Source: Candidatus Woesearchaeota archaeon (GTDB lineage: Archaea > Nanobdellota > Nanobdellia > Woesearchaeales > JAGVZT01). Taken from it: a DNA stretch of 37,014 nucleotides. Each line of letters starts with the position of its first letter. Position 1 is the stretch's first letter. Of this stretch, positions 1-37,014 are shown one piece after another. A program made the position numbers and the translations under genes. The stretch lies in the NCBI GenBank assembly GCA_018302335.1, contig JAGVZT010000001.1:67193-104206 (forward strand), in the 5' to 3' direction. Under the pieces are notes generated by a model, which was given only the letters and a program-made list of their open reading frames with translations, did no database searches and was not told the origin of the DNA.

Positions 1-128
1 TGGAGCAGCCCATCGCGCAGTACAACTGGAGCCAGCGCTTCATCCAGCGCATCGTCTCCTGGCTGAACGGCCTGCTGCCCAAGCAGTCGCTGTCCGCGGA
101 ACCCGCCGAGAAGGAGGACGAGGACTGA
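1..128 (+). CDS. 3' end of a truncated CDS of unknown function
   Basis: The window opens inside a reading frame whose first complete codon is at base 3 and which stops with TGA at 126-128. The 41 visible residues contain an amphipathic stretch rich in Ile, Leu and Trp (near RFIQRIVSWLNGLL), then a proline/serine linker and a strongly acidic tail ending in EDED. The next start codon follows one base after the stop, so this is very likely the first visible member of the operon that continues with the E1-like gene. Too little is visible to name it. A membrane-associated helix is possible. Confidence 0.6.
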   Translation, partial: EQPIAQYNWSQRFIQRIVSWLNGLLPKQSLSAEPAEKEDED

Positions 129-129
129 G

Positions 130-1545
130 ATGGACCGCTTCGACCGCCAGGAGCGCATCCAGGTGGACGGCGAGAGCTGGGACCAGCAGAAGCTCCTGAA
201 GAGCAAGGTGGCCATCGTCGGCTCAGGAGTGCTGAGCCAGAACATCGCTGCTGCGCTCGTGGGTCTCGGAGTGGGGTGGCTCTCGCTCTACGACAACCGC
301 GCGGCCAAGGGACGGGATCCCGGGGAGTTCCTGGCCCTCTTCCGGAGGAACGGCCATGCCTTCGCGGCGGACTCGCTGAGAGACGTGCTGCTGCACATGT
401 CCCGCGACGCGGGCACCGGCGAGCCGCTGCTCCGGGTGGAGAGCACTCCCTGGAAATTCGTGGACCCGGCGAGCGCGTGCATTCTCGGAGCGCCGAATCT
501 CATCATCGACGCGACCAACGATCCGTTCGCAGAGCGAGTCCTGCTCGATTACGCCCGTGCGAGGAATATCCCGCTGCTCAACGCGTCGGCGAAGCGAATG
601 CACGCTGAGCTATCGCTCGACCGCGGGTCGGGCGGCCTTGAGGAGCGCCTCTCCCCGGACTACCACGGGAAAGGGCAGCATCCCCTCACTGCAGGACTCA
701 TCGCGGGCATCGCGGCTGACGAGGCGCGGAAAGTCCTCATGCCCCTCGGCACCGAGCGGCCCATCGAGCGCACGGTGCGCTTCAACGGCCTGAGCGGAAA
801 CCTGCTCGGGGTGTACGACGAGCTGGCGCAGGAGAAGTATGACAGCCTCGACCTCTCCGGAATGCGGGCCGCGGTCATCGGCGCAGGAGCGCTGGGCAAT
901 TGGGTCATTCCTGGGCTATCGCAGATGGGCGTCGGATCCATCGAGGTCTGGGACCCGGACGTCTTCGAGGAGAGCAACCTCTCCAGGCAGCTCATGGCGA
1001 CGCTGCACGAGGATGCGGTGGGGAGAGGAAAGGCCGAAACCGTTGTCCAGGTCCTCTCCACCATGTTCCCCGAGGTGCAGTACACGGTCCGGGCGGAGCC
1101 TTTCGAGGGCGCGTTCGCCAGGAAGCCTGACGTCGTGTTCCGATGCACGGACAACTGGGAGAGCACGCGTTCCATCAACGACGCTGCGGTCCGCGAGGGC
1201 ATCCCTGCGGTGTTCTGCGGCACCGACCCGACGGTGGGCCAGGCGTACCTCTTCAAGCCTGGAGACAATTACTGCCTCGAATGCATGTTTGGCGTCGATA
1301 AGCAGATAGCGGCGAACGCGCAGCCTATCGGATGCACGGCCGCGCCGGACCCGAGCGTCATCACTACCAACATGGTCGCGGCGTATCTCGGCCTCGCGCT
1401 CTTCGAGCGGTTCGCTGCGGGAGACGCGGTGCCGAAGAACATCATCAAGTATGACAATCACCTGATCAGCCAGCGGCTGCACTACCCCTATACCGAGCAG
1501 TCTCCCGCACTTGAGGGAAGCTGCCGATGCAGAGGTTCACCATGA
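130..1545 (+). CDS. tandem E1/ThiF-type adenylating enzyme (degenerate N domain plus active-like C domain)
   Basis: This 471-residue protein has two ThiF/E1 Rossmann domains in one chain. The first (about residues 1-235) keeps the nucleotide-loop style GSGVLS at 31-36 but lacks the Asp/Arg motif and zinc cysteines of active enzymes. The second (about 240-460) has GAGALG near 251, the acidic strand end WDPD near 275, SNLSRQ near 282, the TDN motif with Asp341, and cysteines CLEC (382/385) and CRC (465/467) that match a C-terminal zinc site. E1/MoeB/ThiF enzymes adenylate the C terminus of ubiquitin-like or sulfur-carrier proteins. The inactive-then-active order resembles eukaryotic UBA1. No obvious thioester cysteine or ubiquitin-like partner is visible here. 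Its stop overlaps the next ATG as ATGA, so it belongs to a membrane-protein operon. The fold is well supported; substrate and pathway are unknown. Confidence 0.85.
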   Translation: MDRFDRQERIQVDGESWDQQKLLKSKVAIVGSGVLSQNIAAALVGLGVGWLSLYDNRAAKGRDPGEFLALFRRNGHAFAADSLRDVLLHMSRDAGTGEPLLRVESTPWKFVDPASACILGAPNLIIDATNDPFAERVLLDYARARNIPLLNASAKRMHAELSLDRGSGGLEERLSPDYHGKGQHPLTAGLIAGIAADEARKVLMPLGTERPIERTVRFNGLSGNLLGVYDELAQEKYDSLDLSGMRAAVIGAGALGNWVIPGLSQMGVGSIEVWDPDVFEESNLSRQLMATLHEDAVGRGKAETVVQVLSTMFPEVQYTVRAEPFEGAFARKPDVVFRCTDNWESTRSINDAAVREGIPAVFCGTDPTVGQAYLFKPGDNYCLECMFGVDKQIAANAQPIGCTAAPDPSVITTNMVAAYLGLALFERFAAGDAVPKNIIKYDNHLISQRLHYPYTEQSPALEGSCRCRGSP

Positions 1546-2141
1546 GCCAGAAGCGCATCAGGGCGCTGGACGTGCTGCGCTCCCTGGAGGAGCCGGAGCA
1601 GCAGCCCAGGAGGGAATACAACGCAGTGAGGTTCGCCCCGCTCTCCGCGTGGGACATCGTGGGGGCGGAAGAGCTGCTCGGGTACGCCCGACCTGCCCTG
1701 GAGGCGCATCCGGCCCTTGAGGAGAGACTCTCTCTGGCCGTGAATGGCGATGAGGTCCGTTCGCTGCTGCTCGCCTCCTTCATATGCAGGCAGAATCCGA
1801 ATGCGTACGACGCGTGTATGGCGGACGCGTCAGTCCCTTCAGCCGAGCTGGGCGCTCGCCTCCTTGTGGAGTATGGAAAAGGACTTGGGAAGGATGACGT
1901 CCAGGAGATGATATCAGCGCTGGAGAAGCGCGTCGCGGCGGCGGCGCCTCTCAGTGTCGAGAACGCCACGGTCTATGCGCGCGAGCGGGCGACTCGGCGG
2001 TCGCTTCTCCCCGCCGCAGTGCGTGTCCTGCTCGCTGCTGGCGCGCTGGTGGGCGCCTACCTCTGGGGCAGCCATGACCTTTCGCAGCGCGCGGAGCGCA
2101 GTGAGCAGCGCATCGAATACATTCAGGAGGAGATGCCGTGA
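1542..2141 (+). CDS. single-pass membrane protein of unknown function in the E1-like operon
   Basis: This 199-residue protein starts at the ATG that overlaps the E1-like stop (ATGA). A second in-frame ATG at 1527 is possible but would lie deeper inside the upstream gene. The first ~150 residues are charged and mostly helical with no recognised domain. One hydrophobic helix spans about 158-178, and a short charged tail of about 20 residues follows, ending EEMP. The long N-terminal part is probably cytoplasmic, giving a tail-anchored topology. The next gene's GTG start overlaps this stop as GTGA, so translation is probably coupled. I do not recognise the family. A partner or membrane anchor for the E1-like enzyme is a guess from position only. 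Confidence 0.75.
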   Translation: MSQKRIRALDVLRSLEEPEQQPRREYNAVRFAPLSAWDIVGAEELLGYARPALEAHPALEERLSLAVNGDEVRSLLLASFICRQNPNAYDACMADASVPSAELGARLLVEYGKGLGKDDVQEMISALEKRVAAAAPLSVENATVYARERATRRSLLPAAVRVLLAAGALVGAYLWGSHDLSQRAERSEQRIEYIQEEMP

Positions 2142-3691
2142 AGGAGGACCTGGCGCGGAAAGTCGCCCGCGCGCTGGCCACCCAGCGCAAGGAGGGGGGT
2201 CTTTCCGATGACGCATCCGGGCTCCCGCTGAATCAGCTCCTCGCCGCGGGCGCGCTGCTCGACCCATCTGAGCTAGGACGCTACGTCACTGCCAGCGGCG
2301 GGAAGCTCGACGTCATGCTCCTGGCGAAAGAACTCTCTGAGCGCTCGCGGCTCTCGGGGGACGCTCTCACCGCGCTGGAGCAGGCGCTGCTCTCCTCTGA
2401 TGCTGAGGAGGTGACGCGGCTTCTGGGCGCCGAAGCGGCAGGGAAGCTCAACGGCAGGTCGATTCGCTCCCTTCTTGAGGGCAGACGGGTGAAGGACGCT
2501 GCACTCGTCTCCCTCATGCAGGACAAGCGGCGCGGCAAGCCCATCGCTCAGGAGTACCGGAAGCGGGCCTCCAGGGTGAAGAATATCAGCACCGGCATCG
2601 CAGCCCTGGCACTCCTCGTGGGCGGTTTCCTCGGTGGAAAGGAGTACCTTGGCCGCGTCGAGTCCATGTCGCAAGCGGAAGAGAACGCGGCGCGCGAGGT
2701 GTTTGACGCGCAGTACCCACTTCAGGCGCCGGCGGACAGCACGTTCATCGAATCGCTTCCCGGCTATGCGGTCCCCTACGAGGAAGTCCCGTTCCGGATG
2801 CTGGGGATGGACATTGAGGCGGAAATGCCGTATCTGGACGCTGAGGACTTCAGCCAGCTGATGGAGGTCGCCGACCTTTTCCCAGGCACGACGCGGGGGT
2901 TTGACGCCCGGAGCAAGGCGGTGCTGACCGCCCAGATGACCCAGGAGTTCATGCCGGAGACGGTCGAGGCACTCTTCGAGAACTACGTGCTCGAGTACGC
3001 GGACAGCGATGAGCTCACCACGGACACCATCGTGGACCTGGCGAACCGGCACTACACGCTCTTCGATGACCCACAGCAGACTTTTGACTGGCTCCTTGCC
3101 CTGGCTTCCCGCGCGGAGGGCACGCACGCCGCCGGAGAGCTCACCTATATCGCAGGGCTCCTCGCCTCTGGCGAGAGGGCTCCGCTCTCGATGTACCTAC
3201 GGGACAGCGAAGACCTCCAGATGCTCGATGCGCGGCTGGTTGATGGAGCGGAGGGCCTCGGGAACTCGAAGGAGCTCTTCCTGTCGAGTGCCCAGGGAGA
3301 CGCGCTCCGGGTCTCGCGCGGGCTGTATCACGCCGCGATGCTCACGGGGGACGATGAACGCGCAACACTGCTGCGCGCGTCGCTCTACCATGCGGGAGCC
3401 ACGGTGGACTCCCCTATTTACAGTGAGGAGGATTTCACCTACGCGCCCTGGCTGCCCTCTGTCCATCTTCAGCTGGGCAGGGTGTACAAGGCGCACGCGG
3501 AATGGGACGATGCGGAGTTCGAGTATGGCATTGTCATCAACGCGTACGAGGCCTCTTCTCAAGCGGATGATGCACGGAGAGAGCAGGTGGACCCCGAGGC
3601 GGAGCGCGAGCGGGCGCTCGGCCTCACCGGCGAGGAGCGCGAGGCGGAGTTCCAGGAGTTCTACCGGACGCTGCGCGAGGAGATGCCATGA
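2138..3691 (+). CDS. large single-pass membrane protein with C-terminal helical/TPR-like region, unknown function
   Basis: This 517-residue protein starts at a GTG overlapping the previous stop by four bases. The first ~147 residues are a charged, helix-rich, probably cytoplasmic domain. A transmembrane helix lies at about 150-170. The remaining ~345 residues form an acidic, Tyr-rich, presumably extracytoplasmic region. Around 430-465 there is one stretch with the spacing and small/aromatic pattern of a tetratricopeptide repeat (LGRVYKAHAEWDDAEFEYG). No cysteines or catalytic motifs stand out. The C terminus, EEMP, is the same as that of the preceding membrane protein. It is the largest member of the operon and could be the scaffold of a membrane complex. 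No named family recognised. Confidence 0.78.
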   Translation: MKEDLARKVARALATQRKEGGLSDDASGLPLNQLLAAGALLDPSELGRYVTASGGKLDVMLLAKELSERSRLSGDALTALEQALLSSDAEEVTRLLGAEAAGKLNGRSIRSLLEGRRVKDAALVSLMQDKRRGKPIAQEYRKRASRVKNISTGIAALALLVGGFLGGKEYLGRVESMSQAEENAAREVFDAQYPLQAPADSTFIESLPGYAVPYEEVPFRMLGMDIEAEMPYLDAEDFSQLMEVADLFPGTTRGFDARSKAVLTAQMTQEFMPETVEALFENYVLEYADSDELTTDTIVDLANRHYTLFDDPQQTFDWLLALASRAEGTHAAGELTYIAGLLASGERAPLSMYLRDSEDLQMLDARLVDGAEGLGNSKELFLSSAQGDALRVSRGLYHAAMLTGDDERATLLRASLYHAGATVDSPIYSEEDFTYAPWLPSVHLQLGRVYKAHAEWDDAEFEYGIVINAYEASSQADDARREQVDPEAERERALGLTGEEREAEFQEFYRTLREEMP

Positions 3692-4290
3692 GACAGGCGC
3701 AGCAGGAGACGCTGGACTCCGTGTTCGAGGAGGCTCCTCAGAAGCGCATCTCCGGCAAGAAGCTGCTGCACGGCCTGCTCCGGGAGAGGGACCGCATGGA
3801 GCGCATCGGCGACCTAGATAGGAGGCTCGGCCGCAATCCTGAGCAGATTTCCCCTGATGATGTTCTCCGCTCCTACGCGGCAGCGCTGCAGGAGCACGGC
3901 TACTCTCTGGGAAAGGAGCAGTCCGTGCTGGAGGATTTCCTAGATCGCTATCAGGCATGGGAGGAGGGATATGCCGCAAGACGCGACAGGCTTGTGCAGT
4001 GCCTCAGGGAGGATGCCGCCCTCTCGAGATACAGGGACATGACTCCCTACAGCGCGGGCTGCCTCGCGGGGGTTGTGATGCCCCTCTTTACATGGCTGGT
4101 GCAGGAAGCCCAGCTTGCCCAGGGATTCAGTTTCCCGGAGGGAATCTGGTACGCCGTGTGGCCGGTGAGCGCGGCTGCCATCACCTGGCCCCTCGGCAGG
4201 TATGCGGCGCGTAGGGTCGGACTCGGGCTGCGCGCTGCCCGGGACCAGCGTGCCATCCGGAGGATAGCGCTCGATGAGCTCGGGAAATGA
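3688..4290 (+). CDS. two-helix membrane protein, divergent first member of a six-gene paralogous array
   Basis: This 200-residue protein starts at an ATG overlapping the previous stop (ATGA). Its layout matches the five genes downstream: a short N-terminal segment, a basic motif (SGKKLLHGLLRE, compare RWSNKKLVHELLQE in later members), a charged helical stretch, a conserved block of the type LEDFLDRYQAWEEGY, and two hydrophobic helices at about 118-140 and 150-172 followed by a basic tail. It lacks the RWSN signature and is the most divergent copy. It is also the only one in the upstream operon; the others start after a separate TATA box. Function unknown. Confidence 0.75.
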   Translation: MRQAQQETLDSVFEEAPQKRISGKKLLHGLLRERDRMERIGDLDRRLGRNPEQISPDDVLRSYAAALQEHGYSLGKEQSVLEDFLDRYQAWEEGYAARRDRLVQCLREDAALSRYRDMTPYSAGCLAGVVMPLFTWLVQEAQLAQGFSFPEGIWYAVWPVSAAAITWPLGRYAARRVGLGLRAARDQRAIRRIALDELGK

Positions 4291-4372
4291 GGGAAAGAAG
4301 ACCGCAAAACGCGTGAACGGGGCATGAGAGTGGAGAGCATTCCGGCAGGAACGACTGTCCGAGCTGAAAACT

Positions 4373-4380
4373 CTTATAAG
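4373..4380 (+). promoter_or_regulatory. TATA-like promoter of the paralogue array
   Basis: CTTATAAG lies in an AT-rich patch 33-40 bases before the ATG at 4413, inside the only sizeable gap (4291-4412) of region 1. A purine-rich GGGGAGAAG just before the ATG could serve as a ribosome site. The box suggests that the five downstream paralogues can be expressed independently of the E1-like operon. Confidence 0.55.
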
Positions 4381-4412
4381 GGCCGCGGCACCCCCTTCGC
4401 CGGGGAGAAGAG

Positions 4413-5027
4413 ATGACCACCATTCAGGAGAGCCTTGAGGAGCAGCTCACCAGCGAGAGCTTCCAGAAGAGCCCACGGTCTGGAAAGTCCTGGTCGAACG
4501 GAAAGCTCCTCAATGGCCTCGCGAAGGAGCTTCGCAGGGAGGAGCAGCGCGTCCGGAGACGGAATGCCTTGGAAGGCCGTGCCCTTGACATGGACTATGG
4601 CAGGGTTCTCGACGATTACCTCGGCTACGCGAGCGCCGCTCACGACCAGTCCGTGGACCCGAAGAAGCGGCCGCTGCTGGAGGAGTTCCTGCAGGGTTAC
4701 CAGGCATGGAAGCGGAAGTACGACAGCGATGCGCGTGGATTCCAGCAAGACACCATCGAACGATATTTGGAGGAAGAATTCTGGGGTGCAAGTCTCTGTA
4801 TCGGTTTTGCTGCTGCGACAGTCGGAATAATTGTTGCCGTGGAGGGCGGTCCGGCGGGGGCTTATGCCTTCGGAGGGGTGGAAGCTCTTGTCTTCGGCTG
4901 GCCCCTGCTCGGGTACGCGCTCGGCAGGCCTATCCTTGCCGCGAAGCGCGCACGGGCGCTCTCGTTCCTCAAGAAAGACACGCGTTTCCTGCTCGACCGC
5001 TATGACGAGATGGCAGGTGCAAGATGA
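4413..5027 (+). CDS. two-helix membrane protein, paralogue array member 2
   Basis: This 204-residue protein has an acidic N terminus, the family motif SWSNGKLLNGLAKELRREE at about 26-44, a charged helical block, the LEEFLQGYQAWKRKY block, then two hydrophobic helices at about 125-145 and 150-172 and a basic C-terminal tail containing FLLDRYDE. It is the first gene after a dedicated TATA box. Its stop overlaps the next ATG by four bases. Similarity to the four downstream proteins is obvious by eye over the full length, so the array arose by tandem duplication. No enzyme motif, cysteine pair or nucleotide-binding site is visible. Family not recognised. Confidence 0.8.
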   Translation: MTTIQESLEEQLTSESFQKSPRSGKSWSNGKLLNGLAKELRREEQRVRRRNALEGRALDMDYGRVLDDYLGYASAAHDQSVDPKKRPLLEEFLQGYQAWKRKYDSDARGFQQDTIERYLEEEFWGASLCIGFAAATVGIIVAVEGGPAGAYAFGGVEALVFGWPLLGYALGRPILAAKRARALSFLKKDTRFLLDRYDEMAGAR

Positions 5028-5632
5028 CCCAGCGACTGGAGCAGCAGGTGAGCGAGATATTCGCTGAGGAGGATGTGCCTGTGCAGCGTGGGCGCTGGTC
5101 CAACGGCAAGCTCGTCAAGGAGGTCCTGCGCGAGTTCCGCCGGGCGGAGAACGCCGCCGGATGGCAGTCGAGGCTCCAGAGCGGGTACCGAGTCAGCTAT
5201 ACGGAGACACTTGAAGAGCATCTCGGCTATCTCCGGGAGGCTCGAGCACTGGATTGCAGCCCGGAGAAGGAGCAGCTGCTCGTGGAATTCGCGGAGCAGT
5301 ACGCGAGCTGGCGCTCCTTGTATGAGCGTAAATCCCGGGAGGCGCGTGATGTCCTAGGATACTTCGGCAGTTTCGAGTACCTGTTCGGAGGCCTCTTTTT
5401 CGCCGGTGTGGTCATCGGGGGTGCTGCTGCGGCAGCCATCAGCGGGATAGGAGGCAACCCCGCATGGTGGACTGGCCTCGGCGCCTATGAGGCGCTGGTG
5501 TGCGGCTGGCCCGCGCTCGCATATGGCGTCCGCAGCGCGAAGACCGCGACGGACCGCAGCCTCCACCTTGGCGCGATGCGGAGCGAGCTGGTCACGAAAC
5601 TGGAGAGGCTTGACGCGAGGGGGAAGCCATGA
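5024..5632 (+). CDS. two-helix membrane protein, paralogue array member 3
   Basis: This 202-residue protein has the array layout: LEQQVSEIF near the N terminus, RWSNGKLVKEVLREFRR at about 26-42, a SYTETLEEHLGYL block, an LVEFAEQYASWRSLY block near 85-100, and two hydrophobic helices at about 122-142 and 148-170 joined by a Gly/Trp-containing turn. It ends in a basic helix and RGKP. It overlaps both neighbours through ATGA junctions, which implies one polycistronic message. Function unknown. Confidence 0.8.
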   Translation: MTQRLEQQVSEIFAEEDVPVQRGRWSNGKLVKEVLREFRRAENAAGWQSRLQSGYRVSYTETLEEHLGYLREARALDCSPEKEQLLVEFAEQYASWRSLYERKSREARDVLGYFGSFEYLFGGLFFAGVVIGGAAAAAISGIGGNPAWWTGLGAYEALVCGWPALAYGVRSAKTATDRSLHLGAMRSELVTKLERLDARGKP

Positions 5633-6252
5633 AGCAGAGGCAAGGACTGGACGACCAGGTGAGCGAGCTGCTGGAAGAGCGGCCCGAGGCGCTGGCAAGA
5701 CACGAGCGCTGGTCGAACAAGAAACTCGTGCACGAGCTGCTTCAGGAGTTCCGGCGGGAAGAAGGCAGGGTGGAACGGCAGAATGCCCTGCACGACCAGG
5801 CGAAGAGTGTCAGCTACGAGAAGACGCTCGACACGTATATTGACCACCTGAGCGACACCCGCGGTCTCGCCCTCGACGTCCCGAAGCGCAAGATGCTCGG
5901 CGAGCTGGTCACGGACTACAAGGCATGGAGGAGCAAGTATGATGTGAAGGCGGCGCGGCTGCCCGGCGAGACGTTCGGCATCTATGAGGATGGCGAATAC
6001 TGGAATGTGGCACTCGCTATAGGCCTATGCGGAGGCTTCGTCGCAGCGCTTTTCATGGGGGTGCTGGGAGCCGGACCCGGCTGGTGGTGGGGTCTCGGCG
6101 GTGTTGAGGGGCTCATCTTCGGCGGGCCGCTCGTCGCGTACGCCATCGCGAAGCCTAAGCTGGAGATTGAGCGCGCTCACTCCTTCAGATGGATGAAGCG
6201 TGACATTGCGGAGAAGCTCACTCGCTACGACCAGCGTGGGGTGAAGGGATGA
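5629..6252 (+). CDS. two-helix membrane protein, paralogue array member 4
   Basis: This 207-residue protein is the clearest intact representative of the array. It has LDDQVSELLEE at 7-17, RWSNKKLVHELLQEF at 27-41, SYEKTLDTYIDHL at 62-74, LVTDYKAWRSKY at 93-104, hydrophobic helices at about 126-147 and 152-175 separated by a GPGWWWG turn, and a basic tail ending RGVKG. The soluble N-terminal half is charged and probably cytoplasmic. The last 12 bases of this gene and the start of the following one form the first copy of a 47-bp direct repeat. Function unknown. Confidence 0.82.
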   Translation: MKQRQGLDDQVSELLEERPEALARHERWSNKKLVHELLQEFRREEGRVERQNALHDQAKSVSYEKTLDTYIDHLSDTRGLALDVPKRKMLGELVTDYKAWRSKYDVKAARLPGETFGIYEDGEYWNVALAIGLCGGFVAALFMGVLGAGPGWWWGLGGVEGLIFGGPLVAYAIAKPKLEIERAHSFRWMKRDIAEKLTRYDQRGVKG

Positions 6253-6287
6253 GGCAGTCCCAGAGTCTCGACCAGCAGGTCGGCGAG
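6241..6287 (+). repeat. 47-bp exact direct repeat, copy 1
   Basis: The 47 bases from 6241 are identical to 6829-6875. Each copy covers the end of one array gene (VKG plus stop) and the first 13 codons of the next (MRQSQSLDQQVGE). The copies are 588 bp apart, one gene length. Exact identity among otherwise diverged paralogues points to a recent duplication, gene conversion or an assembly artefact. Confidence 0.9.
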
Positions 6288-6840
6288 GCGGCGCTGGTCC
6301 AACCGGAAGCTCGTCGCGAGCGTCGTCCGCGAGCTCGGACGGCGAGAGAGCATCGCGGAGTTCGACTCCGCTGTGAAAGGCGTCCGCGTGCATAAGGATT
6401 ACCGCGCCTGGGCATCGGACCATCTGGACTATCTCCGGGTCCAGGGCGTCCCCTGCGACCAGAGCAAGGAAGCCGTGCTTCTGGAGGAGCTCGTGGACCG
6501 CTACGCAGCACTGCGTGGGAGACGCGAGGAAGCGCCCTCGGTGCTGAGCTATCTGGGCGAGCGCTACGCATGGAGCGCCCTCGCGGGGCTGCTGATAGGA
6601 TCACTAGTCTGGGGTCTGCCAGCCATGATTGCCGCCATGGACCCTGCCGAGCTGCAGCTGAGCGCGACCTATCACGCGGTCGTGGGGAGTCTCACCGTGG
6701 GATGTTTCGCCTGGCCGCTGGCCGCGGCAGGCTATGCGCGAGCGAGGAACGTCCTGTCCTCCTTGAGCGCGCCCCGGCGCGTGAAGGGCATCGCCATCGA
6801 GGCGCTCGACCGCTATGATGCGCTCGGAGTGAAGGGATGA
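6249..6840 (+). pseudogene. frameshifted array member 5 (two-helix membrane protein)
   Basis: An ATG at 6249 begins MRQSQSLDQQVGE, but right after the repeat, at about 6287, the frame is lost and runs to a stop near 6395. The rest of the family protein is intact in another frame from about 6289: RRWSNRKLVASVVREL, the VLLEELVDRYAALR block and two hydrophobic helices, ending DRYDALGVKG at 6840. Against the paralogues, about 10-12 codons between VSE and RWSN are missing, with a net shift of frame. The only start in the downstream frame is a GTG at 6373, which would drop the RWSN motif but keep both membrane helices (155 residues). It is a pseudogene, a shortened gene, or an assembly error at the repeat. 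Confidence 0.75.
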
Positions 6841-6875
6841 GGCAGTCCCAGAGTCTCGACCAGCAGGTCGGCGAG
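6829..6875 (+). repeat. 47-bp exact direct repeat, copy 2
   Basis: Identical to 6241-6287. It spans the stop of array member 5 and the first codons of member 6. Recombination between the two copies would remove exactly one gene in frame (588 bp). Confidence 0.9.
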
Positions 6876-7417
6876 CTGTTCGAGGAGCCGCGCGCACGAC
6901 CGCTCTCCAGCAAGAGGCTGCTGCGTGGAGGTCAGAAAGGGAGCGGCGCTGGGACAGCCCGAAGGACGATGCGACGAAGGACTACCGGCCGCTCTACAAG
7001 AAAGCCGCTGCGGAATACCTCGCCTACGTCGGCGCCGACCCGAAGCTCGAGGCGCTCGTCCAGGAGGAGTTCGTCGCGCCATACGCGAAGCTTCAGGCGT
7101 ACTACGATGCGGAGCCCGGAAGGAAGCGTGAGCACTGGAAGAAGTTCCGCGGAGACAACGGCTGGTACGCCTTCACGGCGTTTGCCGGAGGATTCCTGGG
7201 AGGCATGGTAGGACTGATTGCGGGCATCTCTCAGGTGAGCGAGGGGAATCTCGGCCTGCTCCCGATGCTCGGCGCCTTCGCAGGGTACGAGGCGTTCTGC
7301 TGGGGGTGGCCCTATCCGCTGGAGGCGCTGTCCAAGGCAGCCATCCCCCTCCGAAGGAGCGCGGATGTCCGCGCGCTGGTTCGCGACGCCACGCTCTCCC
7401 TGGACAGGAAGGTATAA
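6837..7417 (+). pseudogene. frameshifted array member 6 (two-helix membrane protein)
   Basis: An ATG at 6837 opens MRQSQSLDQQVGELFEEP and continues in family style to KRLLRG at about 6928. From about 6935 the family-like sequence continues in a different frame (ERRWDSPKDDATKDY, then AAAEYLAYVG, LVQEEFVAPYAKLQAYY and two hydrophobic helices) and stops at 7415-7417. The change corresponds to one missing base in the stretch 6926-6945, which includes a run AAAGGG. It may be a decayed gene, a sequencing error, or less likely programmed frameshifting. The TAA stop is embedded in the TATA box of the next gene. Confidence 0.75.
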
Positions 7418-7420
7418 AAA
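7413..7420 (+). promoter_or_regulatory. TATA box of the VKOR-like gene, with inverted repeat downstream
   Basis: TATAAAAA lies 23-30 bases before the ATG at 7443, ideal archaeal spacing for a leaderless or nearly leaderless transcript. A perfect 6-bp inverted repeat with a one-base centre (CTCCCC-T-GGGGAG, 7426-7438) lies between box and start. Its right arm could also act as a Shine-Dalgarno sequence. Confidence 0.7.
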
Positions 7421-7442
7421 GTCCACTCCCCTGGGGAGCCGC

Positions 7443-7820
7443 ATGCGTAAGGTCCCCTTCGTGGTCATCATCGCCCTTGCGGGCTTCGGCCTCTTCCTCT
7501 CCCTGTATATGGAGGCCATCGGGAGCGCGATTCCCTTGGCGCGCACTACCTCGACGCTCGTCGGCGTCGTTGGCTACGGGACAATCCTTATCCTCTCCTT
7601 TCTCAAGCTGCTCCGGCCGGACTCGAAGTACCGCTTTGGCGCCGCTGTCTTTTACGTCGCCCTGTTCGGCGCGGCGGTCACGGCGTGGATGCTCCTGATG
7701 GAGCTTGAGGAGGCGCGCTACTGCCATACATGTGTGCTGCAGCTGGTCATCATCTTCTCCATTCTCTTTAGCTGCATCGCCGGCCTTCGCATCGTCCCCT
7801 GGGAGCGCAGGGCCGAGTAA
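7443..7820 (+). CDS. VKOR-like four-helix membrane protein with CHTC motif
   Basis: This 125-residue protein has four hydrophobic helices (about 5-23, 38-57, 65-86, 98-118). Cys94 and Cys97 form a CHTC motif at the start of the last helix, the position of the active-site CxxC of vitamin K epoxide reductase family proteins, which reoxidise periplasmic disulfide-forming partners. Typical VKORs also have a loop cysteine pair between the first two helices; here that loop (near 24-36) has none, so electron shuttling would be altered or need a partner. The start was chosen from the TATA box 23 bases upstream; an in-frame start at 7365 would put the TATA box inside the gene. Family assignment is moderate. 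Confidence 0.65.
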   Translation: MRKVPFVVIIALAGFGLFLSLYMEAIGSAIPLARTTSTLVGVVGYGTILILSFLKLLRPDSKYRFGAAVFYVALFGAAVTAWMLLMELEEARYCHTCVLQLVIIFSILFSCIAGLRIVPWERRAE

Positions 7821-7846
7821 CAGGATTTTAGTCCAGTAACAGATAA

Positions 7847-7855
7847 TTTCATAAA
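7847..7855 (+). promoter_or_regulatory. TATA-like promoter of the ACT-domain gene, followed by a hairpin
   Basis: TTTCATAAA lies 23-31 bases before the ATG at 7878. Between them is a perfect inverted repeat GCGCTC-TCG-GAGCGC (7862-7876) ending one base before the start codon. It could be an operator over the transcription start or a small RNA hairpin; sequence alone cannot decide. Confidence 0.5.
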
Positions 7856-7877
7856 GCGTTAGCGCTCTCGGAGCGCG

Positions 7878-8525
7878 ATGAGCATTAGCAAGGCGGTGCG
7901 CTCTGCGGTTGACGAGCATCCCCAGCTCCAGGAGGTCCTCTCGCGGGGTCTCGCGAACTACACCGCGGTCGCGGAGCACCTGAAGCCTTCCATCGAGGAA
8001 GTTCTTGGCAAGAAGGTCAAGCTGCCCGCGGTGATGATGGCGGTCCGCAGGCTGGCGGACACCCTGACGAAGAAGGAAGTGACGCGCTTCCGGTTCTCCT
8101 CGGAGATTATCATGAAGAGCCCGCTCTGCGACATCGCCGTGGAGCGGTCTCCGGAGCTCGCATCCCTCCTGAAGACGCTCTATCACGCCGTGGACCTGGA
8201 GCAGGGAGACACCCTGCACGTCATCCATGGCAACTTCGAGGTGAGCATCGTGACGAACGAGAAGCACCGGAAGAAGGTCCTCAAGCACCTCGAGGGGCAC
8301 ACCATCATCAATGTCGAGAAGCAGCTCGTCTCCCTGTCCCTTCGCTTCGGGGAGGATTTCATGCACACTCCGGGGGTGATTGCCCGCGCGGTGCGTCAGT
8401 TCGCCTGGGAAGGCATCAACATCTACGAGATAGTCTCCACCTATACCGAGCTGACCTTCATCGTGAGCCAGAAGGACGCGATGCGCGGCTACCGGGCGCT
8501 CGGTGAGCTGATGGAGCCCAGGTAG
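7878..8525 (+). CDS. ACT-domain protein, probable amino-acid-responsive regulator
   Basis: This 215-residue protein has an N-terminal ~90-residue helical, winged-helix-like part (SIEEVLGKKVKLPAVMMAVRRLAD) followed by two beta-alpha-beta units resembling aspartokinase-type ACT domains. The second, about 135-210, contains the typical TPGVIARAVRQFAWEGINIYEI stretch split over two elements. ACT domains bind small ligands, mostly amino acids. No kinase or other catalytic domain is present, so this is a stand-alone ACT protein of a type common in archaea. It has its own promoter and no operon partner. A role as a ligand-sensing transcription factor is an inference. Confidence 0.65.
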   Translation: MSISKAVRSAVDEHPQLQEVLSRGLANYTAVAEHLKPSIEEVLGKKVKLPAVMMAVRRLADTLTKKEVTRFRFSSEIIMKSPLCDIAVERSPELASLLKTLYHAVDLEQGDTLHVIHGNFEVSIVTNEKHRKKVLKHLEGHTIINVEKQLVSLSLRFGEDFMHTPGVIARAVRQFAWEGINIYEIVSTYTELTFIVSQKDAMRGYRALGELMEPR

Positions 8526-8678
8526 GGGGGCCAATCGGCAGCAATGCGGGGGATATCCGCGTGACCTGCGGAACATCGCGCTTGGCTTCCGTCACTGCGG
8601 CCGGAGGACCTGATGGTTTCTATGGAGTTGCAGAAAGCTTCTTAAGGCGTCCTGGTATCCCGCGTCGGGGTGAACGCC

Positions 8679-8852
8679 ATGCAGGGGGAAATGGGTATCG
8701 TGATTCCGGATGAGGAGTACGCGGCGCTTGGCAGGATGCTCGCGAACGCGGACAGCCCGGTGGGCATCGACGCGAAGAAGACGCACATCATCATCATCCA
8801 CAAGCTGCTGCAGCTGGAGAAGCGCATCGCGCGGCTGGAGGCCAGGCAATGA
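8679..8852 (+). CDS. small hypothetical protein coupled to rhodanese
   Basis: This 57-residue protein starts at an ATG with a GGGGTG Shine-Dalgarno-like site seven bases upstream; an in-frame GTG at 8670 is an alternative start. A weak TATA-like CTTCTTAAGG lies at 8638-8647. The C-terminal half is a charged amphipathic helix with heptad-like leucines (KLLQLEKRIARLEAR), suggesting a short coiled coil. The stop overlaps the rhodanese ATG by four bases, so the two are probably co-translated. No family recognised. Confidence 0.65.
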   Translation: MQGEMGIVIPDEEYAALGRMLANADSPVGIDAKKTHIIIIHKLLQLEKRIARLEARQ

Positions 8853-9166
8853 GCGTGCCATCCATAAGCGCGACCGAGTTGAAGGCGCTGCTCGACAAGG
8901 GAGCCGCGCCGTATGTCCTCGATGTCCGGGAGCGGATGGAGCTGCTCTATGGCGCGATTCCAGGCTACACATGGATTCCCATGCGGGACGTGGCCAACCG
9001 CATGGGGGACCTCCCGAAGGGGAAGCGCATCGTGGTGTACTGCCATACCGGTGGGAGGAGCGAGGCGGTCGCAGGCATGCTCCAGCAGAAGGGCTATGAC
9101 GCCTGGAATCTCACCGGGGGTATCATGGCCTGGGGAGAGTTCGACTCCAAGGTGAAGCAATACTGA
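8849..9166 (+). CDS. single-domain rhodanese-like sulfurtransferase
   Basis: This 105-residue protein is a complete single rhodanese domain: VLDVRERMELLYGAIPG near 28-44, the active-site loop YCHTGGRS with the persulfide-carrying cysteine near 70, and the closing GYDAWNLTGGIMAW near 87-100. Such domains move sulfane sulfur (thiosulfate, persulfides) in the cytoplasm; no signal peptide is present. It is translationally coupled to the small protein upstream. Physiological substrate unknown. Confidence 0.88.
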   Translation: MSVPSISATELKALLDKGAAPYVLDVRERMELLYGAIPGYTWIPMRDVANRMGDLPKGKRIVVYCHTGGRSEAVAGMLQQKGYDAWNLTGGIMAWGEFDSKVKQY

Positions 9167-9197
9167 TGGAATACCCTTTCGCGCCAGACAGCGGAAG

Positions 9198-9206
9198 GTT
9201 TATCTA
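9198..9206 (+). promoter_or_regulatory. TATA-like promoter of the serpin gene
   Basis: GTTTATCTA lies 34-42 bases before the serpin ATG at 9240. A GGGGTG Shine-Dalgarno-like site is at 9229-9235. Confidence 0.5.
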
Positions 9207-9239
9207 GCCCTACCGGACCGGGCATGCAGGGGTGTGACA

Positions 9240-10391
9240 ATGGACTCTGGGGATATCGCATTCGGATTCGGACTGCTCTCTCATCTTGACGGTGGGAATG
9301 CATCGCTCTCTCCCTTCAGCATCCGCACCGCGCTCTCGATGGTCTATGAGGGGGCTGAAGGCCAGACTGCCGAGGAAATCGCCCAGGTCGCGAAGTTCCC
9401 CAAGGGCGCCAGAAGGCAAGTGGAGCTGCAGAAGGTGCTGCTCGCGCTGAACGCTCAGCATGAGGGTTTCACGCTGGCGACCGGGAACGGGCTGTGGGCG
9501 GACCGGGCGTTCCCGGTACTGGACTCCTACACGCGACTGCTGACGGAGGCGTATGCTGCAGAGGCGACGTCCGCCGATTTCAAGCACAGAGCTGAGGCAT
9601 GGCGCGGCAACATCAACGACTGGGTCAGCGGGAAGACCGAGCAGAAGATTCCCGAGCTGTTCAAGGAGGGGACGATTACCGATGAGACGGTCATCGCCCT
9701 CGCCAACGCGCTGTACTTCAAGGGGTCCTGGAAAAAGAAATTCAACCCAGAGCATACCCGGCCGCAGGACTTCACCCTGGAGGACCGCACGGTCGTCCAG
9801 GTCGAGATGATGCGCAAGGGACAGGTCGAAGGACGCGAGCCGAGCTTCTCCTACGGTTACTTCGATGGAGTCAAGGCCGTGCTCCTGCCTTACAAAGGCG
9901 ATGCGGTGATCCTGCCTTACACAGGTGATGCGGTGAGCAAGCTCATGCTCCTCCCACCGAAGAGAAGCAGCGTTGCCTCTCTGGAGACCGAGTTGAGAGA
10001 GCATCCCGAAACGCTCGCCACCTGGCGCTCCCATATGGGATACGAGACGTTCTCGCGGCTGGAGCTGCCGAAGCACGAGGTGCGTGGCAGCTACGAGCTT
10101 CTTGCTCCGCTGCGGGCGATGGGCATCTCGCAGGTCTTCACCGAGTACGCCGAGCTCCATGGCATCAGCAGGGAGGCGATATATATCACCAGCGGCCAGC
10201 ACGAGAGCTACTTCAAGACGGACGAGGAAGGCTCAGAAGGCGCAGCGGCGACCGGATTCGGCGGGATGCGTGCGACATTCGCCGCGCAGCCTCCCCCTGC
10301 AGTCGAGTTCGTCGCTGACCGGCCTTTCCTGGAGCTGGTCCTGCTCGGGGACACGGTGCTGTTCCTCAACAGGATCATGGACCCGCGCTAG
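9240..10391 (+). CDS. serpin (inhibitory-type serine protease inhibitor), intracellular
   Basis: This 383-residue protein is a full-length serpin: NASLSPFSIRTALSMVYEGA near 22-41, ANALYFKGSWKKKF near 156-170, and the C-terminal VEFVADRPFLELV and LFLNRIMDP elements. The hinge of the reactive-centre loop reads EEGSEGAAAT, the small-residue pattern of inhibitory serpins that trap proteases by loop insertion; the scissile region is probably around GGMRATF. There is no signal peptide, so it should act in the cytoplasm. An in-frame tandem duplication adds nine residues around LPYKGDA/LPYTGDA. The start ATG has a good ribosome site; a GTG two codons upstream is less likely. Its last 17 bases overlap the convergent ferredoxin gene. 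Serpins are scattered in archaea, so lateral transfer is possible. Confidence 0.93.
   Translation: MDSGDIAFGFGLLSHLDGGNASLSPFSIRTALSMVYEGAEGQTAEEIAQVAKFPKGARRQVELQKVLLALNAQHEGFTLATGNGLWADRAFPVLDSYTRLLTEAYAAEATSADFKHRAEAWRGNINDWVSGKTEQKIPELFKEGTITDETVIALANALYFKGSWKKKFNPEHTRPQDFTLEDRTVVQVEMMRKGQVEGREPSFSYGYFDGVKAVLLPYKGDAVILPYTGDAVSKLMLLPPKRSSVASLETELREHPETLATWRSHMGYETFSRLELPKHEVRGSYELLAPLRAMGISQVFTEYAELHGISREAIYITSGQHESYFKTDEEGSEGAAATGFGGMRATFAAQPPPAVEFVADRPFLELVLLGDTVLFLNRIMDPR
9879..9932 (+). repeat. in-frame 27-bp tandem duplication inside the serpin
   Basis: Two adjacent 27-base units (9879-9905 and 9906-9932) differ at only three positions and encode VLLPYKGDA and VILPYTGDA. Serpins normally have one such LPY-G segment, so this is a recent duplication of nine codons. 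Confidence 0.9.
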
Positions 10392-10686
10392 GGAGTTCCT
10401 GAAGAAGCAGCGCCTTGAGGTCCTCTGCGCCGTGCAGTCCTCTGACCCAGCGCTGCTTCTGCAGCACGCAGGCGTTCCCTCCTTCCGGGCTGCAGTGGCC
10501 GAAGCACAGCACTTTGGTGAGCTTGACCTTGCCCCAGAGGCCCTTGCCCTGGAGCCAGGCCTTCACCGCGGAGATATCATCCTGCGAGACAGAGGGAGAG
10601 CAGCTGGGCGTTCCCTCGGGATTGCCTGAACGGTCGTTGACACAGACGAAAACACGAAGTTCGCAGGGGTCACTGAAGTCTTCCAT
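10375..10686 (-). CDS. thioredoxin-like [2Fe-2S] ferredoxin
   Basis: This 103-residue protein has the cysteine pattern of the thioredoxin-fold [2Fe-2S] ferredoxins (NuoE/clostridial-aquifex type): VFVCVNDR near residues 12-19, PSC near 29, then LCFGHC near 61-66, followed by a short beta segment and a final helix (HGAEDLKALLLQE). These four cysteines are the expected cluster ligands. The family is a small soluble electron carrier. The ATG at 10686 was chosen because a shared AT-rich box lies about 23 bases upstream; a longer frame to 10908 would run through the divergent gene. Its end overlaps the serpin end by 17 bases. Confidence 0.8.
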   Translation of the reverse strand: MEDFSDPCELRVFVCVNDRSGNPEGTPSCSPSVSQDDISAVKAWLQGKGLWGKVKLTKVLCFGHCSPEGGNACVLQKQRWVRGLHGAEDLKALLLQELPSAGP

Positions 10687-10708
10687 GCCGCTGTGGACGG
10701 GAGTGCGA

Positions 10709-10717
10709 TTTAAAAAG
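10709..10717. promoter_or_regulatory. shared divergent TATA element
   Basis: TTTAAAAAG lies 21-29 bases before the acyl-CoA dehydrogenase ATG (10738) and, read on the other strand as CTTTTTAAA, 23-31 bases before the ferredoxin ATG (10686). The 51-base gap between the two starts is filled mainly by this one box, so both genes probably share it. Confidence 0.65.
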
Positions 10718-10737
10718 CTGACTCCATTCCCGGCAGC

Positions 10738-11979
10738 ATGGCACGCCAACCGAAGAGCTTCTTCACTCCGGAGCGCAGGACGCTTCTTGAGGACCTGACT
10801 GGTCTCTCGGAGACGGACACTGCTGCTCTTGAACTGGTCGGAAGGTACGCTGCGGAGAAACTCTGGCCGCAGTACGAGGCAATCAACGCGGACCGTAGGG
10901 CGTTTCATGCCGCAATGGACTCACTTATCGACCCGAAGCAGCTCGGTTTCCGGGGCAGCTTCCTTCCGGAGGACCTGGGAGGCATTGACCTGTCCATTCC
11001 CGCGTACATGATGGGACTGGAGATGCTCTCCCAGGGCAATGCGAGCGTTGCGCTCTCCCTCGCGATTGACGGCAGCGTGCTCTCAGCGCTTTCGAGGCTG
11101 GGCGATGAGCAGCAGCTCGGTCGGTATGTCCGGGATGCGCTGCGGGACAAGAGGATGACCGCGTTCGCGCTGACGGAGCCGGGATACGGGAGCGACGCGG
11201 GGAATCTCGAGACGCGTGCCACGACCGATGGCGCGTCCTGGAAGCTGAACGGCCAGAAGACCTGGACCACCAACGGCGGATGGGCCGACTATTATTTTGT
11301 GGTGTGCAGGACGAACCCCGACAGGAACCTCGGTCCTGCGGGACTCAGCGTGCTCATGGTGCACAAGGAGGAGATTGCTGCCATCGAGCAGATTCCCAAG
11401 TATACCGTGCCCGGCTCCTACACGGCTACGCTGACGTTTGCGGATAGTGTGGTGCCTGCGGCCGATGGGGCGGCCCGGCTCGTGGGCAGCGTGGACACCG
11501 GCTTCATGGACGCCAAGCGGCTTCTCGAGGGCGGGCGCATCACCATCGCATCGTTCGGCCTGGGCATCGCGAGCGAGGCCTTCGAGATGGCGTTGGATTA
11601 CACCCGCACGAGGGAATCGCAGGGTGAGGCCCTTATCGAGAAACAGGCAATCGCGCTTCCTCTCGCGGAGTTCGACGCGCGATTGGACGCCGCGAGGCTC
11701 ATGACCTACACCGCTGCGAAGCGCATGCAGGCCGGCAGGATGGAGAACGCCGAGGCGTCCAAGGCGAAGCTTCTCGGCTCAGAGCTCGCTGCGGAGCTTG
11801 CCGATTTCAACCGTCGGGTGCATGGCTCCTACGGCCTCGCGAAGGAGTATCGCTGTGTGCAGCTCATCCATGACGCCGGCGTCGCGGTGACCGGCGAAGG
11901 AACCTCAGAGATTCAGAAGATTCTCATCGCGTCCAACAGGAAGAAGAGGACAGGCAAGGACCCTGGGTTCAGGCCCTAG
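10738..11979 (+). CDS. acyl-CoA dehydrogenase family flavoprotein
   Basis: This 413-residue protein has the length and layout of acyl-CoA dehydrogenases: an N-terminal helical domain, the middle beta domain with FALTEPGYGSDAGNLETRA and the flavin-contacting WTTNGGWADYYFVV, and a C-terminal helical domain with HGSYGLAKEY and GEGTSEIQKILIA near 385-397. The Glu in GEGTSE is where the catalytic base sits in the family. The reaction is alpha,beta-dehydrogenation of an acyl-CoA with FAD; the acceptor would be an electron-transfer flavoprotein, not encoded here. Chain-length specificity cannot be read. It is divergent from the ferredoxin gene, which may hint at a redox link. Its end overlaps the convergent PHP gene by 11 bases. 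Confidence 0.9.
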   Translation: MARQPKSFFTPERRTLLEDLTGLSETDTAALELVGRYAAEKLWPQYEAINADRRAFHAAMDSLIDPKQLGFRGSFLPEDLGGIDLSIPAYMMGLEMLSQGNASVALSLAIDGSVLSALSRLGDEQQLGRYVRDALRDKRMTAFALTEPGYGSDAGNLETRATTDGASWKLNGQKTWTTNGGWADYYFVVCRTNPDRNLGPAGLSVLMVHKEEIAAIEQIPKYTVPGSYTATLTFADSVVPAADGAARLVGSVDTGFMDAKRLLEGGRITIASFGLGIASEAFEMALDYTRTRESQGEALIEKQAIALPLAEFDARLDAARLMTYTAAKRMQAGRMENAEASKAKLLGSELAAELADFNRRVHGSYGLAKEYRCVQLIHDAGVAVTGEGTSEIQKILIASNRKKRTGKDPGFRP

Positions 11980-13270
11980 ACTGCGCTCCTTCAATGCGAT
12001 TCCTCTGGTCCGCGGAGAGTTGCTTCGCGAGCTGCTCCTTCCCTCCGAAGACCTGCTCAATCTGTTCGACTCCCGGGACGCGCAGCTCCCAGGCTCTCGC
12101 GTAGGCCTCCAGCAGCAGTTCCTTAGTGACCGTGCTGTCCACATTGAGGTGGCGGCCCTGGGCAATCTGCGCGAGGATTCTCATCACCCATGACCTCTTC
12201 AGACGTGCGCGCTGCTCCGCGGTGAGATGGTTCATGATGTTGTCACCGGGGAAGACTGCCTTGAACTGGTTGATCTTATTGATATCAATCTCCGGATGCT
12301 CGTGCGCCTGGACATAGGCCTCCAGGATGAGGTCTCGTTCTCGCATGACCTCCTTCCTGATGTTCTCGTCTGTGAGACACTCCTTGACCACGAGCCCCAG
12401 GGAGCCGAACAGGGCGGCCGCCGCCTTGAAGGAGCCGAGCAGGCCGCGGTCAGGCAAGGCGATAGCGGCCTTATGGCTCGTGCAGATGGTCGCGAAGACC
12501 GCTTCCCTGGTGAGCGGCCCGTTGTGGGGAAACTGGAGGCCACTGCCCATGGTGCCCGGGGTATGCGAGTCGGACCCACCGCCGACGAAGGCGGCCTTCG
12601 CGTCTGCGATGAAATCCAGAGGAGTGCTCCTGACCATCTCCAACCGGTCGTTGAGACCCGCGAAGAGCGTCAGCTTGTCCGCAAGGCCAAGGTGATGCAG
12701 CACATCCTGTATCGCCCCCCAGCCGTTGTTGTGCATCTCCACACCAATGTGGTATTTCTCGATGATGGCGGCAAGTTTCTCTCTCCCTTCGGGGGTCTTT
12801 CCCAGTATTTTTGTGGGATTGTAGCCTCCCGGGAGATAGGGGTGGGGGGCGAAAACGGGAAAGCCGTAGCTCTTGGCGATGAGTATCGCATCCTCAATGG
12901 TGTGCCGGTAGCAGCTGTTGATGAGCGTGTCAGCCTCATGGATGCGGTAGAGCTTTGCGCTCCCGTTCCCTCTCACCCGGTAGTCGAAGATGATCAGCTC
13001 GACTTGCTCCAGGGTCATCACTTCGATGCCAGGATAGAGATGGAAGAACTTCAGCCAGCCCCATTCCAGTTTGTCCTGCTTGAGGAGTTGCTGCTGGGTG
13101 TTGTACAGCGCCTGGAACTGCTGCCGCGGGTACTTGTAGGGATGGTCCGTGACGACCAGGGCGTTCAGCTGGAAGGCCTGGCACTTCTGGAGAATCTGAA
13201 GGCATCGGCCGCCGCTCGGAGAGGAGCCCATGCTCGGGTGGAAATGCATGTCCACCTTGATGGTCGCCAC
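11969..13270 (-). CDS. PHP-domain metal-dependent phosphoesterase-like protein
   Basis: This 433-residue protein has an N-terminal PHP domain (about 1-255) with metal-binding motifs in order: DMHFHPSMG at 7-15, VVTDH near 39-43, YPGIE near 79, APHPY near 145 and GGGSDSH near 234-240. PHP domains hydrolyse phosphoesters using two or three metals. The ~170-residue C-terminal extension is helical and not recognised. The start is a GTG, supported by the AT-rich box about 30 bases upstream. Substrate unknown. Confidence 0.82.
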   Translation of the reverse strand: MATIKVDMHFHPSMGSSPSGGRCLQILQKCQAFQLNALVVTDHPYKYPRQQFQALYNTQQQLLKQDKLEWGWLKFFHLYPGIEVMTLEQVELIIFDYRVRGNGSAKLYRIHEADTLINSCYRHTIEDAILIAKSYGFPVFAPHPYLPGGYNPTKILGKTPEGREKLAAIIEKYHIGVEMHNNGWGAIQDVLHHLGLADKLTLFAGLNDRLEMVRSTPLDFIADAKAAFVGGGSDSHTPGTMGSGLQFPHNGPLTREAVFATICTSHKAAIALPDRGLLGSFKAAAALFGSLGLVVKECLTDENIRKEVMRERDLILEAYVQAHEHPEIDINKINQFKAVFPGDNIMNHLTAEQRARLKRSWVMRILAQIAQGRHLNVDSTVTKELLLEAYARAWELRVPGVEQIEQVFGGKEQLAKQLSADQRNRIEGAQSRA

Positions 13271-13293
13271 GGGCGTGGCCTGGATGGGTCAGC

Positions 13294-13303
13294 TTATATT
13301 TTT
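13294..13303 (-). promoter_or_regulatory. TATA box of the PHP-domain gene
   Basis: On the minus strand AAAAATATAA lies 24-33 bases before the GTG start at 13270, in an otherwise GC-rich 149-base gap. Confidence 0.65.
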
Positions 13304-13419
13304 TCCGCAGTTCATTAAGGACGGTGCAGACCGCGGCCGGAAGGCGGTGGGAGTTTCGGGTTGTCTTGCAGGAAGGGCAGATATTCTCCACAATGTGGCC
13401 GCCCGCGCGCCTCTCTGGC

Positions 13420-14220
13420 TTACAGCCGCTCGAGCTGCCTGACGCGCGTCTCGTGGTCCGGCGCGGTCCTGTAGAGCTGCCAGAAGACCTTCTGGAGCCA
13501 TGCCACCCATTCGGCATCGCGCACCTCGTACACCACGCTCGCATCCGCGGCGAGCTCTCCCGCCCGGTACATGCCCGCGCTCTCCTCGGTCCGGAAGCTC
13601 GCGAGGCTGTCGTCGATGACGAAGCCGCGCAGGGGCTGGTAGCAGTGCCGCACCTCGATGAGACCCTTTCCCATGAGCGGCCGCAGCAGAGAGAGGTTGC
13701 TCATCGTTGCCGCGTTGACACGGCACAGCACCTTGACACGCACTCCGCGTTCCACGAGTTCGTCCACTGCCGAAAGAACGCGCTGCTTCCCTTCCCTCGC
13801 GGTGAGGAACGAGAGATTGCCGGAGAAGCAGAGCACGCTCCGCGAGGCCTGCCGCAGGAGAGGGATGAGCGGGGCTTGCAGTGCCGAGGACTTCTTCTCA
13901 TCGAGAACGTGCTGATACACCTCGAAGAAGTCGAAGTCGGTCTTGCGGCGTCCGGCGCGTATCTGCCGGAAGAGCTCCGTGCGCAGGTCCTCTCCTGCGA
14001 GGGAATCTGCATGGTTGTAGTACACCAGCTTGAGCGCTCCCGGTGAGCCCTTGCGGAAGACCTTCACGCTGACGAGCCCGGTGCGCTCCTTGACCTGCTG
14101 CACGTAGGAGTCCGCCGTGAGCCAGCTTCTCCCGAGGAGATGCGCGATGTCCTGCATGGTGCGAGGCTCCCGCTTCACGAAGGCGAGGAGCTTCTCGGTA
14201 TCCTCCGGGGTGAGTGCCAC
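13420..14220 (-). CDS. TrmB-like transcriptional regulator (winged helix plus phospholipase-D-like domain)
   Basis: This 266-residue protein begins with a winged-helix domain (about 1-70: EDTEKLLAFVKREPRTMQDIAHLLGR, split over helices) and continues with a phospholipase-D-like effector domain: SRSVLCFSGNLSFLT near 125-139, LVERGVRVKVLCRVN near 152-166 and LRGFVIDDSLASF near 195-207. The HxK catalytic motif is missing, as expected for TrmB-type regulators where this domain binds ligands. The start is a GTG. The divergent gene starts 77 bases away across a symmetrical AT-rich site, so this protein probably regulates itself and the three-gene unit. Ligand unknown. Confidence 0.7.
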   Translation of the reverse strand: MALTPEDTEKLLAFVKREPRTMQDIAHLLGRSWLTADSYVQQVKERTGLVSVKVFRKGSPGALKLVYYNHADSLAGEDLRTELFRQIRAGRRKTDFDFFEVYQHVLDEKKSSALQAPLIPLLRQASRSVLCFSGNLSFLTAREGKQRVLSAVDELVERGVRVKVLCRVNAATMSNLSLLRPLMGKGLIEVRHCYQPLRGFVIDDSLASFRTEESAGMYRAGELAADASVVYEVRDAEWVAWLQKVFWQLYRTAPDHETRVRQLERL

Positions 14221-14242
14221 GGCGGCGGGGAGTCTGCGGAGC

Positions 14243-14273
14243 TTCTTATAGTTTTCTAACTATACTATAAGAA
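14243..14273. promoter_or_regulatory. palindromic operator/promoter between the TrmB-like gene and its divergent neighbours
   Basis: A perfect 10-bp inverted repeat, TTCTTATAGT (14243-14252) and ACTATAAGAA (14264-14273), is separated by 11 bases. Nested inside is a second perfect repeat, TATAGTT (14247-14253) and AACTATA (14258-14264). The right half contains CTATAAGA, a TATA box 25-32 bases before the ATG at 14297. Such symmetry over a promoter beside a winged-helix regulator is typical of an operator. Confidence 0.75.
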
Positions 14274-14296
14274 AATAAAGCAAATTGAGATTAAAA

Positions 14297-14770
14297 ATGA
14301 AACTATACATATCTTCTGAGGTGAACGCAATGGGATGGGACTTGGCACAACGGCTGGGGCGTATGCGATTGCTGGACAAGGAGACACACTCCAGGGGGAA
14401 GCAGCTCTATCATTACGACCTCATTGAGGTAGATTACGTGAACCTCGAGCGGAAGCTGAGCGTGAGCGAGGCCGGCGATGTCTACGAGGGACTGGAGAAG
14501 CATCCCTCGCTCATCCTCTACGGGTGCGTCCTGGAGGAGCCAGCGGTGCGAGAGACATTCACCAGCGGATACAGCGTGCTCTTCGCACCCCCTGGAAAGG
14601 AACGGGAGTGCGTGCTCACCGTTGGGGAGAAGCAGCTCCCCGAGGAGTATCGTGAGCGCTTCGAGGCCTTCACCACTTCGGCCGAGAACAAGCGGAGGGC
14701 TCGCGCGGCCGGGATGGATTATATCTCGCAGTTCGCCGGTGGCTCCACGGAGGAGCCCCAACGGAGGTGA
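14297..14770 (+). CDS. hypothetical protein, first gene of the CYTH unit
   Basis: This 157-residue soluble protein is mixed alpha/beta by appearance with no recognised motif. The ATG at 14297 was chosen because it lies 25-32 bases after a TATA box (leaderless transcript). An upstream in-frame TTG at 14285 and an internal ATG at 14330 are alternatives. The C-terminal part carries a charged stretch (TTSAENKRRARAAGMDYISQF split over 20 residues) and a polar tail. It is followed after six bases by the next gene and is probably under control of the divergent TrmB-like regulator. Confidence 0.65.
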   Translation: MKLYISSEVNAMGWDLAQRLGRMRLLDKETHSRGKQLYHYDLIEVDYVNLERKLSVSEAGDVYEGLEKHPSLILYGCVLEEPAVRETFTSGYSVLFAPPGKERECVLTVGEKQLPEEYRERFEAFTTSAENKRRARAAGMDYISQFAGGSTEEPQRR

Positions 14771-14776
14771 TGGGCC

Positions 14777-15403
14777 GTGGAGGACGACCACGAGAAACAT
14801 GGTGAGAGGCGTCGCATTCCCGGGGAGGCCCGTGCTGCATCGCGGAGGGTCGATGCGCGGCAGTTCTCCCGGGCGCCGACGTACGCGCCCCGCGAGGTTG
14901 CAGACGACTCGCCGAGGCGAGATGCGAAGGGCGCGCCAGGGAGTGCTGAGGTTTTGAGCCGCCGGCCGATGCCCTCTCTGGACGGACAGGTGAAGAAGCT
15001 CGCGGGCGAAATAAGGGACTATGCGCGGAGCCAGCGCGAGCTCTGGCGGCAGGTGCCCTGGCTGGCGCTGGAAGCGGACGGCCGAACTGGCTTCGGCGAG
15101 GGAATCGTGTACCGAAGGGGATACCTTCCGGTCCTGACCGTTGGGTATACGAAGCTGTACGTCGACTGCGAGAGCGGAGAACTCGTGCGGTGGTCGGAGA
15201 ACAGGATGCCGCCAGCGGAGGATGCAGATGTGCTCCTCTTGCTGAAGGGCATGGAGGAGCTTGATGCCTCCGGCCTCATCGATGCGCTCGAAGCGGAGGC
15301 AGCGGAGCCCTATTTTTACGGCTACGATCCCGCGAAGCAGGAGGCGTGGAGGGAGGAGGAGCGCAAGCAGCACCACGTCACTGAGATCTACCGGAGGCGC
15401 TGA
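14777..15403 (+). CDS. hypothetical protein, second gene of the CYTH unit
   Basis: This 208-residue protein starts at a GTG six bases after the previous stop. The first ~65 residues are polar, Arg/Glu/Ala-rich and probably disordered. From about residue 66 a compact domain follows, with VKKLAGEIRDYARSQRELW, GIVYRRGYLPVLTVGYTKLYVD and MEELDASGLIDALEAE elements (each visible in shorter pieces). No family recognised. One base separates its TGA from the start of the NTPase-CYTH gene, so the three genes form one unit. Confidence 0.65.
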   Translation: MEDDHEKHGERRRIPGEARAASRRVDARQFSRAPTYAPREVADDSPRRDAKGAPGSAEVLSRRPMPSLDGQVKKLAGEIRDYARSQRELWRQVPWLALEADGRTGFGEGIVYRRGYLPVLTVGYTKLYVDCESGELVRWSENRMPPAEDADVLLLLKGMEELDASGLIDALEAEAAEPYFYGYDPAKQEAWREEERKQHHVTEIYRRR

Positions 15404-15404
15404 G

Positions 15405-16394
15405 ATGAGGAAGTACGTCCTCACCGGCGGCCCGGGAACGGGAAAGACAACGCTGCTCGAACGTCTTGCGACCGAGGGGTTTGCTACGGTCCCGGAGTCT
15501 GCGCGGCAGGTCATCCGGGAGCAGCAGCCGGACGGCGCACTGCCCTGGACGGACCCTGGCGCGTTCCAGGAACTGGTGCTGCAGAGGCAGGAGGAGGCAG
15601 AACGAAGCCTTGAAGGCGAGGTGTTCCTCGACAGGGGATTCGCCGATGGCATCGCGTACACGGAGGTGCTCGGATGCGGCATCGACAGCCGCGTCTACGA
15701 CCTCATCCGCGCAGCGGACTACACACGCGTGTTCTTCCTGGAGCAGCTGCCGAGCTTCGACCAGGACGCCGAGCGCCGCGAGGACCGCAATCTCGCCGAG
15801 CGCATCCATGCCAAGCTCTACGAGGTGTACGACCGATTGGGATGTGATATCGTGCGCGTCCCTCCCGGGACTGTGGATGAGCGGACCCGGCTGGTCCTCT
15901 CGAGTCTTGTCCGGGAAACCGGCCGGGAGATTGAGGGGAAATATCCTACGGACCTGGCGGCTATGCGCGAGCGCCTCCGGCCGTATTGCGTGGACCTTGT
16001 CTCGGTGGATTCCGAAACGAACACCATCCACGACCTGTTCGGGCTGCTGCGGCACCTCGGCTACACCCTCCGCGTCCGCGAGAGCGGCTCATGCACCCTC
16101 ACCATCAAGGGGCAGAACACGAGCGAACGACTGAGCGTGCGGAGCGAGCGGGAATGGGAAATCCCGCGAAGTCTCTGCCACACGCTGAGACTGCTGCCGC
16201 AGATAGGGAGCTATGAGAAGACCCGAGAGACCTACATCCCCCTCGGCGACCAGGGATGCAGAATCTGCCTGGATACTGTCAAGGGCCAGGGGTTCGTGGA
16301 AATCGAGGCGCGCTCAGAGCATCAGGTGCTCCTCTGGAAAGAACGCCTCGCCATCTCTGTCGATGCGATGCAGGAGCCGTACTGGCGGCTCTAG
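15405..16394 (+). CDS. P-loop NTPase (AAA_28-like) fused to a CYTH domain
   Basis: This 329-residue fusion has an N-terminal NTPase/kinase-like domain (1-170) with P-loop GGPGTGKTT at 8-16, VPESARQVI near 29-37, FLDRGFADGIAY near 74-85 and a lid region rich in Arg (ERREDRNLAERIH). A CYTH domain follows from about 173: the diagnostic ExExK is EIEGK at 175-179, then LTIKGQ, EREWEI, KTRETY, ICLDTVKGQGFVEIEA. CYTH proteins bind triphosphates (thiamine triphosphate, inorganic triphosphate, or ATP in class IV cyclases) with metal ions. The AAA_28 part resembles NadR-type kinases. The start ATG follows the previous stop by one base. Substrates are open. Its TAG stop shares the sequence CTAG with the stop of the convergent gene. 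Confidence 0.82.
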   Translation: MRKYVLTGGPGTGKTTLLERLATEGFATVPESARQVIREQQPDGALPWTDPGAFQELVLQRQEEAERSLEGEVFLDRGFADGIAYTEVLGCGIDSRVYDLIRAADYTRVFFLEQLPSFDQDAERREDRNLAERIHAKLYEVYDRLGCDIVRVPPGTVDERTRLVLSSLVRETGREIEGKYPTDLAAMRERLRPYCVDLVSVDSETNTIHDLFGLLRHLGYTLRVRESGSCTLTIKGQNTSERLSVRSEREWEIPRSLCHTLRLLPQIGSYEKTRETYIPLGDQGCRICLDTVKGQGFVEIEARSEHQVLLWKERLAISVDAMQEPYWRL

Positions 16395-16969
16395 CCGCAC
16401 CCGCATCCGCCGCCGCCCCCGCCGCCGGAACTCCCGCCGCCGGAGCTGCAGCATCCACCGCCGCCGCCGCCCGCTGATGCGTTGGGGTTGTCCACCTTGA
16501 AGCCGGCGCCGTGCGCGCCCTCGACATAGTCAATCTTGGAGCCTTCCATCACGTTCATGCTGATGGAGTCGATGAACAACTTCAGCTCACCGAGGTCCAG
16601 GGTGGTGTCGTCCTTCTCCGCCTTCTTCTCGAAGGCGAACTCGTACTGGACGCCGCCCATGCCGCCCGGAACCGCGCGGACGCGGAGGGCGTGGCCCTCC
16701 TTCTTCTCTTCCTTCATGATCTCAAGGATTTTCTCCCTCGCAAGGGGGGTGACCTTGATGGGCTTCGAGAACTCCTCGAGTTCCGAGAGCAGCTTCTTGA
16801 AAGGCGCGTCCGGCATGGACTTTGACTTCGCGGCGTCCTGCAGGCTCTCGTGGAGGAGGCCGTACTTGGTCAGGACATCGAGAGCCTCCGGATAGCTCCG
16901 CAGGAGCTTCGAGAGGGACAAGTTCGGTGAAATCGATTCTTTTACCGTTGCTGTTTCCGCACTATGCAT
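16391..16969 (-). CDS. DUF1858-IscA/HesB-like protein with Gly/Cys-rich tail
   Basis: This 192-residue protein has two domains. Residues about 12-55 match the DUF1858 helical domain (PNLSLSKLLRSYPEALDVL), without its usual cysteine. Residues about 75-165 are an A-type iron-sulfur carrier fold (IKVTPLAREKI, LRVRAVPGGMGGVQYEF, DSISMNVMEGSKIDYVEG, GAGFKVDNPNA). The first of the three cluster cysteines is replaced (GGMGG where IscA has a Gly-Gly-Cys). The other two are moved into a tail of about 26 residues that is nearly all Gly and Ser with CC and CGC. It may bind a cluster or metal differently from IscA. Start ATG 16969 has a GGGGGTG ribosome site; GTG 16978 is the alternative. Confidence 0.8.
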   Translation of the reverse strand: MHSAETATVKESISPNLSLSKLLRSYPEALDVLTKYGLLHESLQDAAKSKSMPDAPFKKLLSELEEFSKPIKVTPLAREKILEIMKEEKKEGHALRVRAVPGGMGGVQYEFAFEKKAEKDDTTLDLGELKLFIDSISMNVMEGSKIDYVEGAHGAGFKVDNPNASAGGGGGGCCSSGGGSSGGGGGGGCGCG

Positions 16970-17003
16970 GGGATGCACCCCCGCAAAGGTAGGGCCTCTT
17001 GCG

Positions 17004-17012
17004 TTTATAAAG
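17004..17012 (-). promoter_or_regulatory. TATA box of the IscA-like gene
   Basis: On the minus strand CTTTATAAA lies 35-43 bases before the ATG at 16969 (26-34 before the alternative GTG at 16978). It abuts the stop codon of the upstream glycosyltransferase gene. Confidence 0.65.
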
Positions 17013-17675
17013 TTACCGCACGGGGGGGTAGCGAAGGGCTCTCCTGCTGGGAATGAGCCATACCTCGAGCCATTTCGCGAGGGTTCTCACCGCGCCGAAT
17101 CTGCGCATCCGACGCGTGTTCCAGAGGAAATGCGAGCGCAGGAGGAGATACTTCGCTCCAGCGAGCTGCGCCCGCCGCATGAATGCATAGTCCTCTGCCA
17201 TCTCCACCGATGGGAAGCCGCCGATTTCCCGGAAAAGGGATGCGGGACAGGCAATGACGCCGCTGTTCGACAGGCGGCAGACACGCATCACGAGGTTGAT
17301 GAGCGCGGCGGTCCAGAGGAAGCGCCAGTGGTCCGCGCGGCTGGGAGCGGATGCTATGAAGCGTTCCCTGCCCTCGGTTGCCCGCCTGAGCGCCTCGATG
17401 AAATCGGGTGCCGGTATGGCATCCGCGTCGAGGAAGAGCAAGACATCGCCCTTCGCGCGCTTCGCGCCAAGATTGCGGGCGTTCGCGACTCCTCTCCTTT
17501 CCGTGACCACGGTGAGGGCGCCGTGCCTCTCTGCAATCTCCGCGGTGCGGTCGGCGCAGGCATTCGCCACCACAATGATTTCCGTGGGGAGACTGCTCTG
17601 GGTGGTCAGGGCCTGCAGGGTGTAGGGCAGGGCCTTCTCCTCATTGTGCGCGGGGATGACGACGCTGATGTCCAT
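17013..17675 (-). CDS. family 2 glycosyltransferase
   Basis: This 220-residue protein is a GT-A fold glycosyltransferase: DISVVIPAHNEEKAL at 2-16, EIIVVANACADRT near 33-45, the metal/nucleotide DXD-type motif FLDADA near 82-87, and the acceptor-side EMAEDYAFMRRAQLAGAK (E and D of the ED motif) near 159-176. It would transfer a sugar from a nucleotide-sugar donor in the cytoplasm, perhaps to a lipid or exopolymer. No membrane helix is strong. Start at 17675 fits the family N terminus; an in-frame ATG at 17708 would add eleven residues. A TATA-like GGGCATATAAGAG lies at 17779-17790 on the minus strand. Confidence 0.88.
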   Translation of the reverse strand: MDISVVIPAHNEEKALPYTLQALTTQSSLPTEIIVVANACADRTAEIAERHGALTVVTERRGVANARNLGAKRAKGDVLLFLDADAIPAPDFIEALRRATEGRERFIASAPSRADHWRFLWTAALINLVMRVCRLSNSGVIACPASLFREIGGFPSVEMAEDYAFMRRAQLAGAKYLLLRSHFLWNTRRMRRFGAVRTLAKWLEVWLIPSRRALRYPPVR

Positions 17676-17800
17676 GAGCGGATGGACAGCCAGCTGCGGC
17701 CTGTGCATTGCAAGGCGTGGTCCGAGGACCTGCCGTATGGAGACGGCGCCGGCTGTCCGCTCCGGGGGAGCTGGCCGCTCTTATATGCCCTTCGTCAAGG

Positions 17801-17809
17801 TTTAAAAAT
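17801..17809 (+). promoter_or_regulatory. TATA box of the alcohol dehydrogenase gene
   Basis: TTTAAAAAT lies 21-29 bases before the ATG at 17830. A minus-strand TATATAAG-type element at 17779-17790 faces the other way toward the glycosyltransferase. Confidence 0.7.
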
Positions 17810-17829
17810 CGCGTCGCTTTCGGCATGGC

Positions 17830-18828
17830 ATGCGCGCGATGGTGCTCAGACGGCAGAAGCCTGTGGAGCGGCGTCCGCTCGCATGTGTCGAGCGAGAGAC
17901 TCCAGAGCCAGGCCCGGGTGAGCTCTTGCTTCGGGTGCGTTATTGCGGAATCTGCCGGACTGACTTGCACCTTGTCGAGGGCGACATGCCGCTGCGCAGG
18001 CGGCCGATTGTTCCCGGGCATCAGGCCGTCGGAGTGATTGAGGAAATGGGTCGTGGTGTGACAGGATGCAAGCGCGGACGGCGCGTCGGCGTGCCCTGGA
18101 TTGCGGGCTCCTGCGGAGCCTGCATGCACTGCCGGCAGGGCAGGGAGAATCTCTGCGAGCGGCTCGCGTTCCACGGATGGAGCCGCGACGGCGGGTTCGC
18201 GTCGCACATGACGGTCCGCGCGGACTGCGCATTCCCGCTGCCGCGGCTCCCGGATGAGCACGTGGCGCCGCTGCTGTGCGCGGGCGTCGTTGGATATCGC
18301 GCGCTGCGCAGAGCGCGCATCGAGAGAGGCAGCACCGTGGCTCTCTGGGGATTCGGCTCCTCGGCGCATATCGGCATCCAGATACTGAGGCACTGGGACT
18401 GCAAGGTGCAGGTGTTCACGCGCAGCAGGGCCCACCAGGGGCACGCCCGTGCCCTGGGCGCGTCGTGGGTCGGCAGTCCGAAGGCCAGGGCTCCTTCCCT
18501 CTCCGAGAGCGCGGTCATCTATGCTCCTGTCGGAGAGCTTGTCCCGCGCGCATTGCGCAACCTCGCCCCGGGAGGCACCCTTGCGTTGGCCGACATCCAT
18601 ATGACACCGCTGCCGACGATGGAGTATGCCCTGCTCTGGAAAGAGAAAACCGTGACGAGCGTGGCCAATTCCACCAGGGATGATGTCCGCGAACTTCTCC
18701 GTCTCGCTGCGCGCATCCCCCTGCGGAGCGAGGTGACGCTCTTCCCCCTGGAGAAGGCGAACGAGGCGCTGCTTGCGGTCAAGCGGAGCAGGCTGCGCGG
18801 GAGCGCGGTGCTCGTCAATGAAGCGTAG
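17830..18828 (+). CDS. zinc-dependent alcohol dehydrogenase (MDR family)
   Basis: This 332-residue medium-chain dehydrogenase has the catalytic zinc site CGICRTDLH near 39-47 and PGHQAVG near 63-69, the structural zinc cysteines CGACMHCRQGRENLC near 97-111, and the nucleotide loop LWGFGSSAHIG near 172-182. It oxidises alcohols or reduces aldehydes with NAD(P). The layout, with the reading GCMH-type structural loop and a short C-terminal lobe, resembles the AdhP-like branch of the family. It has its own TATA box and seems monocistronic. The ATG was chosen from the promoter distance; an ATG five bases upstream is in another frame. Confidence 0.92.
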   Translation: MRAMVLRRQKPVERRPLACVERETPEPGPGELLLRVRYCGICRTDLHLVEGDMPLRRRPIVPGHQAVGVIEEMGRGVTGCKRGRRVGVPWIAGSCGACMHCRQGRENLCERLAFHGWSRDGGFASHMTVRADCAFPLPRLPDEHVAPLLCAGVVGYRALRRARIERGSTVALWGFGSSAHIGIQILRHWDCKVQVFTRSRAHQGHARALGASWVGSPKARAPSLSESAVIYAPVGELVPRALRNLAPGGTLALADIHMTPLPTMEYALLWKEKTVTSVANSTRDDVRELLRLAARIPLRSEVTLFPLEKANEALLAVKRSRLRGSAVLVNEA

Positions 18829-18928
18829 CGCCGGCCCCACAGAACGTTTCCGGATGGACGTCGGCTGCGCTGCTGAGCATGTCCGGGATGCCGGCGAAAC
18901 CAGGCGGGCACTGCCCGTCATTCCGGCC

Positions 18929-19912
18929 GTGGGACCACGTTTACTGAACAGTGCTCCCGGCACCGCCATCTTTTTATTGGCGGCTCTGCTCCTCAGCTGC
19001 ACGATGGTGCCTTCGGAGAGAAAAGTCCTGCTGCTCAACATCGACCCGCTGGTGAACGGCACGCCTCTCACCCAGGTCATGGGGTGGAACGACCCGCAGG
19101 CCCTTGCGGCAGAGTACATCTCCGATGTGCGCACGGCCAGCGGCGGAGAGCTGGAGTATCGCATAGTTGCCGTGGAGACTGACCTTGATTTCCCGGTGAA
19201 GGAGGATGGTTTCGCCTACACCGGTGAGGAGTATCTGCGCGTCGCGCGCAAGCAGGTGAAAGACCACCAGCCCGATGGGGTGGATTATGCTGCGCTGCTG
19301 GATAAGCACCGGATTGCCGACCGCGCGAACGCCGGAGAGTTCGATGAGCTCTGGGTCTTCGGCGCTCCGTGGTTCGGCTTCTACGAGTCGAGGCTTGCGG
19401 GAAAGGGGGGGTACTGGTACAACTCCCCCCCTTTGGAATACCCAAAGCTGGATAGGCTCCTGCCCATCATGGGCTTCAGCTACGAGCGCGGGGTCGCCGA
19501 GATGCTCGAGGACCTCGGCCACCGCACCGAGGCGACCATGACCCAGGTCTATGGCGGTTGGAACGCGAGTTCCCTGGGAACGCCCTGGGACCGCTTCACG
19601 ATGATTGACCGCGACTGGATAGGCGAGGCGCACGTGGGAAGTGTGCATTTCCCCCCTAACGGGCGGCGCGACTACGACTGGGGCAGCGCGGAGAAAGTGT
19701 GGAGCAATGCGGACGGCTGGCTCACGTATCCCGATGTGCAGGAGAGATGGCGCATGGTGTCCTGCCGGGAGTGGGGCTGCACCGCGCGAGGCTACCTCAA
19801 CTGGTGGTTCTCCCATCTCCCGCGGCAGTCCGGCAAGACGGACGGCGTGCTGAACAACTGGTGGGCCTACGTCCGCGACCCCATGCTTGCAGCTTCGCGG
19901 AAGTCCGCATAG
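18929..19912 (+). CDS. putative secreted lipoprotein of unknown function
   Basis: From the GTG at 18929 the 327-residue protein has a hydrophobic signal sequence ending in a lipobox, AALLLSC (Cys24), like two other proteins in this window. The mature part has conserved-looking blocks (FGAPWFGFYESR, NSPPLEYPKLDR, MGFSYERGVAEML, HFPPNGRRDYDWG, SCREWGCTARGYLNWWF) that I recognise as a widespread but uncharacterised extracellular protein family. The Trp, Tyr and His content suggests carbohydrate binding, but that is a guess. The start is uncertain: a TATA-like CTTTTTATTGG at 18969-18979 precedes an in-frame ATG at 19003, which would make a shorter cytoplasmic protein. Confidence 0.65.
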   Translation: MGPRLLNSAPGTAIFLLAALLLSCTMVPSERKVLLLNIDPLVNGTPLTQVMGWNDPQALAAEYISDVRTASGGELEYRIVAVETDLDFPVKEDGFAYTGEEYLRVARKQVKDHQPDGVDYAALLDKHRIADRANAGEFDELWVFGAPWFGFYESRLAGKGGYWYNSPPLEYPKLDRLLPIMGFSYERGVAEMLEDLGHRTEATMTQVYGGWNASSLGTPWDRFTMIDRDWIGEAHVGSVHFPPNGRRDYDWGSAEKVWSNADGWLTYPDVQERWRMVSCREWGCTARGYLNWWFSHLPRQSGKTDGVLNNWWAYVRDPMLAASRKSA

Positions 19913-20020
19913 ATTCGGCCGCGTTGCAGAGAATTCCAGCCATTCAGGTGAGACAGCCCGGAACTTGTACGTCAGTCAGGCCGGGATAGGGGGTTTTCTG
20001 CAGAACCACTCTGGCGAAAC

Positions 20021-20029
20021 GTATTTAAG
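20021..20029 (+). promoter_or_regulatory. TATA box of the subtilase gene
   Basis: GTATTTAAG lies 33-41 bases before the ATG at 20062. A CGGTGGTG ribosome-site-like stretch precedes the start. Confidence 0.6.
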
Positions 20030-20061
20030 CGAGTGCAGCGCTCCTCGGTGCGGTGGTGCCC

Positions 20062-21198
20062 ATGCGGTTCCTTGCAGTGCTTATGGTCATGCTTCTCGTG
20101 TTCAGCGCCCTCTCCATCGCGCTTCCCGCTCCGGGACGGTACCTGGTGAAAGGTGACGCAAGAGGACTGCGCGTCCAGCACGAGTTCAGCGGCGGGGTCA
20201 CCGCTGAACTGTCCTCGGCGGAGGCGCTCGCGCTCACCCTGCGGGGAGTCGAACTGGAGAGCGTCCCGCTCTGGCACGTCCTGGGAAGGCAGGTCTCTGC
20301 GTCCGGCAAGGGGAAGCCCGGTCCCGCCGCCCGCGTCTCCTTCCCATCGGACCAGACCCCCTGGGGCATGGAGACTGTATACAACAATGCCTCACTCCTA
20401 TCCACCTCAGGCGGGGCAGGAGTTGATGTCGCGGTGCTCGACACCGGCGTGTACAAGAATCACCTGGACCTCTCGCGCCGGGTGACGCAGTGCAAGGACT
20501 TCACCCGCGGCCCGGTGAAGAACGGCTGCCCCGACGGCTACGGCCACGGTACGCATGTCTCGGGAACGATTCTCGCTGATGCGGGCGCTGACGGCCTGGG
20601 CATCTGGGGTGTCGCGCCTGCAGCGAATCTCTTCGCCTACAAGGTCTGCGGCAACGACGGCTACTGCTGGAGCGACAATATCGCGACGGCCATCAGGCAC
20701 GCTGCGGACCAGGGAGCAGAGATCATCTCGATGTCTCTCGGCGGCGATGCCGAGAGTGCACTTGTCCGGGACGCGATTACCTACGCAGTCGGCAAGGGCG
20801 TTCTTGTGGTCGCAGCTGCGGGCAACGACGGCCCTGCGCTCGGCAGTATCGACTGGCCTGGCGCGAATGCAAATGTCGTCGCGGTCGCTGCGATAGATTC
20901 CTCCCTTGCGGTCGCGGACTGGAGTTCCCGCGGCCTGAATGACGGCGATTTCGTTATCGAGGCGCAGGAGGTCGAGTTCGGCGCTCCTGGCGTCGCGGTG
21001 GAGAGCGCCATGAACAACGGCGGCTACGCCATCTGGGACGGCACCTCCATGGCCACTCCCCACATTGCCGGACTCGCGGCCAAGCTCTGGCAGGGCTCCG
21101 GTGCAGCGACCCGTGCGTATCTGCAGGGGCTTGCGGTGGACATTGACGCTGCAGGAGACGACCCCGCGACGGGCTTCGGGCTGGCGCGACTGGGCTAG
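20062..21198 (+). CDS. secreted subtilisin-like serine protease (S8 family)
   Basis: This 378-residue protein has a signal peptide (about 1-22, MRFLAVLMVMLLVFSALSIA), a short I9-like propeptide (about 25-90) and a subtilase domain. The catalytic triad is visible: Asp127 in AVLDTGV, His162 in GHGTHVSG, Ser329 in GTSMATPHIAG, plus the oxyanion Asn in AAAGNDGP. The length is normal for a minimal subtilase with no C-terminal accessory domain. Four cysteines near the active-site region (CKDF, NGCPDG, KVCG, GYCW) could form two disulfides outside the cell. The ATG was preferred to GTG codons at 20053 and 20056. The serpin in this window lacks a signal peptide, so it is unlikely to meet this enzyme outside the cell. 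Confidence 0.94.
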   Translation: MRFLAVLMVMLLVFSALSIALPAPGRYLVKGDARGLRVQHEFSGGVTAELSSAEALALTLRGVELESVPLWHVLGRQVSASGKGKPGPAARVSFPSDQTPWGMETVYNNASLLSTSGGAGVDVAVLDTGVYKNHLDLSRRVTQCKDFTRGPVKNGCPDGYGHGTHVSGTILADAGADGLGIWGVAPAANLFAYKVCGNDGYCWSDNIATAIRHAADQGAEIISMSLGGDAESALVRDAITYAVGKGVLVVAAAGNDGPALGSIDWPGANANVVAVAAIDSSLAVADWSSRGLNDGDFVIEAQEVEFGAPGVAVESAMNNGGYAIWDGTSMATPHIAGLAAKLWQGSGAATRAYLQGLAVDIDAAGDDPATGFGLARLG

Positions 21199-21269
21199 GG
21201 TGCAGAGGCGAGGCACGGAACAATCCCACAGTTCGCTCTAAGCCAAGGCCCACAAGAATGGGGCCATCA

Positions 21270-21701
21270 TCAGACGAGCGCCAAGTAGACCCCTGCGGCA
21301 GTGCAGAGCAGGAAGACATGTCCCACCGGGATACTCCATGGTCCGACGCGCACCCAGGGATGGTAATCCACAAACTCCGGACCGAATTCCTTCCAGCTCA
21401 CCACGGGATTGACCACGTACCACAGCACATCCTCGATGACGATTCCTGAGAGATAGGCGCTCAGCAGCAAACCGAAGAGGGGAAGGCTCCAGCCCGCGAC
21501 CGCAAGCGGGAGCGCCAGCAAGAGGGGCAGGGTGAGGAAGAAGAGGTGGAAGTGATAGGCGGGGAGGCAGAACCTTCCGAGCCGCAGCTTCCACCCGAGC
21601 TTCCTGCGGTCCCAGGGGTTCCTGCCCTCAACATAGGCCTCCACGAAGGAAAGGGAGGCCATCGATGCCCAGATAAGGAGTACGATGAGCGCCGAGTTCA
21701 T
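21270..21701 (-). CDS. small multi-pass membrane protein, unknown function
   Basis: This 143-residue protein has four hydrophobic helices (about 3-20, 46-66, 68-90 and 124-142). Conserved-looking polar motifs lie between them: IEDVLWYVVNP near 86-96 and a loop rich in Pro, Tyr, His and Trp (PEFVDYHPWVRVG). The pattern E-D-x-x-W-x-x-x-N-P suggests a functional site at the membrane surface, but I cannot name the family with confidence. Start 21701 was chosen as the first Met before a clear helix; an AT-rich ATCTATTAC on the minus strand about 25 bases upstream may be its promoter. It converges on the subtilase gene. Confidence 0.65.
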   Translation of the reverse strand: MNSALIVLLIWASMASLSFVEAYVEGRNPWDRRKLGWKLRLGRFCLPAYHFHLFFLTLPLLLALPLAVAGWSLPLFGLLLSAYLSGIVIEDVLWYVVNPVVSWKEFGPEFVDYHPWVRVGPWSIPVGHVFLLCTAAGVYLALV

Positions 21702-21791
21702 CGCACGCCACCGGGCGCCTCGCGTAATAGATCTGCTGCCTGCCAGAACGGGCAACCCGCGGAGAAGACCAGATGCGTTGTTCTTCTCGTC

Positions 21792-22292
21792 TCATCTGCC
21801 GCCCGTGTCCTCCCCCCCGCGTCTCGCAGGTAGCTCGCAGCTCCCGAACCGCGCCATCCAGTACGCGGAGCCGAGGATGAGTGCGATGCTCGCGAGTTTC
21901 ACGAGATAGCTTGCGGTCACCAGGAATCCCCCGCCGCCGAGCACGCCGAAGAGCGGCGCGAGGCATGCCGGGCAGGTCGCTGCGATGCTCCCGATGGACA
22001 ACCCGCCGATTCCGGTCGTGCTGGAGCAGCGCTTTGCGCGATACACCGTGAAGAGCGTCCCCGTTGAGAGCGCGATTGCTGCGGTAAGGAGCCAGTCCAG
22101 CAGAGGGGGCTGCGTGAGCGCGCGGAGCAGCCCGAAGGCCAGCAGCGCTCCCAGGGCAAGGCCGGAGCCGCGGAACGCGATAGCATTCACCACCGCGGAT
22201 ATGACGATGAGCGCAAGGAGCGAGGCCAAGGATGCGAGGAGGAAGGAGCGCAGGTCGGCGCGCACCTGCCCAGCGAGCAGCGCGAGGCTCAC
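21792..22292 (-). CDS. multi-pass membrane protein with CPAC motif
   Basis: This 166-residue protein has four or five hydrophobic helices and a CPAC motif (Cys107, Cys110) at a helix start, ATCPACLAPLFG, followed by a Gly-rich turn. It starts at a GTG immediately after the stop of the thioredoxin-fold lipoprotein gene, so the two are co-transcribed. The CxxC next to a thioredoxin-fold partner suggests a thiol redox or metal-handling membrane protein, in the manner of DsbD-like or mercury-transport-like proteins, but homology to those is not visible. The C-terminal tail is polar and acidic. Confidence 0.65.
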   Translation of the reverse strand: MSLALLAGQVRADLRSFLLASLASLLALIVISAVVNAIAFRGSGLALGALLAFGLLRALTQPPLLDWLLTAAIALSTGTLFTVYRAKRCSSTTGIGGLSIGSIAATCPACLAPLFGVLGGGGFLVTASYLVKLASIALILGSAYWMARFGSCELPARRGGEDTGGR

Positions 22293-22823
22293 TCATATCA
22301 CCTTCAGGAGAGCTTCGGTCACACGCTCGTTGGCGAGCAGCGAATCGGCATACACCACCTCGCGCTCCCGGTCCACGAGATACGTGGTGTCCGGCGCAAG
22401 AACCTTGAAGTCGTCCATGAAGCGCCGCACCTCCGCGGAGTAGGGGACCCATAGCCAGTCAGGAGCATCCAGACGCTCCTTGAGCGAGAGGATGTACTCC
22501 TCGGAATCGCTCTCCTTGATATCAAGCAGCACCACCTCGAACTCTCCAGGATGCTCTCGATAGAGCTGGGTGTAGTGCTGTATCATCTCCACGCATCCCG
22601 GGCAGTCGACAAAGAACGTCTCGTAGATGACCGGCTTTCCGATGATGCGCCAGCTGGGATTCTCTCCTGCGATGCCGGTGAACGAATAGCCCGAGATTTC
22701 CCTGCCGATGTTCTTCCGCGCGGGGTCGTTCTCGTACAGCCTGTTGACAAGCTGCTCCGCGGTGCTCTGCCGTGCGCACGATGCGAGCAGCAGTGCCAGC
22801 ACTGCGAGCGCAAGCATCCTCAT
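22293..22823 (-). CDS. thioredoxin-fold lipoprotein (TlpA-like) with CPGC active site
   Basis: This 176-residue protein has a signal sequence with lipobox LLASC (Cys16), then a thioredoxin fold: GKPVIYETFFVDCPGCVEM near 62-80 with active-site Cys74 and Cys77, FEVVLLDIKESDS near 94-108, and TTYLVDRERE where thioredoxins have the cis-proline strand. It would be anchored outside the membrane and act in disulfide exchange, possibly with the CPAC membrane protein encoded directly downstream. Start 22823 follows a TATA box by about 23-31 bases; an ATG two codons further in is possible. The enzymatic direction (reductase or oxidase) cannot be read. Confidence 0.75.
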   Translation of the reverse strand: MRMLALAVLALLLASCARQSTAEQLVNRLYENDPARKNIGREISGYSFTGIAGENPSWRIIGKPVIYETFFVDCPGCVEMIQHYTQLYREHPGEFEVVLLDIKESDSEEYILSLKERLDAPDWLWVPYSAEVRRFMDDFKVLAPDTTYLVDREREVVYADSLLANERVTEALLKVI

Positions 22824-22845
22824 ACATCCCGTCAAGCGGTAGGCC

Positions 22846-22854
22846 CTTATAAAG
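22846..22854 (-). promoter_or_regulatory. TATA box of the thioredoxin-lipoprotein/CPAC operon
   Basis: CTTTATAAG on the minus strand lies 23-31 bases before the ATG at 22823. Confidence 0.7.
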
Positions 22855-22945
22855 ACCGCGCAAACACCGTGCTAAATAAGGGAAAATCTGCCGACCCTGC
22901 TGCTCAAGACCTCATCCAGCGTGTCCAGACTGTATGGACCTGATG

Positions 22946-22953
22946 TATATATA
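22946..22953 (+). promoter_or_regulatory. TATA box of the korAB operon
   Basis: TATATATA lies 26-33 bases before the korA ATG at 22979. With the minus-strand box at 22846-22854 it makes the gap between 22823 and 22979 a divergent promoter region. Confidence 0.75.
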
Positions 22954-22978
22954 GCATGCCGGGAAAGCGAGATACCCT

Positions 22979-24736
22979 ATGAGGGAGAACGCGCTTTGCT
23001 GGCGCGCGGGGGGCCAGGCGGGCGACGGCATCATGACCGTTGGCCAGATGTTCGGTCGGGTCTGCAGCCGCTCCGGACTCCATGTCTGCGTCTCCGCGGA
23101 GTTCCCGTCCCTCATCCGGGGCGGGCACAACAGCGTATGGGTCCGGGTGGGCGGAGACTCGGCGCGCGCGCCGCTCCGGGGCACCGATTTGCTGGTCGCT
23201 TTGAACCGCGAGAGCATTGACAGGCACGCTGCCAGCCTCAACCCCGGAGCCGCTGTCATCTTCGACCCTGACCACATGGAGGTGAGGCAGGAGGAGCTTC
23301 CCGGGAAGCTCCTCGCCCCGATTCCTCTGGAGAGCATCGCCCGCCATGATGCGGGCGATAAAATCTACAGGAACGTGGTCGCGGTGGGCGCGACGTTGGG
23401 GCTGCTGGATTTCGGGCGCGACACCTTTCGGGAGGTGCTGCAGAGCCTTTTCGGTCGCAAAGGCCCTGAGGTGATAGCAGCCAATCTCGCCGCGGCGGAA
23501 CAGGGCTATGAGTCCGGTGCGCAGTTCAGCGAGCAGTACCCGCATAGGCTCAGGGCGCAGCCTGCGGAGAAGAGGATGCTCCTGACCGGCAATCATGCCA
23601 TCGCGATGGGCGCGCTGGCTGCGGGCTGCCGGTTCTACAGCGCCTATCCGATGACGCCCGCGAGCGAGTTGCTGCACTTCCTCGCCCGGGTGGAGCGGGA
23701 GCAGGGCATCGTGGTGCGGCAATCCGAGGACGAGATTGCGGCGCTCTGCATGGCGCTCGGCGCCTCGCACGCCGGAGTCCGCGCGATGACCGGCACCTCG
23801 GGAGGAGGATTCGCTCTCATGGGCGAGGCGCTCAGCCTCGCGGGAATGAGCGAGACTCCCGTGGTGGTGGTGGTTGCCTCCCGTCCTGGCCCGTCCACAG
23901 GCATGCCCACCTGGACCGCCCAGGGCGACCTCCGCTTCGCCGCGCACGCCGGCCACGGTGAGTTCCCCCGCTTTGTCATCGCGCCAGGAGACGTCGGTGA
24001 GGCGTTCTCCTGCACTGCCCACGCCTTTGGGCTCGCGGAGAAGTACCAGGCGCCCGCGATTGTCCTCTCGGACAGATTCCTCTCGATGGGGTGGTGGAGC
24101 CAACCGCTGTTCAGCGGCGAGGGGCTTGTGCCCGAGCGGGGAAAGCTCGCGGATGGGGCGCTGCTGCAGGAGATGCGGTCCAGCTTCGGGAGGCCGCTCC
24201 GCTACCGGGAGAGCGAGGACGGTGTCTCCCCTCGGTGGTTCCCTGGCACCCCGGGAGGAGCGTTCTCGGCCAGCGGCAACGAGCACGACGAGAGCGGGGA
24301 CACCTGCGACAAGGTCGAGAACCGCAAGCGCCAGATGGACAAGCGGCTGCGGAAGATGGCCGCCGCTGAGAAGGACATCCCTCCCCCTCAGCTCTTCGGT
24401 GACGAGGATGCGGAGCTGCTGCTCGCCGGCTTCGGCTCCACGAAGATGCCGGCGCTGGACGCCCTTGAATTGCTCAGTGAGCGCGGCATTCCCGCGGCCT
24501 ATCTGCACGTATCCTATCTCGTGCCCTTCAAGGCCGAGGCTGTCCGACGCATCATCTCGGGCAGGGGGCTGGTTGTGGTCGAGGGCAACGCGGACGGGCA
24601 GCTTGCGGGGATGATTGCCGAGCATACCGGCATCATCGCGCGGCAGCGCATCCTGAAATACGATGGACGCCCGTTCTTTCCGGATGAGATTGCGAAGGAG
24701 GCGGAGCGCATCGGGAGGACAGCATGCACGAGCTGA
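22979..24736 (+). CDS. korA: 2-oxoacid:ferredoxin oxidoreductase, fused gamma-alpha subunit
   Basis: This 585-residue protein fuses the gamma domain (about 1-180: GGQAGDGIMTVGQMFGR, FPSLIRGGHNSVWVRVG) to the alpha (pyrimidine-binding) domain (about 195-585: LTGNHAIAMGALAAGCRFYSAYPMTPASE, IVVRQSEDEIAALCMALGASHAG, TGTSGGGFALMGEAL). This is the arrangement of the two-subunit KorA/KorB enzymes. The complex decarboxylates 2-oxoglutarate or a related 2-oxoacid to the acyl-CoA and reduces ferredoxin, in the cytoplasm. The ATG overlaps nothing upstream and has its own TATA box. The gene overlaps korB by 13 bases. Exact 2-oxoacid specificity cannot be read from sequence by eye. Confidence 0.92.
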   Translation: MRENALCWRAGGQAGDGIMTVGQMFGRVCSRSGLHVCVSAEFPSLIRGGHNSVWVRVGGDSARAPLRGTDLLVALNRESIDRHAASLNPGAAVIFDPDHMEVRQEELPGKLLAPIPLESIARHDAGDKIYRNVVAVGATLGLLDFGRDTFREVLQSLFGRKGPEVIAANLAAAEQGYESGAQFSEQYPHRLRAQPAEKRMLLTGNHAIAMGALAAGCRFYSAYPMTPASELLHFLARVEREQGIVVRQSEDEIAALCMALGASHAGVRAMTGTSGGGFALMGEALSLAGMSETPVVVVVASRPGPSTGMPTWTAQGDLRFAAHAGHGEFPRFVIAPGDVGEAFSCTAHAFGLAEKYQAPAIVLSDRFLSMGWWSQPLFSGEGLVPERGKLADGALLQEMRSSFGRPLRYRESEDGVSPRWFPGTPGGAFSASGNEHDESGDTCDKVENRKRQMDKRLRKMAAAEKDIPPPQLFGDEDAELLLAGFGSTKMPALDALELLSERGIPAAYLHVSYLVPFKAEAVRRIISGRGLVVVEGNADGQLAGMIAEHTGIIARQRILKYDGRPFFPDEIAKEAERIGRTACTS

Positions 24737-25551
24737 GCGTTGAGGACCTGAGCAGCGAGACCAGGCCGACGTGGTGCGGGGGCTGCGGGAACTACCCGAT
24801 ACTCATCGCGGTGAAGAAGGCAATCGCCCAGCTCGGCCTTGACCCTGACAAGGTGGTCATCGTCTCTGGAATCGGATGCGGCTCCAGCTTTCCCCACTGG
24901 GTCCGCACGTATGGCTTCCATACCATCCACGGCAGGCCCATCCCGCTCGCGTCAGCGCTCAAGATGGCGAACCGCGAGCTGACGGTGCTGGTCACCGCTG
25001 GCGATGGCGATACCTATGGCATCGGAGCCAATCATTTCCTGCATGCCATGCGGCGCAACCTGGACATCACCGTCCTTGTCCAGAACAACAACATCTATGG
25101 CCTGACAGAGGGGCAAGCCAGCCCGACAAGCGAGCTGGGCAAGGTCACGAAATCGACGCCGTACGGCGTGGTGGAGGCGCCCCTCAATCCGCTTGCGGTC
25201 GCGCTCTCCGCGGGCGCGACCTTCGTGGCGCGCGCGTTCTCCGGTAACCTGCAGCACCTCACCGAGATGGTCAAGGCCGCCATCCAGCACAGAGGAGTGG
25301 CCCTTGTCGATGTGCTGCAGCCATGCGTGACCTTCAATCCTGCGTACAGCTATGAGTTCTGGCGCAACAGGACCTACCTCCCGGGGCAGCACGACGCCCA
25401 GGACATCCACGCCGCACTCCGGCTTGCGCTCGAGGAGGACAGGCGTGCCCTTGGGGTGCTCTACCAGGTGCAGAAGCCCACTCTCCTCGACATGATGCCG
25501 CTGCCCAAAGAGCCTGGCAATCTCTCCAGGCTGATGGAGAGCTTCGTCTAG
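24724..25551 (+). CDS. korB: 2-oxoacid:ferredoxin oxidoreductase, beta (TPP-binding) subunit
   Basis: This 275-residue partner of KorA has the iron-sulfur ligands TWCGGCGNY near 16-24, SGIGCGSSF near 54-62 and a later Cys in QPCVTFNP near 205, and the thiamine-diphosphate motif GDGDTYGIG near 95-103 through QNNNIYGLTEGQ near 120. It lacks a separate two-cluster ferredoxin domain, as in other KorB proteins, so electrons would go directly from its one [4Fe-4S] cluster to ferredoxin. It overlaps korA by 13 bases. Its stop overlaps the stop of the convergent beta-propeller gene in a CTAG. Confidence 0.93.
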   Translation: MHELSVEDLSSETRPTWCGGCGNYPILIAVKKAIAQLGLDPDKVVIVSGIGCGSSFPHWVRTYGFHTIHGRPIPLASALKMANRELTVLVTAGDGDTYGIGANHFLHAMRRNLDITVLVQNNNIYGLTEGQASPTSELGKVTKSTPYGVVEAPLNPLAVALSAGATFVARAFSGNLQHLTEMVKAAIQHRGVALVDVLQPCVTFNPAYSYEFWRNRTYLPGQHDAQDIHAALRLALEEDRRALGVLYQVQKPTLLDMMPLPKEPGNLSRLMESFV

Positions 25552-27674
25552 CCCTCCATCACCACCGGCTCATCGTAGCGCTGCACGGGGAGCTTCACGC
25601 TCTCGATGAACTCCAGCGTCTCCAGGTCGTGGGCCTGCACTTCGCCGCCGGACAGCGTGTACAGCACGTCACCGATGTACATCGCGCGTCGGATGCTGTA
25701 GTCGCTTCCGTAATAGTATCCGCTCTTCTCCAGGGAGTCGTCCGCGACATGCGTCACCCGGCCGCGCAGCTTGAAGCCGTCGAGGTCCAGCTGGTAGACG
25801 TACGCGCCCTGGAAGACGTAATCCCCCCAGGCATGCAGAGGCACCCTGCCCGAGTACTGCTCTGGATTGATCTGCGCCAGCAGCACCGGAAGCACTAGCA
25901 GGCTCTTTTCCCTGGAGAACAGGAAGGCCTTGTGCTCGTGCAGCGCCTCGCTGTCCGTGCCGCGGTCGCCAAGCTCCACCTTGTCCAGCTCCTTCGGCAC
26001 CTCAACGTCGGAAACGTCGAACAGCGCCAGTTTCACGCCCTGGTACCAGGCGAAGTCGCCCTCCTCTGCCTCGATTGCCTCCTTGCCGATGCCGATGATG
26101 TGGTCTTCATCGTACGGATGCAGGTAATCCGAGTAGCCGGGAATCTTCAGCTTGCCTAGCACCTCGGGATTCGTCGGGTCGGAGAGCCCGATGACGAACA
26201 GCGGGTCCACCTTCTTGAAGGTGACCATGTACGCGCGCTCTCCCATGAACCGCACCGAGTAGATGCTCTCTCCCGGCGCGAGGTCCTCGACACTGCCGAC
26301 AACCTCCAGCTCGCCGTCGAGCACATAGAGATTGTTGCTGGATGTGCCGTCCCAGCTCTGTCCGCTCGTGGTCGCGATGCGGAAGTATCCATCGAACTCG
26401 TCCATGGAGAACTGGTTCAGCACCCTCCCGGGAACGCGGCCCTTGCCGACGTATTCGACATCACCATCCGCGATGCTCAGCTTGTGGATGTGGGTCTGCT
26501 CCTGCTCGCGCGCGACCTCGCGCTCAATCTCCTCCATGCGTTTCTGGAGCTTCTCCTGCAGGGCCTGCTGCTCCTCGGCGTCAAGGGAGTTGACATGCTC
26601 CTCGATGATGTCGAGCTTGAGCTGCTCCTTCTTGTACGCGGCGATTTTCAGGGCGTCGGCCTTCTGCATCTCAGACTGCACGGAAGACGGCAGGACCTCC
26701 ATCATGGCGTCCACCTGCCGCTGCTGCACCGTCCAGTAGGGCAGGTAGCGCTGGTAGACGATATAGATGCCCTCCTGGGAGACGAAGAGGCTCTGCGCAG
26801 AGCCCAGCATATAGACATGCGACTCGATGGGTCTGCTGTCCCTGTCCAGCGAGACGCTCAGCACATTGGTGTAGGTGTAGCTCTGGTCGGGAATGGGGAA
26901 GTAGGCGATGTCCGTCGCGGGAATCTCTCGCGTGACGCCGTTCTCCCGCACTGCCGGCAGCGGAATCGGCCCCGGCTGGTACCAGAGGGACTCCTGGGAG
27001 ATGACATAGACGAAGTCGCCAATCATGCGGGAATCGAAGTAGTAACCGTCCGCGGCGATGTCGCGGACTTTCTCAGGGGAGGAGCGGGAAGAGAGGTCGT
27101 AGACCAGCATTCTCGCGACCTGGGTGCCTTGTGGCCAGAAATCCGGTGCGATGCGCATCGACATCTCGGCGGATACGCCGGAAGCGGCCATGCGGGGGTC
27201 ATCTCCTTCGCCCTTTCGCCAGCCGTTGCCCAGGATGACCAGCCTGTCGCCGTTGATGTACAGCTCCTCAGGCGAGAAGTCCAGGGAGATGGTTTTCACG
27301 GTCTCCATCTCCTCCGCGGGATACGCCTTGACGATGACGACCTTCTGGCCGGAGACGATGTACAGGAATTCCCCGTCGCTCTTCACGATGTCCGCCTCAT
27401 CCACGCCCTCGACCTGCACGTTGGTTGTCGAAAAGTCCGCAGATTTCTCGCCTCCCGCGGTTGGCGCGGCCGCCGCCTCCGCGACACCGGCGCGCATCAT
27501 CATGACATCGCCGCCATACATCCCTCCCTGCTGCACGTTCTCCTTCAGGAATTCCTCCAGCTCGGCCGCCGAGCGGAAGAACCTCGGCCCTTCCGATGTC
27601 TCCGGGCTCTGCGGAGCACAGCTCAGGAGCAGCACCACCAGTGCGAACGCGACCATCCAAGGTTTCATGTCCAT
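25548..27674 (-). CDS. secreted beta-propeller-domain lipoprotein (COG4880-like)
   Basis: This 708-residue protein has a signal sequence with lipobox LLLSC (Cys19), then the signature TNVQVEGVDEADIVKSDG near 98-115 that starts the beta-propeller region of a family of secreted archaeal proteins distantly related to WD-40. Repeated blades with YIVSGQK, LYINGDRLVILGNGW and similar strands run to the C terminus. A long charged coiled coil (about 330-395, rich in Glu, Lys and Gln) interrupts the propeller. Function is unknown; calcium or protease association has been suggested for relatives only by context. Start 27674 has an AGGTGGT ribosome site; ATG 27668 is an alternative. Confidence 0.85.
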   Translation of the reverse strand: MDMKPWMVAFALVVLLLSCAPQSPETSEGPRFFRSAAELEEFLKENVQQGGMYGGDVMMMRAGVAEAAAAPTAGGEKSADFSTTNVQVEGVDEADIVKSDGEFLYIVSGQKVVIVKAYPAEEMETVKTISLDFSPEELYINGDRLVILGNGWRKGEGDDPRMAASGVSAEMSMRIAPDFWPQGTQVARMLVYDLSSRSSPEKVRDIAADGYYFDSRMIGDFVYVISQESLWYQPGPIPLPAVRENGVTREIPATDIAYFPIPDQSYTYTNVLSVSLDRDSRPIESHVYMLGSAQSLFVSQEGIYIVYQRYLPYWTVQQRQVDAMMEVLPSSVQSEMQKADALKIAAYKKEQLKLDIIEEHVNSLDAEEQQALQEKLQKRMEEIEREVAREQEQTHIHKLSIADGDVEYVGKGRVPGRVLNQFSMDEFDGYFRIATTSGQSWDGTSSNNLYVLDGELEVVGSVEDLAPGESIYSVRFMGERAYMVTFKKVDPLFVIGLSDPTNPEVLGKLKIPGYSDYLHPYDEDHIIGIGKEAIEAEEGDFAWYQGVKLALFDVSDVEVPKELDKVELGDRGTDSEALHEHKAFLFSREKSLLVLPVLLAQINPEQYSGRVPLHAWGDYVFQGAYVYQLDLDGFKLRGRVTHVADDSLEKSGYYYGSDYSIRRAMYIGDVLYTLSGGEVQAHDLETLEFIESVKLPVQRYDEPVVMEG

Positions 27675-27705
27675 AGTGACCACCTGGCAGGCAGAGGGCA
27701 GCGGG

Positions 27706-27715
27706 AATATAAATA
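27706..27715 (-). promoter_or_regulatory. TATA box of the beta-propeller gene
   Basis: TATTTATATT on the minus strand lies 32-41 bases before the ATG at 27674. With the plus-strand box at 27756 it forms a divergent promoter region. Confidence 0.65.
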
Positions 27716-27755
27716 CTCCGGGAAATGCGTCGCTCCCCGGCGACGGAAGCCCAAG

Positions 27756-27765
27756 CTTTAAAAAG
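27756..27765 (+). promoter_or_regulatory. TATA box of the winged-helix/macro-domain operon
   Basis: CTTTAAAAAG lies 23-32 bases before the ATG at 27788. Confidence 0.75.
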
Positions 27766-27787
27766 CGACGGATAACGTCCGGAAAGC

Positions 27788-28309
27788 ATGACAGACGAGG
27801 TCGTCATCGACCGGCAGACCCTGAAGGCGCTCGGCGCGGATACCCGGCTGGAGATCCTTCAGCAGCTCGCGTTCCGACGGAGGACGCTCGCCGAGCTCTC
27901 TTCCGCCCTGGAGATGAGCCATTCCACTGTGAAGGCGCACATGGAGGTCATGCAGGCCGCGGGTCTGGTGAACCGCCTGGATGAAGGTAGGAAGTGGAAG
28001 TATTACACCCTCACGGTCAAGGGCTACCGCATCGCTGCTCCTCAGGAGGTCAAGGCGCTCTTCGTGTTCGCGGTGAGCAGCATCGCAGCGGGTGCCATCG
28101 GCCTTCGGCTCTGGCTTTCTCGCGCGGTGCCGATTTCCGAGATGGCCGCCGCAGGAGCGATGGAGCGCTCCGCAGACCTCATGATGGCCGTCCCCAAGGA
28201 AGCTGAAACTGTCGCTCCGGACTACCAGCCTTACCTTCTCGGGGCGGCGCTGCTCCTCTCAGCCGGGAGCCTGCTGTTCATCGCGGCGCGGAGGCTCCGA
28301 TGCAGATAG
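27788..28309 (+). CDS. membrane-anchored ArsR-like winged-helix regulator
   Basis: This 173-residue protein has an N-terminal winged helix (about 8-82: TLKALGADTRLEILQQLAFR, LAELSSALEMSHSTVKAHME, AGLVNRLDEGRKWKYYTLT) and two hydrophobic helices (about 90-110 and 148-166) joined by a short acidic extracytoplasmic loop. Membrane-bound regulators of this layout are frequent in archaea and are thought to sense envelope or external signals. No metal-binding cysteines are present. It overlaps the macro-domain gene by 10 bases and is divergent from the beta-propeller lipoprotein gene, a plausible target. Ligand unknown. Confidence 0.82.
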   Translation: MTDEVVIDRQTLKALGADTRLEILQQLAFRRRTLAELSSALEMSHSTVKAHMEVMQAAGLVNRLDEGRKWKYYTLTVKGYRIAAPQEVKALFVFAVSSIAAGAIGLRLWLSRAVPISEMAAAGAMERSADLMMAVPKEAETVAPDYQPYLLGAALLLSAGSLLFIAARRLRCR

Positions 28310-28809
28310 AGGTCGTGCAGGGGGACATCACCCTGCAGGATACGGACGCAATTGCGAACTCGGCGAACAGCACTCTCTCTGGGGGAGGCGGCGTCGACGG
28401 AGCGATTCACCGCGCGTCAGGCCCGAGGCTGTTGGCGGCATGCCAGCAGGTCCGGGAGGCGCGATTTCCCAAGGGCCTGCCCGAGGGGGAGGCAGTGCTG
28501 ACTCCTGGATTCGACCTGCGTGCGAAGTACGTCATCCACGCGGTCGGGCCGCAGTATGCGGAGAAGGGGCGCTCGGCTCTCTCGCGCGCTTTCACGAGCG
28601 CCCTGCGCATTGCCGACGAGAAGGGCCTGAATAGCGTGGCCCTGCCTGCGATAGGCACGGGCGCGTACGGCTGGCCAAAGAAGGTTGCCGCAGAGGTGCT
28701 CCGCGAGGCGCTCGGGGCATTCCGGCCGAAGTCCCTGCAGCTGGTGCGCGTGGTGCTCCTCACCGCTGATGACTACTTGGCGTTCCGTTCAGAGCTCGAG
28801 ATGTTATGA
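28300..28809 (+). CDS. macro-domain ADP-ribosyl hydrolase (MacroD type)
   Basis: This 169-residue protein is one macro domain: VVQGDITLQDTDAIANSANS near 5-24, the GGGGVDGAIHRASG loop near 27-40, PEGEAVLTPGFDL, KYVIHAVGP and the second ligand loop AIGTGAYGWPK near 117-127. The Asn and Asp positions and Gly-rich loop are those of MacroD-type enzymes that remove ADP-ribose from proteins or O-acetyl-ADP-ribose. It overlaps the winged-helix regulator gene by 10 bases. No ADP-ribosyltransferase is visible nearby, so its in vivo substrate is unknown. Confidence 0.9.
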   Translation: MQIEVVQGDITLQDTDAIANSANSTLSGGGGVDGAIHRASGPRLLAACQQVREARFPKGLPEGEAVLTPGFDLRAKYVIHAVGPQYAEKGRSALSRAFTSALRIADEKGLNSVALPAIGTGAYGWPKKVAAEVLREALGAFRPKSLQLVRVVLLTADDYLAFRSELEML

Positions 28810-28830
28810 GCTCCTCCGCGGCGTCAGGGA

Positions 28831-30489
28831 CTATACCCCGAGCAGCCGGTAGCCCCCGAATGCCTTGCTGTCCGCGGCGATGCGCATCTGGCTCGCCCGC
28901 GACTTCTCCGGGGCGGGCAGGGCCGGCATGCGCATGATGTCTCCAAGCAGGATGACGTAGAACCCAGCGCCCGCAGAGACCTCGACATCCCGTACCGTTA
29001 CCTTTTGACCTGCGGCAGCGATGGGACGGACCTTGTCGTCAGGAGTGATGGAGAGGAAGCCCTTGGCGATGCACACCTCCATGTCGCCGAGATGGGTGAG
29101 GAGGCTCTGGAGCTTCTGCCGCACCTCGGGAGGCCACTCGGCCGCGACACCGTAGCGCTCCTCGCAGATGTGCGCGACTCGCTTGAAGACATCAGGCTTC
29201 TCCTCGCCGGGATTGCCATAGGAGAACCGGAAGCGCGAGGGCCTGCTGCTGGCTTTGATGACCTCGGCCGCGAGCGCCGTCATCCCACGGGAACCCTTCA
29301 GATAACCCTCCGCGAGCACGCACGGAACGCCATCCTCCCTGCAGGCATCCTCCACCGCTCGGACCTCGTCCTTGGTGTCCGAGGAGAAGCGATTCAGCGC
29401 GACCACGAGGGGAGCGGCGCCGGAGAAGTTGCTGCGGAGGTTGGCAAGGTGCTTCCGGAGATTAGGAAGTCCGGCCGCGAGCGCCTCCGTGCTCGGTGGG
29501 TACTTGCCGTCCTGCGCGTCGAGCCCTCCCTGGCGCTTGAGGTCCCTGACATTCACCACGGCCACCACAGCAGACGGCTTGAGCCCGGAGGAGCGGCACA
29601 CGATGTCCGCGAATTTCTGGCTGCCGAGCTCCTCGGCGAAGCCCGCTTCCGTAACGACATAGTCGGCCAGAGAAAGCGCCGCCTTCATCGAGAGGATGGA
29701 GCAGCAGCCGTGCGCGATGTTCGCGAAAGGGCCCGCGTGGACGAAAGCCGGAGTGCCTTCAAGGGTCTGCACAAGGTTGGGGTTGAGGGCTTCGAGCAGG
29801 CAGCCCGCGATGGCGTCCGCGCATCCGAGTTCCACCGCGCGGACGGGCTTCCCCTCTGTGGTGAAGCCCACCACCATCCTGCTCACTCGCTCCTTGAGGT
29901 CATCGATGTCGGAGGCGAGGGCGAAGATGGCCATCATCTCGCTCGCTGCCGTGATGGTGAATCCGCTCTCGTACTGCTGCTGCAGCTTGCCGTCCGGCGA
30001 GCGGAGGATGCGCCTGAGTCCGCGGTTGTTCACGTCCTCGCACTCCCTGAGCATGGGCCTCTTGACGTCCACCTGAAGGGAATTGCCCGCGTAGATGTGC
30101 GCCTCGAGGAGCGCGACGAGGAGATTCTGCGCGGCCGCGACCGCATGGAAGTCTCCCGTGAAATGCAGGTTGACCTTGTCCGCAGGAGTCAGGGAGCTCT
30201 TCCCTCCGCCGGTCGCGCCGCCCTTGATGCCGAACACTGGTCCCAGTGACGGTTGGCGCAGGGTGACTATCGTGGGTTTCCTCTTGCGGAGGGCGTCTGC
30301 GAGCGAGATGGCGACTGTGGTCTTGCCAGTCCCGAAGGGCGTGGGGGTCGACGCAGACGTCACGAGGATGAGCTTGCCGCGCTGCCGCCTCTTCGCGAGC
30401 CGCCAGTCCACCTTGGCGCAGTCGCCCAGGAGGCGGACGCTCGATGGGGGGATGCGCAGCGATGAGACGATGGAGCGGATGGTTGCCAT
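28831..30489 (-). CDS. fhs: formate-tetrahydrofolate ligase
   Basis: This 552-residue protein is a full-length 10-formyltetrahydrofolate synthetase: ILVTSASTPTPFGTGKTT near 41-58 (P-loop), LRQPSLGPVFGIKGGATGGG near 76-95, NLHFTGDFHAV near 105-115, FVHAGPFANIAHGCCS near 247-262, VVALNRF near 360, and ITPDDKVRPI near 475. The P-loop reads PFGTGKTT where bacterial enzymes usually have PAGEGKTT. It makes 10-formyl-THF from formate, ATP and THF. In archaea, many of which use methanopterin, it marks a folate-dependent one-carbon pathway. No other folate gene lies in the window. Its TATA box overlaps the end of the upstream channel gene. Confidence 0.95.
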   Translation of the reverse strand: MATIRSIVSSLRIPPSSVRLLGDCAKVDWRLAKRRQRGKLILVTSASTPTPFGTGKTTVAISLADALRKRKPTIVTLRQPSLGPVFGIKGGATGGGKSSLTPADKVNLHFTGDFHAVAAAQNLLVALLEAHIYAGNSLQVDVKRPMLRECEDVNNRGLRRILRSPDGKLQQQYESGFTITAASEMMAIFALASDIDDLKERVSRMVVGFTTEGKPVRAVELGCADAIAGCLLEALNPNLVQTLEGTPAFVHAGPFANIAHGCCSILSMKAALSLADYVVTEAGFAEELGSQKFADIVCRSSGLKPSAVVAVVNVRDLKRQGGLDAQDGKYPPSTEALAAGLPNLRKHLANLRSNFSGAAPLVVALNRFSSDTKDEVRAVEDACREDGVPCVLAEGYLKGSRGMTALAAEVIKASSRPSRFRFSYGNPGEEKPDVFKRVAHICEERYGVAAEWPPEVRQKLQSLLTHLGDMEVCIAKGFLSITPDDKVRPIAAAGQKVTVRDVEVSAGAGFYVILLGDIMRMPALPAPEKSRASQMRIAADSKAFGGYRLLGV

Positions 30490-30510
30490 GCGGCCTTCTC
30501 AGGCAAGGCG

Positions 30511-30519
30511 CTATTTATG
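30511..30519 (-). promoter_or_regulatory. TATA box of the formate-THF ligase gene
   Basis: CATAAATAG on the minus strand lies 22-30 bases before the ATG at 30489. It overlaps the TAA stop of the MscS gene (30515-30517). Confidence 0.7.
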
Positions 30520-31579
30520 CCTTCCGCACCAGCAGGGCCTGCGTGGGGTATGCGAGCTTTATCTTCTCCTTCCCGAAGCGCTCCAAAATAGCCAGGTTGA
30601 TGGTCTGCTGGATGTCCAAATACGAGTTGTAGTCGTTGCCCGAGATGTGGTACACGATTTCGAAGTTGAGCGAGAAGTCGCCGAGCTGCTTGAGGTGGAC
30701 GCGGGCCAGTTCGGTGCCCGGTTGGGAGGAGACAATCTCTTTCAGGATGCTCGGTATCCTCTTGACCTTCGCGAGCGGAGTCTCGTACACCACCCCTACA
30801 GAGAAGACCGCGCGTCGGCGCTCCATCTTCTTATGGTTGTGGACCAGCGCCTCCGTGAGGTTCTTGTTGCTCACCACAAGCTCGTCTCCTTCCGGCGTCT
30901 CCAGCCTCGTGGTCTTGATGCCGATGTGCTTCACTGTGCCCTTCTCGGCTCCGAAGACGATGAAGTCGCCCGGCTGGAAGGGCTTGTCCAGGTAGATGGA
31001 GAGCGAGGCGAAGATGTCCACCAGGATGTTCTGGAGCGCGAAGGCGATCGCGATGCCGCCCACTCCGAGGCCGGCGACGAGGGTGGAGACGTTGAACCCG
31101 AAGTTGGAGAGGAGCAGCAGGAGTGCCGCGGCCCAGAGGATGACCTTCGCGACCGTGCTGAAGAGGTGCACGACTGCGATGTCCTCCACCTGCTCGCCCT
31201 CCTGGCGGCTCGCCACCACCTTCTTCGCCCCGTAGTCGATGAGCCGCTGCATGGCCTTGACTCCGTAGTAGCCCATCACGATGAGGGTGAGGTAATGCAG
31301 TGCGCGCTCGACCAGCGGCGGAGCGAGCACGAACTGGAGTGCCGACACCAGCGCAATCAGGAAGTACGCAGGCCATCCCACCCCGTCGATTATCTCTATG
31401 ATGAGGTCGTCCACGTCCGTCTTGGTGCGCTGGCTGAGCTTCCGCAGGCGCAGCACGACGACCTTCTCGAAGACCCGCAGGCCAGCCATCACCGCGAGGA
31501 AGACCGCTGCAGAGATGATGAGATCTTCCACGATGATACCCGCGATGGAGTAAGTCGCCAATCCAGTGAGCGAGATCAT
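30515..31579 (-). CDS. MscS-type mechanosensitive channel
   Basis: This 354-residue protein has three to five hydrophobic helices in the first ~185 residues and then the MscS core: the pore helix ALVAGLGVGGIAIAFALQN near 164-182, followed by LDKPFQPGDFIVFG, KGTVKHIGIKTTRL, LVVSNKNL and the C-terminal cytoplasmic alpha/beta domain (VVYETPLAKVKRI). Such channels release solutes on hypo-osmotic shock. The length fits archaeal MscS-like proteins. Its TATA box GGTATAAATT (31601-31610, minus strand) lies 22-31 bases before the ATG. It is divergent from the HIT gene. Confidence 0.92.
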   Translation of the reverse strand: MISLTGLATYSIAGIIVEDLIISAAVFLAVMAGLRVFEKVVVLRLRKLSQRTKTDVDDLIIEIIDGVGWPAYFLIALVSALQFVLAPPLVERALHYLTLIVMGYYGVKAMQRLIDYGAKKVVASRQEGEQVEDIAVVHLFSTVAKVILWAAALLLLLSNFGFNVSTLVAGLGVGGIAIAFALQNILVDIFASLSIYLDKPFQPGDFIVFGAEKGTVKHIGIKTTRLETPEGDELVVSNKNLTEALVHNHKKMERRRAVFSVGVVYETPLAKVKRIPSILKEIVSSQPGTELARVHLKQLGDFSLNFEIVYHISGNDYNSYLDIQQTINLAILERFGKEKIKLAYPTQALLVRKA

Positions 31580-31600
31580 GCTCCCTCGTGAAATCCTGGT

Positions 31601-31610
31601 GGTATAAATT
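31601..31610 (-). promoter_or_regulatory. TATA box of the MscS gene
   Basis: AATTTATACC on the minus strand, 22-31 bases before the ATG at 31579. Confidence 0.7.
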
Positions 31611-31630
31611 TGTTATGCTGCTCGCGATAC

Positions 31631-31640
31631 CTTCTTAATG
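31631..31640 (+). promoter_or_regulatory. TATA-like box of the HIT gene
   Basis: CTTCTTAATG lies 23-32 bases before the ATG at 31663. It is weaker than the neighbouring boxes. Confidence 0.5.
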
Positions 31641-31662
31641 CCTCGACCCATCCCGGAGTGGC

Positions 31663-32622
31663 ATGGCCGACGAAGCCGCTCAGTGCATCTTCTGCCGCAT
31701 CATCGCAGGAGAGATGGAGTCCCGCAAGGTCTACGAGGATGAGCGAGCGTTCGCGTGCCTGGACATCAGGCCCGGCGTGAAGGGCCACACTCTCCTGATG
31801 CCCAAGGAGCACTACCCTATCCTCCCAACCCTTCCGCAGAAGGAATTCGAGCACCTCTTCGGCCTGCTGCCCACGCTGCTGTCGGCGCTCGGCGGCGCCC
31901 TCGGCAAGACCGGAGCGAATGTCTTCATCGCGAACGGCGCAGCAGCGGGCCAGCAGAGTCCGCACTTCCTGATGCACCTGCTCCCACGGGAGCCCATGGA
32001 CAGCCTCAACCTTTATGCGCTCCGCGGGGAGGGCGCGCTGCGAGAGCATGACGAACTCCTTCCAGTGCTGCGGCAGAAGCTGGGGAAGCCCGGAGCCTCC
32101 AGCGCAGCGCGGCCGCCTCACCTGTCCAACGTCGACGGCGAGACGCTCTTCTCCGAGGGTGGAGTGGTGTGCGTCTCTCCCGCGCGCCCCCTGGTGCCGG
32201 GCCATCTGGTGCTCTACCCCGCGGAGCACGCGGCGTTCGCTTCGCTCCCGAAGGAGAGCTCCAGCAACCTCTTCCGAGCAGGGACCACGCTCGCCTCGCT
32301 CATCTTCCAGCTGCGTTCTGCGCAGGGGACAAATCTCATCCTCAAGACCGGGAACGCGGATGACAATCCGGGTGGATTCACTGCGTTGCATGTCATCCCC
32401 CGCACTGCAGACGACGGCCTGCGTCTGCAGTGGGAGCCACGCGAGATGGACCTCACCCCCATCGCCCAGCAGGTCTCTGCGATGATGCCGGTTCGGGAGG
32501 AGAAGAAAGTGCTGAAGACCATCACCTTCCGGGAGCCGATGCGCATCGGAGGGGCGCCCGCGCCCGTCACGGCACGAGAAGAGATTGCGGCGGCCATCCG
32601 GAATGTTCAATCCGTATATTAA
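31663..32622 (+). CDS. double HIT-domain protein with altered histidine triad
   Basis: This 319-residue protein has an N-terminal HIT domain with the zinc-type CIFCRIIAGE near 8-17 and LDIRPGVKGHTLLMPKEHY near 33-51. The active-site region reads GQQSPHFLMHLLPR near 100-113: first and third histidines of HxHxH are present, but the middle one, the nucleophile in Hint/Fhit enzymes, is Leu. A second HIT-like domain (about 160-265: FSEGGVVCVSPARPLVPGHLVLYP) has only ALHVIPR left of its triad. It may bind nucleotides without classic hydrolysis, or use another residue. Two-domain HIT proteins may be an archaeal subfamily. Has its own TATA-like box. Confidence 0.83.
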   Translation: MADEAAQCIFCRIIAGEMESRKVYEDERAFACLDIRPGVKGHTLLMPKEHYPILPTLPQKEFEHLFGLLPTLLSALGGALGKTGANVFIANGAAAGQQSPHFLMHLLPREPMDSLNLYALRGEGALREHDELLPVLRQKLGKPGASSAARPPHLSNVDGETLFSEGGVVCVSPARPLVPGHLVLYPAEHAAFASLPKESSSNLFRAGTTLASLIFQLRSAQGTNLILKTGNADDNPGGFTALHVIPRTADDGLRLQWEPREMDLTPIAQQVSAMMPVREEKKVLKTITFREPMRIGGAPAPVTAREEIAAAIRNVQSVY

Positions 32623-32650
32623 TCACTCTAGCATAACAAATAATGGAAAG

Positions 32651-32660
32651 ATTTAAATAG
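32651..32660 (+). promoter_or_regulatory. TATA box of secA
   Basis: ATTTAAATAG lies 31-40 bases before the ATG at 32691, in an AT-rich stretch (32623-32660) unlike the surrounding GC-rich DNA. AGGGGTCAGG before the ATG may be a ribosome site. A GTG at 32664, in frame, would be a longer start but lies too close to the box. Confidence 0.7.
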
Positions 32661-32690
32661 GCGGTGGCGGAATCAAGGTCAGGGGTCAGG

Positions 32691-35600
32691 ATGCTGGACA
32701 GACTCTTCGGGGACAACACGTATCGCAAGCATTCTTCGGTAGTCGAACGCATCAACGCTCTTGAGGGCGAGATGTCCGCACTGAGTGACGGGCAGCTTTG
32801 CAACAAGACCGCAGAATACCGCGAGAGGCTCGCCGCAGGAGAGATACTGGACGACATTCTCCCGGAGGCCTTTGCCGCGGTGCGCGAGGCCTCGAAGCGC
32901 ACCATCGGGCTGCGGCATTACGATGTGCAGCTCGCGGGAGGGATGCTTCTGCATGAAGGCACCGCCCTGGAGATGCGCACGGGAGAGGGAAAGACCCTCG
33001 TGGCGACTTTGCCGCTCTATCTCAACGCCCTCTCGGGAGAGGGCGCCCATCTCGTCACGGTCAACGACTATCTCGCCCGGAGAGACGCGCGCTGGATGGG
33101 CCCGGTTTTCGAGGCGCTCGGGATGTCCGTCGGCGTTCTCCAGGACACTGCGGCCATCGGGCACGGCAACGCGCTGCTCTACGGGGGGGACCGTTCGGAG
33201 ATAGAGCTGGCGGACAGGTTGCGGGCCGTGTCCCGGCAGGAGGCCTACCACGCCGATGTCACCTACGGCACGAGCAGCGAGTTCGGCTTCGATTACCTGC
33301 GCGACAACATGGTCCGGAAGCTCGAGGACAAGGCCCAGCGCAATCATCATTACGCCATCGTGGACGAGGTGGACAGCATCCTCATCGACGAGGCGCGTAC
33401 CCCCCTCATCATCTCCGGCCCTGGGCAGCAGGACGATCAGATGTTCAGGGCAATGGCGCACGTGGTGGGACAGCTCTCGCCTGTGGACTATGAGGTCAAC
33501 GAGAAGGACAAGACCGTTTCGCTCACCGAGGCGGGAGAGCGGGCGGCCGAGCGGCTGCTCCGCGTGAGGCTCGGCGACCCGCTTGCTCCTGAGGAGGTCA
33601 GTGCCGAGCAGGCGTACCTCCGCGGGCACCTCGAGCAGGCCCTGCGCGCCAGGACGCTCTTCCTGAAGGACCGCGACTATGTGGTCCACGATGGCAAGGT
33701 GCTCATTGTGGACCCGCACACCGGACGCTTCATGCCAGGAAGGCGCTGGTCCGATGGCATCCATCAGGCTGTCGAGGCGAAGGAGCAGGTGGAGATCCAG
33801 AAGGAGAATGCAACTATCGCGACCATCACCCTGCAGAACTACTTCCGCCGGTACGCAAAGCTGGCAGGCATGTCCGGCACCGCGGTGTCCGAGGCGGAGG
33901 AGTTCGACAAGATTTACCACCTCAAGGCAGAGGAACTGCCCACCAATCTTGAGGCTCGCGTGCTCGGCCGCGAGCTGGAGAAGAAGCCTTATGTGGAGAA
34001 TGGGCAGAGATTCCAGGCCTACCATCGGCCAGGAGAGGGAAGCGCGCTCTTCTGGCAGCGCAAGGACCTGCCGGACCAGGTCTACCGCACACGCGAGGGA
34101 AAGCTCCGTGCGGTGAGCATAGAGATACTCCGGAGGCATGCCCTCGGCCAGCCCCTCCTCGTCGGAACGACGTCCGTGGAGCAGAGCGAGCAACTTTCTT
34201 CTCGCCTCTCCGGAGAGCAGCTCCGCGAGCTGGCGATGACGCTCGTGCTGCGCGACGTCTATACGGAGCGCCACGGTGGTGACCCGGACCTTCGCATCGA
34301 TGCGCTGCAGTCTCTCTACGGCCCTCTCGGCTCATTGGGCCCGACCATCTCGGAAATCAGCGGAAGTCTCAGTGTATCCGCGGACGTCACGGCCGAGGAG
34401 AATCTCGCCCGCCTCGCCGGAATCCTCGGTCTCGAAGGGAAAGAACGGCTTGCGTCACTGCTCCAGGGCGGCGTGAGGCATGAGGTGCTCAACGCGAGGC
34501 AACATTCGCGCGAAGCGGCCATCATCGCTCGCGCCGGCGCGCTTGGAGCGGTGACCATCGCGACGAACATGGCCGGTCGTGGCGTGGATATCAAGTTGGG
34601 CGGGGAACTTCCTGAGGAGACACTGGCGCACGTTGACGAGCTGCTGCGCAGCCGGGGCATCGCTGAACCCGGACAGCTTCCCATGGAGGAGCGCCTTGCT
34701 GCGCTTCCCGGGGCGGAAGATGAGCAGGTGGTACGGTTCCGGGAGTACATGTCGCAGCGCTCGCGCGTCATGGAACTCGGCGGGCTACACGTCATCGGGA
34801 CCGAGCGGCACGAGGCGCGCAGGATTGACAATCAGCTGCGAGGGCGCGCGGCCCGGCAGGGCGACCCCGGGAGCAGCCAGTTCTACCTTTCGCTGGAGGA
34901 CGACCTGAGCAGGCTCTTTGGCGGAGCGCCGGTGAGCAGCCTGATGTCCCGCCTGGGAATCGACGATATGACGCCGATTGCCGCGAGTATCGTGAACAAG
35001 ACCGTGGAGCAAGCGCAGCGGCGCATCGAGGGCGCGCACTTCGATGCCAGGAAGCACCTGCTCGACTACGACGACGTGCTCAACAGCCAGCGCGAGGCCT
35101 TCTACGGCCAACGGGACCGCATCCTCTCCAGGGAGGACCTGATTCCCGATGTGAAGCGCATGCTCCGCGAGGAAGTCGCGCTCCGCGCAGACGCGCGCTC
35201 TCTCGACGACCGCATATCGCTTCTCGACTGGCAGGAGCGCATCCAGCCCACCTTCGCCCGGAAAGGCATGGTGCATCCTTCTTACATGATTTCCCTGCTT
35301 CTCCCGCAGGTGGACGGGCAGGACGCATCCTCGCTGAAGAGGAGCCTGCTGGACATCGCCAGCCGGACCATCGAGAGGCAGCAGGCCCGCGGCCTTGACC
35401 GCTTCGCGGAGAAGCTGGACCTGGCATGCGAACGGCAGGAGGAGCGCATGCAGCGCCTGCGCCTGCTGGAAGAGGAGACCCTTGCGTCCGGCATGGACAG
35501 GACTCAGCTTGTCGGGGACTATCTGATGAATCTTGGCCAGCTCGGGGTGTCGCTGACTCTCGGCAAGAATCAGGAGGAGCGACTGCGCGACTCTCCCGAG

Positions 35601-36245
35601 GAGATGGTTCCTGAGCTCACCAAGCTCGCGTCAAATCTGCTGACGGAGCGCTTCTGGGAGGAGGCTGCCGGTGCTGCGTCCTCCATCGCCGGTGACCCCC
35701 TGGAGCCGGTGCAGGATTACGACAGGCTCATCGAAGCCGCGGAGCGCGCCGCTCCGGCAGGAAGGGAGCGCATCCTCGGCAGCATCCGGCCTGAGCTGGA
35801 CAGCATCCTCGCCTCCTCTCCCCCGATTGACGACCAGCTGAAGACGACGCTGCTGCTGCAGATGGCGGTCTTCTCTCGTACCCAGAAGGACAAGGAGGGC
35901 AAGGAGCGTAAGATAGTGGTGCCAAGACTGTACTATCCCGCCCTTGCGGCCGAATTCATGCCCGAGAGGGATTTCGCTGACGGCATCGCAGCGGGACTCG
36001 AGACCACGCTGGACAGCATGGCCTCGCGCGAGTTCAACGAGCGGCTCCGGGCCATCTTCCTCGGTGTCTCGGACAACCTGTGGGTGAATTATCTCAGCGC
36101 CAACGAGGCGCTGCGCACTTCGGTAGGGCTGCAGGCCTATGGCCAGCGCGACCCGCTGGTGGTCTTCAAGTCCACTGCGTCAGAGCAGTTCAGCCAGCTC
36201 CTCGCGGGGATGCGCGCAGAGGTCGTGGCGAATCTCTTCCGCTAG
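32691..36245 (+). CDS. secA: protein translocase ATPase SecA (long, Chloroflexota-like form)
   Basis: This 1184-residue protein is a complete SecA. NBD1 has [10 protein letters not shown] near 96-105 (Walker A) and [20 protein letters not shown] near 223-242; the preprotein-binding region follows, then [20 protein letters not shown]2 has a long insertion before [14 protein letters not shown] near 624-637, then [20 protein letters not shown] and [20 protein letters not shown] near 698-738, and a helical wing/scaffold region to the end. The reading [12 protein letters not shown] (most bacteria [12 protein letters not shown]), GVDI for GTDI, the NBD2 insertion and the C terminus without a zinc tail match, from memory, SecA of Chloroflexota. 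SecA drives proteins through SecYEG using ATP. Archaea are said to lack it, yet the TATA box and neighbours here look archaeal. The start was chosen by family N terminus (MLDRLFGDN). Confidence 0.93.
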
Positions 36246-36901
36246 TCCTTGACTGCCGGAGCGACATAGAAGAGTCCGAACAGTTCCGGTATCCATGAAT
36301 TCTTGCCGTCCATTGCCCAGTGCTGGACGCGCCAGCGCACCTGGTCAGCATCCGGCCAGGAGCCCCTGGTGATGCGGACAGGAAAGTCTTCTGTGTCGGC
36401 CTGCGCGGCGAGGCCTTTTGCGAGCTCGTACGAGGGGAGGAAATCGTCCACATACGCAGAGACCTGGAAGGTGAGCCGCGCGTTGAGGTCCAGCGTGAGA
36501 CTGACTGCCAGCACGGCGGGCTGGATGAAGTGACCCTCCACATACACCGGACCCTTGGCGAGTTCCGGCAGGCTCTCCCGCACGAGGGAATACAGTCCAT
36601 TGACCCTCTCCAGGTCAGTTTCCAGGGCATGGTGGCGGGCGGGCTTGAACAGTCTTTCGATGGTGCCGCTCCTGTCCAGAGCAGCCTGCGCATCCAGGGC
36701 CCCAGTACGCCATCCCTGCAACACGATGGACGTCGCCCGCTCAAGCACGTCTTGGTCTGGTTTCACATACAGGTCAACATGAGTCTTGGAACCCCTGCTG
36801 AGGAAATTCCCGGAGGAGCTGAGTTCCTGAAGCAGCTCCTTTGCGCGATGCTCGCGCTGCCGGCGTTCCATGCCCTCCGCGAGCGTGTCTTCTATCGCCA
36901 T
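36242..36901 (-). CDS. unknown protein, second of two tandem paralogues next to secA
   Basis: This 219-residue soluble protein has a charged N-terminal helix rich in Arg and Glu, then a mixed alpha/beta region ([39 protein letters not shown]) and an aromatic C terminus, [10 protein letters not shown] then [13 protein letters not shown]. No domain recognised. The start overlaps the stop region of an upstream gene on the same strand whose visible tail has the same ending pattern (RIKFAADMWGD, LGPFYVEPLVKGE), so the two are paralogues in one operon. Its TAG stop shares CTAG with the convergent secA stop. Functional link to secA is not shown. Confidence 0.65.
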
Positions 36902-36902
36902 G

Positions 36903-37014
36903 TCACTCCCCCTTGACGAGCGGCTCGACATAGAAGGGTCCGAGGGCATCATAACCGCAGAGGAGAGTGCCGAGCCTGTCCCCCCACATGTCAGCGGCGA
37001 ACTTGATGCGCTGG
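36903..37014 (-). CDS. 3' end of a paralogue of the preceding gene (partial)
   Basis: The minus-strand frame from the window edge encodes 36 residues ending FYVEPLVKGE before TGA at 36903-36905. The pattern R-x-x-x-x-x-x-W...LFG/LGPFYVxPxVK matches the end of the next gene downstream (36242-36901), whose ATG follows the stop with one base between. The upstream part lies outside the window. Function unknown. Confidence 0.6.
   Translation of the reverse strand, partial: QRIKFAADMWGDRLGTLLCGYDALGPFYVEPLVKGE

Follow-up and report, generated by a model that had tools for sequence, protein, structure and literature searches.

The stretch of DNA analysed here (the window, 37,014 nucleotides) is the terminal part, bases 67193-104206, of contig C42 (104,206 bp) of a draft genome, G000. 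Near its end lies a secA gene, which follows a gene for a HIT-domain protein and faces a convergent gene without a Pfam match (Table 1). In bacteria, SecA is the motor that drives completed proteins outward across the membrane. The secA frame (32664..36245, forward strand) is open over 1193 codons if counted from a GTG, and its first ATG, at 32691, yields a protein of 1184 aa. This ATG is the likely start and is preferred over the GTG at 32664 because the GTG begins 4 bases beyond the end of the TATA box, which is too near for inclusion in the transcript. The ATG is separated from the TATA box by 30 bases, and about 30 bases before the start is the usual position of an archaeal TATA box.

An earlier reading of this DNA, made from the sequence only, had described the gene as complete, preceded by archaeal promoter syntax and set between neighbors of similar GC content. 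The promoter is borne out by ATTTAAATAG at 32651-32660 and by TTTAAATA, which occurs once in the 37-kb window against 0.06 occurrences expected from shuffling. TATA-like 6-mers are found in 16 of the 43 gene-free upstream regions of C42, compared with 2.2% of random 60-mers, and in 20 of all 93 upstream regions; the gene set behind these counts consists of codon-model predictions made in this analysis, and secA is outside the 43, its upstream region touching the HIT gene. The GC content is 0.60-0.68 in each 1-kb step throughout the window, in agreement with the claim of similar neighbors. Elsewhere in the window, four tandem ORFs of about 200 aa each (3688-6252, forward strand) appear related by eye, some of them overlapping by 4 bases, and an acyl-CoA dehydrogenase-like protein is encoded at 10738-11979. 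Bases 1-12000 of C42 encode proteins that by eye resemble citrate synthase, methylisocitrate lyase, thiolase and enoyl-CoA hydratase; judged in this way, the metabolic genes of C42 suggest a carbon metabolism richer than one would look for in an archaeon of 1.5 Mb.

Table 1. Features of the secA locus (window coordinates) and the two archaeal SecA genes with a PHP domain (locus coordinates)
Feature	Position	Strand	Details
HIT-domain protein	31663..32622	+	319 aa; upstream neighbor of secA
Archaeal TATA box ATTTAAATAG	32651..32660	+	5' of secA
secA coding sequence	32691..36245	+	ATG start, 1184 aa, TAG stop
Walker A, TGEGKT	32979..32996	+	NBD1; residues 97-102
NBD1 insertion	33138..33230	+	residues 150-180; common to L007, L010, L012, L013
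Walker B, DEVD	33363..33374	+	residues 225-228
SecA_PP_bind, preprotein cross-linking domain	33435..33776	+	Pfam; inserted in NBD1
NBD2 insertion	34212..34463	+	about 84 aa; low-confidence helices in structure model
Motif VI	34833..34865	+	residues 715-725; Gly to Ala relative to E. coli
Enlarged helical wing region	35133..36044	+	304 aa
Two-helix finger	36027..36242	+	tip AYGQRDP; E. coli GYAQKDP
Convergent gene	36242..36952	-	no Pfam match; overlaps secA stop by 4 bases; tandem paralogue on C45
PHP-SecA of G244	L029:8241-12545		1434 aa; family f56
PHP-SecA of G285	L028:1128-5078		1316 aa; family f56, other genus than G244

Four Pfam SecA domains match the window protein: SecA_DEAD (390 bits), P-loop_SecA (PF21090, 249.8 bits), SecA_SW (PF07516, 134.6 bits) and SecA_PP_bind (PF01043, 112.7 bits; cut-off 23.5), all well past their cut-offs. 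Together with the frame 32691-36245, they uphold the description of a complete 1184-residue SecA. Among the NCBIfam models, the housekeeping SecA families PRK12904 (948.1 bits; cut-off 814) and TIGR00963 secA (881.3 bits; cut-off 800) are passed, and all four SecA2 models stay under their cut-offs (733/1085, 611/930, 562/1100 and 477/725). The predicted protein is thereby confirmed as a bacterial-type housekeeping SecA. Its 25 distinct PDB sequence matches are each SecA, SecA2 or a SecA chimera.

The motor motifs are essentially intact, as the sequence-only reading had it: both Walker motifs are found, NBD2 motifs V and VI are present, and motif VI retains its arginines despite the single change of Gly to Ala. 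The helical scaffold, wing and finger region is also present, with PF07516 matching in two stretches because the wing insertion splits it. The wing region reaches 304 aa. Of the 11 relatives, L016 has 324 aa here and the other ten have 35-93 aa, although a contig end truncates one of the ten. Two further segments, one of about 33 aa (residues 417-457) and one of about 84 aa (residues 507-592), are absent from all 11 bacterial relatives compared. The second of these is the long NBD2 insertion noticed before, and it is real: the window SecA has 86 aa at this place, and each of the 11 aligned bacterial relatives has 2-3. The window SecA stops after the finger and has no C-terminal zinc-binding tail, where the alignment consensus ends in CPCGSG. 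This tail is common among SecA proteins but not essential. An AlphaFold model based on a 12-row alignment has a mean pLDDT of 64 and a pTM of 0.58 and is fair in the core. The PDB entries closest to it in fold are crystal structures of SecA (1tf5, E 1.7e-55), and it compares with SecY-engaged SecA (6itc) at a TM of 0.82 by target length.

The genome that carries this gene is archaeal. The draft comprises 1.56 Mb in 75 contigs and is 93% complete with 1.6% contamination. Contig C73 encodes archaeal uL2 (NF007180, 322 bits; cut-off 265), uS3 (TIGR01008, 184 bits; cut-off 150) and an archaeal-type SecY, the one match in the genome, and contig C45 encodes aRF1 (TIGR03676, 419 bits; cut-off 235). 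The only archaeal lead on C42 itself is a family B DNA polymerase-like protein at 235 bits, under the model cut-off of 516. The sequence-only reading had allowed that the marker genes might turn out bacterial; uL2, uS3, aRF1 and SecY are all archaeal in type. The genomes listed for the host's class are mostly 0.5-2.1 Mb in size, and the host is probably a small-genome archaeon of the DPANN group, to which we presume that such sizes point.

The gene sits 100 kb into the 104-kb contig, 770 bp before its end. Among the 54 genes that encode 250 aa or more, it has the 20th-lowest codon-usage fit (z -0.4). Its GC3 is 0.81 (mean 0.83), and in tetranucleotide distance to C73 and C45 together it stands at the 22nd percentile among C42 windows. 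C42 ends in exactly the 99 bases with which C45 begins, as is typical of contigs linked in the assembly graph, and the join is crossed by an open gene of 217 aa, a paralogue of the convergent neighbor of secA. The two tandem paralogues (window 36242-36952 and C45 1-641, both on the reverse strand) are about 30% identical. Because of its contig-like codons and tetranucleotides, its TATA box, the overlapping convergent neighbor and the link to the aRF1-bearing contig, secA looks native to C42. A chimeric join, the other possibility that the sequence-only reading had raised, has left no sign in the composition, the 99-bp overlap or the read-through gene. The HIT neighbor has a 41% identical homologue in G100, the only other genome of the host's family in the comparison; no SecA was found in G100, which is 99% complete, and no homologue of the convergent gene in the 39 relatives searched, the latter absence being neutral as to whether secA is native.

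SecA is rare but recurrent among archaea of the phylum. PF01043 matches 5 of 378 genomes in the host's class, 7 of 352 in the order and 2 of 18 in family f56, and PF07516 matches 4 of 371 genomes drawn from the phylum. The union is ten genomes from seven families (G000, G164, G244, G285, G341, G437, G473, G499, G510 and G641), or about 1.6% of some 629 distinct archaeal genomes searched, a total estimated from genome numbering and including genomes searched with one of the two models. Among the control genomes, PF01043 matched ten bacteria only. The broader SecA_DEAD model was left out of the counting because M. jannaschii and S. acidocaldarius also match it. Thus, of the earlier proposal that a lineage of archaea had acquired SecA, the archaeal host with an acquired gene stands, but a single lineage is too narrow.

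The firmest archaeal context outside the window is that of G244, an independent case, in which about 210 bp separate secA from the gene for archaeal uS2 (TIGR01012, 254 bits; cut-off 211.5), with LysS also beside it and a Cbf5/TruB-type protein nearby. On the secA contigs of the other eight carriers, no gene passed an archaeal-specific cut-off among those tested. The contig of G285 is 6.4 kb long, and its SecA may be counted as archaeal by kinship to that of G244, to which it is 44% identical, both frames being open. In G437 (19-kb contig), the neighbors are of types seen in archaea, none of them diagnostic. The G510 contig encodes a proteasome-assembly-chaperone-like protein (127 bits, under the cut-off of 199) and that of G641 a TrmB-like protein (41 bits, under cut-off). 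No diagnostic archaeal neighbor was seen among the secA neighbors inspected in G164 and G499, and in G473 (10.6-kb contig) the four neighbors have no Pfam match. The SecA of G341, also on a 6.4-kb contig, could be contamination; its best model, PRK12901, is under cut-off, yet two housekeeping cut-offs are passed.

In the G244 and G285 proteins, NBD1 is interrupted after Walker A by a PHP domain that begins at about residue 205 and matches PF02811 with 46 and 48 bits, respectively (cut-off 26.4). Both have the motifs DLHIHT/DMHNHT, SDH/TDH, GIE, AH and TDTH/SDTH, which we take to be the metal site of a phosphoesterase. Motif VI of G285 departs from the norm (QLSGRSGRQGN). There is no PHP domain in the window SecA, and a literature search for SecA with a PHP domain gave a match that, by its listing, concerns coenzyme A. 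A very divergent archaeal SecA-like pair, in G164 (L031:9921-13034) and G510 (L095:1-2940), is 37% identical. G164 has no SecA_SW match and no recognizable finger tip, and the pair may represent a different use of the motor.

A scan of bacterial contigs gave 13 loci that are 38-61% identical to the window SecA in their best segment. Their genomes have one SecA domain match in ten cases, two in two and none in one; since ten of the 13 have a single match, most of these loci look housekeeping. In all, 58 SecA rows were collected, with duplicates and two short loci, L018 and L019, set aside. A quick tree was built from 39 rows (19 dropped) and careful trees from 27 (31 dropped, including the three most divergent archaeal rows, G164, G510 and G641) and 20. 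In the 27-row tree, the window SecA groups with L007 (95/88) and then with L012 and L013 (97/95), and in the 20-row tree with L007 (97/96) and then with L010 and L012 (92/89). By title, L007 is a bacterium (contig GC 62%), L010 belongs to Patescibacteria and L013 to Microgenomates; L012 is almost the same sequence as L013. Among the SecAs sampled, the nearest are therefore L007 and Patescibacteria/Microgenomates MAGs, although the support values overstate the certainty of the exact sister because the composition of the window row is unusual in the 39-, 27- and 20-row trees. By its tree, the window SecA was acquired from bacteria, with a Patescibacteria-like bacterium as the most likely donor.

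The sequence-only reading had pointed to a resemblance to Chloroflexota, for which the rows sampled gave no support. Chloroflexota account for none of the eight phylum-titled loci among the 13 (five, including L007, are titled only "bacterium"), and the sole Chloroflexota row sampled, a plasmid-borne SecA-like protein and not a housekeeping SecA, falls elsewhere on a long branch of the 39-row tree. An Omnitrophota donor was rejected: of 35 Omnitrophota genomes, 33 gave a match, but the window row groups with L007 in the trees. The NBD1 insertion is weak donor evidence because a similar, longer segment occurs in at least four Omnitrophota-phylum rows (L070, L071, L072 and L076). Searching viral contigs with peptide patterns brought up no relative; phage-labelled records gave 30 matches, with bacterial-looking secA among the 20 listed. 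In none of the trees do the archaeal rows come together as one clade. Forcing seven of them together costs 21 log units (AU p 0.0446), a borderline rejection of a single archaeal clade that makes more than one acquisition likely.

The best explanation for these observations is that an archaeon took up a housekeeping SecA from a bacterium and kept it as a working gene. The protein would bind ATP and, in its clamp, unfolded precursors, dock on the cytosolic face of the genome's one archaeal-type SecY and push the precursors through it after translation, alongside the SRP route, with archaeal SecDF helping on the outside. Such SecY-coupled, post-translational export seems reasonably probable, but it is inferred from the intactness of the motor. 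That the gene is kept under selection is indicated by 1184 codons that stay open although its own branch in the 27-row tree carries 0.97 changes per column. Persistence is also suggested by the G244/G285 pair, in which both frames are open. The finger tip, the clamp and the motor motifs, on which moving a chain through SecY depends, are all retained. Each of the six genomes tested has one SecY match, archaeal in type. No difference was evident between five SecA-bearing genomes and one SecA-free genome in the SecY loop, which is of the SGLQIPGFRRD type in all and is presumably the loop contacted by SecA in bacteria. Since the loop is alike with and without SecA, no co-adaptation to SecA is seen, and the partner, if it is SecY, is an unchanged archaeal channel. 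SecDF is found in 20 of 20 genomes tested, ten with and ten without SecA, which rules it out as a mark of a SecA pathway. Counted against export are the low share of carriers, the lack of SecA in G100 and of SecY co-adaptation, the Gly to Ala change and three insertions unlike most relatives.

The same lack of co-adaptation would fit a native gene under selection for a purpose other than SecY export, such as an ATP-driven unfoldase, a ribosome- or membrane-associated factor or a motor with another partner, to which the insertions would contribute. The extra segments of about 33, 84 and 210 aa agree with such a use, as do the two archaeal SecAs with an inserted PHP domain, the missing SecA_SW match in G164 and the end branches longer than 2 of G164 and G641. 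Against it, the window SecA retains everything named above for pushing a chain and scores past the housekeeping cut-offs; this reading is rather unlikely. It is quite improbable that the gene is a recent, unused passenger that is due to be lost: its sparse spread in the order would suit this, but there is no stop or frameshift along its branch, the promoter is of archaeal type, and the host-like composition throughout argues against recent arrival because a newcomer should show the composition of its donor.

An artefact of assembly or binning, in which a bacterial piece was fused to archaeal DNA or sorted into an archaeal bin, is more improbable still. The position of secA so close to a contig end in a fragmented draft, its absence from G100 and the downstream gene without a homologue in 39 relatives are what an artefact might leave behind. 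However, codon usage, GC3 and tetranucleotides match C42, the TATA box is present, the convergent neighbor overlaps secA, the 99-bp overlap leads to the aRF1 contig, and the HIT neighbor has its G100 homologue. Furthermore, the G244 gene beside archaeal uS2 demonstrates that archaeal SecA genes exist, to which the other eight genomes add less. Export through SecY remains the preferred reading for the window SecA. A wider proposal, offered tentatively, is that DPANN-like archaea recruited bacterial SecA several times and coupled it to SecYE-beta, and that one family rebuilt the motor with a PHP domain in NBD1. If true, DPANN-like archaea would have ATP-driven post-translational export, and PHP-SecA would be a new type of translocase ATPase.

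Archaea have been described as lacking a SecA homologue in a passage of the review PMC2910488, and a passage of the review PMC7613921 states that it is not clear whether they possess one. Passages of PMC7987157 report a UniProt search of archaea with E. coli SecA, whose top hit, a Natrialbaceae record, was used as a query and gave 56 significant hits, many of them very short; this was read as better accounted for by a few transfers, and the family was dropped. A passage of PMC9938205 lists secA among the Sec genes of ultra-small bacteria and archaea jointly, without assigning it to either, and the first 300,000 characters of PMC7203096 do not contain SecA as a whole word. Passages of PMC8675477 had no bearing on the matter. 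None of the literature matches listed, which leave out subscription papers, is a study of an archaeal SecA. The window offers a clean archaeal case on a long contig, with nine further genomes to examine, and its SecA and archaeal SecY make a concrete pair for asking if a bacterial-type motor can drive an archaeal channel. It suggests that the line between domains with and without SecA has been crossed in nature.

With the archaeal entries of PMC7987157, the present case shares the occurrence of SecA-like sequences in archaeal records; the genome context, tree and mechanism given here are absent from the passages of that paper. SecA2 accessory translocase ATPases are alike in fold and core, but the window SecA stays under all four of their cut-offs. 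Its closest counterpart is SecA1 (TIGR00963, NF009538), with which it shares the full domain set, motor motifs, clamp and finger, as well as a score past the equivalog cut-offs, and its identity to E. coli SecA across shared columns is 49%. It differs from SecA1 in its extra NBD2 and wing segments, the lack of a zinc tail, the Ala in motif VI and its host, an archaeon with an archaeal SecY.
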